Positions 1 to 64,000 of a stretch of DNA of 64,000 nt are shown here, in pieces. The DNA comes from Cellulomonas sp. KRMCY2. GTDB taxonomy: Bacteria; Actinomycetota; Actinomycetes; Actinomycetales; Cellulomonadaceae. Numbering within the stretch: position 1 is the first letter of the stretch; each line of letters begins with the position of its first letter. A program made the translations under genes and the position numbers. The stretch covers positions 2,108,001-2,172,000 of the forward strand of contig NZ_JAGF01000001.1 of assembly GCF_000526515.1 (NCBI RefSeq), written 5' to 3'. Under the pieces are notes generated by a model. It was given only the letters and a program-made list of their open reading frames with translations, was not told the origin of the DNA and made no database searches.

Positions 1-1780
<1,780 letters not shown>

Positions 1781-1794
1781 TCCCGTCGGAGGTC

Positions 1795-1813
1795 GGGGGG
1801 CCCAGCGCCCCCC
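1795..1813 (+). other. GC hairpin in the rpoB-rpoC gap
   Basis: A 7-bp perfect inverted repeat (GGGGGGC / GCCCCCC) with a 5-nt loop lies between rpoB and rpoC. It has no T-tract. It could be a weak attenuator, an RNA stability or processing element, or simply GC-rich spacer. Nothing else is recognisable in this gap except the rpoC ribosome binding site near 1868-1874 (AAGGAAG). Confidence 0.35.
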
Positions 1814-1883
1814 GGCCCCCCGGCCACCGGCTCTCACCGGCCTTGTCACGGTGAACACAGACAGACGAAGGAAGTAGGACATC

Positions 1884-5765
<3,882 letters not shown>

Positions 5766-5781
5766 GGTCGACCTGCACGGC

Positions 5782-5819
5782 GCCGAGGGGGTCGACCTGC
5801 GAGGGTCGGCCCCCTCGGC
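5782..5819 (+). terminator. rpoC terminator hairpin
   Basis: A 16-bp stem (one mismatch) with the 6-nt loop TGCGAG begins 16 bases after the rpoC stop. The arms are 5782-5797 and 5804-5819. There is no U-tract, as is common for actinobacterial terminators. It separates rpoBC from the str operon, which has its own promoter about 55 bp further on. Confidence 0.8.
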
Positions 5820-5872
5820 CGTTCGACCGGCCTGCCGAACGGCGGGGTACCGGGCGCGACGCGCGGTCGCTT

Positions 5873-5901
5873 TTGACGATGCCGGGACGTGCCGGTACCG
5901 T
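5873..5901 (+). promoter_or_regulatory. Promoter of the str operon (rpsL-rpsG-fusA-tuf)
   Basis: A -35 box TTGACG (5873-5878) and a -10 box TACCGT (5896-5901) are separated by exactly 17 bp, a good match to the housekeeping sigma-70/HrdB consensus. It lies after the rpoC terminator and gives a predicted untranslated leader of about 280 nt before rpsL. Confidence 0.75.
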
Positions 5902-6065
5902 AGGAGACCGTGCCCGCGCCGTCGGGCCCTCGCGCGTGCACCACGCTCGACGACGTCCCCCGGGTGACCGGGGAGCGGCGCTCGGAACGGGTGCCGGGTG
6001 GCTGTCCACCGCCGCGCGGTCCAACCGTCCAGAAGAACCTGGCGGTCGGCGCCGCGCTCAGGTGG

Positions 6066-6091
6066 GCGACACGCCCGGATGCGGGGGTCGG
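6066..6091 (+). promoter_or_regulatory. Conserved r-protein leader motif, rpsL copy
   Basis: This 26-nt block reads GCGACACGCCCG, then GA, then TGCGGGGGTCGG. The same 26 nt recur at 10871-10896 in the rpsJ leader with only the two middle bases changed (AG). Both copies lie downstream of a promoter and upstream of the first gene of a ribosomal-protein operon, 94 nt from the start here. This suggests a shared RNA or protein recognition element. The rest of the 5902-6185 leader shows no ORF with a credible ribosome binding site. Confidence 0.55.
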
Positions 6092-6185
6092 TGCAGGACG
6101 AAAGATCCCAGGATCGGCAGCAGCCGGACCTCATGACCGGGCAACCACCGGTCGACCAGAGCCAGACCGACACGACGGAGAAGTA

Positions 6186-6560
6186 GTGCCCACGATTCAG
6201 CAGCTCGTGCGCAAGGGGCGGACGTCCAAGCAGACGTCGTCCAAGACGCCGGCTCTCAAGGGGAGCCCTCAGCGGCGCGGTGTCTGCACCCGCGTCTACA
6301 CCACCACGCCGAAGAAGCCGAACTCCGCGCTCCGCAAGGTCGCGCGCGTCAAGCTCTCGAGCCAGATTGAGGTCACGGCCTACATCCCGGGCGTCGGCCA
6401 CAACCTGCAGGAGCACTCGATCGTGCTCGTGCGCGGCGGCCGGGTGAAGGACCTCCCCGGTGTCCGTTACAAGATCGTGCGGGGCGCCCTCGACACGCAG
6501 GGCGTCAAGAACCGCAAGCAGGCCCGCAGCCGGTACGGCGCCAAGAAGGAGAAGAGCTGA
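6186..6560 (+). CDS. rpsL: 30S ribosomal protein S12
   Basis: S12 (124 residues, the standard length) sits at the decoding centre of the small subunit and influences fidelity. The start is GTG at 6186 because [12 protein letters not shown] is the family N-terminus; the upstream in-frame codons do not look like S12. The residues whose mutation gives streptomycin resistance in the family are wild type here: K43 in [10 protein letters not shown] and K88 in [12 protein letters not shown]. First gene of the str operon. Its stop overlaps the rpsG start by one base (TGATG). Confidence 0.98.
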
Positions 6561-7030
6561 TGCCTCGCAAGGGCCCGGCCCCGAAGCGGCCGCTCATCAT
6601 CGACCCGGTCTACGGCTCACCCGTCGTGACCCAGCTGATCAACAAGGTTCTCCTGGACGGCAAGAAGTCCGTCGCCGAGGCCATCGTCTACGGCGCCCTC
6701 GAAGGTGCCCGCGACAAGACCGGCGGCGACCCCGTCGTCGTCCTCAAGCGCGCCCTGGAGAACGTGCGCCCGTCCCTCGAGGTGCGTTCGCGCCGCGTGG
6801 GTGGCGCGACGTACCAGGTCCCGGTCGAGGTCCGTCCGGTCCGCCAGACGACACTGGCGCTGCGCTGGCTCGTCGACTACTCGCGCGCCCGTCGCGAGAA
6901 GACGATGACCGAGCGCCTGATGAACGAGATCCTCGACGCGAGCAACGGCCTGGGTGCCGCGGTCAAGCGTCGCGAGGACATGCACAAGATGGCTGAGTCG
7001 AACAAGGCCTTCGCGCACTACCGCTGGTAA
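6560..7030 (+). CDS. rpsG: 30S ribosomal protein S7
   Basis: S7 (156 residues) nucleates assembly of the 30S head on the 3' domain of 16S rRNA. The N-terminus [12 protein letters not shown] and the [14 protein letters not shown] segment are diagnostic, and the C-terminus [15 protein letters not shown] is typical of the family. Its ATG overlaps the rpsL stop, so translation is probably coupled. fusA follows after 54 bp. Confidence 0.98.
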
Positions 7031-7084
7031 CCCCGGCAGGCGCCGCAGCGCCGGACTCCGACTGCTTGAAGAAGGGCTTCACAC

Positions 7085-9187
<2,103 letters not shown>

Positions 9188-9306
9188 TCCCACAGGTCGG
9201 ACACCAGCAAGTTCACACACAACCTGTAGCGACCCGCACGCCCCGCAGGAGTCACCCCGGCACCTGCATCGTTCGGAATGACTACCCGAGTCCGAGGAGG
9301 ACCCCA

Positions 9307-10497
9307 GTGGCGAAGGCCAAGTTCGAGCGGACCAAGCCGCACGTCAACATCGGGACCATCGGTCACGTCGACCACGGCAAGACGACGCTGACCGCTGCGA
9401 TCACGAAGGTGCTGCACGACAAGTACCCGGCGATCAACCCGTTCACGCCGTTCGACGAGATCGACAAGGCGCCCGAGGAGAAGCAGCGCGGTATCACGAT
9501 CAACATCGCGCACGTCGAGTACCAGACCGAGAAGCGCCACTACGCGCACGTCGATGCACCCGGTCACGCGGACTACATCAAGAACATGATCACCGGTGCC
9601 GCTCAGATGGACGGCGCGATCCTCGTGGTCGCGGCGACCGACGGCCCGATGGCCCAGACCCGTGAGCACGTCCTGCTCGCCCGTCAGGTCGGTGTCCCGT
9701 ACCTGCTCGTCGCGCTCAACAAGGCCGACATGGTCGACGACGAGGAGATCCTCGAGCTCGTCGAGCTGGAGGTGCGCGAGCTCCTCACCGCCCAGGGCTT
9801 CGACGGGGACAACGTGCCCGTCGTCCGCGTGTCGGGCCTCAAGGCCCTCGAGGGTGACCCGAAGTGGACCGCGTCGGTCCAGGAGCTGCTCGACGCCGTG
9901 GACGAGTCCGTCCCGGAGCCGGTCCGCGACATGGACAAGCCGTTCCTCATGCCGATCGAGGACGTCTTCACGATCACCGGTCGTGGCACTGTCGTGACCG
10001 GCAAGGTCGACCGCGGCAAGCTCCCGATCAACTCCGAGGTCGAGATCGTCGGCATCCGCCCGGCGCAGAAGACCACGGTGACCGGGATCGAGATGTTCCA
10101 CAAGCAGATGGACGAGGCGTGGGCCGGCGAGAACTGTGGTCTCCTGCTCCGCGGCATCAAGCGTGAGGACGTCGAGCGCGGACAGGTCGTCGCGAAGCCG
10201 GGCTCGATCACGCCGCACACCGACTTCGAGGCCCAGGTCTACATCCTGGCCAAGGACGAGGGTGGGCGTCACAACCCGTTCTACTCGAACTACCGCCCGC
10301 AGTTCTACTTCCGCACCACCGACGTCACCGGCGTCATCACGCTGCCTGAGGGCACCGAGATGGTCATGCCCGGCGACAACACCGAGATGACGGTCGAGCT
10401 GATCCAGCCGATCGCCATGGAGGAGGGCCTCGGCTTCGCCATCCGTGAGGGTGGCCGGACCGTCGGCTCCGGCAAGGTGACCAAGATCCTGAAGTGA
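9307..10497 (+). CDS. tuf: Elongation factor Tu
   Basis: EF-Tu (396 residues) carries aminoacyl-tRNA to the ribosomal A site as a GTP complex. Motifs seen are [10 protein letters not shown] (P-loop), [13 protein letters not shown] (many bacteria have DCPGH; Ala here is usual in actinobacteria) and NKADM. Domains II and III end in [10 protein letters not shown]. The GTG start has a strong GAGGAGG 6 nt upstream. It is the last gene of the str operon, and a terminator stem begins at the last base of its stop codon. Confidence 0.98.
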
Positions 10498-10541
10498 CAC
10501 GTGCGAGGGCCCGGGCTCCTGGCCCGGGCCCTCGCACGTGT
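10497..10541 (+). terminator. str operon terminator, overlapping the tuf stop codon
   Basis: A 20-bp perfect stem (left arm 10497-10516, right arm 10522-10541) with a 5-nt loop TCCTG. The first base of the stem is the final A of the tuf TGA. It is the longest perfect hairpin I found in the window and marks the end of the str operon. Confidence 0.9.
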
Positions 10542-10621
10542 CCTTCACGCGCGTCCGATCCTCGTGCACGGTGGCGAGGCACGACGTGCGCGAGGGGCAG
10601 CCGTGCACGGCAGGTGGGCGA

Positions 10622-10651
10622 TTGGATATCCGCCCGCCTGTCTGGCACACT
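10622..10651 (+). promoter_or_regulatory. Candidate promoter of the S10 operon
   Basis: TTGGAT (10622-10627) and CACACT (10646-10651) are separated by 18 bp and placed between the str terminator and rpsJ. The match to consensus is moderate. A start about 7 nt downstream would give a leader of about 275 nt before rpsJ. Confidence 0.45.
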
Positions 10652-10858
10652 GTTCAGGTTGCCCGGCGCCGCCGAGTGCTGTGCACGACCTGCGAGCAGT
10701 CGCAGGGATCGAGCACAGGGTCGGTGTGAGACCGGCAGCCACGTACGACAGACGTTGAGGACCAGGTGCCTCGCCCGAACGCATGACCTGCGGGCGACAA
10801 GGACTGGGTCCACACAGCATCCAACGACCTCGTGCCTCACGGTGCGCAGTGTGAAGGT

Positions 10859-10896
10859 GTGTCGCGATCAGCGACACGCCCGAGTGCGGGGGTCGG
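10859..10896 (+). promoter_or_regulatory. Conserved r-protein leader motif, rpsJ copy, with hairpin
   Basis: Positions 10871-10896 repeat the 26-nt block of the rpsL leader (24 of 26 identical). Here its first 7 bases GCGACAC can pair with GTGTCGC at 10859-10865 across a 5-nt loop. The motif ends 37 nt before the rpsJ start. The rest of the 436-bp tuf-rpsJ gap holds only the terminator and the candidate promoter; short ORFs in it lack coding character. Confidence 0.55.
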
Positions 10897-10933
10897 ACAG
10901 CTAGCGGTTCGAGAGAGAGAGTCAGACGACGCC

Positions 10934-11242
10934 ATGGCGGGACAGAAGATCCGCATCAGGCTCAAGTCCTACGACCACGAGGTCATCGACAGCTCGGCGC
11001 GCAAGATCGTCGACACGGTGACACGCGCTGGTGCAACGGTCGTGGGTCCGGTGCCGCTGCCGACGGAGAAGAACGTCTTCTGCGTCATCCGGTCGCCTCA
11101 CAAGTACAAGGACAGCCGCGAGCACTTCGAGATGCGCACCCACAAGCGCCTCATCGACATCATCGATCCCACGCCGAAGGCGGTCGACTCGCTCATGCGA
11201 CTCGACCTGCCCGCGGACGTGAACATCGAGATCAAGCTCTGA
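10934..11242 (+). CDS. rpsJ: 30S ribosomal protein S10
   Basis: S10 (102 residues, standard length) is a 30S head protein that also serves as NusE in antitermination. The ATG at 10934 gives the family start [17 protein letters not shown]; upstream in-frame codons are leader. The C-terminus [12 protein letters not shown] is typical. The ribosome binding site is weak (a GAGAGAGAG run), which fits a leader-regulated first gene. It opens the S10 operon. Confidence 0.98.
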
Positions 11243-11261
11243 GGCTGGGCAGGAGATCACG

Positions 11262-11924
11262 ATGACCACGTTTCCCCAGAACGCTCGGCCGATCACGGCC
11301 CTGCTCGGTACGAAGCTCGGCATGACCCAGGTGTGGGACGAGGCCGGGCACCTCGTGCCGGTCACCGTCGTGCAGGTCGCCACCAACGTGGTGACCCAGG
11401 TGCGCGACGCGGACACCGACGGCTACGTCGCTGTCCAGCTGGCCTACGGCCAGATCGACCCGCGCAAGGTGTCACAGCCCCTCAAGGGTCACTTCGAGAA
11501 GGCCGGCGTCACGCCGCGCCGCCACCTCGCCGAGATCCGCACGACGGATGCTGCCGAGTTCGCGCTCGGTCAGGAGATCACCGCCGAGGCCTTCACGGCA
11601 GGGCAGCTGATCGACGTCACCGGCACCACCAAGGGCAAGGGCTTCGCCGGTGTGATGAAGCGTCACGGCTTCCACGGTGTCGGCGCCTCCCACGGTGCGC
11701 ACCGCAACCACCGCAAGCCCGGCTCGATCGGTGGCGCTTCGACGCCGTCGCGCGTGTTCAAGGGCATCCGGATGGCCGGTCGCATGGGCCATGACCGCCA
11801 GACCACCCAGAACCTGACCGTTCACGCGGTCGACGCCGACAGGGGCCTCCTGCTCGTCAAGGGCGCGATCCCCGGTCCCAAGGGCGGCGTCGTCCTCGTG
11901 CGCACCGCCGTGAAGGGGGCGTAA
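11262..11924 (+). CDS. rplC: 50S ribosomal protein L3
   Basis: L3 (220 residues) is an early-assembly 50S protein whose loop reaches the peptidyl-transferase centre. [16 protein letters not shown] at the N-terminus and the glycine- and histidine-rich stretch around [19 protein letters not shown] are diagnostic. An AGGAGA ribosome binding site lies 5 nt before the ATG. rplD follows after 4 bp. Confidence 0.98.
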
Positions 11925-11928
11925 GTCC

Positions 11929-12633
11929 ATGACCACGCTGACCGTGGACGTCCTGGACGCCAAGGGGAAGAAGGCCGGCACCGCCGACCTTCCCGCCGAG
12001 GTGTTCGACGTCCAGACGAACGTTCCGCTGATCCACCAGGTCGTGGTCGCGCAGCTTGCTGCGGCCCGGCAGGGTACGCACTCCACCAAGAGGCGCGGCG
12101 AGGTCTCCGGTGGCGGCAAGAAGCCGTACAAGCAGAAGGGCACAGGTCGCGCCCGTCAGGGCTCGATCCGCGCTCCGCAGTTCACCGGTGGTGGTGTGGT
12201 GCACGGCCCCAAGCCGCGCGACTACAGCCAGCGCACACCCAAGAAGATGAAGGTCGCCGCCCTGCGCGGTGCCTTGTCCGACCGGGCCCGCGCCGGCCGT
12301 ATCCACGTCATCGAAGGCTTCGTGATCGAGGGGTCCGTCCCGTCGACCAAGATTGCCATCGAGACGCTCTCGGTGATCTCGTCGCGGCGCAACGTGCTGG
12401 TGGTCCTCGAACGGGGTGACGAGGCGGCCTGGAAGTCGCTGCGGAACGCCGACAAGGCGCACCTGCTGCTCGCCGACCAGCTCAACACCTATGACGTGCT
12501 GATCTCGGACGACGTCGTGTTCACGCGCGGCGCGCTCGAGGCGTTCCTCTCGCGTCCTGCTGTGGGTCGTGGGGCCAAGGCCGTCGCGACCTCGACCGAG
12601 GCGTCCGCCCTGGATGCGGAGGAGACGAAGTGA
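11929..12633 (+). CDS. rplD: 50S ribosomal protein L4
   Basis: L4 (234 residues) lines the peptide exit tunnel. The extended loop [20 protein letters not shown] and the block [18 protein letters not shown] are clear. The C-terminus adds an Ala/Glu-rich tail of about 20 residues ending in DAEETK, somewhat longer than usual. The stop overlaps the rplW GTG start by 4 bases, which suggests coupled translation. Confidence 0.97.
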
Positions 12634-12932
12634 GCACCCTGGACAAGAACCCGCGCGACATCCTGATCTCGCCGGTCGTCTCCGAGAAGAGCTACGGCCT
12701 GCTCGACGAGGGCAAGTACACCTTCGTGGTGGACCCTCGGTCGAACAAGACGGAGATCAAGATCGCCGTGGAGCAGATCTTCGGCGTGAGGGTTGCATCG
12801 GTCAACACGATCAACCGCAAGGGCAAGGCCCGTCGGACCCGCTTCGGGCTCGGCAAGCGCAAGGACACCAAGCGCGCCATCGTCACGCTGCGCGAGGGCA
12901 CCATCGACATCTTCGGCGGGCCGGTCGGCTGA
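12630..12932 (+). CDS. rplW: 50S ribosomal protein L23
   Basis: L23 (100 residues) sits at the exit-tunnel mouth and docks trigger factor and SRP. The segments [22 protein letters not shown] and [11 protein letters not shown] are typical, as is [12 protein letters not shown] near the end. The GTG start overlaps the rplD stop. Between rplD and rplB in the standard S10 operon order. Confidence 0.97.
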
Positions 12933-12969
12933 CGCCGGACCGACGAGACCAGATCAAGGACTGACCTCC

Positions 12970-13812
12970 ATGGGAATCCGTAAGTACAAGCCGACGACAC
13001 CCGGTCGCCGCGGCGCCAGCGTCGCCGACTTCGTCGAGATCACGCGCTCCGAGCCGGAAAAGTCGCTCGTTCGACCGCTGCACAAGACCGGCGGTCGCAA
13101 CAGCACCGGTCGGGTGACCACGCGGCACCAGGGTGGCGGGCACAAGCGCGCCTACCGGGTGATCGACTTCCGTCGCCACGACAAGGACGGCGTGCCGGCC
13201 AAGGTCGCTCACATCGAGTACGACCCGAACCGCACGGCGCGCATCGCGCTGCTGCACTATGCGGACGGCGAGAAGCGCTACATCATCGCGCCGAACAAGC
13301 TGTCGCAGGGTGACGTGGTGGAGAACGGTGCATCGGCCGACATCAAGCCGGGCAACAACCTCCCGCTGCGCAACATCCCGACCGGTACCGTCATCCACGC
13401 CATCGAGCTCAAGCCCGGTGGCGGCGCGAAGATGGCACGGTCGGCCGGTGTCTCGGTGCAGCTGGTCGCCAAGGACGGTCCCTACGCGCAGCTCCGGCTG
13501 CCGTCCGGCGAGATCCGCAACGTCGACCTCCGCTGCCGCGCGACGGTCGGCGAGGTGGGCAACGCCGAGCAGTCCAACATCAACTGGGGCAAGGCCGGCC
13601 GGATGAGGTGGAAGGGCAAGCGCCCGACCGTCCGCGGTGTCGCCATGAACCCGGTCGACCACCCGCACGGTGGTGGCGAGGGCAAGACGTCCGGTGGTCG
13701 TCACCCGGTGAGCCCCTGGGGCCAGGCCGAGGGCCGCACGCGTCGTCCGAACAAGCCGAGCGACAAGCTCATCGTCCGTCGCCGCCGTTCCGGCAAGAAC
13801 AAGAAGCGCTGA
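12970..13812 (+). CDS. rplB: 50S ribosomal protein L2
   Basis: L2 (280 residues) is needed for subunit joining and peptidyl-transferase assembly. The ATG at 12970 gives the family N-terminus [15 protein letters not shown]; the upstream extension of this frame overlaps rplW and is not used. The conserved segment [21 protein letters not shown] and the basic C-terminus [11 protein letters not shown] are present. It lies between rplW and rpsS. Confidence 0.98.
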
Positions 13813-13827
13813 GAAGGAGCCTGACAG

Positions 13828-14109
13828 ATGCCACGCAGCCTGAAGAAGGGCCCCTTCGTCGATGGCCACCTGCAGAAGAAGGTGGACGTCCAGAACGAGA
13901 AGGGCACCAAGACCGTCATCAAGACCTGGTCACGCAGGTCGATGATCACGCCCGACTTCCTCGGTCACACCTTTGCCGTGCACGACGGCCGCAAGCACGT
14001 CCCGGTCTTCGTGACCGAGTCGATGGTCGGCCACAAGCTCGGCGAGTTCGCCCCGACGCGGACGTTCCGCGGCCACGAGAAGGACGACCGCAAGGCGCGT
14101 CGCCGCTGA
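13828..14109 (+). CDS. rpsS: 30S ribosomal protein S19
   Basis: S19 (93 residues) forms part of the 30S head and the intersubunit bridge with L5. [15 protein letters not shown] and the block [20 protein letters not shown] are diagnostic. An AGAAGGAG-type ribosome binding site precedes the ATG. Standard position between rplB and rplV. Confidence 0.98.
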
Positions 14110-14179
14110 CCCCCGGTCAGCGACGAGACGCACCGACGCGGAGATCCCTCCAATGACGACACAAGAAGGCAGGACAGCA

Positions 14180-14548
14180 ATGGAAGCCAAGGCGCAGGCA
14201 CGGTTCGTCCGTGTCACGCCCCAGAAGGCCCGGCGCGTCGTGGACCTCATCCGTGGCAAGCAGGCCGAGGAGGCCGTCGCGACGCTGATGTTCGCGCCGC
14301 AGGCTGCTGGGGAGACCGTCCGCAAGGTGGTCGAGAGTGCGATCGCCAACGCCCGGGTCAAGGCCGACCGTGCCAATGAGGCGTTCGATGTCTCGAAGCT
14401 CGTGGTCTCGGCGGCGTACGTCGACGAGGGCCCGACGCTCAAGCGGTTCCGCCCCAGGGCGCAAGGTCGCGCGAGCCAGATCCTCAAGCGCACCAGCCAC
14501 ATCACGGTGGTCGTCGCGCCGGTCGAGAAGAAGGAGAGGACCCGATAG
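14180..14548 (+). CDS. rplV: 50S ribosomal protein L22
   Basis: L22 (122 residues) extends into the exit tunnel; its loop is a macrolide-resistance site in other bacteria. I chose the ATG at 14180 ([19 protein letters not shown]) because AAGGCAGGA precedes it and homologues start there. An upstream in-frame ATG at 14153 would add nine residues but has no good ribosome binding site. The TAG stop shares one base with the rpsC GTG. Confidence 0.96.
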
Positions 14549-15381
14549 TGGGCCAGAAGGTCAACCCGCACGGGTACCGCCTCGGCATCACCACCGACCA
14601 CAGGTCGCGTTGGTTCGCCGACAGCACCAAGCCCGGACAGCGCTACCGCGACTACGTCCGCGAGGACGTCCAGATCCGCAAGCTGATGTCCACGGGCCTG
14701 GAGCGGGCCGGTATCGCCAAGGTCGAGATCGAGCGCACGCGTGACCGCGTGCGGGTCGACATCCACACGGCTCGCCCCGGCATCGTCATCGGTCGCCGTG
14801 GCGCCGAGGCCGACCGCATCCGCGGCGAGCTCGAGAAGCTCACCGGCAAGCAGGTGCAGCTGAACATCCTCGAGGTCAAGAACGCCGAGATCGAGGCACA
14901 GCTGGTCGCTCAGGGGATCGCCGAGCAGCTCGCGAGCCGCGTGTCGTTCCGTCGTGCGATGCGCAAGGGCATGCAGTCCGCCCAGCGCGCCGGCGCCAAG
15001 GGCATCCGGGTCCAGTGCTCGGGCCGCCTCGGTGGCGCCGAGATGAGCCGCTCGGAGTTCTACCGTGAGGGTCGGGTCCCGCTGCACACGCTGCGCGCCA
15101 ACATCGACTTCGGTCTCTTCGAGGCCAAGACGACGTTCGGCCAGATCGGCGTGAAGGTGTGGATCTACAAGGGCGACATGACGGAGAAGGAGTTCGCCCG
15201 CGAGCAGGCGACCGCCGGCCCGCGTGCACCCCGTGGCCCGCGTTCCGACCGCCCCGACCGTCCGGCTCGCGCCGGTGCCGGAATGGGTCCGCGCCGCGAC
15301 CGTGCCGACGCGCCGGCTCCGGCAGCCGAGGCTGTCACGGTGGTTGAGCCGAGCGCACCTGAGACCGGGACGGAGGCCTGA
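14548..15381 (+). CDS. rpsC: 30S ribosomal protein S3 with Pro/Arg/Ala-rich C-terminal tail
   Basis: S3 (277 residues) helps form the mRNA entry channel and has helicase-like activity. The N-terminus [21 protein letters not shown] and the KH-domain segment [15 protein letters not shown] are diagnostic. The folded core ends near residue 218 ([11 protein letters not shown]). The last 55-60 residues are low complexity, first Arg/Pro-rich ([14 protein letters not shown]) and then Ala/Glu/Val-rich, longer than the E. coli protein. The GTG start overlaps rplV. Confidence 0.97.
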
Positions 15382-15383
15382 CG

Positions 15384-15803
15384 ATGCTGATCCCGCGCAG
15401 GCTGAAGCACCGCAAGCAGCACCACCCGTCGCGCTCCGGTGCGGCATCGGGTGGCACCACGATCGCGTTTGGCGACTTCGGTATCCAGGCTCTCGAGCCG
15501 GCCTACCTGACGAACCGGCAGATCGAGGCTGCTCGTATCGCCATGACCCGCCACATCAAGCGTGGCGGCAAGGTCTGGATCAACGTCTACCCTGACCGCC
15601 CGCTCACCAAGAAGCCGGCGGAGACCCGCATGGGTTCAGGTAAGGGTTCCCCCGAGTGGTGGATCGCCAACGTCAAGCCGGGTCGGATGCTCTTCGAGCT
15701 CGCCGGTGTCGACGAGCCGCTCGCCCGTGAGGCGATGCGTCGTGCGATGCACAAGCTCCCGATGAAGTGCCGGTTCGTGGTACGCGAGGGTGGTGGCAAC
15801 TGA
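15384..15803 (+). CDS. rplP: 50S ribosomal protein L16
   Basis: L16 (139 residues) organises the A-site region and contacts elbow-bound t[18 protein letters not shown] and the segment [20 protein letters not shown] are diagnostic. The stop overlaps the rpmC ATG by one base (TGATG). Standard position between rpsC and rpmC. Confidence 0.98.
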
Positions 15804-16045
15804 TGGCTATCGGGTCGAAGGAGCTTGCTCCGATCGAGCTTGACGGCAAGGACGACGACGCGCTCGTCGCCGAGCTGAAGAAGGCCAAGGAGGAGCTGTT
15901 CAACCTCCGCTTCCAGTCCGCCACCGGTCAGCTCGAGAGCCACGGTCGGCTCAAGGCCGTACGTCGTGACATCGCGCGGATCTACACGATCCTGCGCGAG
16001 CGCGAGCTCGGCATCCGTACCGCACCCAGCTCAAGCGCTGAGTGA
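15803..16045 (+). CDS. rpmC: 50S ribosomal protein L29
   Basis: L29 (80 residues) is a small two-helix protein at the tunnel exit next to L23. The conserved core [20 protein letters not shown] and the basic [16 protein letters not shown] are present. The ATG at 15803 overlaps the rplP stop; an in-frame extension further upstream lies inside rplP and is not used. The length is within the actinobacterial range. Confidence 0.97.
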
Positions 16046-16058
16046 GCGAGAGGTCAAC

Positions 16059-16364
16059 ATGAGCACCGAGACGAACAAGGCCGCCGAGGAGACAGTCCCC
16101 TCGGTCGGCGATCACCGGGCGTACCGCAAGACGCGGCGCGGCTACGTGATCAGCAGCAAGATGGACAAGACCGTCGTGGTCGAGGTCGAGGACCGGGTCA
16201 AGCACCCGCTCTACGGCAAGGTTTTGCGACGCACGAGCAAGGTCAAGGCGCACGACGAGGCCAATGCGGCCGGAGCGGGCGACCTTGTCCTGATCATGGA
16301 GACCCGTCCGCTGTCAGCGACAAAGCGCTGGCGTGTGGTGGAGATCCTCGAGAAGGCCAAGTAG
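16059..16364 (+). CDS. rpsQ: 30S ribosomal protein S17
   Basis: S17 (101 residues) is an OB-fold primary binder of 16S rRNA. The core [20 protein letters not shown] and the segment [19 protein letters not shown] are diagnostic. The only in-frame ATG before the core is at 16059. The first 22 residues are an acidic/neutral extension found in actinobacterial S17. A 123-bp gap follows before rplN, the usual boundary between the S10 and spc gene groups. I see no convincing terminator or promoter there. Confidence 0.97.
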
Positions 16365-16487
16365 CAGCTCCGACGCCTCGCTGGTCACCGCAAACGTGGC
16401 TGGGCAGGCGTAACTGACAAGCATCCGTTCGGCCAGGCTCGCCGGCGCTCGACGCAGCGAGAACCAGCAGACGACAGGAGTAGGTAG

Positions 16488-16856
16488 ATGATCCAGCAGG
16501 AGTCGCGACTCAAGGTCGCCGACAACACGGGAGCAAAGCAGATTCTCTGCATCCGTGTTCTCGGGGGTTCGGGACGTCGCTACGCCGGTATCGGCGACGT
16601 CATCGTCGCGACCGTCAAGGACGCCATCCCCGGCGGCAACGTCAAGAAGGGCGATGTCGTCAAGGCCGTGATCGTGCGCACCACCAAGGAGCGCCGCCGT
16701 CCGGACGGTTCGTACATCAAGTTCGACGAGAACGCCGCCGTGATCCTCAAGGCGGACGGCGAGCCTCGTGGGACCCGCATCTTCGGCCCGGTGGGCCGCG
16801 AGCTGCGCGACAAGAAGTTCATGAAGATCATCTCGTTGGCTCCGGAGGTGCTCTGA
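16488..16856 (+). CDS. rplN: 50S ribosomal protein L14
   Basis: L14 (122 residues, standard length) is at the intersubunit interface and binds ribosome silencing factor and [21 protein letters not shown] and the segment [18 protein letters not shown] are diagnostic. A GGAGTAGG ribosome binding site precedes the ATG. First gene of the spc group; rplX begins 2 bp after its stop. Confidence 0.98.
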
Positions 16857-16858
16857 CC

Positions 16859-17200
16859 ATGGCCAAGATCAAGAAGGGCGACCTCGTCGTCGTCATCAGT
16901 GGGCGTGACCGTGGCAAGCAGGGTCGTGTGCTCGAGGTCCTCAAGGACTCCGACCGCCTCGTCGTCGAGGGTGTCCAGCGGGTCACCAAGCACGTCAAGG
17001 CCGGCCAGACCAACCGCGGCACGCGGACCGGTGGCATCGAGACCGTCGAGGCCCCGATCCACGTCAGCAACGTGATGCTGGTCGACCCGGAGACCAAGAA
17101 GGGCACCCGGGTCGGGTACCGCACCGAGGAGATCGAGCGCGACGGACGGCCTCGTACCGTCCGGGTCCGTGTGGCCAAGCGCTCAGGTAAGGACATCTGA
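16859..17200 (+). CDS. rplX: 50S ribosomal protein L24
   Basis: L24 (113 residues) is a KOW-domain protein that initiates 50S assembly. [20 protein letters not shown] is the KOW motif, followed by [12 protein letters not shown]. Its stop shares one base with the rplE ATG. Normal spc order. Confidence 0.97.
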
Positions 17201-17781
17201 TGAGCACCGAGACCACCGCAGCGGACGCGCCAGTCATCGCACCGCGTCTGAAGACCCGCTACCTCGATGAGATCGTCGCCGGGCTCCGCGAGGAGTTCGG
17301 GCACGAGAACATCAACCAGGTCGCCCGGCTCACCAAGATCGTGGTGAACATGGGTGTCGGCGAGGCCGCACGCGACTCGAAGCTGATCGATGGTGCCATC
17401 AAGGACCTCACCGCGATCACCGGACAGAAGCCGCAGGTCACCAAGGCCCGCAAGTCCATCGCGCAGTTCAAGCTCCGTGAAGGCATGCCGATCGGCGCGC
17501 ACGTCACGCTGCGCGGCGACCGGATGTGGGAGTTCGCCGACCGCCTGGTCTCGCTCGCGCTGCCGCGCATCCGTGACTTCCGCGGCCTGTCGCCCAAGCA
17601 GTTCGACGGCAAGGGCAACTACACCTTCGGCCTGACCGAGCAGGTGATGTTCCACGAGATCGACCAGGACCGTACGGACCGGGTTCGTGGCATGGACATC
17701 ACGATCGTGACGACCGCGACCACCGACGACGAGGGCCGTTCGCTGCTCCGCCGTCTCGGCTTCCCCTTCAAGGAGAACTGA
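17200..17781 (+). CDS. rplE: 50S ribosomal protein L5
   Basis: L5 (193 residues) binds 5S rRNA and forms the central protuberance. The segments [17 protein letters not shown] and [20 protein letters not shown] are diagnostic. The N-terminus has a short acidic extension before [10 protein letters not shown]. The ATG overlaps the rplX stop and rpsZ starts one base after the rplE stop. Confidence 0.98.
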
Positions 17782-17782
17782 C

Positions 17783-17968
17783 ATGGCGAAGACCGCCCTG
17801 ATCATGAAGGCGGCGCGTAAGCCGAAGTTCGGTGTGCGCGCCTACAGCCGGTGCCAGCGTTGCGGGCGTCCGCACGCCGTGTACCGCAAGTTCGGGCTGT
17901 GCCGCATCTGCCTGCGCCAGATGGCGCACCGCGGCGAGCTTCCCGGCGTGACCAAGAGCAGCTGGTAA
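17783..17968 (+). CDS. rpsZ: 30S ribosomal protein S14, zinc-binding form
   Basis: S14 type Z (61 residues) belongs to the 30S head. The zinc ribbon is C24-x2-C27 and C40-x2-C43 (CQRCG and CRICL), which marks the zinc-dependent form. Many actinobacteria also encode a zinc-free RpsN elsewhere, derepressed by zinc limitation; none is in this window. It lies between rplE and rpsH as usual. Confidence 0.97.
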
Positions 17969-18035
17969 CAACTACGCCGCAGGTCTTCGGGCGAACGTGC
18001 CTGGAGATACCGCGACGAGGAAGGGCACAAGCCCG

Positions 18036-18434
18036 ATGACGATGACCGACCCGATCGCAGACATGCTGACCCGCCTGCGAAACGCGAACTCCGCGTACCA
18101 CGACTCCGTGACGATGCCCTTCTCCAAGCTGAAGGCCAACATCGCCGTCATCCTGCAGGCCGAGGGCTACATCGCCGGCTGGACCGTCGAGGACGCCCCC
18201 GTGGGCAGGTACCTCACGATCGCACTGAAGTTCGGCCCCAACCGCGAGCGTTCGCTCGCCGGTGTGCGCCGCGTGTCCAAGCCGGGCCTGCGGGTGTACG
18301 CGAAGTCGACCAACCTGCCCCGTGTGCTGGGTGGCCTCGGCGTGGCGATCCTGTCCACGTCGTCCGGCCTGCTCACCGACAAGCAGGCCGCCAAGAAGGG
18401 CGTGGGTGGGGAAGTCCTCGCCTACGTCTGGTAA
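18036..18434 (+). CDS. rpsH: 30S ribosomal protein S8
   Basis: S8 (132 residues, standard length) is a primary 16S rRNA binder and in E. coli the translational repressor of the spc operon. The ATG at 18036 ([18 protein letters not shown]) has GAGGAAGGG about 10 nt upstream. The C-terminus [13 protein letters not shown] is typical. A second ATG two codons later is also possible. Confidence 0.97.
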
Positions 18435-18458
18435 TCGAGAGACCGAGAGGAGAGAACC

Positions 18459-18998
18459 ATGTCTCGAATCGGCAAGGTCCCCGTCCCGGTCCCGACCGGC
18501 GTGGACGTGACGATCGACGGCGCTCAGGTGACCGTCAAGGGCCCCAAGGGCACGCTGACCCATTCCATCCCGAGCCCCATCCAGGTGACTCGTGACGAGG
18601 GTGGCGCACTTGTGGTGACCCGGCCGGACGACGAGCGCGCATCGCGCTCGCTGCACGGTCTGACCCGCACGCTGCTGTCGAACCTGGTCGTCGGTGTGAC
18701 CGACGGCTACACCAAGAAGCTCGAGATCGTCGGTACCGGTTACCGTGTGGTCGCCAAGGGTTCGGACCTCGAGTTCGCCCTCGGCTTCTCCCACCCGGTG
18801 AACGTCGCCGCGCCGGAGGGCATCACCTTCACTGTCGAGGCACCGACCCGGTTCTCGGTCAGCGGCATCGACAAGCAGCAGGTGGGCGAGGTCGCCGCGA
18901 ACATCCGCAAGATCCGCAAGCCCGAGCCCTACAAGGGCAAGGGCGTGCGTTACGCCGGCGAGGTTGTCCGTCGCAAGGCCGGAAAGGCTGGTAAGTAA
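18459..18998 (+). CDS. rplF: 50S ribosomal protein L6
   Basis: L6 (179 residues) has two similar RNA-binding domains near the factor-binding site. [17 protein letters not shown] and the C-terminal [19 protein letters not shown] are diagnostic. The rplR GTG starts 1 bp after its stop. Normal spc order. Confidence 0.98.
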
Positions 18999-18999
18999 C

Positions 19000-19371
19000 G
19001 TGGCACTCACGATCCGTGGCAAGGGCAAGGCTGTCGCCCGGGCCCGCCGCCACCTCCGTCTCCGCAAGAAGGTTGTCGGGACGGCCGCGCGTCCGCGCCT
19101 GGTCGTCACCCGGTCGGCCAGGCACATGGTCGCCCAGGTGGTCGACGATGCTCTCGGCCGCACCCTGGCGTCCGCGTCCACCCTCGAGGCGGACCTCCGG
19201 AACCTCGACGGCGACAAGACCGCCAAGGCCCGGCGCGTCGGTGAGCTCATCGCTGAGCGCGCCAAGGCCGCCGGCGTCGACTCGGTCGTGTTCGACCGTG
19301 GCGGCAACAAGTACCACGGGCGGGTCGCAGCAGTGGCCGAGGCCGCTCGCGAGGGCGGGCTGGCACTGTGA
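19000..19371 (+). CDS. rplR: 50S ribosomal protein L18
   Basis: L18 (123 residues) binds 5S rRNA with L5. GTG at 19000 gives [20 protein letters not shown]. The core [20 protein letters not shown] and the C-terminal [20 protein letters not shown] are typical. Upstream in-frame codons overlap rplF and are not used. Confidence 0.97.
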
Positions 19372-19411
19372 CGACGACCCCCACCTCCGTTCGGAAGAAG
19401 AGGACTCACTG

Positions 19412-20074
19412 ATGGCTGCACCTCAGCGCAGCAACACTGGCGGACAGGCCGGGGCCGGCGCCGCCGGCAGCGGCGGCGGCGGTGGCGATCGTCGTGACGG
19501 CGGTCGCCGCGACGGCGGCGGTCGCCGTGGCGACGCCCCCGACAAGAGCGCATTCCTTGAGCGCGTGGTCACCATCAACCGGGTGTCCAAGGTCGTCAAG
19601 GGCGGTCGACGCTTCAGCTTCACCGCGCTCGTCGTGGTCGGCGACGGCGACGGCACCGTCGGTGTCGGCTACGGGAAGGCCAAGGAGGTGCCCGCGGCGA
19701 TCGCCAAGGGTGTCGAGGAGGCCAAGAAGAGCTTCTTCCGTGTCCCGCGCGTCCAGGGCACGATTCCCCACCCCATCACGGGTGAGGCCGCGGCCGGCGT
19801 CGTCTTCCTGCGTCCTGCGTCCCCCGGTACCGGTGTGATCGCCGGTGGCCCGGTGCGCGCCGTCCTGGAGTGCGCCGGTATCCACGACGTGCTGTCCAAG
19901 TCCATGGGCTCCACCAACGCCATCAACATCGTGCACGCCACGGTGGCGGCGCTGCGTGGGCTCGAGGAGCCTGAGGCAGTGGCCGCACGCCGCGGTCTGC
20001 CGCTCGAGCACGTCGCCCCGGCGTCGCTGCTCCGGGCGCGTGCCAAGGGCATCGCCGCGAAGGCAGGTGCCTGA
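19412..20074 (+). CDS. rpsE: 30S ribosomal protein S5 with Gly/Arg/Asp-rich N-terminus
   Basis: S5 (220 residues; E. coli 166) is at the mRNA entry channel and affects fidelity. The folded core begins near residue 47 at [20 protein letters not shown] and includes [15 protein letters not shown]. Before it is an N-terminal extension of about 45 residues dominated by Gly, Arg and Asp ([20 protein letters not shown]). Extensions of this kind occur in actinobacterial S5. The ATG has GAAGAAGAGGA upstream. Its stop overlaps the rpmD ATG. Confidence 0.97.
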
Positions 20075-20256
20075 TGGCCCGGCTCAAGGTGACCCAGACC
20101 AAGTCCGCCATCGGCGGCAAGCAGAACCAGCGCGACACGCTGCGGAGTCTCGGCCTCAAGCGCATCGGCGACGTCGTCGTCAAGGAGGACCGTCCTGAGA
20201 TCCGCGGCATGGTCGCAACGGTGACCCACCTGGTCGCCGTCGAGGAGGTCGAGTGA
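20074..20256 (+). CDS. rpmD: 50S ribosomal protein L30
   Basis: L30 (60 residues, standard length) is a small 50S protein. [20 protein letters not shown] and [14 protein letters not shown] are diagnostic. The ATG overlaps the rpsE stop. Its final codons contain a GAGGAGG that serves rplO. Standard position between rpsE and rplO. Confidence 0.97.
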
Positions 20257-20258
20257 CC

Positions 20259-21041
20259 ATGGCAGACACCACGAAGGGCGCGAAGGACTCCAAGGCTGCG
20301 AAGGCAGCCGACGAGACCACGCCCGCGACGAAGAAGGCGGCCGCACCGAAGGCTGCTGCCGCCAGGACGACGAAGGCTGCCGCGGCGGAGAAGCCCGCCA
20401 AGGCCGCTCCCAAGGCTGCCGCGGCGAAGGCCGAGCCCGCTGAGAAGCCGGCCAAAGCGACGACCGCCAAGGCTGCGACGACCAAGGCTGCGGCGGCTGA
20501 GAAGCCGGCCAAGGCGACGGCCGCCAAGGCTGCTGCGGACAAGCCTGCCAGGGCGAAGAAGGCTGCCGGTGGCACGGCGACGACCGAAGGCGCCGGGGGA
20601 ATGCTCCGGATGCACCACCTTCGCCCCGCTCCGGGTGCGCACACCGCCAAGACGCGCGTCGGCCGTGGCGAGGCAGCCGGCAAGGGCAAGACGGCCGGTC
20701 GTGGCACCAAGGGCCAGAAGGCCCGCTACCAGGTGCCCGAGCGGTTCGAGGGTGGCCAGATGCCGATGCACATGCGTCTGCCGAAGCTGCGCGGGTTCAA
20801 GAACCCGTTCCGTACCGAGTACCAGGTCGTCAACCTGGACAGGCTCGTCGAGCTCTACCCCAAGGGTGGCGACGTCACGGTCGAGGACCTCGTTGCCAAG
20901 GGCGCCGTCCGCAAGGGCGCGCCGGTCAAGGTGCTCGGCTCGGGTGACGTGAGCGTCAAGCTCGCGATCTCCGTGCAGAAGGTCTCGACGTCCGCCAAGG
21001 AGAAGATCTTGGCGGCCGGTGGTTCGATCGCACAGGACTGA
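20259..21041 (+). CDS. rplO: 50S ribosomal protein L15 with a long Lys/Ala-rich N-terminal tail
   Basis: L15 binds 23S rRNA late in 50S assembly. The conserved L15 body begins at about residue 115 ([20 protein letters not shown]) and includes [20 protein letters not shown]. Before it are about 114 residues made mostly of Lys, Ala, Pro, Thr and Glu in loose repeats such as [11 protein letters not shown], resembling histone H1 tails. ATG 20259 has GAGGAGG at 20242-20248 with 10 nt spacing; GTG 20253, overlapping the rpmD stop, is an alternative. An in-frame ATG at 20601 would give a normal 146-residue L15. Confidence 0.93.
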
Positions 21042-21048
21042 GCTGGAC

Positions 21049-21081
21049 CAGGGGCCGGGCCGCATCGCGACCCGGCCCCTG
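21049..21081 (+). terminator. Hairpin after rplO
   Basis: An 11-bp perfect stem (CAGGGGCCGGG / CCCGGCCCCTG) with an 11-nt loop lies 7 bases after the rplO stop. It separates the ribosomal-protein run from secY, which suggests that secY is at least partly transcribed from its own promoter. Confidence 0.7.
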
Positions 21082-21105
21082 CGCCGTTCGGAGCCCGATC
21101 TCGAC

Positions 21106-21111
21106 TAGGGT
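21106..21111 (+). promoter_or_regulatory. Possible -10 element for secY
   Basis: TAGGGT stands in the 155-bp gap between the rplO terminator and secY. No good -35 box is found at 16-18 bp. It is listed because a promoter is expected after the terminator. Confidence 0.3.
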
Positions 21112-21196
21112 TCGGCACGGCACCGCGGGCGCACCGCCCGCAGAGCCGGGAGACCGGCACGACGACACACCGCCGAAGGGCGGAGCAGGAGGACAG

Positions 21197-22495
21197 GTGC
21201 TCAGCGCATTCACCCGGGCCTTCCGGACGCCAGATCTGCGGCGCAAGCTGCTCTTCACGATCACGATCATGGTGGTCTTCCGCGTCGGCTCGTTCCTGCC
21301 CACACCGGGGGTTGACTACCGGAACGTGCAGGCGTGCATCGACCAGACCGCCGGGTCGAGCGACCTGCTCGGGATGGTCAACCTCTTCAGCGGTGGTGCA
21401 CTGCTCCAGCTCGCTGTCTTCGCGCTCGGGATCATGCCGTACATCACGGCGAGCATCATCGTGCAGCTCCTCCGCGTGGTCATCCCGCACTTCGATGCGC
21501 TCCACCAGGAAGGTCAGTCAGGCACGGCCCGCCTGACCCAGTACACCCGGTACCTGACCATCGGGCTCGCCATCCTGCAGTCGACGACGATCATCGCCGT
21601 CGCGCGGAACGACCTGTTGTTCCAGGGCTGCACGGTCCCGGTGATCCCGAACGACGGCATCATGACAATTCTGATCATGGTGATCACGATGACCGCGGGC
21701 ACGGCGATGATCATGTGGCTCGGTGAGCTGATCAGCGAGCGCGGCATCGGCAACGGCATGTCCTTGCTGATCTTCACGCAGATCGCCGCGACGTTCCCGA
21801 CCGCCATGTGGTCGATCGCCGGTGGCGACAATGGCGCGACGAAGTTCACCATCGTGCTGGCTCTCATCGTGCTGGTCGTCGCGCTCGTGGTGTTCGTCGA
21901 GCAGTCCCAGCGCCGGATCCCGGTGCAGTACGCCAAGCGGATGGTCGGCCGCAAGATGTACGGCGGCTCGAGCACCTACATCCCGATCAAGATCAACATG
22001 GCCGGCGTGATCCCGGTCATCTTCGCCTCGTCGCTGCTCTCGATCCCGGGCCTGATCGGTCAGTTCGGCGACCAGACGGCCGGCTGGGTGATCTGGCTGA
22101 CGAACAACGTCGCCCGCCAGGGTGCACCGCTGCACATGGCCCTGTACGTCGTCCTGATCATCTTCTTCGCATACTTCTACACGGCGATCACGTTCAACCC
22201 GGACGAGGTCGCGGACAACATGAAGAAGTACGGCGGCTTCATCCCGGGCATCCGGGCCGGTCGGCCGACGGCGGAGTATCTCGAGTACGTGATCTCCCGG
22301 ATCACGGCGCCCGGATCGGTCTACCTGGCCCTGGTCGCGCTGCTCCCACTGGTCGCCTTCATCCTGCTCGGGGTGGGCACCAACATCCCGTTCGGTGGTG
22401 TCTCGGTGATGATCATCGTCGGCGTCGGCATGGAGACCGTGAAGCAGATCGAGTCCCAGCTGCAGCAGCGGCACTACGAAGGGTTCCTCCGATGA
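21197..22495 (+). CDS. secY: Protein translocase subunit SecY
   Basis: SecY (432 residues) is the channel of the Sec translocon in the cytoplasmic membrane. The expected ten hydrophobic segments are visible, for example around FALGIMPYITASIIVQLL and VYLALVALLPLVAFILLG. Conserved blocks include GNGMSLLIF and the cytoplasmic loop ending KQIESQLQQRHYEGFLR. The GTG start follows GGAGCAGGAGG. Its stop overlaps the adk ATG (ATGA), so secY and adk are cotranscribed and probably translationally coupled. Confidence 0.97.
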   Translation: MLSAFTRAFRTPDLRRKLLFTITIMVVFRVGSFLPTPGVDYRNVQACIDQTAGSSDLLGMVNLFSGGALLQLAVFALGIMPYITASIIVQLLRVVIPHFDALHQEGQSGTARLTQYTRYLTIGLAILQSTTIIAVARNDLLFQGCTVPVIPNDGIMTILIMVITMTAGTAMIMWLGELISERGIGNGMSLLIFTQIAATFPTAMWSIAGGDNGATKFTIVLALIVLVVALVVFVEQSQRRIPVQYAKRMVGRKMYGGSSTYIPIKINMAGVIPVIFASSLLSIPGLIGQFGDQTAGWVIWLTNNVARQGAPLHMALYVVLIIFFAYFYTAITFNPDEVADNMKKYGGFIPGIRAGRPTAEYLEYVISRITAPGSVYLALVALLPLVAFILLGVGTNIPFGGVSVMIIVGVGMETVKQIESQLQQRHYEGFLR

Positions 22496-23070
22496 GTGCC
22501 CGTCTGGTGATCATGGGCCCGCAGGGCTCGGGCAAGGGCACCCAGGCGCTCAGGCTCGCCGAGCGGTTCGGCGTCCCGACGATCTCGACCGGGGACATCT
22601 TCCGGGCGAACATCAAGGGCTCCACGGCGCTCGGTCTGCTGGCCCAGTCGTACACGGCCAAGGGCGACCTCGTGCCGGACTCGGTGACCAACGACATGGT
22701 CAAGGACCGGCTCGCGCAGCCGGACGCCGCCGGCGGCTTCATCCTCGACGGCTACCCGCGCAACGCCGCCCAGGTGACGGCGCTCGACGCGATCCTCGCC
22801 GATCTCGACACCCGTCTCGACGCGGTGGCCGAGCTGGTCGCGGACCGCGACGAGCTCCTCGCCCGCCTGGCTCGTCGCGCCGAGATCGAGGGGCGTGAGG
22901 ACGACACCGAGCTGGCGATCGCCCGCCGGCTGGACATCTACGACGAGCAGACGGCGCCGTTGACCTCTGCCTACGACGCGCGCGGCCTGCTGGTGCGCGT
23001 CGACGGCACCGGTGACATCGACGAGGTCACGGCGCGGCTGGTCGCCGCCCTGGACCCCGTGGTCCGGTAG
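22492..23070 (+). CDS. adk: Adenylate kinase
   Basis: Adk (192 residues) interconverts ATP + AMP and 2 ADP. The P-loop is GPQGSGKGT, followed by the AMP-binding STGDIFRAN and DGYPRN segments. The LID domain is short and lacks the four-cysteine zinc site, the usual form in actinobacteria. The ATG overlaps the secY stop by 4 bases. map follows after 16 bp, giving the common secY-adk-map order. Confidence 0.97.
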   Translation: MSARLVIMGPQGSGKGTQALRLAERFGVPTISTGDIFRANIKGSTALGLLAQSYTAKGDLVPDSVTNDMVKDRLAQPDAAGGFILDGYPRNAAQVTALDAILADLDTRLDAVAELVADRDELLARLARRAEIEGREDDTELAIARRLDIYDEQTAPLTSAYDARGLLVRVDGTGDIDEVTARLVAALDPVVR

Positions 23071-23086
23071 GGGCGGGCGCACGGGC

Positions 23087-23920
23087 GTGTTCGGACGCGA
23101 GCGGATCGAGTACAAGACAGCCGACCAGGTTCGGGCGATGCGACGGGCCGGCCTCGTGGTCGCGCAGGCGCACGCGGCGGTCCGCGCCGCTGTCGCGCCC
23201 GGCCTGACCACGGCGGACCTCGATGCCATCGCGGCAGAGGTCATCGCCCAGGCGGGTGCCGTCCCGTCGTTCCTCGGCTACTACGACTACCCGGCGACCC
23301 TGTGCGTGTCCGTCAACGACGAGATCGTGCACGGCATCCCGGGTCCCCGCGTGCTGGAGCCCGGCGACGTCGTGTCGGTCGACTGCGGTGCGATCGTCGA
23401 CGGGTGGCACGGTGATGCTGCGTTCACGGTGGTCCTGCCGGACGGCGACCCGGCCGACCTCGCGCTGAGCGATGTGACCGAGCAGGCCATGTGGGCCGGT
23501 GTCGCCTCGCTGGCCAAGGGTGAGCGGCTCAACGAGGTCGGGGATGCCGTCGAGGACGTCGTGGCGGCGTCCGGCACGCCCTACGGCATCGTGCAGGAGT
23601 ACGTCGGTCACGGCATCGGCACCGCCATGCACCAGGCGCCCGAGGTCCTGAACTACCGGACCCGCGAGCGTGGGCCCAGGCTCCGCGCCGGCCTGTGCGT
23701 CGCGATCGAGCCGATGCTCACCCGCGGCTCGCGGGCGACGAGGGTGCTCGGGGACGACTGGACAGTGGTGACGCAGGACGGCTCGCGTGCTGCGCACTGG
23801 GAGCACACCGTCGCGATCGGCCCGGACGGCATCTGGGTCCTGACCGCGCCCGACGGTGGGGCGGAGCGGCTGGCAGCGCTCGGCGTCACCGTCGCGCCGT
23901 GGGGCCAGGACGCGCTGTAG
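23087..23920 (+). CDS. map: Methionine aminopeptidase, type I
   Basis: Map (277 residues) removes the initiator methionine after deformylation. Metal-ligand motifs are visible: VDCGAIVDGWHGDAAFTV (two Asp), GHGIGTAMHQAPEVLNY (His), AIEPM (Glu) and WEHTV (Glu). The GTG at 23087 gives MFGRERIEYKTADQVRAMRRAG; upstream in-frame sequence overlaps adk. It acts downstream of peptide deformylase, also encoded in this window. Confidence 0.95.
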   Translation: MFGRERIEYKTADQVRAMRRAGLVVAQAHAAVRAAVAPGLTTADLDAIAAEVIAQAGAVPSFLGYYDYPATLCVSVNDEIVHGIPGPRVLEPGDVVSVDCGAIVDGWHGDAAFTVVLPDGDPADLALSDVTEQAMWAGVASLAKGERLNEVGDAVEDVVAASGTPYGIVQEYVGHGIGTAMHQAPEVLNYRTRERGPRLRAGLCVAIEPMLTRGSRATRVLGDDWTVVTQDGSRAAHWEHTVAIGPDGIWVLTAPDGGAERLAALGVTVAPWGQDAL

Positions 23921-23926
23921 CTCCTC

Positions 23927-23960
23927 GGCCCGCAGCGGCCCGGCAGCGACCCCGCGGGCC
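23927..23960 (+). terminator. Possible weak terminator after map
   Basis: A 7-bp stem GGCCCGC / GCGGGCC with a 20-nt loop begins 7 bases after the map stop. It is modest, but an independent infA promoter follows. Confidence 0.3.
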
Positions 23961-23986
23961 GTCCGACCGGCGGCCCCGGGCTGTGG

Positions 23987-24016
23987 TTTCTCGGATGCAG
24001 GCCGATGCCGTAGGAT
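23987..24016 (+). promoter_or_regulatory. Promoter of infA-rpmJ-rpsM-rpsK-rpoA-rplQ
   Basis: TTTCTC (23987-23992) and a good -10 TAGGAT (24011-24016) are 18 bp apart, 132 bp before infA. The gap between map and infA holds no ORF with coding character. Confidence 0.5.
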
Positions 24017-24147
24017 TGTCCGTTGGGTGTGTGCCCTCGGCGCAGTCGTCGGTGCGCACCCCAATCCATCTCGTCCGGCAGCGCCCGTCAGGGCAGGTCG
24101 TGGCGTGACCTGGATCGGCAGAACGTCCCAGAGAGTTAGCGGAGGAT

Positions 24148-24369
24148 ATGGCGAAGAAGGACGGTGTCATCGAGATCGAGGGCAGCGTGGTCGAGGCCTT
24201 GCCGAACGCGATGTTTCGCGTGGAGCTGGCCAACGGTCACAGAGTGCTGGCTCACATCTCGGGCAAGATGCGTCAGCACTACATCCGGATCCTCCCCGAG
24301 GACCGCGTCGTCGTTGAGCTGAGCCCGTACGACCTGTCCCGTGGCCGGATCGTCTACCGCTACAAGTAG
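24148..24369 (+). CDS. infA: Translation initiation factor IF-1
   Basis: IF-1 (73 residues, standard length) is an OB-fold protein that blocks the A site during initiation. [20 protein letters not shown] and [19 protein letters not shown] are diagnostic. A GCGGAGGA-type ribosome binding site precedes the ATG. It opens the infA-rpmJ-rpsM-rpsK-rpoA-rplQ group. Confidence 0.98.
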
Positions 24370-24451
24370 TCCCATCCCGATCATCCGATCATCGATCGAC
24401 ACTGCCGGCGTCGCACGCTCGTGTGCGCGGGCGGCGGCGGAGGAACGAGCA

Positions 24452-24565
24452 ATGAAGGTCAAGCCCAGCGTCAAGAAGATCTGCGACAAGTGCAAGGTGA
24501 TCCGCCGGCACGGTCGCGTGATGGTCATCTGCGACAACCTGCGGCACAAGCAGCGCCAGGGCTGA
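24452..24565 (+). CDS. rpmJ: 50S ribosomal protein L36
   Basis: L36 (37 residues) is the smallest 50S protein. The zinc ligands C11, C14, C27 and H32 are intact (CDKC, C27 and LRH), the zinc-containing form. The ATG at 24452 gives [16 protein letters not shown], with GGAGGAACGAGC just upstream. Codons further upstream in this frame are not L36. Confidence 0.97.
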
Positions 24566-24774
24566 GCCCCGGCGTCCGGTCCCTGGACCGGGTGCACCAG
24601 GTCGAGCGATCGACCCCCGGCACCGCCTCGGCGGCGACCGGGCCAGCGTACGGTCAGCGTCCGTTCAGACGGCCCTCAGGGGCCTGGACGCAACCCCCGG
24701 TCGGAGGCCGGGGCCCGCGCCAGCGGGAGAGGCCGTGCGGAGGACCTCCGATGCAGTACAGGAGCTAGTGGCAC

Positions 24775-25155
24775 ATGGCACGTCTCGTCGGAGTCGACCT
24801 CCCCCGCGACAAGCGGCTCGAGGTTGCACTCACCTACATCTACGGCGTCGGCCGTACCCGCGCACACCAGACCCTCGCCGCAACCGGGATCAGCCCGGAC
24901 CTGCGCGTCAAGGACATGGGTGACGCGGAGCTCGTCGCACTGCGTGACTACCTCGAGGGCAACTACAAGCTCGAGGGTGACTTGCGCCGCGAGGTCGCAG
25001 CAGACATCCGCCGCAAGGTCGAGATCGGCAGCTACCAGGGCATCCGGCACCGCCGCGGTCTGCCCGTGCGCGGTCAGCGGACCAAGACCAACGCCCGCAC
25101 CCGCAAGGGCCCCAAGCGCACCGTGGCCGGCAAGAAGAAGGCCGGACGCAAGTAG
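24775..25155 (+). CDS. rpsM: 30S ribosomal protein S13
   Basis: S13 (126 residues) is in the 30S head and contacts P-site t[33 protein letters not shown] and the C-terminal [20 protein letters not shown] are diagnostic. It follows a 209-bp gap after rpmJ. That gap contains only short GC inverted repeats and a GGAG ribosome binding site. Confidence 0.98.
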
Positions 25156-25250
25156 CCAGCTGCCCGTCTGCGTGAGCGCCGCACGGTTCACCGAGCCGGC
25201 GCAGGCACACACGGACGGTCCCACGACCTCAGACCAGGAGAAGGAACGCA

Positions 25251-25658
25251 ATGCCTCCCAAGACCCGTACTGCCGGCGCAGCGCGCAAGCCGCGGCGCAA
25301 GGAGAAGAAGAACATCGCTGTGGGCGTCGCCCACATCAAGAGCACGTTCAACAACACGATCGTGTCGATCACCGACCCGTCGGGTGCCGTCATCGCCTGG
25401 GCCTCTTCCGGCCAGGTGGGCTTCAAGGGCTCGCGCAAGTCGACGCCCTTCGCCGCGCAGCTCGCCGCTGAGGCCGCCGCGCGTCGTGCCCAGGAGCACG
25501 GGATGAAGAAGGTCGACGTCCTCGTCAAGGGCCCGGGCTCGGGTCGCGAGACCGCGATCCGGTCGCTCCAGGCCACCGGCCTCGAGGTCGGCTCGATCTC
25601 TGACGTGACCCCCCAGGCGCACAACGGCTGCCGTCCGCCGAAGCGCCGCCGCGTCTGA
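25251..25658 (+). CDS. rpsK: 30S ribosomal protein S11
   Basis: S11 (135 residues) is on the 30S platform. The segments [17 protein letters not shown] and [19 protein letters not shown] at the C-terminus are diagnostic. AGGAGAAGGA precedes the ATG. In many bacteria rpsD would follow; here a hairpin and then rpoA follow. Confidence 0.98.
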
Positions 25659-25666
25659 TCCGGTGG

Positions 25667-25705
25667 CCGGCGGGGCCGGACGGGAGCATCCCGTCCGCCC
25701 GCCGG
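25667..25705 (+). terminator. Strong hairpin between rpsK and rpoA
   Basis: A two-part stem: an outer 8 bp CCGGCGGG / CCCGCCGG, a small internal loop, and an inner 8 bp GGACGGGA / TCCCGTCC with the 3-nt loop GCA. It begins 9 bases after the rpsK stop, in the place where rpsD is often encoded. It may partly terminate or stabilise the rpsMK message ahead of rpoA. Confidence 0.6.
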
Positions 25706-25809
25706 ACCCGGGTCGCACGACCCTGCTGGACCCGCCGGGTGGACCGAGACCCGGCGGCTGCACCACGTGATGCGTCATATGGCGGACGCACACTGAGAGG
25801 ACATCCACC

Positions 25810-26811
25810 GTGCTCATCGCACAGCGCCCCACCCTGACCGAAGAGGTCATCTCCGAGTACCGCTCGCGGTTCATCATCGAGCCCCTCGAGCCTGGCTTCG
25901 GCTACACGCTCGGCAACTCCATGCGTCGCACCCTGCTCTCCTCGATCCCCGGCGCGGCCGTGACGTCGATCCGCATCGACGGCGTGCTGCACGAGTTCAG
26001 CACGATCACCGGTGCCAAGGAAGACGTCACCGAGATCATCCTGAACATCAAGGAGCTCGTGGTCTCCTCGGAGAACGACGAGCCGGTCGTGATGTACCTG
26101 CGCAAGCAGGGTCCGGGCACCGTCACCGCCGCGGACATCACCCCGCCGACGGGCGTCGAGGTGCACAACCCCGACCTGCACATCGCAACCCTGAACGGCA
26201 AGGGCAAGCTCGAGATCGAGCTCACGGTCGAGCGCGGCCGCGGCTACGTCTCCGCCCAGCAGAACAAGGCCTACGACGCCGAGATCGGCCGGGTCCCGAT
26301 CGACTCGATCTACTCGCCCGTCCTGAAGGTGACCTACAAGGTCGAGGCGACGCGTGTCGAGCAGCGGACCGACTTCGACAAGCTGATCGTCGACGTCGAG
26401 ACCAAGGCCGCCATCACGCCGCGGGACGCGCTGGCCTCGGCCGGCAAGACGCTCGTCGAGCTCTTCGGCCTGGCCCGCGAGCTCAACGTCGAGGCAGAGG
26501 GCATCGAGATCGGCCCCTCGCCGACCGACGCCGCGCTGGCCGCGGACCTCGCACTGCCGATCGAGGAGCTGCAGCTCACGATCCGCTCGTACAACTGCCT
26601 CAAGCGTGAGGGCATCCACTCCGTGGGCGAGCTCGTCGCGCGCAGCGAGGCGGACCTGCTGGACATCCGGAACTTCGGTGCGAAGTCGATCACCGAGGTC
26701 AAGGAGAAGCTCACAGGGCTCGGCCTGTCCCTCAAGGACAGCCCGCTCGACTTCGACCCCACCACCGCCGACTACTACGACGGTGACTTCACCGAGGACG
26801 AGCTGTCCTGA
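25810..26811 (+). CDS. rpoA: RNA polymerase alpha subunit
   Basis: Alpha (333 residues) nucleates RNA polymerase assembly through its N-terminal domain and contacts promoter UP elements and activators through its C-terminal domain. The N-terminal block [20 protein letters not shown] and the C-terminal [14 protein letters not shown] are diagnostic; the linker is acidic. The GTG start follows GAGAGGA. rplQ follows after 68 bp. Confidence 0.98.
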
Positions 26812-26879
26812 CGCCGTGGCGGACCGGCAGGCCTCGGCCGGCCGGTCCCATGATCTTCGAGAACTGAGGAGTACAGACC

Positions 26880-27431
26880 ATGCCTACGCCCACCAAGGGT
26901 CCCCGGCTCGGAGGCGGCCCGGCGCACGAGCGGCACATCCTCGCCAACCTGGCGACGAGCCTGTTCGAGCACCGGCGCATCACGACGACCGAGGCCAAGG
27001 CCAAGCGGCTCCGCCCGCTGGCCGAGCGCCTGATCACGTTCGCCAAGCGCGGTGACCTGCACGCACGTCGCCGCGTGCTCGGGATCCTCACCAGCAAGAC
27101 GGTCGTGCACGAGCTCTTCACCGAGATCGCGCCGGCCATGGCCGAGCGTCAGGGTGGCTACACCCGGATCACCAAGATCGGTCCGCGCAAGGGCGACAAC
27201 GCCCCCATGGCGGTCATCGAGCTCGTGCTCGAGCCGGTGAGTGCCAAGCAGGCCACCGTGCGCGAGGCCGAGAAGGCCACCAAGAAGGCAGCTGCGCCGA
27301 AGAAGGCCGCTGCGAAGAAGACCGAGGCGACGGTCCCGGTCGAGGCCGAGGTGCCTGCCGACGAGGTCGTCGAGGAGAGCACCGAGGTGCAGGTCGACGA
27401 GGCCCCCGCCGAGGACGCCGAGAAGGCCTGA
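26880..27431 (+). CDS. rplQ: 50S ribosomal protein L17 with charged C-terminal tail
   Basis: L17 (183 residues; E. coli 127) sits at the back of the 50S near the exit. [20 protein letters not shown] and [19 protein letters not shown] are diagnostic. The conserved body ends near residue 121 ([14 protein letters not shown]). About 60 more residues follow, first Lys/Ala-rich ([13 protein letters not shown]) and then Glu/Asp/Val-rich. It is the last gene of the alpha group and is followed by a strong terminator. Confidence 0.97.
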
Positions 27432-27447
27432 CCCACCGTCAGACGCG

Positions 27448-27484
27448 CGCAGGGCCCGGACCGGTCATCGGTCCGGGCCCTGCG
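27448..27484 (+). terminator. Terminator after rplQ
   Basis: A 16-bp perfect stem with a 5-nt loop (GTCAT) begins 16 bases after the rplQ stop. It closes the ribosomal-protein block; the next gene has its own -10 element. Confidence 0.85.
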
Positions 27485-27572
27485 TCGTCCGGACGCTGTG
27501 CCGTGCGGGCGCTGTGCCGTCCGCTGCGCCGCCCTGATGTGCGCTGCCCGGTCGCCGCGCCGTGGCCAGGGC

Positions 27573-27578
27573 TAGCGT
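27573..27578 (+). promoter_or_regulatory. -10 element and probable leaderless start of the alpha/beta hydrolase
   Basis: TAGCGT ends 7 nt before the GTG at 27586, the spacing expected if transcription starts at or next to the start codon. No Shine-Dalgarno sequence is present. Confidence 0.45.
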
Positions 27579-27585
27579 GGGCAGC

Positions 27586-28449
27586 GTGAAGGGTCGGGAC
27601 CTGACGCAGCTGCCGGTGGTCTTCGTGCACGGCGCCCGGGCGTCGCACACGATGTGGCGTCCGCAGCTCGGCGCCGTGCAGGGCACCGGCCGGACGGCGC
27701 TGGCGATCGACCTGCCGGGCCACGGTGCGCGGATGGCCGAGCCGTTCACGATCAGCGGCAGCCTCGATGCGATCGACGATGCCGTCCGCGGCCTCGGCGG
27801 GCGCGCGGTCGTCGTCGGGCTGTCCCTCGGCGGCTACCTCGGCATCGCGTACGCCGCGCGGCACCCCGACCGGGTCGCCGGGCTCGTCGCGTCCGGGTGC
27901 AGCACGGTGCCGGACCAGCCGCTGACCGGGGCGTGGCGGCGTGCCGCCCAGCTCGTCGAGCGTCTGCCCGACCGCGGCGCGCGGCTCAACCAGCTCCTGG
28001 TCGACCGGATGCTGCCGCCGTCGGGCGCCGCGGCCGTCGCCGAGGGCGGGTTCGCCCTCGGCGTGATGGTCGACCTGCTCGCGGAGATGCGCACCCTGCG
28101 CACCCTCGAGGACCTCGCGGCGACCCGATGCCCGGTCTGGATCGTCAACGGTCAGTGGGACCACTTCCGGACCCAGGAGCGGGCGTTCGTCCGGGCCTGC
28201 CCGACGGCGCGCCTCGTGACGGTCCGGGGGGCGTCGCACCTGGTGAACCTGGTGCGCCCGGTGGGCTTCAACCGCGTGCTGCTCGCCGCCCTCGACGAGG
28301 TGGACCGCACCGTCGGGTCGGAGTCAGGTGCGCAGCGACCAGGCGCGGACGCCGCCGACGATGCCTGCCGAGTTGGGCACGACGACGACGTCGTCACCGA
28401 GCGCCTCGAGCACGGTCGGGCGGATCCGTCGCGAGTTGCCCCCGCCTAG
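27586..28449 (+). CDS. Alpha/beta-fold hydrolase
   Basis: A 287-residue alpha/beta hydrolase of unknown substrate. The oxyanion region VVFVHGARASHTMW, the nucleophile elbow GLSLGGYLG (Ser of GxSxGG) and a late GQWDHF / GASHLVNLVRP giving candidate Asp and His complete a catalytic triad. No signal peptide, so it is probably cytoplasmic. I chose GTG 27586 because of the -10 box 7 nt upstream; GTG 27562 or 27577 are alternatives. The last 126 bases overlap the 3' end of the convergent ROK gene, and that C-terminal stretch is low complexity. Confidence 0.8.
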   Translation: MKGRDLTQLPVVFVHGARASHTMWRPQLGAVQGTGRTALAIDLPGHGARMAEPFTISGSLDAIDDAVRGLGGRAVVVGLSLGGYLGIAYAARHPDRVAGLVASGCSTVPDQPLTGAWRRAAQLVERLPDRGARLNQLLVDRMLPPSGAAAVAEGGFALGVMVDLLAEMRTLRTLEDLAATRCPVWIVNGQWDHFRTQERAFVRACPTARLVTVRGASHLVNLVRPVGFNRVLLAALDEVDRTVGSESGAQRPGADAADDACRVGHDDDVVTERLEHGRADPSRVAPA

Positions 28450-29097
28450 GTAGAGGCGGTCCCAGTGGAAGACGGGTCGTAGCCCGTCGACGACCCGACG
28501 GACCCGGCGTGACCAGGATGCGTCACCGAGCCGGCGACGCTCGTGGTCCCCGAGGTAGGCGTCGTAGGTGACGCCCCAGCGCACCGGTGCGTGCGAGAGC
28601 TCGAGGTGCGGTGAGAGCAGGCCGCCGTCGAACAGCGCCGAGCCCAGACCCGTGCCGAGGGTGAGCACGAGCTCGAGCCCGCTGCCGGAGACGACGCCCG
28701 CGCCGTGCACCTCGGCGTCGTTGAGCACGAGCACCTGGTAGCCGAGCGCGGCGCCGAGTGCAGCCGACATGTCCTTGCCTGCCCATGCCGTGACGAGCTC
28801 GGGGTCCACCCGGCTGCGCGGGCCCGACCGGGTCACGTAGTGCGGTGTCGCGATCACCACGCCGTGCCGGATCATCCCCGGCACCCCGACGGTCGCGCGG
28901 TCGGCGACCGGCAGGCCCGCAGCGATCGCGACGATCGTCTCGACCAGCCGTTCGGGCGGCAGGGGGTACGGCGTCGGGACGCGGACCGGCGGGACGTGCA
29001 GTGTCCCGGCCGCGTCGAGGACCGAGGCCTTGATCCCGCTGCCCCCGCAGTCGACCGCGAGGGTCCTGGGGCCGGACGTCCCTGCTGATGCGCTCAC
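28324..29097 (-). CDS. ROK-family kinase, polyphosphate-glucokinase-like
   Basis: A 257-residue sugar-kinase-fold protein. The phosphate-1 motif DCGGSGIKASVLD, the catalytic-Asp region LNDAEVHGAG and the phosphate-2 motif LTLGTGLGSALFDGG match polyphosphate/ATP glucokinases (PpgK). The C-terminal GGGNSRRIRP and NSAGIVGGVRAW also align with that family. It is diverged: ELSH replaces the usual ELGH, and DCGG replaces DIGG. Phosphorylation of glucose or another hexose with polyphosphate or ATP is likely but unproven. GTG start. It is convergent with the hydrolase and cotranscribed in direction with, and downstream of, the giant surface protein gene. Confidence 0.75.
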   Translation of the reverse strand: MSASAGTSGPRTLAVDCGGSGIKASVLDAAGTLHVPPVRVPTPYPLPPERLVETIVAIAAGLPVADRATVGVPGMIRHGVVIATPHYVTRSGPRSRVDPELVTAWAGKDMSAALGAALGYQVLVLNDAEVHGAGVVSGSGLELVLTLGTGLGSALFDGGLLSPHLELSHAPVRWGVTYDAYLGDHERRRLGDASWSRRVRRVVDGLRPVFHWDRLYLGGGNSRRIRPTVLEALGDDVVVVPNSAGIVGGVRAWSLRT

Positions 29098-29106
29098 CGG
29101 GTGACC

Positions 29107-32100
29107 CTAGGACTGCCGGGCCCGCGTCCGCCAGATGCGGGCACCCGCGCCGCCGACGACCAGCACCGCGACCAGGGCGAGGAGCCACCACCGGCTGTCG
29201 ACGGCGTCGGCCGGCGCGGTGTCCACGGCCGTCGGGCCGCTGCCGTCGCCGGCGTCCGGCATCGGCCCGGCGGTCTGCCCACCGTTCCCGGCGTCCGCGG
29301 GGTCACCGGCTCCGTCGTCGCTCCCGCTTCCGGTGCCCTGCCCGGCGTCGCCCTCGCCCGGGCTGCCGCTCTCGCCCGCTCCGCCGCCGGTCGTGGTCGT
29401 GCCGGTCGCCGGTTCGGTGGCGGGAGCGGCGGCTGACGCCCCTGGTGCGCGACGGACGGCCGGTGCGGGCCGGTCGGATCCGCGGGCGGCAGGGGTGGTC
29501 GGGCTCCCGGCAGGTGCGGGCACCGGGCCGGGTCCGGTCTCCGGAGCGACGACGGTGGCGGGCGAGACCTTCGCCGGGGCGACCATCAGGGTCAGCACCT
29601 GCCGCGTCGGGGTACCAGCTCCGTTGTCCGCGACGACGGTGACCGGCCAGGCCCATGCGGACCCGACGGCGGGTGTGCCGGTGATCGTCGCCGTCCCGTC
29701 GCCGGCGTCGGCGAACGACAGACCCGTCGGCAGGGCACCGTCGAGGGTGAGCCTCGGCGCGGCGGGCCAGCCGCTCACGGTGCGCACACCGACCGTGGCG
29801 GGCTCGCCCTCCCGCAGGGCGGGCATCGTGACCGCGAGGGTGGCCGGTTCGTGGACCGTCACCGTCAACGGGACCGACGCCGGTTCGAGCACACCGTTCG
29901 CAGCGGTCACGGTGGCTGTGTGCACCCCGCCGGTGCCGGGGGCGGGTACCCCGGTCAGGTGCCAGGAGCCGTCCTCGACCTGCGCCATCCTCAGGCCGTC
30001 GGGCAGGCCAGTGGCCGTGACCGTGGGCGCCGGCGCACCGGCGACGGAGATCTCGCGGTCCACCGGCTCACCGGTCAGGACGGTCAGCGGCTCCAGGGTC
30101 GCGGGGAGCGTCGAGCGTGCCTCGACGTGGACGTCGATCACCGTGACGGCCTCGAACGGGTCACCGCCGATGATCGACCGCGCGGTGACGGTCAGCGTGT
30201 GGTCGCCGGCAGCTCCTGCCGCGGGCGTGCCGGTCAGGACCGGGTCGCCGCCCGGTGTGTACGCGAGAGTCAGGCCGGCGACGGACCCCGCGACCTCGAG
30301 CGTGGGGAACGGGAAGCCCCGCAGGGTCAAGGCCGTGCTCGAGGCGACGCCCTCGGTCATCGGCACCGCCACGGCGGCGCTGCCGAAGGCCGGTGCCTCG
30401 GTGACGACCAGGGTGACGTCTGCCTCGGCCGTGCCGTGCGCGTTGACGGCGCGTACGACGAGGTCCCAGCTGCCGGACTCGGTCGGCGTGCCGGACAGCG
30501 CGGAGCCGGCGGGGCCACCGGTGGCGACCACGCCCGACGGCAGGTCGCCGACGAGCTCGACGGTCGGCGCCGGGTAGCCGGTGGCGGTCCAGCTCACCGG
30601 CGCCACCGGGTCACCGAACCAGGCCGTGACCGATGGCGAGGGTGCGGCGAGGACCGGCCCGGCGGTGATCGTGAGCGCGAGGTGATGGGTGCTGGTCAGG
30701 CCGTTGTCGGCGGTCAGCGTGACGACGTGCTCCCCTCGCACGTCGCGCCCCGGGGTCCCGGTGATCCGCCACAGCCCGGCATCCGGCCCTGGCTCGAGGG
30801 ACACGCCGTCGGGCAGCCCGGTCGCGGTGACGGTGGCGTCCGGGCTCGCTGCGACAGTCACGTCGAGCGACATCGGCAGGCCGGCCGGTGCACTGACCGA
30901 CGCCGGCGCGCCGAGCACCGGACGGTCGGCGACCCGGAGCTCGACCGTCAGCGGCGGAGCTCCGGCGGTCGTCGGCGTGAGCGTCATCAGACTCACCCCG
31001 GGGCTCGGCGGTGTGCCGACGAAGGTGGCGCTGAAGGCGGTCGGGAGCCAGGAGACCTCGGCCAGGTCGAGGTCGAGCCACGGCACGGTGGGGAGCAGGT
31101 AGCCCCCGGGCATCGGGTAGCCGGTCAGGCGGACGCGCAGGGGCTCGATCGGCACCCCGGTCTCCAGCACGAGGGTCGCCGGCACCTGCTCCCACTGGAG
31201 GTCCGCGTCGACCCTGAGGGCCAGGTGGGCCACGACCGGCGAGCCGATGCCGTTGTCGAGCAGGATCCGGACATCCCGTAGCCCACGGTCGGCTCGGCCC
31301 GGCGTCCCTGCGACGCTCCACGTCGCCGGACCGCCCCGGACCAGGTCGAGGCCGGCGGGGAGCGGGTCGATGAGCGTGACCGTGGGGGCCGGCCAGCCGG
31401 CCGTGACGAACGTCGTCGCGCCTGCGGTGCCCGCCAGGGCGGTGATCGGCACGGGTGCCCCGGTCACCGACGGTGGCGCCTCGAGCACGAGGCTCAGGTC
31501 CATCAGGTCCGCACCGTGCAGGTTCCAGGCGCGCAACGTGAGGTTCGTCGTGCCCGAGGCTGCGGCGGCCGCTCCGGCGGAGAGCGTGCCGGTCAGCACG
31601 CCGTCCGTGCTCAGGGACAACCCTGCGGGCAGCGCGCCTGCGACGACCGCCACCTGGTGCACCGGACTCGCGTCGGCGGCGAACGTCCGCGTGACCGGGA
31701 CGCCCTCGCGGACCGTGACGGTGGCCGCGTCCTCGACGAAGAGCGGTGCGCCGTCGACGGTGAGCGCGACGGTGCTGGTGTCGGTGCCGTGCTCGTTCGA
31801 CGCCGTCACGAGCAGCGACCAGGTCCCGCGAGCGGTGGGTGAGCCGGACAGGGTCAGGACGCCGTGCCCGTCGTCGGCAGCCACGAGTCCGGCCGGCCAC
31901 GGGGAGCTGTCGGCCGTCGCAGCAGTCAGCGTGGGCGTGGGCCCGCCCGTCGCCGTGAAGGCCACGGACAGTGGCGTCCCGCGCAGCGCGGCCACTGTCG
32001 CCGGGCCGTCGAGCTCGGGTGGCCCGGTCACCGTCACTGTCACGGTCTTGGTCCTGACCAGGCCGTTGTCCGCCGTCAGGGTCACCGGGTGCGACCCGAG

Positions 32101-35100
32101 GACGCTGCGATCCGTCGTCCCGACGATGCTCCACCCGGTCGGGGCCCCGGTCGGGACGAGGGTCAGGCCGGACGGCAGGCCGGACGCGCTCAGGCCGGCG
32201 ACCGGTGAACCGGTGACGGTGACCGGCACGTCCACCGGCTGGCCCGCTGCCACCGTGACCGACCCGGCGACGGTGATGACCGGACGGTCCTGGACGATGA
32301 CCCTGGTGCTCAGCGTCGGGCCGTCGCAGATGTTTCCCCGCGCCGGACAGATCCAGTAGGTCCACGTCCCGGAGGCCGGTGGAGTGCCGGTGATCCACCC
32401 CGAGAACTCCGTGCTCGTCCAGGTGCCCCTGGTCAGTCCGAGGTTGTTGACGGCGTTGGAGATCAGGCCACCCGGCACCGGGAAGCCGGTGAGGCTGATC
32501 GGGAAGGGTGCCATCGGCACGCCGCGCTCCACCACGACGCTCGACGACGGTGACGTCCACCGGAGAGCTGCCTTCACCACGACGTCCAGGTACCTGACCA
32601 CCGCGCTGCCGTTGCCGTGGTCCAACGAGAGGCGGACGGCGCGGGCGCCGCGGTTCTCGCGGGTGACCGTCCCGGTGATCTGCCACGTCGTCGCGTCCAC
32701 CCGGCTGAGCGCAAGGCCCGCCGGGAGCGGGTCGAGCAGAGTGACGGTCGGCGGGGTCCAGCCGGACGTGGTGAACGTGTACGTGACGGCGGAGTCGGCT
32801 GTCGCGATCAGGTCCGGCAGCCCGGCCGGGATGTCCGGCCTGGTCAGGACGTCGATGCTCAGGGCGAGCGTGTCGGAGCCGAAGGCGTTCGAGGCCTGGA
32901 CGATCAGCTCGTGGCGGCCGGCCGCGGCACTGCCGGTGGAGCCACGCAGCATGCCGTCGGTGCCGAGCGTCAGGCCCGACGGCAGGGTGCCCGACACGAT
33001 CGTCACGGTGTGCGACGGGTAGGACGTCGCCGTGAGCTGCGTCGCGATGTAGCTGTTGGCGCCCAGCCGCACGGTCCTGGCCTCGGCGGTGAACTCGGGC
33101 ACCGCCCCGACGGTCACCGCCACGAGGTGCGTCGTGCTGCCGCGGGAGCTGCTCGCGGTGACCGTGAGATCCCACGTCCCGGCCTCGGTGGGCGTGCCGC
33201 TCAGCACGAGGCGGCCGGCGCCGTCATCGGTCGCGAGGATGCCTGGCGGCAGGGCTCCGCCGTCGGTCGCCACGAGGCCGAGCACGGGGACCGGGTACCC
33301 GGTGACCGCGAACCCGGTCCCTGCGGCCAACGGCGTGCCCCGGGTCGCCGTCAGGGTGTGTGCGCCGCTGACCGACGGAGCGCCCTCGATGGTCAGCACC
33401 GTCGAGGCGGCCGCGCCCGCGCCGATGCCGTTCGTCGCCGTGAGGGTCACGGTGCGGACCCCGAGCCCGTCCCGGGTCGGCGTGCCGGTGATGGACCACG
33501 CGCCGTCCGCGCCGGACAACGCGAGGCCGGCGGGCAGGCCGGTCGCGGTCACGACGGGCGACGGGTATCCGGTGACGGTCACCGGGACGGCGACCGGGCT
33601 GCCGACCAGGAGGACCTGCTGGGCAGGCACGTCGATGGTCGGTGGCGTCCCGACGACGAGCTGGAACGTCGTGCCGGCGGGCGCCCCGACACCGTTCGCC
33701 GCCGTCGCCGTGATCGTCGTCGAACCGGTGCTGGTCGGCGTCCCGCTGATCACGACACCGGTCGCCGTCGTCGACGACACCAGGCCGGCAGGTAGCCCGG
33801 AGAGCGTGACTGTCGGGGCCGGGTAGCCGCCGGCCACGAGCGCGATCGGTGCGACGGCCGTGCCCACCTCGGTCCGGAGGTCCGGCTGACCGGTCATCGT
33901 CGCGGGTGCCTCGACCCGCACCGTGACCGGGAGGGTGGCAGTGGCGTAGCCGTTGTCCACGGTGAGCGTGGTCGACGTCGTGCCACCGGGCCCGGTCGGT
34001 GTCCCGGCGATGACGAGCATCGCCCCGGCGACGGTGGCCGTCAGGCCGGGCGGCAGCGGCGGATCGGCGGACGCGACGGTCGGCAGCGGTGAGCCGCCCA
34101 GATCGAGCGTGTGGGTCACGGGTGCGCCGACCGTCGCCACGACCGTGCCGGGGCCGGTGACCGTCGGCGGCGTGAACACCCGCAGCGTCACGTCCTGGTA
34201 CCCCACGAGGTCGTCGAGGGTCTTGGCGCTGACCCGGAAGGTGAACATCCCGGTCGCCGAGGGCGTCCCGGACAGCGTCACCGACGTGCCGGAGGCCGTC
34301 GCGACGACACCGGTCGGCAGGGCGCCCGACGTGGTCACCGTCGGGCGCGGGTACCCGGCTGCCGTGACGGTGACCGGGCTCATCGCCGTGCCGAGCCGGA
34401 GGTCGACCGTCGTCGGACCCGTGAACGACGGCAGCGTGTAGGCGCTCTCCAGCGCGACGGCAGCGAGCCACTCGAGGGTGATGGCTGCCGACTGCCCGTT
34501 CGACGGTGCGAGGAGCTGGATCTTGACCTGGGTGATCCTGGTCAGGTCGCCGGTCCCGGTCAGGTAGCGCACGTCGTCCGGCCCCTGCTGGACGAAGTTG
34601 GCCACGAACTTCCCGGAGCCGGCCAGCAGGCCCGTGCCGCCGCGGGACCGGTCCTTCCCGTTCGCGTCGGTCAGGTAGATGCCCATCGAGACGGGGTTCG
34701 AGCTCGTGTTGCCGCCGGCTCCCGAGTAGTCCAGCTGGAGCTGCGTCAGGGCCCCGCCGCGGGTCAGGTCGACAGGTGCAGGCAGGTCCCACACGATCTC
34801 GGCGTACGGGACGCCGCCGCCGGCACCGATCGCGATCCGTGCTGCGCCGGGCGTCACCGTCACGGAGCTCCCGGAGCCGCCGATCACGCGGGAGCCGAGC
34901 GGAGCCCCGAGGAAGTCGTCGACGACGATCGCCGGCGCGTCCGCGGCGACAGCCGCCGGTGCGACGAGCAGTCCGCCGCTGAGCGCGAGGACTGTCGCCA
35001 CCAGTCCCGCAGCGCCGCGGCGCAGGGCGCGCAGGGACGGGGGCCGGGCATCGCGGCGCCGCCGTCCACGGGGCGTGCTGGATCCTGGCCGGGGTGTCCG

Positions 35101-35157
35101 GTCGAGCCGGCGTGGGCTGTCGAGCGGGCGTGTCTGGTCGAGCACGGGGCACCTCAC
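29107..35157 (-). CDS. Giant cell-surface protein with about 18 Ig-like (He_PIG-type) modules
   Basis: A 2016-residue secreted, membrane-anchored protein. Residues 49-71 are a signal peptide (hydrophobic run ending AVA|AD) after an unusually long Arg-rich N-region. Residues about 74-238 form an unidentified beta-rich domain. Residues about 240-1859 are 18 modules of about 90 residues with the recurring pattern xxxITGTPxxxG...VTLTATNG, typical of putative Ig domains. Residues about 1860-1988 are a Pro/Thr/Gly/Asp-rich linker. Residues 1990-2005 are a membrane helix followed by Arg-rich RTRARQS. No LPXTG motif. Probably an adhesin or cell-surface scaffold; ligand unknown. The GTG at 35157 is the first start in frame; a GTG four codons later is possible. 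Confidence 0.88.
30660..33384 (-). repeat. Five-module super-repeat inside the giant surface protein
   Basis: Modules 5-9 (about residues 592-1045) and modules 10-14 (about 1045-1500) match in order, type by type. Module 7 and module 12 share LxDPLPAGL and an xRGxRxVRxxLDxGxGSxVV ending. Modules 8 and 13 share a GVPxxPxxxxLTGxPxPGG signature. Modules 9 and 14 share DRPVxxxxxSVxxxAG and VTLTADNGL. Modules 15 and 16 begin a third, incomplete copy. Boundaries are approximate, by eye. Confidence 0.65.
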
Positions 35158-35391
35158 GGGCGCACATCGGGTTGGCGAGCGCCGCGGGGGATCGGCACCC
35201 GAGCGCCTCGGTCCGGGGGTGACCGGGGCGACGGTGTCACCCTTTCAGCGCGATCGTGCCGGTGTCGGCGGTTCCGTCGGCGGTGGCCTGGTTTCACCCG
35301 CTATGGGAGCCATGATCACCCACCTGGCCGTACCCGGACGCGGGTCCGGGCGCCGGGCGGCCCCGAGCAGGGTGCGATGCCCGTGCTCGCG
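35158..35391. other. Divergent control region between the giant surface protein and truA
   Basis: A gene-free stretch of about 230 bp between two divergent genes. It contains several short GC inverted repeats, including GGGTGAC / GTCACCC on the minus strand near 35216-35242. I see no confident promoter for the surface-protein gene. I looked for known riboswitch cores and did not recognise one. Confidence 0.3.
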
Positions 35392-35397
35392 TACCGT
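35392..35397 (+). promoter_or_regulatory. -10 element and probable leaderless start of truA
   Basis: TACCGT ends 7 nt before the GTG at 35405. The 7 nt are TGCCTGC, with no Shine-Dalgarno sequence, which favours a leaderless mRNA. Confidence 0.5.
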
Positions 35398-35404
35398 TGC
35401 CTGC

Positions 35405-36319
35405 GTGACAGATCCGTCGACCCAGAGCCCGGTGCGCGTCCGGATCGACCTCTCCTACGACGGGACGGGGTTCGCCGGCTGGGCGACCCAGCCCGGCCTG
35501 CGCACCGTGCAGGGGACCCTCGAGGTGGCGCTCGGCACCGTGCTGCGGTGCCCCGACCCGCGGTTGACCGTCGCGGGGCGGACCGACGCCGGCGTGCACG
35601 CCAGGGGACAGGTCGCGCACGTCGACCTGGACCGTCAGGTGTGGGAGGGGACGCTCGGCCGGGGGGGATCCGGCCCGAGCGAGGTCCTGCTCCGGCGCCT
35701 GGCCGGGATCCTGCCGCCGGACGTCGTCGTGCACCGCACGACGCCGGCCGCACCCGGGTTCGACGCCCGGTTCTCTGCGATGCACCGGCGCTACACCTAC
35801 CGGCTGAGCGACGACATCTCGCAGGTCGACCCGCTGCGTCGCACGCACGTGGTGCGGCACCGGTTCCCGCTGGACGTGGCAGCGATGAGCGAGGCGGCGG
35901 TCGCGCTCGTCGGGCGGCACGACTTCGCCGCCTTCTGCCGCCCACGACCGGGCGCGACGACGATCCGCACGCTCCAGGTGCTCGACGTCGCGCGTCCGGC
36001 GATCGGTCCGGATGCCGGCCTGGTGGCCGTCGTCGTGCAGGCCGATGCCTTCTGCCACACCATGGTGCGCTCCCTGGTCGGCGCGCTGCTCACCGTCGGC
36101 GAGGGTCGGCGCCCGGTGGCGTGGCCCGCCGACCAGCTGGCCGGGGGTCGCCGCGACGGGGGGAGCCTGGTGGCCCCGGCCCACGGACTGACCCTGGAGG
36201 AGGTCGTGTACCCGCCCGACGACGAGCTCGAGGCACGCGCCGAGCGCACCCGAGCCCGACGGCAGCACGTCGGTCCGGCCGCTACGGACTGCCCGGACGA
36301 CGCGGCCGTCGCGGACTGA
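35405..36319 (+). CDS. truA: tRNA pseudouridine(38-40) synthase
   Basis: TruA (304 residues) converts uridines 38-40 of tRNA anticodon stems to pseudouridine. The N-terminal [20 protein letters not shown], the catalytic-Asp motif [17 protein letters not shown] and the C-terminal [17 protein letters not shown] are diagnostic. GTG 35405 is chosen from the -10 spacing and the protein start [16 protein letters not shown]. In many actinobacteria truA lies directly between rplQ and rplM; here it is isolated from both by accessory genes. The last 35 residues are a non-conserved charged tail. Confidence 0.95.
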
Positions 36320-36370
36320 GCGGTTGCCGCGGAGTGAGCGGCGGTCGGTCCCGGGGATCGCCGGCGGTCG

Positions 36371-36874
36371 TCAGGACCGCCGTTCGTCCTCCTGCTCCAC
36401 CTCGTCGCCCTCGTGCTCCGCACCCTCGCGTAGGTCGCCGTCGTCGTCCGGCAGGTCCTCGTCCTCGATCACGTGGACGGCCGCCTCCTCGGCGCTCGCC
36501 GCACCCCCGGCGACACCGACGTCGTCGGCCATCAGGCTCGCGGCGGAGTCACCGGTGGGTTCGACGACACCGGGTACGAGCCGTCCGATCCGCTCCGGGT
36601 CGCGCGCGCCCGCGTCGGGCCCGTCGGCCGTCTGCCACACCTCCGGCTGCTCACGGGCCAGGCGCTCGGCGAGCGTCTCGCCGCGCGCCTCCTCGAGCGC
36701 GGTCCGGCCGAAGCGGGTCTCGGTCGGGTAGTCCGGCGGGACGTAGCCCTCGTCGAGGGCGTCCGCCAGGCTGCGATCGATCAGTGTGTCCTCCTGGGAC
36801 AGCTGGTCGGTGTCGCCCTCCGCCGTGCCCTCCGGGTCGGGGGAGGTGGCCGGTGTGTCGCCGTACGTGGTCAT
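36371..36874 (-). CDS. DUF5709 family protein
   Basis: A 167-residue acidic protein of the actinobacterial DUF5709 family, function unknown. Family hallmarks are DTLIDRSLADALDEGYVPPDYP, GETLAERLAREQPEVW and the block ASLMADDVGVAGGAASAEEAAVHVI. The C-terminus is very Glu/Asp-rich. No signal peptide or membrane segment; probably soluble and partly disordered. I chose ATG 36874 (MTTYGDTPATSP); the upstream in-frame extension is Arg-rich and not conserved in character. It is convergent with truA and divergent from the ABC-F gene. Confidence 0.8.
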   Translation of the reverse strand: MTTYGDTPATSPDPEGTAEGDTDQLSQEDTLIDRSLADALDEGYVPPDYPTETRFGRTALEEARGETLAERLAREQPEVWQTADGPDAGARDPERIGRLVPGVVEPTGDSAASLMADDVGVAGGAASAEEAAVHVIEDEDLPDDDGDLREGAEHEGDEVEQEDERRS

Positions 36875-36971
36875 GCTTCTACCGTCGCACCGCGCGCAGG
36901 TCCGTGCACGCCGGATGCGGCGCGGGTTGACCCGTCGCCGGTGCAGCCCCGTTGGCAGGAGACTGGTGGGC

Positions 36972-38660
36972 GTGGGACACCTGGACATCAGCGATGTGGG
37001 CTACGTGCTGCCGGACGGTCGCCCGTTGCTCACCGGCATCGACCTGCGCGTCGGCGACGGTGCGAAGGTCGCCCTCGTCGGTCCCAACGGTGCCGGCAAG
37101 ACGACCCTCGTGCGCATCGTCGCGGGCGACGAGCAGCCGCACTCGGGCACTGTCGTGCGCAGCGGCGGGCTCGGGGTCATGCGCCAGTTCGTCGGCCGGA
37201 TCGACGACGACCGATCGATCCGCGACCTGCTCGCCTCCCTCGCCCACGCGGCCGTGCGCGAGGCTGCCGTCGAGCTCGCAGCGGCCGAGCTGATGATGAT
37301 GGAGGTCGACGACACACCCGCCCAGATGCGGTACGCCCAGTCGCTGGCGGACTGGGCCGACGTCGGCGGCTACGACGCCGAGGTGGGGTGGGACAAGGTC
37401 ACCGACGCGGTCCTCTCGATCCCCTTCGAGCGGGCGCAGCACCGCGAGGTGCGCACCCTGTCCGGCGGTGAGCAGAAGCGGCTGGTGCTCGAGGCGCTGC
37501 TGCGCGGGACCGACGAGGTGCTGCTGCTCGACGAGCCGGACAACTACCTCGACGTCCCGGCCAAGCGCTGGCTGGAGAGCCGGCTCGCGGCGTCCCCCAA
37601 GACGGTGCTGTTCGTCAGCCACGACCGGGAGCTGCTCTCGCGGACCGCGACCCAGGTCGCAAGCCTCGAGCCGACGGCCGCCGGGTCGACCCTGTGGGTG
37701 CACGGCGGGGGGTTCGCCACGTTCGGCCAGGCGCGCGACGACCGGCGCTCGCGCCTCGCCGAGCTGACCCGTCGCTGGGAGGAGGAGCACGCGAAGCTGC
37801 GCGAGCTGGTCAACACCCTCAAGACCAAGGCCACCTTCAACGACGGTCTCGCCTCGCGCTACCAGGCTGCCCAGACCCGGCTGCGCAAGTTCGAGGAGGC
37901 CGGGCCGCCCCAGGTGATGGCCCGCGACCAGGACGTGCGGGTGCGGCTGACCGGCGGCCGGACCGCCAAGCGCGCGATCGTCGCGAACGGCCTCGAGCTC
38001 ACCGGCCTGATGCGGCCGTTCGACCTCGAGGTGTGGTTCGGTGAGCGGGTCGCCGTGCTCGGCTCGAACGGCTCGGGCAAGTCGCACTTCCTGCGGCTGC
38101 TCGCGGCCGGGGGCAGCGACCCGGACAGCGAGCACGCGCCGGTGGACAACCATGCCGCGCAGATCACGCCGGTTCGGCACACCGGCACCGTCCGGCTCGG
38201 CTCGCGCGTGCGACCCGGGTGGTTCGCGCAGAACGACACGCACCCGGAGCTGGCGGCGCGCACGCTGCTGGAGATCCTGCACCGCGGCGAGGGCAGCAGG
38301 GCCGGCATGGGCCGCGAGCAGGCGAGCAAGGCGCTGGACCGCTACGAGCTGGTCGCGGCCGCGGAGCAGGCCTACGGCACGCTGTCCGGAGGTCAGCAGG
38401 CGCGCTTCCAGATCCTGCTGCTGGAGCTGTCGGGTGCGACGCTGCTGCTCCTGGACGAACCGACGGACAACCTCGACCTGCACTCGGCCGAGGCGCTCGA
38501 GCGCGGCCTCGCGGCGTTCGAGGGGACCGTCGTGGCAGTGACCCACGACAGGTGGTTCGCGCGCGGCTTCGACCGGTTCCTGGTCTTCGGCGCCGACGGC
38601 GAGGTCGTCGAGTCGCCCGAGGCCGTGTGGGACGCCGGCCGGGTGCAGCGGGTCCGGTAG
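36972..38660 (+). CDS. ABC-F family ATP-binding protein
   Basis: A 562-residue protein with two ABC ATPase domains and no membrane segments, the ABC-F architecture of ribosome-associated factors (translation regulation or antibiotic resistance). Domain 1: Walker A GPNGAGKTT, signature LSGGEQKR, Walker B VLLLDEPDNYLD. Then a charged linker of the P-site-tRNA-interaction type (RLAELTRRWEEEHAKLRELV). Domain 2: Walker A GSNGSGKS, signature LSGGQQAR, Walker B LLLLDEPTDNLD. GTG 36972 has AGGAGA 9 nt upstream; GTG 36966 is an alternative. No inducer leader peptide is evident, so the exact subfamily is open. Confidence 0.9.
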   Translation: MGHLDISDVGYVLPDGRPLLTGIDLRVGDGAKVALVGPNGAGKTTLVRIVAGDEQPHSGTVVRSGGLGVMRQFVGRIDDDRSIRDLLASLAHAAVREAAVELAAAELMMMEVDDTPAQMRYAQSLADWADVGGYDAEVGWDKVTDAVLSIPFERAQHREVRTLSGGEQKRLVLEALLRGTDEVLLLDEPDNYLDVPAKRWLESRLAASPKTVLFVSHDRELLSRTATQVASLEPTAAGSTLWVHGGGFATFGQARDDRRSRLAELTRRWEEEHAKLRELVNTLKTKATFNDGLASRYQAAQTRLRKFEEAGPPQVMARDQDVRVRLTGGRTAKRAIVANGLELTGLMRPFDLEVWFGERVAVLGSNGSGKSHFLRLLAAGGSDPDSEHAPVDNHAAQITPVRHTGTVRLGSRVRPGWFAQNDTHPELAARTLLEILHRGEGSRAGMGREQASKALDRYELVAAAEQAYGTLSGGQQARFQILLLELSGATLLLLDEPTDNLDLHSAEALERGLAAFEGTVVAVTHDRWFARGFDRFLVFGADGEVVESPEAVWDAGRVQRVR

Positions 38661-38710
38661 GGCAGCGGGTCCGGCAGCCCAGCGGGTCCGGCAGCCCAGC
38701 GGAGGTCCGG
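38647..38710 (+). repeat. 17-bp tandem repeat across the ABC-F gene stop
   Basis: The unit AGCGGGTCCGGCAGCCC occurs at 38664 and 38681. A variant copy at 38647-38663 contains the gene's own TAG, and a partial copy starts at 38698. The period is exactly 17 bp. Only the first copy has the stop codon; the later ones read CAG instead of TAG. Confidence 0.85.
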
Positions 38711-38711
38711 C

Positions 38712-39308
38712 TCAGACCACGAGACCGATTGCGACGACAGTCATGACGACCGCGACCACGCCGTCGAGGACCTGCCAGGCCACCGGACGGGCGAACAGCG
38801 GACGCAGCAGGCGCGCCCCGAAGCCGAGGCCGAAGAACCACAGGATGCTCGCGACCACCGCGCCGGCGCCGAAGGCCCATCGGCCGCCGGTGCCGTGCTG
38901 GTTCGCGACCGACCCGAGCAGGACGACGGTGTCGAGGTAGACGTGCGGGTTGAGGAAGGTCAGGGCCAGCGTGGTGACCAGGACGGCGCCGCGTCCGACG
39001 GTCGCCCCCTGCGCCGCGTCGAGACCGCTCGGCCGACGGGTGCGCAGGGCGGCCCGTGCGGCCAGCGTGAGCAGGAACGCGGCACCGCCGTAGCGGGCGA
39101 CGACCAGCGCGGTCGGATGGTCGTCGACCAGGACGCCGAGCCCCGCGATCCCGGTCCCGATCAGCGCCGCGTCCGCGAGGGCGCAGACCGTGACCACCAT
39201 GAGCACGTGCTCGCGCCGCACGCCCTGGCGCAGCACGAAGGCGTTCTGCGCACCGATCGCGGCGATCAGGGAGAGACCGGTGAGGAAGCCCGGCAGCAGG
39301 GCGCTCAT
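38712..39308 (-). CDS. lysE: LysE/ArgO-type amino-acid exporter
   Basis: A 198-residue inner-membrane exporter of the LysE family (basic amino acids such as lysine and arginine). The N-terminal signature GLSLIAAIGAQNAFVLRQG, the segment LTFLNPHVYLDTVVLLG and five to six hydrophobic helices are diagnostic. It is divergent from a LysG-type regulator gene, the classical lysE-lysG pair known from Corynebacterium glutamicum, so intracellular lysine or arginine probably induces it. No clear Shine-Dalgarno sequence precedes the ATG. Confidence 0.9.
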   Translation of the reverse strand: MSALLPGFLTGLSLIAAIGAQNAFVLRQGVRREHVLMVVTVCALADAALIGTGIAGLGVLVDDHPTALVVARYGGAAFLLTLAARAALRTRRPSGLDAAQGATVGRGAVLVTTLALTFLNPHVYLDTVVLLGSVANQHGTGGRWAFGAGAVVASILWFFGLGFGARLLRPLFARPVAWQVLDGVVAVVMTVVAIGLVV

Positions 39309-39337
39309 CGGGCGGGCAGGGGAGTCGGCACGGATCG

Positions 39338-39343
39338 ACGGTA
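39338..39343 (-). promoter_or_regulatory. Candidate -10 of lysE
   Basis: TACCGT on the minus strand, about 30 nt upstream of the lysE ATG, inside the 92-bp lysE-lysG intergenic region where the LysG operator should lie. The -35 is not clear. Confidence 0.35.
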
Positions 39344-39388
39344 GGCGGCCGGGGTCCGACAGGCCAGCTCATGTTTCTTCAGCACCAT

Positions 39389-39394
39389 TAGCAT
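39389..39394 (+). promoter_or_regulatory. -10 element and probable leaderless start of lysG
   Basis: TAGCAT ends 6 nt before the ATG of the regulator, with no Shine-Dalgarno sequence between. The surrounding bases are AT-richer than the rest of the region, as expected for a LysR-type operator-promoter. Confidence 0.45.
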
Positions 39395-39400
39395 GACTGC

Positions 39401-40285
39401 ATGGAGATCGATGGCGCCCAGCTCGCCGCCCTGGCGGCGGTCGTCGACGAGGGGACGTTCGAGGCAGCGGCCCGCCGCCTGCACGTCACACCGTCCGCGG
39501 TGAGCCAGCGGGTCAAGGGTCTCGAGCAGGCCATGGGCCAGGTGCTCGTGCGCCGGTCGAGACCGTGCCGGGCCACCGACGCGGGCCATGCCCTGGTCCG
39601 CCTCGCCGGGCAGACCGCGCTGCTGCAGAGCGAGGCGCTGGTCGCCGTCCGGGGTGTGACCGGCGCGGCCCCTCGGGTCTCGGTCGCGGTCAACGCCGAC
39701 TCCCTGTCCACCTGGTTCCCCGCCGCGATCGCCGAGCTGCCGATCCGGGCGCGCCTCGACCTGCGACGCGAGGACCAGGACCACTCTGCCGAGCTGCTCC
39801 GCGACGGGTCGGTGATGGCAGCCGTGACCGCCGACCCGCAGGCGGTCCAGGGCTGCCGGGTACGTCCGCTCGGTGCGATGCGCTACCTGCCGGTCGGCTC
39901 GCCGTCGTACGTCACGCAGTGGTTCGGTGGCGGGCTGGACCCCGCCGCGCTCGCCGTGGCGCCGCTGCTGACCTTCAACCGCAAGGACGCGCTGCAGGTG
40001 CGGTTCCTGCGCCAGGTCTCGCGTCGCCCGCTCGAGCCGCCGGTGCACTACGTCCCGTCGTCGTCGGCCTTCGTCGAGCTCGTCCGCCGCGGGCTGGGCT
40101 GGGGCATGGTGCCCGACGTCGCCGCTGCGCCCCTGCTGGCCGACGGCGAGCTCGTCGTGCTCGCGCCCGGCCGGCACCTCGACATCCCGCTGTACTGGCA
40201 GCACTGGAAGCTCGAGTCGGCCGTGCTGGACGCCCTGACGACCAGCGTCGTGGCGGCCGCTCGCGAGGTCCTGCACGGCCCGTGA
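39401..40285 (+). CDS. lysG: LysR-family regulator, LysG/ArgP type
   Basis: A 294-residue LysR-type transcription factor. The N-terminal winged helix is clear (LAALAAVVDEGTFEAAARRL, then HVTPSAVSQRVKGLEQAMGQ). The effector domain, including WGMVPDVAAAPLLADGELVVL, matches ArgP/LysG regulators that sense lysine and arginine. Divergent orientation to the LysE exporter supports direct control of that gene. Predicted cytoplasmic DNA-binding protein. Confidence 0.88.
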   Translation: MEIDGAQLAALAAVVDEGTFEAAARRLHVTPSAVSQRVKGLEQAMGQVLVRRSRPCRATDAGHALVRLAGQTALLQSEALVAVRGVTGAAPRVSVAVNADSLSTWFPAAIAELPIRARLDLRREDQDHSAELLRDGSVMAAVTADPQAVQGCRVRPLGAMRYLPVGSPSYVTQWFGGGLDPAALAVAPLLTFNRKDALQVRFLRQVSRRPLEPPVHYVPSSSAFVELVRRGLGWGMVPDVAAAPLLADGELVVLAPGRHLDIPLYWQHWKLESAVLDALTTSVVAAAREVLHGP

Positions 40286-40296
40286 GTCACGACGTT

Positions 40297-40326
40297 TTGA
40301 CCCTCCAGCCGCCGTACAGGTACTCT
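40297..40326 (+). promoter_or_regulatory. Promoter of rplM-rpsI
   Basis: TTGACC (40297-40302) and TACTCT (40321-40326) are 18 bp apart, just after the lysG stop and about 145 bp before rplM. It is one of the best consensus promoters in the window. Confidence 0.65.
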
Positions 40327-40471
40327 GGCATGTCGTTGTGCGTTCCCGAGGTTCCCGTGCGCCCCATTCGCCAGGTTCCCGGATGACGCCGACGCCCGCC
40401 CTCATCGGCGCACCCACCATGGGAGCGGCCGCTGCGAACTCATTCAGCTACACGAAACGAAGGCTACGACC

Positions 40472-40915
40472 GTGCGCACGTACACCCCGAAGCCCGGCGA
40501 CGTCGAGCGGACCTGGCACGTCATCGACGCGACCGATGTCGTCCTCGGCCGCCTTGCCACCCAGATCGCCGTCCTGTTGCGCGGCAAGCACAAGGCGACG
40601 TTCGCGCCGCACGTCGACGGCGGTGACTTCGTCATCGTCATCAACGCCGAGAAGGTCGCCCTGACCGGCAACAAGCGTGAGCAGAAGCTCGCCTACCGCC
40701 ACTCGGGCTACCCGGGCGGTCTGCGGGCGGTCCCGTACGGCGAGCTGCTCGCCAAGAAGCCTGACCGGGCCGTCGAGAAGGCCGTCCGCGGCATGCTCCC
40801 CAAGACGTCCCTCGCGCGGACCCAGATGGGCAAGCTCAAGGTCTACGCCGGCCCCGAGCACCCGCACTTCGCGCAGCAGCCGAAGCCCTTCGAGATCACC
40901 CAGGTCGCCCAGTAG
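40472..40915 (+). CDS. rplM: 50S ribosomal protein L13
   Basis: L13 (147 residues) is an early-assembly 50S protein. [20 protein letters not shown] and [20 protein letters not shown] with [13 protein letters not shown] are diagnostic. GTG start. The about 140-nt leader from its promoter shows no clear L13-type regulatory structure by eye. rpsI follows after 49 bp. Confidence 0.98.
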
Positions 40916-40964
40916 GCTCCGGCCCGCTGGCACCAACACCACACAGGACGCGAGGACACCACCA

Positions 40965-41453
40965 GTGGCCGAGACCACCGTCGACATCGACGTTGCGGGC
41001 GACGAGACGCCCACCAGCTACACCTCTGAGACGGTCGCGCCCACGGGCCGCGGCCAGAGCCTGACCGCTCCCGCACAGGCCCTCGGCCGTCGCAAGGAGG
41101 CTGTCGCCCGGGTTCGCCTGATCCCCGGCACCGGTCAGTGGAAGATCAACGGCCGCACCCTCGAGGACTACTTCCCGAACAAGGTGCACCAGCAGTTGGT
41201 CAACAGCCCGTTCAAGCTCGTCGACGTGGAGGGCCGGTTCGACGTCATCGCCCGCATCCACGGTGGCGGCGTGAGCGGCCAGGCCGGCGCCCTGCGTCTG
41301 GGCATCGCCCGCGGTCTCAACGAGATCGACGAGGAGCACAACCGTCCGGCCCTGAAGAAGGCCGGCTTCCTGACCCGTGACCCGCGCGCCGTCGAGCGCA
41401 AGAAGGCCGGTCTCAAGAAGGCGCGCAAGGCACCGCAGTACTCCAAGCGCTGA
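40965..41453 (+). CDS. rpsI: 30S ribosomal protein S9
   Basis: S9 (162 residues; E. coli 130) reaches the P site with its basic C-terminal tail ([12 protein letters not shown]). The core begins near residue 42 at [19 protein letters not shown]. The first 40 residues are an acidic/Thr-rich extension common in actinobacterial S9. The GTG at 40965 follows AGGACGCGAGGA. A strong terminator follows. Confidence 0.97.
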
Positions 41454-41463
41454 CATCCGTCCC

Positions 41464-41500
41464 ACCGACGGCCCCGATGGTCTCCATCGGGGCCGTCGGT
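41464..41500 (+). terminator. Terminator after rpsI
   Basis: A 17-bp perfect stem (41464-41480 with 41484-41500) closed by a 3-nt loop TCT, beginning 11 bases after the rpsI stop. Confidence 0.88.
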
Positions 41501-41571
41501 CGTGACGGGGTCGGTGCATGCCACACCCCGGCCGGCGGTGTGGAACAGTCGGTGCACGACGAGGAGGTCTG

Positions 41572-42939
41572 ATGGGGCGCTTGTTCGGGACAGACGGTGT
41601 CCGCGGTGTGGCGAACCGTGACGTGACCGCAGAGCTCGCCCTCGACCTGTCGGTCGCCGCCGCCCACGTCCTGGGCGCGTCGGGCGCCTTCGCCGGGCAT
41701 CGTCCGCGGGCCGTGGTCGGCCGGGACCCCCGTTCGTCGGGGGAGTTCCTCTCGGCCGCGGTGGCGGCGGGTCTCGCCAGCGCAGGTGTCGACGTGACCG
41801 ACGTCGGGGTCCTGCCGACGCCAGGTGTCGCCCATGTGACGGGTGCGCTCGGCTTCGACCTCGGCGTGATGCTCTCCGCCTCGCACAACCCCATGCCGGA
41901 CAACGGCATCAAGTTCTTCACCCGTGGCGGGCACAAGCTGCCGGACGACGTCGAGGACGCGATCGAGCAGCGCATGGGCGAGCCGTGGGAACGTCCGATC
42001 GGTGCCGGCGTCGGGCGGATCACCCAGGACGGTGGCCTGGCCGTCATCCGGTACGTCGAGCACCTGGTCCAGACGCTGCCCGCCGGGCCGGACGGCGCCG
42101 CTCCGCTGGCAGGCCTCCGGATCGCGGTCGACTGCGCCAACGGCGCCGCGAGCGAGGTCGGACCGGCCGCGCTGCGGGCCGCCGGCGCCGACGTCGTGGT
42201 GATCAACGCCTCGCCGGACGGCCGCAACATCAACCAGACGTGCGGGTCGACCCACCCCGAGCAGCTCCAGGCCGTCGTGGTGGCCTCGGGCGCCCACCTC
42301 GGTGTCGCCTTCGACGGGGACGCCGACCGCTGCCTCGCCGTCGATGCCGAGGGCAGGCTCGTCGACGGTGACCAGATCATGGGCATCCTCGCGGTCGCTC
42401 TCAAGGAGCGGGGGGAGCTCGTCAACGACACCCTCGTCATCACCGTGATGAGCAACCTCGGGCTGCAGCTCGCGATGACCGACGCAGGCATCCGCACCGA
42501 GCAGACCGGCGTGGGGGACCGGTACGTGCTCGAGGCGATGCGCGCCGGCGGTCACATCCTCGGCGGCGAGCAGTCCGGCCACCTGATCATGGCCCGGCAC
42601 GCGACGACGGGTGACGGCACCCTGACCGCTCTCCAGCTCGCTGCCCGGGTCGTCACGACGGGGCGGACTCTCGCCGACCTCGCGACGACTGTCTCCCGGC
42701 TGCCGCAGGTCCTGATCAACGTCACCGGCGTCGACCGGGCCCGTGCCGACCTCGACGACGGCGTGCTCGCCGCTGTCGCGCTGGCCGAGGCCGAGCTCGG
42801 CCTGCGGGGACGCGTCCTGCTGCGGCCCTCCGGTACCGAACCGGTCGTCCGGGTGATGGTCGAGGCCGGTGAGCAGGACGTGGCCGATCGGGTCGCCCAC
42901 CGGCTGGCCGAGGTCGTGCGGGAGCGGCTCGCGCTGTGA
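41572..42939 (+). CDS. glmM: Phosphoglucosamine mutase
   Basis: GlmM (455 residues) converts glucosamine-6-phosphate to glucosamine-1-phosphate for UDP-GlcNAc and peptidoglycan. [15 protein letters not shown], the active-site serine loop [17 protein letters not shown], the metal loop [12 protein letters not shown] and the C-terminal [13 protein letters not shown] are diagnostic. GAGGAGG lies 4 nt before the ATG. It acts directly after GlmS, encoded 2.7 kb downstream. The stop overlaps the def GTG by 4 bases. Confidence 0.97.
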
Positions 42940-43601
42940 GCCACGCCGCGGACGCCGGGGCGGTCGCCGGCGCCGTCGTGGGCATCAAGGACCAGGTCGA
43001 GGCCCTGCTCGTCGGTCCGCGTCCGCTGCCCGTCGTGGCGGCCGGCCATCGCGTGCTGCGAACCGTCGCGACGCCGTACGACGGACAGCTCGACGACACC
43101 GTGCTCGCCGAGCTCGTCGTGGCGATGCGCCAGACCATGCGTGCGGCGCCCGGGGTCGGCCTGGCCGGCCCGCAGATCGGGCTCGGGCTCGCGATCGCGG
43201 TGATCGAGGACGCCTGGCCGGTCGACGACGAGGTCGCGGCGCTGCGCGGGCGCACGGCGGTGCCGTTCCGGGTGCTCGTCAACCCACGCTACGAGCCGGT
43301 CGGTGCGCAGCGGGTCGCCTTCTACGAGGGATGCCTGAGCGTGAGCGGCTGGCAGGCCGTGACGCCGCGGTGGCGCACGGTGCGGCTGACCGGCAGCGAC
43401 GAGCGCGGCACGGCTCTGGACGAGGTGCTGACCGGCTGGCCGGCGCGCATCGTCCAGCACGAGACGGACCACCTGGCCGGCCGTCTGTACATCGATCGGG
43501 CCGAGCTGCGGTCGCTCGTCGCACCCGGGTCGACTGCGGGGTACCCGGCGGATCCGTCGCCCGGACGCGCCGCCCGCGAGCTCGGGTTCGACCTGCCCTG
43601 A
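42936..43601 (+). CDS. def: Peptide deformylase
   Basis: Peptide deformylase (221 residues) removes the N-formyl group from nascent proteins. Motif 1 is [10 protein letters not shown], with Gly where the canonical motif (GxGxAAxQ) has the second Ala. Motif 2 is EGCLSV and motif 3 is QHETDHLAG, supplying the metal-binding Cys and two His. The N-terminus carries about 35 extra residues before the core ([17 protein letters not shown]). The GTG overlaps the glmM stop (GTGA). It acts before Map. Confidence 0.95.
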
Positions 43602-43666
43602 GCGCGACCTGGCCTGACATCGATGCCCTGAGCCCGACCGGCCCTGAGCCCGACCGGCCCTGGTGC
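43589..43666 (+). repeat. About 16-bp tandem repeat starting in the last codons of def
   Basis: Five degenerate units of the pattern CGACCTGCCCTGAGCC start at 43589, 43605, 43621 (14 bp), 43635 and 43651. The first unit contains the true def end with its TGA, and units 3 and 4 repeat the CCCTGA. The gene-free interval 43602-43904 holds this array and otherwise only GC-rich sequence and the dedA ribosome binding site (TGGAGGAT, 43892-43899). Confidence 0.75.
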
Positions 43667-43904
43667 CTGGACGGCGTCCGTTCGGGTGACCCGTCGCCGC
43701 GATGTCATCCGTCGGGTGGACGACCGGCTCGTGGCACCGATGCCACGATCAGGGTCGAGCCCGGGTGGAACCGGGGTCGTCTGGGGGGAAATCCCCATAC
43801 CGGTGAGCCCATGGCCGCACGTACGGTTGGATCGTCGGCCTGATCGGGTCGGCACCCGGTCGTCGGCGTCGCGGACGCCACATCGAGACCCTGGAGGATC
43901 GGGC

Positions 43905-44597
43905 GTGCTGGAAGACTGGGTCATCGCGCTCGCCGGCTCGCCCTGGGTCTTCGTCGCCCTGTACCTCTTCGCCATGATCGACGGGTTCTTCCCGCCGATC
44001 CCGAGCGAGACGGTCGTCATCGCCCTCGCCTCCCTTGCGGTCTCCACCGGCGAGCCGAACTTCTGGGTGCTCGGCGCGGTCGCGGCTGCCGGTGCGTTCA
44101 GTGGCGACCAGACGGCCTACTCGATCGGTCGGCGGGTACCGGTACGACGGATACGTCTGTTCAGCGGACCGCGGGCCCAGCGGTCGCTGGACTGGGCCGA
44201 GCGTGCGCTCACCGAGCGCGGGGCGGCCTTCATCATCGCCGCCCGCTACGTCCCGGTCGGTCGGGTCGCGGTCAACATGACGGCCGGCACCGTCGGGTTC
44301 CCCCGACCGCGGTTCTCGGTGCTCGCAGCGATCGCAGGGATCTCCTGGTCGGCCTACTCGGTGGCGCTCGGGATCGGTGCGGGGATCTGGCTCGGCGAGC
44401 ACCCGCTGCTCGCCGTCACCGTCGGCGTCGTCGGCGGGCTGCTCCTCGGCCTGGCCATCGACCCGGTGATCCGGTGGTTCACCCGGGGCCGCGGGGGGCG
44501 ACCTGACCGCGCCGTGACGTCGGTCGCAGCGCAGGCCGGAGCCGTGAGACCGGAGCCCGGCGGCCGGCTGCAGGTGTCGGCCGACGAGACGGCCTGA
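43905..44597 (+). CDS. DedA family membrane protein
   Basis: A 230-residue integral membrane protein of the DedA/SNARE-associated superfamily; some members are undecaprenyl-phosphate or phospholipid flippases. The motif FPPIPSETVVIALASLAV, the conserved ARYVPVGRVAVNMTAGTVG (with the functional Arg and Gly-rich loop) and four to five hydrophobic segments are visible. The GTG at 43905 follows TGGAGGAT; the longer frame upstream is not conserved in character. Recycling of the undecaprenyl lipid carrier would fit the peptidoglycan-precursor genes around it. That is an inference. Confidence 0.88.
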   Translation: MLEDWVIALAGSPWVFVALYLFAMIDGFFPPIPSETVVIALASLAVSTGEPNFWVLGAVAAAGAFSGDQTAYSIGRRVPVRRIRLFSGPRAQRSLDWAERALTERGAAFIIAARYVPVGRVAVNMTAGTVGFPRPRFSVLAAIAGISWSAYSVALGIGAGIWLGEHPLLAVTVGVVGGLLLGLAIDPVIRWFTRGRGGRPDRAVTSVAAQAGAVRPEPGGRLQVSADETA

Positions 44598-44625
44598 TCG
44601 GCCGACGAAGCCGCCCGACCGGCGC

Positions 44626-45579
44626 TCAGAGCTTGCGCAGCCTGACCCGCTGCACGGCATGATCGGCGCCCTTGCGGAGCACGAGGTTGGCGCGTCCCCG
44701 GGTGGGCAGGATGTTCTGCTCGAGGTTGGGCGCGTTGATCGTGTCCCAGATCTCCTCGGCCCGGTCGATCGCCTCGTGGTCGGTCAGCGAGGCGAACCGG
44801 TGGAAGAAGGACTCCGGCTGCGCGAAGGCCGTCTTCCGGAGCGACAGGAACCGGTCGACGTACCACTGGCGGACGTCGGCGGTCCTGGCATCGACGTAGA
44901 TCGAGAAGTCGAAGAAGTCGCTGACCGCGAGGCTCGACCCGCCGACGGCCGTCGCGCGGGCGGGCTGCAGGACGTTGAGCCCCTCGACGATCAGGACGTC
45001 CGGCCGCCGGACCACGACCTGCTCGTCCGGCACGATGTCGTAGGTCAGGTGCGAGTACACCGGTGCACGGACCTCGGCACGGCCCGCCTTGATCGCCGAG
45101 AGGAAGCGCAGCAGCCCACGCCGGTCGTAGGACTCGGGGAAGCCCTTGCGACCCATCAGGCCGCGGCGCTCGAGCTCGCGGTTCGGGTGCAGGAAGCCAT
45201 CGGTCGTGATGAGCTCGACGTGCGGCGTCTCCGGCCAGCGCGCCAGCAGCTCGCGCAGCACCCGGGCGGTCGTCGACTTGCCGACGGCGACCGAGCCGGC
45301 GATCCCGATCACGTACGGCGTGCGCTCGGCAGCCTCGCCGAGGAAGGTCGACGATGCCGCGTGCAGCCCGCCGGTCGCCGTGACGTAGAGGTTGAGCAGC
45401 CGGGACAGCGGCCGGTAGACGGCGTCGACCTCGGCCAGGTCGATCGGGTCGCCCAGGCCCCGCAGGTGCGCGACGTCCGTGTCGGTCAGCGGCAGCGGTG
45501 TCGAGGCCGACAGGCGGCTCCAGGTGGCTCGGTCGAGGTCGACGTACGGCGTCGACGGAGCGAGATCCCCGGTGGTCAC
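44626..45579 (-). CDS. coaA: Pantothenate kinase, type I
   Basis: CoaA (317 residues) phosphorylates pantothenate, the first step of CoA synthesis. The P-loop [13 protein letters not shown], the segment [20 protein letters not shown] and the C-terminal [16 protein letters not shown] are diagnostic. I chose GTG 45579 ([15 protein letters not shown]) rather than 45630, because the length then matches the family and a -10-like CAGACT lies 7 nt upstream. Divergent from glmS across a 65-bp region. Confidence 0.94.
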
Positions 45580-45586
45580 GAGGAGC

Positions 45587-45592
45587 AGTCTG
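45587..45592 (-). promoter_or_regulatory. -10-like element and probable leaderless start of coaA
   Basis: CAGACT on the minus strand ends 7 nt before the chosen coaA GTG. It mirrors the TAGACT of the divergent glmS gene, 40 bp away. Confidence 0.35.
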
Positions 45593-45631
45593 CCGGATCG
45601 GGCGACTGCGCGTGGTGTCTCGCCCCGCACG

Positions 45632-45637
45632 TAGACT
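45632..45637 (+). promoter_or_regulatory. -10 element and probable leaderless start of glmS
   Basis: TAGACT ends 7 nt before the glmS ATG; the intervening CTCGCCC has no Shine-Dalgarno character. No glmS ribozyme-like leader can fit in this space. Confidence 0.5.
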
Positions 45638-45644
45638 CTCGCCC

Positions 45645-47510
45645 ATGTGTGGAATCGTCGGGTACGTCGGTGCCCAGGAACCCAACGCCCGCCCGCTCGA
45701 CGTCGTCATGGGGGGACTGGCGCGGCTCGAGTACCGCGGCTACGACTCGGCCGGCGTCGCCCTGGTGACGTCCGACCGGGGCGCCCTGGCGACCGCGAAG
45801 AAGGCCGGCAAGCTGGTCAACCTCGTCGACCAGCTCGAGGCGCACCCCCTGCCGCCGGCGACGGCCGCCATCGGGCACACGCGATGGGCCACCCACGGTG
45901 CCCCGAACGACGTCAACGCCCACCCGCACGTGTCGGCCGACGGAGCGACCGCGGTGATCCACAACGGGATCATCGAGAACTTCGCCGCGCTGCGGGCCGA
46001 GCTCACGGCGGCCGGCGTCACGCTGCGCAGCGAGACGGACACCGAGGTCGTCGCACACCTGCTCGCGGCCGCGTTCGCGACCAACGGCGACCTGACCGAG
46101 TCGATGCGCCTCGTGGCGCGCAGGCTGCACGGGACGTTCACGCTGCTGGCCGTGCACGCGAGCCTGCCGGGCGTCGTGGTCGGCACCCGGCACGACTCTC
46201 CGCTGGTGGTCGGCATCGGGCAGGGCGAGAACTTCCTCGGCTCGGACGTCGCGGCCTTCATCGCGCACACCCGTGAGGCCATGGAGCTCGGCCAGGACCA
46301 GGTCGTGACGATCACGCCGGACGACGTCCGGGTGGTGGACTTCGACGGCGCGCCGGTCGAGGCGCGGCGGTTCACGGTGGACTGGGACGCCGCGGCCGCG
46401 GAGAAGGGCGGCTTCGCCTCGTTCATGGACAAGGAGATCCACGACCAGCCGCACGCCGTGGCAGACACCCTCCTGGGCCGCACCGACCTGTCCGGTCGGC
46501 TGATCCTCGACGAGGTCAGGGTCGACGAGGCCGTGCTGCGTCAGATCGACAAGATCATCGTGATCGCCTGCGGGACGGCCGCCTACGCAGGGCAGGTGGC
46601 GAAGTACGCCATCGAGCACTGGTGCCGGATCCCGGTGGAGGTCGAGCTCGCGCACGAGTTCCGCTACCGCGACCCGGTCGTCAACTCCAAGACGCTCGTG
46701 GTGGCCGTCTCGCAGTCCGGCGAGACGATGGACACCCTGATGGCCGTGCGGCACGCACGCGAGCAGGGCGCGACGGTGCTCGCCATCGTCAACACGCACG
46801 GCTCGACGATCCCCCGGGAGTCCGATGCCGTGCTCTACACGCACGCCGGACCCGAGGTCGCCGTCGCGTCGACCAAGGCCTTCCTGGCCCAGATCACCGC
46901 GGCCTACCTGCTCGGCCTCTACCTGGCCCAGCTGCGCGGCACGAAGTTCCCCGACGAGATCGCCGAGATCCTCGAGAACCTGCGCGCCATGCCCGCCAAG
47001 GTGCAGACGGTGATCGACGGCGCCGGGCACATCCGCGACGTCGCACGCGGGATGGCCGACGCGACGTCGGTGCTGTTCCTCGGCCGGCACGTCGGCTTCC
47101 CGGTCGCGATGGAGGGCGCGCTCAAGCTCAAGGAGCTGGCCTACATCCACGCCGAGGGCTTTGCGGCCGGCGAGCTCAAGCACGGTCCGATCGCCCTGAT
47201 CGAGGAGGGTCAGCCGGTCTTCGTCATCGTGCCCTCCCCGCGGGGTCGGGACTCGCTGCACAGCAAGGTGATCTCGAACATCCAGGAGATCCGGGCGCGC
47301 GGAGCACGCACGCTGGTCATCGCCGAGGAGGGCGACACCGCAGTGCTGCCGTTCGCGGACGAGGTCTTCTACGTGCCGCAGACCCCGGTGCTGCTCGCGC
47401 CGCTCGTCGCGGTGGTCCCGCTGCAGATCTTCGCGTGCGAGCTCGCGACGGCCAAGGGTCTGGACGTCGACCAGCCGCGCAACCTCGCCAAGTCCGTCAC
47501 GGTCGAGTGA
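45645..47510 (+). CDS. glmS: Glutamine--fructose-6-phosphate aminotransferase
   Basis: GlmS (621 residues) makes glucosamine-6-phosphate from fructose-6-phosphate and glutamine. [10 protein letters not shown] provides the N-terminal nucleophile Cys of the glutaminase domain, with [13 protein letters not shown] and HTRWATHG. Two SIS isomerase domains follow ([23 protein letters not shown]), and the C-terminus is [13 protein letters not shown] as in the family. ATG 45645 is fixed by the required MCG start. The stop overlaps acpS. It feeds GlmM upstream. Confidence 0.97.
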
Positions 47511-47866
47511 TCGTCGGCGTCGGGATCGACGTCGTCGACGTCGCCCGGTTCGTCAAGACGATCGAGCGTGCGCCCGGGCTGCGGGACAAGCTCTTCACCG
47601 CGCAGGAGCGGGACCTGCCGCCGGCGTCGCTCGCTGCGCGGTTCGCCGCCAAGGAGGCGATCGCCAAGGCTCTGGGTGCGCCGGGGACCATGAGCTGGCA
47701 GGACGCGACGGTGCTGCGCGTGGTCGGTGGCCAGCCTGAGGTGCAGATCAGGGGCACCGTCGCGGCCCGCGCTGCCGAGCTCGGGATCGACCGCTTCCAC
47801 CTGTCGATCTCGCACGACGCGGGGATCGCCTCGGCGATCGCCGTGGCCGAGCGCGACCCAGCCTGA
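47507..47866 (+). CDS. acpS: Holo-[acyl-carrier-protein] synthase
   Basis: AcpS (119 residues) transfers 4'-phosphopantetheine from CoA to acyl carrier protein. The motifs [11 protein letters not shown] (metal Asp) and [13 protein letters not shown] are diagnostic; [18 protein letters not shown] closes the fold. The GTG overlaps the glmS stop (GTGA). It uses the CoA whose synthesis starts with the neighbouring CoaA. Convergent with the glycosyltransferase gene, 53 bp apart. Confidence 0.96.
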
Positions 47867-47919
47867 CCGTCGCTGAGCGCGCCCCGTCGTCGGTGACGGC
47901 CCGGCCCGGGTGCGTCGGG

Positions 47920-49071
47920 TCAGGGGCGTGCGGCGACCACCTCCTCGATGATCCGGACGGCCGTCCCGGTGCCGTCCTCGGCCTCGATCAGGGCGCCGAG
48001 CTCGTGCGCCCGCCGTCGCATCGCGACGTCGTCGACGCTCAGGGCCGCCACCAGCCGATCCGCGGTGAGCGTCTTGCGTGGCACCGGCGCCGGCGCCACG
48101 CCGAGGGCGTGCAGGCGCTGCGCCCAGAAGGGCTGGTCGAGCACGGACGGCACGACGACCTGGGGCAGCCCGGCGCGCAGCGCGAGTGCTGTGGTGCCGG
48201 CGCCCCCGTGGTGCACGACGGCGTCGACCCGGTCGAACAGCCAGTCGAAGGGGACACCGGGCATGACGACGATGCTGTCGGGCAGGTCGGCCGCGTCCAG
48301 GCCCGACCACCCGGCCACGATCACGGCACGCCGTCCGGTACGTCGCATCGTCTCGGCGAGGATCCCGGCGAGGGCCTGAGGGTCGCGGTCCACGGTGCTG
48401 CCGAACGTGACGCAGAGCGGCTGGGGTCCGTCGTCCAGGAAGCGCTGCAGGGCGGGCTCCGGCTCCCACCGGGAGGTCCGGTCACCGAACCAGTACCCGG
48501 TCACGTGCGCGAACGGCTCCCACTCCGCGGGCCGCGGCACGACGTGGGTGCTGAAGCAGTGCAGGTACGTGGGGCGCGGGAGCGCGAAGAGCGTGCGGGC
48601 CGGCGGGAAGGCGATCCGGACGACGCTCGCCATCCTCAGGTGGGTCGCGAGGTTGGCCCGCCCGCTGCGGCGCCGCGGCGCGGAGGTCGGGTAGGCGAAC
48701 TCCCGGGTCGGCAGACCGGGGATCGGGACGGCGTAGAAGAACGGCAGGCCGCGGCGTCGTGCCACCCCACCCGCTGCGGCCCCGAGGAACGTCGCGAGCA
48801 CGGCGTCGACGTCGGTCTGGGCCGAGACGGCCGCGGCCACCGCCGGGGACATGTGGCGCGCGAACGCGAACAGGTCGCGGTGGGCGGCCATCGCCCGGCG
48901 GACGTCGAGGCCGATCGACCGGAACGGGAGCCCGGCGGCGGCCGCCTGCGCCGCGACGTCGTCACCCGAGACCAGGCAGACACCGTGCCCCGCTCCCTGC
49001 AGGCGCTGCGCCAGGGCGAGCACCGGCAGGACATCGCCCTGGGACCCGATCGGGACGAGTGTGATCCTCAT
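47920..49071 (-). CDS. GT1-family glycosyltransferase (UGT-like)
   Basis: A 383-residue GT-B glycosyltransferase of family GT1, similar in plan to sterol, macrolide and glycopeptide glycosyltransferases. The N-terminus MRITLVPIGSQGDVLPVLAL, with its GxxGD acceptor motif, and the donor-site VVHHGGAGTTALALRAGLPQ are diagnostic. No signal peptide. The acceptor (lipid, sterol-like compound or antibiotic) cannot be told from sequence. The ATG at 49071 is chosen because the upstream in-frame extension overlaps metH. There is no biosynthetic cluster nearby. It may be cotranscribed with metH. Confidence 0.88.
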   Translation of the reverse strand: MRITLVPIGSQGDVLPVLALAQRLQGAGHGVCLVSGDDVAAQAAAAGLPFRSIGLDVRRAMAAHRDLFAFARHMSPAVAAAVSAQTDVDAVLATFLGAAAGGVARRRGLPFFYAVPIPGLPTREFAYPTSAPRRRSGRANLATHLRMASVVRIAFPPARTLFALPRPTYLHCFSTHVVPRPAEWEPFAHVTGYWFGDRTSRWEPEPALQRFLDDGPQPLCVTFGSTVDRDPQALAGILAETMRRTGRRAVIVAGWSGLDAADLPDSIVVMPGVPFDWLFDRVDAVVHHGGAGTTALALRAGLPQVVVPSVLDQPFWAQRLHALGVAPAPVPRKTLTADRLVAALSVDDVAMRRRAHELGALIEAEDGTGTAVRIIEEVVAARP

Positions 49072-49133
49072 CAGCCACCACCTCGTGGCCGGCGCGCGTC
49101 GGCCACGAGCCCATCGTGGCGCAGATGGGCGGG

Positions 49134-52808
<3,675 letters not shown>

Positions 52809-52954
52809 GATCGTCACCTCGTCCTGACCCAGGGTGTGCCCGGCGAGCCCGGCGACCTGCGCGGAGCCGCTCGGGCCGGTGCCGCCGAGTCGAGTATCTC
52901 GTGCCGAGCGCGTGGTCGTCGGATCGTCCAGCATCCGGTGCCCGGAGCGCGCCG

Positions 52955-52988
52955 TGTCTGCGGTGACGGGATGTCTGCGGTGACGGGA
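52955..52988 (-). repeat. 17-bp perfect tandem duplication upstream of metH
   Basis: On the plus strand TGTCTGCGGTGACGGGA is repeated twice head to tail. It lies about 150 bp before the metH start and close to the stop of the upstream membrane-protein frame. Confidence 0.9.
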
Positions 52989-52993
52989 TGCGG

Positions 52994-53715
52994 CTACCGC
53001 GCTCGCGAGACGTCGGCGCCGCGCAGCGCGAGGTCGTGGCCGTCGTGACCGATCGGGCCGCAGAGCCAGGGGACCAGGGTCGTCGGGCAGCGGCGGACCT
53101 GCGCGGCGGTCCCGATGCCCGCATCGGTCAGGGCGGCCGCGAACGTCCGGTCGGGCAGCAGGTGCTGCTGGGCGTAGGCGGCGGCGAACCTGCCGTCGTG
53201 CGCGACAGTCGTGGCGCACACGGAGCGTTCGGCATCCGCGAGGAGCTGCGCCTCGCGTCGGTCCAGGCGCTGCTCGGCACGTCGGCGACGTCGGCGGAGG
53301 TCGAGCGAGCGAACCGGGAGGACGAAGACGACGACGAGACCTGCGATCACGACGGCCCAGGTGATCGCGACCGGCAGCACCGGGAGGGACGCGGTGTCCG
53401 CCGATCCCAGGAGGCCCGCTGCGTCGTCGGTCAGGTTGGCGACGAGCACCATGCCGGTGACCGCGCCGAGGATGCCGGCCAGGCCGTACAGGCCCGTGTT
53501 GGGCTTCAGGGCGTCGTCGGCGGCCCGGACGGTCCGGCTGATCGCTGCTGCGGGCCGAGCTCAGCCTCGTGGGCCGGGTCGCCGGGCACCGCCAGCGGAC
53601 GCCACAGCCTCATCGCGAGGTCGGGCTCGTCGGCGGCGTCGGCAGCGACGGCCAGGGCGCGCCACGGCAGCACGGCAGGTTCCGTCCAGGTCGTCACGTA
53701 TCGGATGATCGGCAC
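52994..53715 (-). pseudogene. Membrane protein of unknown function, apparently frameshifted
   Basis: Two frames appear to make one protein. The first runs from GTG 53715 (MPIIRYVTTWTEPAVLPWRA) to a stop at 53506. The second is open from about 53550 to 52994 but has no start before ATG 53452. The second frame upstream of that ATG still reads like protein, including [18 protein letters not shown], which continues into a membrane helix. A one-base deletion near 53537-53550 would explain this. The rest has a second hydrophobic helix ([20 protein letters not shown]) and a basic coiled-coil-like stretch. Alternatives are a sequencing error or a programmed -1 shift. Function not recognised. Confidence 0.6.
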
Positions 53716-53762
53716 GTCCTGGCCGCGCCGTGAACCGCCCGGTCGCCCGGCGGCCCCGGCTC

Positions 53763-54749
53763 TCAGCGCAGGGCCGGGATGACCTCACGCTCGAAGAGCT
53801 CGATGCCGGAACGGTCGTAGGCGGCCTCGGCGAAGTAGGTGATCGCGTACGTCATGCCGAGACCACGCAGCTCGGTGAGCGTGGCGACGATCTGCTCCGG
53901 GGTGCCGACGAGCGGTCCGTTGCGGAACTCCGCGACTGTCGCGTCGGCCTTCGCGGGCACCGTGGCACGGTAGTGGTCGCCGATCCACGCGAGGCGGGCA
54001 TCGACCTCCGCCTGGTCGCGCCCGATGACCACGTTGTAGTTGGCCGAACGGGTGATCTCGCCGAAGTCACGGCCCTGCTCGCGGCAGTGGCCCTCGAGCA
54101 CCGCGGACTTGTGCGCGAAGCCGGCCGGCGACCCGTCGAAGTTCGTGTACTGCGCGTACTGGGCCGCGATCCGCAGGGTCTTCTTCTCGCCACCGCCGGC
54201 GATCCAGAACGGGATGCCGCCGGCCTGCAACGGCTGGGGGTGCACGCGGGCGCCCGAGACCTGGTAGTGGCTGCCGTCCAGCGTGGCCTCGCCGGTCTCC
54301 CAGGCCTGCTTCATGATCTGCACACCCTCGTCGAGGGCGGCGATCCGGGCGCCGGCACCGGGGAAGCCGTAGCCGTAGGCCCGCCACTCGTGCTCGTACC
54401 AGCCGGCGCCGATGCCCATCTCGACGCGCCCGCCACTGATCACGTCGATCGTCGCGGCGACCTTGGCCAGGTACGCGGGGTTGCGGTAGGCCATGCAGGT
54501 GCACATCTGGCCCAGTCGGACCCGGGAGGTCGTGGCGGCGAAGGCGGCCATCAGGGTCCACGCCTCGTGCGTCGCCTCGGTCGTCGGCTCCGGGACGGTG
54601 TGGAAGTGGTCGTAGACCCACACCGACTCGAAGGAGTCGCCGGCGTCGGCGTGCTGGACCAGGTCGTTCATCGTCGACCACTGGTCCGCGGGCGCGATGC
54701 CGGTCAGGTCGAGCCGCCAGCCTTGAGGGATGAAGAGTCCGAAGCGCAT
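53763..54749 (-). CDS. LLM-class F420-dependent oxidoreductase
   Basis: A 328-residue luciferase-like monooxygenase fold protein of the F420-dependent group, common in actinobacteria. MRFGLFIPQGWRLDLTGI, the segment VSGGRVEMGIGAGWYEHEWRAYGY (written in part: GGRVEMGIGAGWYEHEW) and VGTPEQIVATLTELRGLG are typical. It probably carries out hydride transfer with F420H2 or FMN on an unknown substrate. ATG 54749 has TAGGTT 6 nt upstream. Divergent from nnr across 57 bp. Confidence 0.88.
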   Translation of the reverse strand: MRFGLFIPQGWRLDLTGIAPADQWSTMNDLVQHADAGDSFESVWVYDHFHTVPEPTTEATHEAWTLMAAFAATTSRVRLGQMCTCMAYRNPAYLAKVAATIDVISGGRVEMGIGAGWYEHEWRAYGYGFPGAGARIAALDEGVQIMKQAWETGEATLDGSHYQVSGARVHPQPLQAGGIPFWIAGGGEKKTLRIAAQYAQYTNFDGSPAGFAHKSAVLEGHCREQGRDFGEITRSANYNVVIGRDQAEVDARLAWIGDHYRATVPAKADATVAEFRNGPLVGTPEQIVATLTELRGLGMTYAITYFAEAAYDRSGIELFEREVIPALR

Positions 54750-54755
54750 GATCCC

Positions 54756-54761
54756 AACCTA
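54756..54761 (-). promoter_or_regulatory. -10 element and probable leaderless start of the LLM oxidoreductase
   Basis: TAGGTT on the minus strand ends 6 nt before the ATG at 54749. A TTGACG lies only 12 bp further upstream, too close to serve as a standard -35. Confidence 0.4.
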
Positions 54762-54806
54762 TCCCGAGAGCGCCGTCAAATCGATTCGAGCCGCAAGGAT
54801 GGGCAG

Positions 54807-56450
54807 ATGATCGAGGCCTTCACCGCGCAGGACGTCCGGGCCGCCGAGGAGCCGCTGCTGGCGACCGAGCGGGGATTCTCCGGCGGGCTCATGGACCACG
54901 CCGCGATGGCTGTCGAGCTCACCGTCCGACGTGAGCTGCGCCAGGGAACGGGCCGGGTGTCCGGCCGGACGGTCGTGGGCCTCATCGGGCCCGGCAACAA
55001 CGGTGGGGACACCCTGCACGCGTTGGCACGCCTGACGCGCCACGGGGTGCGGACCGTCGCGGTGACGACCTCGGCCGCGGTGCACGACGGCGGCCTGGCG
55101 GCGCTCCGGGCGGCGGGTGGCGTCGTGCTCGGCATCGTGCCGGGCGCCGCCGGCGAGCAGGTCTGGCTCGGTGAGGCGCTGGCCGAGGCGTTCGCGGCGG
55201 ACGTCGTGCTCGACGGCCTGCTCGGGATCGGCGGGCACGGCGGGCTGCGCGGGACGGCAGCCGAGCTCGTCACGCTGCTCGACGAGCTGCTCGCCGGGCA
55301 GGGTGACGACGCGGCCGGCGGCGGCACCGGGCGAGGAGGGCCGCTCGTCGTCGCGGTGGACGTGCCGAGCGGGATCGGGGTCGACGACGGGACGCTGCCG
55401 GGGCCGGTGCTGCGGGCCGACCTCACCGTGACGTTCGGCGTGCCGAAGGCGGGGCTGCTGCTGCCACCCGCCGCGCAGCTGATCGGCGGGCTCGAGGTGG
55501 TGGACCTGGGCCTCGCGCCGGTCCTCTCCTCGCTCGGTCGACGCGCGTCGGTCTCCCGGCTCGGCGACAGCGACGTCCGCGCCCTGTGGCCGGTGCCAGG
55601 AGCGTCCGCCCACAAGTACACCCGCGGCGTCGTGGGTGTCGTCGCCGGCTCGGCGGCGTACCCGGGGGCCGGCGTGCTGACCGTCGCCGGCGCGCTCGCC
55701 GCCGGAGCCGGGATGGTCCGCTACCTCGGTCCGGAGGCCGTGCGCGACGCCGTGCTCGCAGCGCACCCCGAGGCCGTCACCGGTGGCGGTCGGGTGCAGG
55801 CCTGGGTGATCGGGCCCGGCCTCGGCGACGACGACGAGCAGTCCGGCCGGGCCCGGGAGGCGCTCGCGCACGCTCCGGGCCAGGGGATCGCCGTCGTCGT
55901 CGACGCCGGAGCGCTCGACCTGCTGCCCGAGCGGGTCGGCCCGCGCACCGTGCTGACACCGCACGCCGGTGAGCTGGCCCGGCTGCTGACCGCCCGGGGC
56001 ATCGACGTCAGCCGTGAGCAGGTGCAGGCCGAGCCGCTGCGCTGGGTCCGTGAGGCCCAGCACCGCACGGGTGCGAGCGTGCTGCTCAAGGGTTCGACGA
56101 CGGTCGTGGCCGGGCCGGCCGGGTTCTTCGCGCAGCGTGAGGCGCCGTCGTGGCTCGCGACGGCGGGTGCCGGCGACGTCCTGGCGGGGATGCTCGGTGC
56201 GGCGCTCGCCGGCCGGGCGGCCGAGGTGCGCGCCGACGCGACGGTCGTCGCGCGGCTGGCCGCTGCGACGGCCCTGGTGCACGGTCGGGCGGCCCGCGCG
56301 GCGAACCCGGCAGGCCCGGTCACAGCCTCGGCCGTCGCGGCCGCCGTCCCGCAGACCATCGCCCGGCTGCTCGCCCCCGGGCTGGCGGGCGGCACCCGGG
56401 GTGCACGTCCGCGCCCGCACCGGGCGGTCCGCCGCGTCGTGACCCAGTGA
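54807..56450 (+). CDS. nnr: Bifunctional NAD(P)HX epimerase/dehydratase
   Basis: A 547-residue repair enzyme that reconverts hydrated NADH and NADPH. The N-terminal YjeF_N epimerase domain has GPGNNGGDTLHALARL and VAVDVPSGIGVD. The C-terminal carbohydrate-kinase-like dehydratase domain has VVAGSAAYPGAGVL, VLLKGSTTVV and the ATP/ADP-site GAGDVLAGMLG. ATG 54807 is preceded by AAGGA. The order nnr-(kinase)-alr-tsaE-tsaB-rimI-tsaD is the usual actinobacterial neighbourhood, normally following acpS directly. The stop overlaps the next GTG. Confidence 0.95.
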   Translation: MIEAFTAQDVRAAEEPLLATERGFSGGLMDHAAMAVELTVRRELRQGTGRVSGRTVVGLIGPGNNGGDTLHALARLTRHGVRTVAVTTSAAVHDGGLAALRAAGGVVLGIVPGAAGEQVWLGEALAEAFAADVVLDGLLGIGGHGGLRGTAAELVTLLDELLAGQGDDAAGGGTGRGGPLVVAVDVPSGIGVDDGTLPGPVLRADLTVTFGVPKAGLLLPPAAQLIGGLEVVDLGLAPVLSSLGRRASVSRLGDSDVRALWPVPGASAHKYTRGVVGVVAGSAAYPGAGVLTVAGALAAGAGMVRYLGPEAVRDAVLAAHPEAVTGGGRVQAWVIGPGLGDDDEQSGRAREALAHAPGQGIAVVVDAGALDLLPERVGPRTVLTPHAGELARLLTARGIDVSREQVQAEPLRWVREAQHRTGASVLLKGSTTVVAGPAGFFAQREAPSWLATAGAGDVLAGMLGAALAGRAAEVRADATVVARLAAATALVHGRAARAANPAGPVTASAVAAAVPQTIARLLAPGLAGGTRGARPRPHRAVRRVVTQ

Positions 56451-57142
56451 GTGGTCAGCCGTCCGCGCCGCCGCCCCACATGATGATCGGCATCGGGGCC
56501 GGGCTCGAGCGCGCCGAGCGGCTCGCCGCCGCCGGCGGGCGTCGCATCCTGGGGATCACGGGGGCACCCGGGGCCGGCAAGTCGACGCTCGCCGCTGCCG
56601 TCGTGGCGACCGTCGGGCCGCGCGCGGTCCTGGTCCCGATGGACGGCTTCCACCTGGCCCAGGCGGAGCTCGTGCGGCTGGGACGCGCCGATCGCAAGGG
56701 TGCCCCGGACACCTTCGACGCCGCAGGCTTCGTCGTGCTCCTCGAACGGCTGCGGGCGCCCGACGGCGCCGTGCCGAACGACCGCGCCGTGCCGTCGGAC
56801 GCCGTCGTCTACGCACCGCACTTCGACCGGATGCTCGAGGAGCCCGTCGCCGGGTCGATCGCGGTCGGGCCGGACGTGCCCCTGGTCGTCGTCGAGGGCA
56901 ACTACCTGCTGCACGACGACGGCCGGTGGGCATCCGTCGCGGCGCTGCTCGACGAGTGCTGGTACGTCGAGGTCGACGACGACCTACGGATCGAGCGCCT
57001 GATCGCCAGGCACGTTGCCTTCGGCAAGGAGCCGGCTGCCGCCCGGGCCTGGGTGCTCGGTGGGGACGAGCGCAACGCCCGGCTGATCGCCCGCACCCGG
57101 AACCGGACGACTGTCGTCGTCCGGCCCGCCGGGACGGACTGA
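56447..57142 (+). CDS. P-loop nucleoside/sugar kinase family protein
   Basis: A 231-residue P-loop kinase related to uridine kinase, pantothenate kinase and the FrcK-type fructose-transport kinases. Walker A is GAPGAGKST; MDGFHLAQAELVRLGRADRKGAPDTFD and VVVEGNYLL are typical. The substrate is uncertain. The GTG at 56447 overlaps the nnr stop (GTGA), which favours it over ATG 56480. It sits between nnr and alr, 37 bp before alr, so it is probably in the same operon. Confidence 0.82.
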   Translation: MSGQPSAPPPHMMIGIGAGLERAERLAAAGGRRILGITGAPGAGKSTLAAAVVATVGPRAVLVPMDGFHLAQAELVRLGRADRKGAPDTFDAAGFVVLLERLRAPDGAVPNDRAVPSDAVVYAPHFDRMLEEPVAGSIAVGPDVPLVVVEGNYLLHDDGRWASVAALLDECWYVEVDDDLRIERLIARHVAFGKEPAAARAWVLGGDERNARLIARTRNRTTVVVRPAGTD

Positions 57143-57166
57143 CCCGCGGCGCTGTCGACCGGGTGG

Positions 57167-57172
57167 GAGACT
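57167..57172 (+). promoter_or_regulatory. Possible -10 element of alr
   Basis: GAGACT ends 7 nt before the alr GTG, matching the spacing and AGACT core of the glmS and coaA elements. The GGGAGA in the same place could instead act as a ribosome binding site, so this is uncertain. Confidence 0.25.
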
Positions 57173-57179
57173 TGCCACC

Positions 57180-58355
57180 GTGAGTGCCTACCCAGCCCGC
57201 GCCGTCATCGACCTCGATGCCATCCGCGGCAACGCGGCTGAGCTCGCCGCGCGCGCCGCACCGGCGGCCGTGATGGCTGTGGTGAAGGCGGACGGGTACG
57301 GCCACGGCCTGGTGCCGAGCGCGCGCGCCGCCCTGGCCGGAGGGGCGACCTGGCTCGGCGTCGCCCAGCTCGAGGAGGCGTTGGCGCTGCGGTCCGCCGG
57401 CATCGATGCGCCCATCCTGACCTGGCTCTACGCCCCCGGTGCGCCCCTCGACCAGGTCGTGGCTGCCGGGATCGACGTCTCGGTCGCCGCCGGATGGGCC
57501 CTGCTGGAGGTGCTCGACGCCGCCCGCGCCGTGGGCCGCACGGCACGCATCCACATCAAGGTCGACACCGGCCTCGGGCGCAGCGGCGTCATGCCGCGCG
57601 AGCTCGGTCCGCTGCTCGACGCCGCCCTCGGCGCGCAGGCCGAGGGCCTGTGCTCGGTCGTCGGCGTGTGGTCCCACCTGGCGTGGGCGGACGCCCCCGA
57701 CCACCCGACGGTGCTCGGTCAGATCGGCGTCTTCGACGAGGCCGTCGCGCTCGCCGAGCGCAAGGGCGCGCGGCTCGAGGTGCGCCACCTGGCGAACTCC
57801 GCGGCGACGCTGACCAACCCGTCGATGCGGTACGACCTGGTGCGTCCGGGCCTGGCGGTCTTCGGACTCTCGCCGGTCCCGCAGATCGGCGGACCGGCCG
57901 CCTTCGGCCTGACCCCCGCGATGCGGCTCGAGGCAGATCTCGCCGTGGTCAAGTCGGTGGAGGCAGGTCAGGGCGTGTCCTACGCGCACGTCTACACCAC
58001 CCCGGCCGCCACCGTGCTCGGCGTCGTCCCGATCGGGTACGCCGACGGGGTGCCACGCCACGCATCGGGTACGGCCGACCGCTGGGGCGGTCCCGTCCAG
58101 GTCGGCGGACGTCGCCTGGGTGTCGCCGGCCGGGTGTGCATGGACCAGTTCGTGCTCGACCTCGGGCACGAGGCCGACGAGGTCGCCGGGGACCGGGTCG
58201 TGCTCTTCGGATCCGGCGCCGACGGCGAGCCGACGGCCGAGGACTGGGCGCAGGCGGCCGGGACGATCTCCTACGAGATCGTGACGAGGATCGGGTCCCG
58301 CGTGCCGCGCGTGTACGTCGGTTCCGCCGGTGACCGCCCCGTGACTGCCCGGTGA
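57180..58355 (+). CDS. alr: Alanine racemase
   Basis: Alr (391 residues) makes D-alanine for peptidoglycan. The PLP-binding lysine lies in VMAVVKADGYGHGLVPSARA, and the catalytic tyrosine region is GQGVSYAHVYTT. GVVPIGYADGVPR and GRVCMDQFVLDLG are typical of the second domain. GTG start. tsaE begins 7 bp after its stop, so alr and the t6A genes are probably one transcript. Confidence 0.97.
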   Translation: MSAYPARAVIDLDAIRGNAAELAARAAPAAVMAVVKADGYGHGLVPSARAALAGGATWLGVAQLEEALALRSAGIDAPILTWLYAPGAPLDQVVAAGIDVSVAAGWALLEVLDAARAVGRTARIHIKVDTGLGRSGVMPRELGPLLDAALGAQAEGLCSVVGVWSHLAWADAPDHPTVLGQIGVFDEAVALAERKGARLEVRHLANSAATLTNPSMRYDLVRPGLAVFGLSPVPQIGGPAAFGLTPAMRLEADLAVVKSVEAGQGVSYAHVYTTPAATVLGVVPIGYADGVPRHASGTADRWGGPVQVGGRRLGVAGRVCMDQFVLDLGHEADEVAGDRVVLFGSGADGEPTAEDWAQAAGTISYEIVTRIGSRVPRVYVGSAGDRPVTAR

Positions 58356-58362
58356 GCCCCCG

Positions 58363-58911
58363 GTGACCGGGCAGGACGACCTCGTCCGGGTCGTGCACGT
58401 CGAGCTCGCCGACGCCGAGGCGACCAGGGCCTACGGGCGGGCCCTCGCGGGTGTGCTGCGGGCCGGCGACCTCGTCGTGCTCACCGGTGCCCTGGGCGCC
58501 GGCAAGACGACCCTGACCCAGGGGATCGGCGTCGGCCTCGGCGTGCGCGGGCAGGTCGCGTCGCCGACGTTCATCATCGCGAGGGTGCACCCGTCCCTCG
58601 TCGGCGGGCCCTCGCTGGTGCACGTCGACGCCTACCGGCTGGGGTCGCTCGAGGAGCTCGACGCCCTCGACCTGGATGCCGGCCTCGAGGAGTCCGTGAC
58701 GGTCGTCGAGTGGGGCGAGGGGCTGGCCGAGGTGCTCTCGTCCGACCGCCTCGAGGTGACCATCGACCGGCCGCACGGTGCCGGTGACGTCACCGGTGAT
58801 CCCGGCGCGGCCGCAGCGCTCGACGCCGTGCTCGATGCCGAGGCCGGTCTGCGCAAGGTCACGGTGCGCGCCCGGGGCCTGCGGTGGTGCGACGTGCCCC
58901 TGCCCGGCTGA
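58363..58911 (+). CDS. tsaE: tRNA t6A biosynthesis ATPase TsaE
   Basis: TsaE (182 residues) is the ATPase that resets the TsaBD complex making N6-threonylcarbamoyladenosine at tRNA position 37. Walker A GALGAGKTTLTQGIG, the segment VASPTFIIARVHPS and HVDAYRLGS are diagnostic, with VEWGEGLAEVL further on. GTG start 7 bp after alr. The last 40 residues are less conserved. Confidence 0.95.
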   Translation: MTGQDDLVRVVHVELADAEATRAYGRALAGVLRAGDLVVLTGALGAGKTTLTQGIGVGLGVRGQVASPTFIIARVHPSLVGGPSLVHVDAYRLGSLEELDALDLDAGLEESVTVVEWGEGLAEVLSSDRLEVTIDRPHGAGDVTGDPGAAAALDAVLDAEAGLRKVTVRARGLRWCDVPLPG

Positions 58912-58964
58912 GAACCGTCGGACCGACGCGGTGCCCGGGTCCGGCCGTCCCGGTCCCTGGGCGT

Positions 58965-59010
58965 GCGGGACGGCGGCTCGTCGGGCAGCAACTCGCGGGA
59001 CGGCGGCTCG
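58965..59010 (+). repeat. 16-bp direct repeat between tsaE and tsaB
   Basis: GCGGGACGGCGGCTCG occurs at 58995-59010, and with a single first-position context change also at 58965-58980, 30 bp apart. It lies in the 119-bp spacer; no gene or promoter is evident around it. Confidence 0.6.
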
Positions 59011-59030
59011 CGGGATGGAAGGATGACCAG

Positions 59031-59870
59031 GTGCCTGTGCTCGCTCTCGACACCTCAGCCGACGTCGCCGTCGCGCTGCTCGCCGACGCCCCTGACGGCC
59101 CAGAAGGTCCGGCCGGCCCGGATGGCGCCGCCGCGAGCCTCGCGGTTCCGGTCGCGGGGCGGCTCCTGGCCGAGCGCCGGGTGACCGAGCAGCGTCGGCA
59201 CGCCGAGCTGCTCGCCCCGATGATCGTCGAGGTGCTCACCGAGGCGGGGCTCGACCGGCGCGAGCTGTCCGCCGTCGTGGTCGGCACCGGACCTGCTCCG
59301 TTCACGGGCCTGCGTGCCGGCCTGGTCACCGCGCGCACGCTCGCCTTCGCGCTCGGCATCCCGGTCCACGGCGTGTGCAGCCTCGACGCCCTGGCGGCAG
59401 CAGCCTTCGACGCCGGGCTGGCGCCGGACCGGGACGTGCTCGTGGTCACGGACGCGCGGCGGCGTGAGGTCTACGCCGCGCGCTACCGGCGGCGTGCGGT
59501 GGGTCGACGCGGGCCCGGCGACGCCGCCGACGGGGATCGCCGGTCGGACGTCGACGAGGACCGTGAGCAGGACGTCGACGAGGACGTCGAGCAGGACGTC
59601 GAGCTCGTCAGCGGACCTGGCGTCTGGTTCCCGGCGGCCCTCGCGCTGGACGGGGACCTCCCGGGCGTCGTCGTCGTCGGCCCGGGCGCTGCCCTCTATC
59701 CCGAGCACCTGACCGCCGCCGCGGGCGCACCGGTCACCGTCGCGCCCGCGACGCTGGCGCGTCTGGCCCGCGTCCGGCTCGCGCGGGGTGCGGAGCTGCC
59801 GACCGAGCCGCTGTACCTGCGGCGGCCGGACGTGACACCGGCGGCCGGCCGCAAGCGGGCCACCGGATGA
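59031..59870 (+). CDS. tsaB: tRNA t6A biosynthesis protein TsaB with acidic insert
   Basis: TsaB (279 residues) is the partner that activates TsaD. VLALDTSADVAVALL, the segment EQRRHAELLAPMI and GTGPAPFTGLRAGLVTARTLA are diagnostic. Residues about 168-190 are an acidic repeat (DVDEDREQ, DVDEDVEQ, DVE) not typical of the family. GTG 59031 is preceded by AAGGA; GTG 59037 is possible. The stop overlaps the rimI ATG. Confidence 0.93.
   Translation: MPVLALDTSADVAVALLADAPDGPEGPAGPDGAAASLAVPVAGRLLAERRVTEQRRHAELLAPMIVEVLTEAGLDRRELSAVVVGTGPAPFTGLRAGLVTARTLAFALGIPVHGVCSLDALAAAAFDAGLAPDRDVLVVTDARRREVYAARYRRRAVGRRGPGDAADGDRRSDVDEDREQDVDEDVEQDVELVSGPGVWFPAALALDGDLPGVVVVGPGAALYPEHLTAAAGAPVTVAPATLARLARVRLARGAELPTEPLYLRRPDVTPAAGRKRATG
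59547..59603 (+). repeat. 24-bp in-frame tandem repeat in tsaB
   Basis: Two 24-bp units (59547-59570 and 59571-59594) plus a 9-bp partial third. Each unit encodes eight residues, DVDEDxEQ. The unit length is a multiple of three, so the reading frame is kept. Confidence 0.85.
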
Positions 59871-60379
59871 GCGGTGCGGATGGCGTCGTCCGACCGATCA
59901 GCCCGGCCGACGTGCCGCGACTGGTCGACCTCGAGCGCGTGCTGTTCGGACCGTCGGCGTGGAACGAGGCGATGATCCGCGAGGAGCTCGACGCACCGGG
60001 CCGGTGGTACGTCGGCATCGACGGCGACGAGCCTGAGGCCGTGCCGGTGCGCGGCGCGCCCGTTGCTGCGTCGCGCCTCGTCGCCTACGCCGGGTTGTGG
60101 TTCGACGGCGACGTCAGCCAGGTGATGACGATCGGGGTTGTGCCAGGAGCCCAGCGCCGGGGGCTGGGCGCACGGCTGCTCCAGGCGCTCGTCGACCGGT
60201 CCCGCGAGCTGGGCGCCGACGCCGTGCTGCTCGAGGTGCGCGTGGACAACGACGCGGCCGTCGCGCTCTACACGGGCCTGGGCTTCAGGGTGCTCGGCCG
60301 GCGCAAGCGGTACTACCAGCCGGAGGACGTCGACGCCTGGACGATGCGCCTCCTGCTCCGACCGGCTGCTCGTCCCTGA
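59867..60379 (+). CDS. rimI: Ribosomal protein S18-alanine N-acetyltransferase family (GNAT)
   Basis: A 170-residue GNAT acetyltransferase. The acetyl-CoA motif VVPGAQRRGLGARLLQALVD (R/Q-x-x-G-x-G/A) and the following VLLEVRVDNDAAVALYTGLGF are the RimI signature. Its location between tsaB and tsaD supports RimI, which acetylates the N-terminus of S18. The ATG overlaps the tsaB stop by 4 bases. A tandem repeat starts in its last codons. Confidence 0.93.
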   Translation: MSGADGVVRPISPADVPRLVDLERVLFGPSAWNEAMIREELDAPGRWYVGIDGDEPEAVPVRGAPVAASRLVAYAGLWFDGDVSQVMTIGVVPGAQRRGLGARLLQALVDRSRELGADAVLLEVRVDNDAAVALYTGLGFRVLGRRKRYYQPEDVDAWTMRLLLRPAARP

Positions 60380-60430
60380 CCGATCGCTCGTCCCTGACCG
60401 ACCGCTCGTCGCCGGCCGACCGCTCGTCCG
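60369..60430 (+). repeat. 18-bp tandem repeat across the rimI stop
   Basis: Units at 60369, 60387 and 60405 plus a partial unit at 60423. The first two, CTCGTCCCTGACCGATCG and a one-base variant, each contain the CCC-TGA of the rimI end; the third has three changes. Period exactly 18 bp. Confidence 0.85.
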
Positions 60431-60462
60431 CGCGTGCGGCGCCGGACGGGACGTTGCGCGCC

Positions 60463-60468
60463 TACCCT
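60463..60468 (+). promoter_or_regulatory. Possible -10 element of tsaD
   Basis: TACCCT ends 7 nt before the tsaD ATG. The intervening GGGAGCC could alternatively be a short, close ribosome binding site. Confidence 0.35.
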
Positions 60469-60475
60469 GGGAGCC

Positions 60476-61534
60476 ATGCCTGACGCCGCCCTCGTCCTGG
60501 GGATCGAGACCTCCTGCGACGAGACCGGCGTCGCTCTGGTCCGGCTCACGGAGGCGGGCAGCGAGCTGCTGGTCGACGTCGTCGCGAGCTCCATGGACGA
60601 GCACGCGAGGTTCGGCGGGATCGTCCCGGAGATCGCCTCGCGAGCCCACCTCGAGGCCATGGTGCCGACGCTCCGCCGAGCGCTCGAGCAGGCCGACGTC
60701 GAGCTCGGCGAGATCGACGCGATCGCCGTCACCGCCGGTCCGGGACTGGTCGGCCCGCTCACCGTCGGTGCCGCTGCGGCCAAGGCGCTCGCCGTCGGCC
60801 TCGGCCGACCGCTCTACGGTGTCAACCACGTGATCGGCCACGCCGCGGTCGACGAGCTCGTGCACGGACCCTTCCCCGAGCGTGTGATGGCCCTGGTCGT
60901 CTCGGGTGGCCACTCGTCCCTCCTCCTGGTCGACGACATCGTCACCGGGGTCACCGAGCTGGGCCACACGCTCGACGACGCGGCGGGGGAGGCGTTCGAC
61001 AAGGTCGGCCGGCTGCTCGGGCTGCCCTATCCCGGCGGCCCGCACATCGACCGGCTGGCCCGGGAGGGCGATCCGGCGGCGATCCGCTTCCCGCGGGGTC
61101 TCACCGCGGCCAAGGACCAGGTCGACCACGCCTACGACTTCTCGTTCTCCGGCCTCAAGACGGCTGTCGCCCGCTGGGTGGAGGCCCGTCAGGATGCCGG
61201 CGTCGAGATCCCGGTGCGGGACGTCGCGGCATCCTTCGCCGCTGCCGTCGCGGACGTCCTGACGGCCAAGACGATCGCCGCGTGCCACCGGCACGGGGTG
61301 TCCACCCTGGTGGTCGGCGGCGGGTTCTCGGCCAACTCCCAGCTGCGCGAGCTCGCGGCGCAGCGCTGCGCCGAGGCCGGGATCACGCTGCGCATCCCGC
61401 CGATCCGGTACTGCACCGACAACGGCGCGATGATCGCGGCGCTCGGGGCCGCCGCCGTGCGCCGTGGGCTGCCGCCGTCGGCGCTCGACCTGCCGGTCGA
61501 CTCGTCCATGCCGCTGACCCAGGTCACCGTCTGA
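60476..61534 (+). CDS. tsaD: tRNA N6-threonylcarbamoyladenosine transferase TsaD
   Basis: TsaD (352 residues) transfers threonylcarbamoyl to A37 of tRNAs. [18 protein letters not shown], the metal-ligand [21 protein letters not shown] and the C-terminal [16 protein letters not shown] are diagnostic of the Kae1/TsaD family. ATG 60476 fits the family start. Last gene of the nnr-to-tsaD group; it is convergent with the PadR-partner gene, 70 bp away. Confidence 0.97.
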
Positions 61535-61604
61535 GCGATGCGGGGCTCCGGAGCGGGACGCGGGGCCGGGCGGCGCGACGGGGGTCGTGACGCTGCAGAT
61601 GTGG

Positions 61605-62114
61605 TCAGCCGAGCGCGCGCCACAGGCGGGACCCCGTCACGAAGGCGACAGCCGCGACCCCGACGTACAGGGCCGCCCACTGCCACGAGGTGCTGGACCG
61701 CACCGAGATCTCCTGGCCGGTGAAGGTGAACGTCGTCTCGGAGCCGAACGGGTAGCGCGTGACGGCACCCCCACCCAGTGCCTCGAGCGTGTCGAGCGTG
61801 CCGACCGCGTAGGCGGTGAACAGGTAGATCACCACGGCCACCGCGAGGGCCGCTGCCACGATGCCGGTGGTCCAGCGCGGGAGCCGCCGGCCGAGCTCGG
61901 CGATGTACCGCTCGCCGAGGACCATCGGATGACCCAGGTCGGCCAGGGCGGCGGCCATGCCGACGTCCGCCGCAGCGGCGGTGACCTCGGCGCGCAGCTC
62001 GCGCCTGATCCGCTTGTACTCCCTGCGCGGGTAGTCCTGCATGGTCCAGCTGAACCGGAAGAGGTAGCGCTCCCGGGCCAGGAGGTCGCGCGGGGACAGG
62101 GCCCTGGTGCTCAT
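61605..62114 (-). CDS. Membrane protein with HAAS-like N-terminal domain
   Basis: A 169-residue protein of the kind encoded beside PadR regulators (DUF1700/HAAS-like). Residues 1-80 are a charged helical domain with EYKRIRRELRAEVTAAAADVG and LGHPMVLGERYIAELG. Two membrane helices follow (GIVAAALAVAVVIYLFTAY and WAALYVGVAAVAFVTGS). The ATG overlaps the padR stop by 4 bases, so the pair is translationally coupled. Function probably envelope-related; unknown in detail. Confidence 0.75.
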   Translation of the reverse strand: MSTRALSPRDLLARERYLFRFSWTMQDYPRREYKRIRRELRAEVTAAAADVGMAAALADLGHPMVLGERYIAELGRRLPRWTTGIVAAALAVAVVIYLFTAYAVGTLDTLEALGGGAVTRYPFGSETTFTFTGQEISVRSSTSWQWAALYVGVAAVAFVTGSRLWRALG

Positions 62115-62533
62115 CGGTGCTCCTCGGGGGTGCTGGTCGTGCCGGCCGGGCTGTGGTCCTGGCCGTGCGGGAGGGCGGCGGCCGGGTGTTGGGCGGCGGG
62201 GCTCGCGGTGTCGAGCACACCGGCGACCGTCCGGGCCAGCTGCTCCCAGCCGCGGACGGCAGCGGCCAGGGCGGCCGCCCCGTCCGGCGTCGGGCAGTAG
62301 TACTTGCGGGCCGGTCCGGAGGTCGAGGCGACCAGGCGCGAGGAGATGGACGCCTCACGTTCGAGCCGGGTGAGCAGCGGGTAGACCGTGCCGGCGGCGA
62401 TGTCCGTCAGGCCGGCGGCCTGCAGCCGGGTCACGAGCTCGTAGCCGTAGGACTCGCGCTCGGTCAGGAGGTGGAGCACCAGCATGGGCAGCACGCCCTT
62501 GAGGAGCTGCGGGTCCCGCACGTCGTCCGTCAC
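62111..62533 (-). CDS. PadR-family transcriptional regulator
   Basis: A 140-residue PadR winged-helix regulator. LLKGVLPMLVLHLLTERESYGYEL and GTVYPLLTRLEREASISSRL are diagnostic, with GPARKYYCPTPDGAAAL for the wing. The last 40 residues are a low-complexity tail. GTG start. It is upstream of and overlaps the HAAS-like membrane gene, the standard two-gene arrangement in which PadR represses its own operon. Confidence 0.92.
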   Translation of the reverse strand: MTDDVRDPQLLKGVLPMLVLHLLTERESYGYELVTRLQAAGLTDIAAGTVYPLLTRLEREASISSRLVASTSGPARKYYCPTPDGAAALAAAVRGWEQLARTVAGVLDTASPAAQHPAAALPHGQDHSPAGTTSTPEEHR

Positions 62534-62546
62534 GCTGGAAGGCTAT

Positions 62547-62571
62547 ACCCGCTAGTGGGTTTTGCATAGTA
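62547..62571 (-). promoter_or_regulatory. Probable operator-promoter of the padR operon
   Basis: A near-perfect palindrome ACCCGCTAGTGGGT (62547-62560) lies 14 bp before the padR start. On the minus strand TACTAT (62571-62566) is a good -10, which would put the palindrome at the transcription start. This is an AT-rich island in a GC-rich region and fits autorepression by PadR. Confidence 0.5.
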
Positions 62572-62611
62572 GCGGCGACGTCGCACGCGCACTGCCTCGC
62601 CGGGAGGCTGC

Positions 62612-63748
62612 CTACAGGGGTCGGCCGGCGCGCATCTCCGCGACGAGCGATGCGACGACCGCGTCGAGCTCACCACCGTTGCGGCGCGCGACCGCACGCT
62701 GACGCTGGTACGAGGCGCCCTTGCGCAGGATCGTGCGGATGCCGTCGAGCTCGGGGGCGCAACCCAGCCGCTGTGCGACGGGCTCGAGCTCGGTGAGCAG
62801 GCGCGTGACGGCGTCGGTCACGAGCTCCTCGTCACCCGCCGCGTTCAGGATGATGATCGCGTCCATCCCGTACCGCGCCGCGCGCCACTTGTTCTCCTGC
62901 GCGAACCACGGCGGCAGCTTCGGCAGCGTCTTCCCCTCGTCGAGCATGGTCGAGAAGTACTCGACGAGGCAGTGGATGAGGGCCGCGAAGGCCAGCACCT
63001 CGGTGAGGTTCGACGCGCCGTCGCAGATCCGCATCTCGAGCGTCCCGAACCGCGGCGACGGTCGCAGGTCCCAGCGGATCTCGTCGAACTGGTCGATCAC
63101 GCCGGTGTGCATCATGTCCGAGGTGTAGGCCTCGAGGTCCTGCCAGGTGTCGAACTGGAAGGGCAGGCCGGCCGTCGGGAGCTGCTGGAACATCAGGGCC
63201 CGGTTGGAGGCGTAGCCGGTGTCCTTGCCGCCCCAGAACGGCGAGGACGCCGAGAGTGACTGCAGGTGCGGGAAGCAGGTCAGCACGGCGCTGAGGATCG
63301 GCAGCACCTTGTCGCGGTCCTCGATGCCGACATGCACGTGGACCCCGTAGATGAGCATCTGCCGGCCCCACCACTGCGTCCGGTCGATGAGGGTCGCGTA
63401 CCGCTGCTTGTCGGTCACCTTCTGCTGCGTCCACCGCGCGAACGGGTGCGTGCCCGCGCACATGAGCTCGACCCGCAGCGGGTCGGTGATCTCGCGGATC
63501 AGGGCCATGCTCCGCTCCAGGTCGCGACCGGCCTCCGGGACCGTGTGACACACGCCGGTGACGATCTCGACGGTGTTGAGCAGCAGCTCCTGGCGGATCG
63601 TCGGGTGCTCGCCGCCGCCTGGTGGGGCGACCGCGTCGAGCACTGTCTGCGCGACCTGGCGCAGGTCCCCGCTGTCGGAGTCGACCAGCGCCAGCTCCCA
63701 CTCGATCCCGATGGTCGAGCGCTCGGATGCGGCGAACGGGATCTCCAT
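62612..63748 (-). CDS. Glutamate--cysteine ligase family (GCS2/YbdK) carboxylate-amine ligase
   Basis: A 378-residue GCS2-fold ATP-dependent ligase. STIGIEWELALVDSDSGDLR, the segment GVHVHVGIEDRDKVLPIL and NRALMFQQLPTAGLPFQF are typical of the YbdK group. Actinobacteria generally use mycothiol, not glutathione, so classical GshA function is doubtful; the natural substrate is open. The ATG overlaps the last base of the upstream methyltransferase stop, so the two are probably cotranscribed. Confidence 0.88.
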   Translation of the reverse strand: MEIPFAASERSTIGIEWELALVDSDSGDLRQVAQTVLDAVAPPGGGEHPTIRQELLLNTVEIVTGVCHTVPEAGRDLERSMALIREITDPLRVELMCAGTHPFARWTQQKVTDKQRYATLIDRTQWWGRQMLIYGVHVHVGIEDRDKVLPILSAVLTCFPHLQSLSASSPFWGGKDTGYASNRALMFQQLPTAGLPFQFDTWQDLEAYTSDMMHTGVIDQFDEIRWDLRPSPRFGTLEMRICDGASNLTEVLAFAALIHCLVEYFSTMLDEGKTLPKLPPWFAQENKWRAARYGMDAIIILNAAGDEELVTDAVTRLLTELEPVAQRLGCAPELDGIRTILRKGASYQRQRAVARRNGGELDAVVASLVAEMRAGRPL

Positions 63749-64000
63749 CAGACCGGTTCCACCACGAGCACCTGCTGGCTGCCCGCGACCCGGGTCAGGA
63801 CGATCGTCGCCTCCTCGTCGCCCCGCAGGTCGAGCTGCTTGCGCAGCTGCTCCGGCACGACGGCGGTGCCGCGCTTCTTGATCGTGAGCCGCCCGACCCC
63901 GCGCTCACGCAGTGCGGTGCGCAGGCGCTTGAGCCCGAACGGCATCACGTCGAGCACGCGATAGGCCGTCGCGACGTCGGTCGTGGTCAGGTGGTCGGAG
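63748..64000 (-). CDS. SAM-dependent methyltransferase, THUMP-like C-terminal domain (partial)
   Basis: The C-terminal part, about 83 residues, of a protein whose start lies beyond the window. The frame is open to the last base and reads SDHLTTTDVATAYRVLDVMP and then FGLKRLRTALRERGVGRLTI with KKRGTAVVPEQLRKQL, as in the THUMP-like domain at the end of actinobacterial class I methyltransferases. The catalytic Rossmann domain is not visible. Target unknown, possibly RNA. Confidence 0.75.
   Translation of the reverse strand, partial: SDHLTTTDVATAYRVLDVMPFGLKRLRTALRERGVGRLTIKKRGTAVVPEQLRKQLDLRGDEEATIVLTRVAGSQQVLVVEPV

Follow-up and report, generated by a model that had tools for sequence, protein, structure and literature searches.

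The 64,000-nucleotide stretch of Cellulomonas sp. KRMCY2 DNA analysed here (the window) encodes a predicted surface protein made up largely of repeated modules, which raises the question of how such an array grows: by single modules or by blocks, and with or without specialised roles for the module types. A sequence-only reading had proposed that modules 5 to 9 and 10 to 14 correspond one to one (A-B-C-D-E, twice), that modules 15 and 16 start a third round, that the array grew by old duplications of blocks of about 1.35 kb and that the types have been kept distinct, suggesting specialised roles or contacts within each five-module unit.

Layout of the gene and its product

The predicted protein consists of a probable signal peptide, a beta-rich N-terminal domain, 18 He_PIG (putative Ig) modules, a linker and a single hydrophobic tail (Table 1). 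Its length of 2016 aa is counted from the open reading frame, the GTG at 35157 being the first possible start only. Pfam He_PIG (PF05345) matched 12 stretches (E = 1.5e-38; 131.5 bits against a cut-off of 24), and segmentation gave 18 modules, each of 87 to 95 aa. No Pfam family was found for the N-terminal domain at E up to 1, and there was no NCBIfam match at E up to 1; the AF2 model of the domain is all-beta at low confidence (mean pLDDT 62), and the matches of a fold search with this model were taken up by module 1. No LPXTG-like motif precedes the hydrophobic segment in the C-terminal sequence read, which speaks against a sortase-anchored (LPXTG) surface protein.

Table 1. Features of the array gene, in window positions
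Feature	Position	Strand	Evidence
Whole gene, 18 He_PIG modules, exported surface protein of 2016 aa	29107..35157	-	ORF, Pfam He_PIG
Probable signal peptide region	34942..35055	-	basic run, hydrophobic core, AVAA, by reading sequence
N-terminal all-beta domain (DDFxG...), common to relatives	34438..34947	-	sequence comparison, low-confidence AF2 model
Module 1, no type given	34174..34437	-	segmentation, type profiles
Module 2, no type given	33910..34173	-	segmentation, type profiles
Module 3, no type given	33649..33909	-	segmentation, type profiles
Module 4, type E by pair profile	33385..33648	-	alignment matrix, tree, profiles
Module 5, type A, first block	33106..33384	-	segmentation, alignment matrix, trees
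Module 6, type B, first block	32845..33105	-	segmentation, alignment matrix, trees
Module 7, type C, first block	32575..32844	-	segmentation, alignment matrix, trees
Module 8, type D, first block; least similar to other types	32290..32574	-	segmentation, matrix, trees
Module 9, type E, first block	32026..32289	-	segmentation, alignment matrix, trees
Module 10, type A, second block	31753..32025	-	segmentation, alignment matrix, trees
Module 11, type B, second block	31480..31752	-	segmentation, alignment matrix, trees
Module 12, type C, second block	31207..31479	-	segmentation, alignment matrix, trees
Module 13, type D, second block	30928..31206	-	segmentation, alignment matrix, trees
Module 14, type E, second block	30664..30927	-	segmentation, alignment matrix, trees
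Module 15, type A, third round	30400..30663	-	trees, profiles
Module 16, type B (weak), third round	30121..30399	-	profiles; apart from 6-11 in trees
Module 17, type E, preceded by no C or D	29851..30120	-	trees, profiles
Module 18, best profile C, trees do not support	29578..29850	-	trees, profiles
Pro/Gly/Asp-rich linker, then hydrophobic segment (about 29110-29196), basic tail	29110..29577	-	sequence read

Pairing of modules 5 to 9 with modules 10 to 14

Segmentation placed modules 5 to 14 at 30664-33384, bearing out the span of 30660-33384 assigned earlier, in blocks of 1359 and 1362 bp. In an 18x18 global-alignment matrix, all five in-order pairs are reciprocal best matches (10/10 modules), with identities of 48% (5-10), 42% (6-11), 47% (7-12), 35% (8-13) and 51% (9-14) against means of 32-36% at spacings other than five, and both D-type modules carry an unusual PGG signature. 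The in-order pairing ranks first of 120. Self-alignment scores are highest at spacing five (mean 119), followed by spacings 13 (88) and 10 (86), and the spacing-five signal stands out from shuffled module orders (p = 0.00015, spacings 1-9), also with row- and column-centred scores (p = 0.0012, spacings 1-12) and with HMM-bounded modules (p = 0.02, spacings 1-14).

Maximum-likelihood trees (support as ultrafast bootstrap/SH-aLRT) agree with this pairing. In the tree of the 18 window modules, the sisters are 7-12 (99/96), 8-13 (96/94), 6-11 (90/78) and 9-14 (87/69, nested in a 9-14-17 group at 93/90), and modules 5 and 10 fall in an unresolved group with 1, 15, 16 and 6-11; both thresholds are passed by only two of the 15 inner branches. 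In a 66-row tree that also holds modules of four relatives (C. uda, G117, G089 and G128, the last with modules 1-9), all five pairs are sisters: 8-13 (100/94), 7-12 (100/98), 6-11 (97/84), 5-10 (98/70; with 15, 97/84) and 9-14 (99/74; with 17, 93/89). The one-to-one correspondence is thus recovered for five of five pairs in the larger tree and four of five in the smaller, some branches being weak.

Outside the two blocks, modules 4, 15, 16 and 17 fit types E, A, B (weak) and E, respectively. Module 17 is E and not C in trees and profiles, module 16 stands apart from 6-11 in both trees, and module 4 joins position 3 of the putative orthologs (83/67) in the 66-row tree, against its pair-profile type. 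Of the third round said to start at modules 15 and 16, module 15 is clearly A; module 16 is B only weakly, and C and D are missing before module 17. The five-type scheme does not clearly accommodate modules 1-3 and 18, and there is no match between module 18 and ortholog position 13.

Third-base identity between the blocks is 0.53, against 0.47 expected (157 fourfold sites). Silent sites are thus near saturation, so that the duplication is old, as had been proposed, and an assembly artefact is unlikely and was rejected. Gene conversion between blocks could make copies seem younger than their true age.

Relatives and the origin of the array

Genome searches were made with protein pieces of 130-183 aa. 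Scanning genome contigs found no relatives with the whole protein and three with an N-terminal domain profile; as a single query, this domain gave a best E of 1.4e-17, in a relative. Plasmid sequences gave no match at 1e-5, and no closer relatives (same or sister species) were found among the genomes searched. The N-terminal domain is 29-32% identical to that of the 13-module relatives, and on this common domain the window protein is judged homologous to the Cellulomonas 13-module protein; other Cellulomonadaceae He_PIG array proteins likewise have the N-terminal domain and module family in common with it. Eight of the 13 Cellulomonadaceae relatives counted have 13 modules (APG4 has 12, G128 about 15, G106 11 and others 4-7), mostly, therefore, five fewer than the 18 of the window protein, although array length in the relatives has also altered in other steps. 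The window gene lies in an rplQ-truA neighbourhood, with the array between ROK and truA; in all nine relatives having it in this neighbourhood, the array lies between rplQ and a hydrolase. In APG4, C. persica and others, the protein has an additional C-terminal domain, and its hydrophobic end is preceded by a tail such as LATTG or LAATG; the window protein shows neither (local score 32 versus 275 for C. persica).

Profiles of positions in the putative orthologs were made from eight 13-module proteins, APG4 (positions 1-12) and G128 (positions 1-6), leaving out G106, G022 and G234 (N-terminal domain present, other module numbers) and also G181 and G412. The 13-module relatives themselves carry a spacing-five signal (p = 0.024 with profiles, 0.0496 with plain scores); taken singly, five of six such relatives score highest at spacing five and the sixth has a tie, with p < 0.05 in one only. 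Between window and ortholog positions, only the class i-j = 0 mod 5 scores positive, the remaining four classes being negative, and the registers agree (p = 0.003 with profiles, 0.0043 with plain scores). The order E-A-B-C-D at ortholog positions 4-8 ranks first of 1080 placements, a post hoc rank, types having been matched after the register had been seen; across all 13 positions the type match is borderline (p = 0.055). Position 7 is closer to A than to C, positions 10, 12 and 13 match E instead of the expected A, C and D, and positions 9-12 and 10-13 of the relatives are strongly alike at spacing three, contrary to a pure five-module register. Period seven nearly ties with five in the profile comparison (4.83 versus 5.06), because both periods include shift 0. 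The common register is supported, less firmly than the pairing, the module counts and the silent sites. Since the five types match positions 4-8 of the 13-module arrays in order, they probably predate the block copy.

The present array probably derives from an ancestral array of about 13 modules by in-frame tandem duplication of five of them, giving an array of 18 modules in a putative membrane-anchored surface stalk. The ancestral modules would already have diverged into position-specific types; in this lineage, a mid-array block of about 1.36 kb would have been copied, taking 13 modules to 18, presumably by a single recombination (unequal crossing-over or replication slippage), and the copies would then have diverged to 43% identity. 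Growth by blocks of about 1.35 kb is therefore supported for this duplication, but the array was not built by that event alone, because spacing five is already present in the 13-module relatives.

Duplication before the split from the 13-module proteins, followed by loss of a block in the relatives, would fit both this earlier spacing, strongest at positions 6 and 11, and the depth of the split seen in the N-terminal domain. Such a sequence of events is nevertheless unlikely: the 66-row tree places the window copies as sisters, and the blocks are 43% identical to each other versus 29-30% to the block aligned with them in C. uda, Cellulomonas sp. APG4 and C. persica (positions 5-9), so that the copy looks younger than the split. 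It is very improbable that modules were added singly, the spacing of five being convergence or chance. Five further He_PIG arrays from the family (L053, L054, L055, L057 and L058) score highest at spacing one, with no signal beyond shuffles (p = 0.13-0.43), and single-module growth was rejected because window neighbours are less alike than modules five apart (mean score 63 versus 119) and the in-order pairing comes first.

The specialised roles proposed earlier would imply a functional five-module unit, each type having its own contacts and selection maintaining A-B-C-D-E as in titin A-band super-repeats. The order holds through both complete rounds and in part matches the register of the relatives, the PGG signature of type D is present in both copies, and most positions retain their identity between species, a conservation that speaks for position identity and leaves its cause aside. 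However, C and D are missing from the third round, and incomplete units are common, given that module numbers in the relatives range from 4 to about 15. Furthermore, diverged modules remain distinct by default without homogenising recombination, and ordinary divergence thus explains their distinctness. Selection for such a unit is accordingly improbable, and the pattern is explained without a need for it.

The array as a stalk and its known counterparts

The duplicated array would form part of a membrane-anchored Cellulomonadaceae surface stalk, with the N-terminal beta domain, a possible binding head, on 18 Ig-like modules. Modelling of five modules gives a string of beta strands (mean pLDDT 90). 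In a fold search with this model, Z values against many tandem Ig proteins reach 12.5, values that for repeats may reflect common arrangement only. The matches include SraP cadherin-like modules; the solved structures closest by sequence are SraP PDB 4m00, 4m02 and 4m03, and 4m02 is the best fold match of module 1 (Z 12.3, 85 residues, 1.6 A). These SraP modules are described, in the available text, as belonging to a relatively rigid stem that carries a lectin head (PMC4047093); in the window protein, the N-terminal domain is the putative head, not necessarily a lectin. A calcium-stiffened stem by analogy with SraP gained no support from module 3, the only one compared, in which the three ligands covered by the alignment (Asp601, Asn602 and Asp645, placed by counting along the chain) face one gap, one Gly and one Asn. 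Most likely, we infer, the array serves as a stalk that projects the N-terminal domain outward.

Copying of several domains at once is a known mode of domain-repeat growth (Bjorklund et al. 2006, PMC1553488, in the part available), so block growth itself is not new for repeat proteins, and the window protein is a clear bacterial case. Eukaryotic nebulin has a seven-domain unit (same source), whereas the window protein, a bacterial surface protein, has a unit of five Ig-like modules in two full rounds with incomplete flanks. Titin A-band super-repeats, like the window array, consist of beta-sandwich modules in a fixed order, and for two super-repeat positions, contacts of the conserved residues with thick-filament parts are proposed in the text available (PMC10665226); the window array has no known partner or positional contact. 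A five-module length and contact quantum of the stalk, with type-specific contacts along it or sideways and growth by whole units, is a doubtful proposition that, if true, would be a bacterial counterpart of the titin super-repeat.

A literature search found no paper joining He_PIG and Cellulomonas, and nothing on the window protein was found in the available part of PMC3544764. What is new here is that homologous arrays of the same family mostly have 13 modules, in a register partly common to the window array. The locus exemplifies, in bacteria, a surface array that grew by a block and whose shorter, 13-module form persists in relatives; it opens the question of whether module types differed before or after the block duplication; the evidence favours before.

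Pairing of modules within the array

The array protein begins with a probable signal peptide and a domain of ~170 aa, followed by 18 He_PIG (putative Ig) modules of 87 to 95 aa each; a Pro/Gly/Asp-rich linker then leads to a single hydrophobic segment that ends in basic residues. The N-terminal domain has no Pfam match at E values up to 1, and its copy in C. uda has just a sub-threshold match (E = 0.087). The genome containing the window is a single contig of 4.495 Mb.

Features of the array locus and of one related locus (window positions unless a locus is named)
Feature	Position	Strand	Remark
Neighborhood of the array gene, which lies between the ROK gene and truA	26880-36319		
Hydrolase ORF	27562-28449	plus	
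Overlap of hydrolase and ROK ORFs	28324-28449		126 bp, tail to tail
ROK ORF	28324-29097	minus	
Array ORF	29107-35157	minus	2016 aa
Array gene of G128	L080 4492-10253		split over two reading frames, either real or a sequencing error

The sequence-only reading proposed that modules 5-9 and 10-14 are duplicate blocks of five types, A to E, and the in-order pairing is borne out by module scores. For all 10 modules the best match lies five places off and is reciprocal, and the in-order arrangement ranks first of 120 (872.5 versus 696 for the next order). Mean score is highest at spacing five (119), followed by spacing 13 (88, from five pairs) and spacing 10 (86). Shuffled module orders gave p values of 0.00015 to 0.02 for spacing five, a range set by module bounding and the number of spacings allowed, and the weakest value comes from a test whose spacings include some with no more than four pairs. 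Maximum-likelihood trees agree in part: all five pairs are sisters in a 66-row tree that adds modules of four relatives, and support is good for 7-12 and 8-13 and lower for the remaining pairs, but the tree of the 18 window modules alone does not resolve a 5-10 pair.

Flanking modules were typed by score against the five pair profiles. Module 4 scores as type E, although the 66-row tree places it with ortholog position 3 (ultrafast bootstrap/SH-aLRT, 83/67) instead of the E group. Modules 15 and 17 score as A and E, respectively, and B is the top yet weak type for module 16 (33.5 versus 25.8 for both A and E). Modules 1, 2, and 3 have no clear type against these profiles, and module 18 is nearest to C, without tree support. 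The array thus reads 1-2-3-E-ABCDE-ABCDE-A-B-E-18. A third round beginning at modules 15 and 16 therefore holds for those two modules, weakly for the second, but types C and D are absent after them.

Age and history of the five-module block

The blocks share 43% amino acid identity over 448 aligned codons. At 157 fourfold sites whose codons share the first two bases, third bases agree in 53%, where codon usage predicts 47%, which marks the duplication as old, as had been supposed. It would have arisen by in-frame tandem duplication of the five-module block through recombination or slippage, and a surviving junction is unlikely at the present divergence. The array fits the duplication of several domains at a time that Bjorklund et al. 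describe for domain-repeat proteins (PMC1553488). In titin super-repeats, residues are reported to be conserved by position (PMC10665226), and the window array may or may not resemble them in this respect.

The register extends to relatives with 13 module positions, where spacing five has p = 0.024 by 13-position profiles and 0.0496 by plain scores. The signal is positive for seven of eight pairs, with pair 6-11 dominant. Individual relatives give a less clear picture (p = 0.024 to 0.23): spacing five is top in five of six and ties with spacing three in the remaining one. By the profiles, pairs 9-12 and 10-13 also score strongly at spacing three. Window modules compared with ortholog positions score +5.06 when indices are equal modulo five and -0.6 to -2.4 otherwise (p = 0.003 by profiles; p = 0.0043 by plain scores). 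Period seven comes close (4.83), because shift 0, the top single shift, belongs to both periods. Shift 0 scores 8.3, followed by shifts 5 (6.4), 10 (5.3), and 7 (4.8). Ortholog positions 1-6 are fitted by shift 0, and positions 4-8, 11, and 12 (not 9, 10, or 13) by shift 5, the pattern expected of one inserted five-module block. By window type profiles, ortholog positions 4-8 are E, A, B, A (C second), and D. In a post hoc test, E-A-B-C-D at these positions ranks first of 1080 placements, but when all 13 positions are tested the type match is borderline (p = 0.055). In the simplest history, the types came first and a block of already differing modules was then copied.

Distribution and neighborhood of the array

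A profile of the N-terminal domain finds matches in 15 of 221 family genomes, including that of the window, and the domain is found in 11 of 396 genomes of an evenly drawn order-wide sample; as a single query, the window domain matches two of 19 genus genomes, its own among them. Apart from the window's own genome, 14 family genomes match, and modules were counted in 13 of them (all but G181). Eight have 13 modules, and the others have 12 (APG4), 11 (G106), ~15 (G128; nine in one frame, one split, and five in another), seven clear plus one weak (G022), and seven clear plus two weak (G234). Distant relatives outside the family (L115-L120) carry the domain with just 4 to 7 modules: five in G262, G077, and G264, seven in G532, and four in G318 and G331, with G412 left out. 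In G262, the modules are most like ortholog positions 1, 2, 3, 4, and 13, which suggests that the array grew in its middle. Modules of C. uda find the same position best throughout in three of seven other 13-module proteins; mismatches fall at 7 and 8 in G117 and G089, at 7 in G098, and at 3, 7, 8, 9, and 13 in G086. Another He_PIG array of the family (L052, in G046) has a top spacing of two (p = 0.059), and a two-module block is possible there.

No He_PIG-like ORF lies downstream of rplQ in 14 congener stretches, of which 13 extend to truA and one (L152) ends before it at a contig end; four further congeners fall outside this rplQ-truA comparison. The window array gene is therefore probably an accessory insertion. 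All nine relatives with the array in this neighborhood (L056, L080-L083, and L085-L088) have it between rplQ and the hydrolase gene, whereas the window has it between ROK and truA, reflecting either two insertion points or a later move. APG4 (L050) is the sole other genus genome with the N-terminal domain; its array resembles the C. uda array far more than the window array and is on a different contig from its rplQ, which hints at possible horizontal exchange.

Predicted fold and role

The predicted structure of the five-module unit is a string of beta domains (mean pLDDT of 90), with inter-module angles unsure at a pTM of 0.61. By fold, it resembles the tandem Ig modules of NCAM2, Dscam, and titin as well as SraP, for whose calcium ligands window module 3 mostly shows no counterpart. 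The results give no sign of a functional difference among the module types. SraP modules are described as a relatively rigid stem (PMC4047093), and by analogy the array would most likely serve as a stalk bearing the N-terminal domain.
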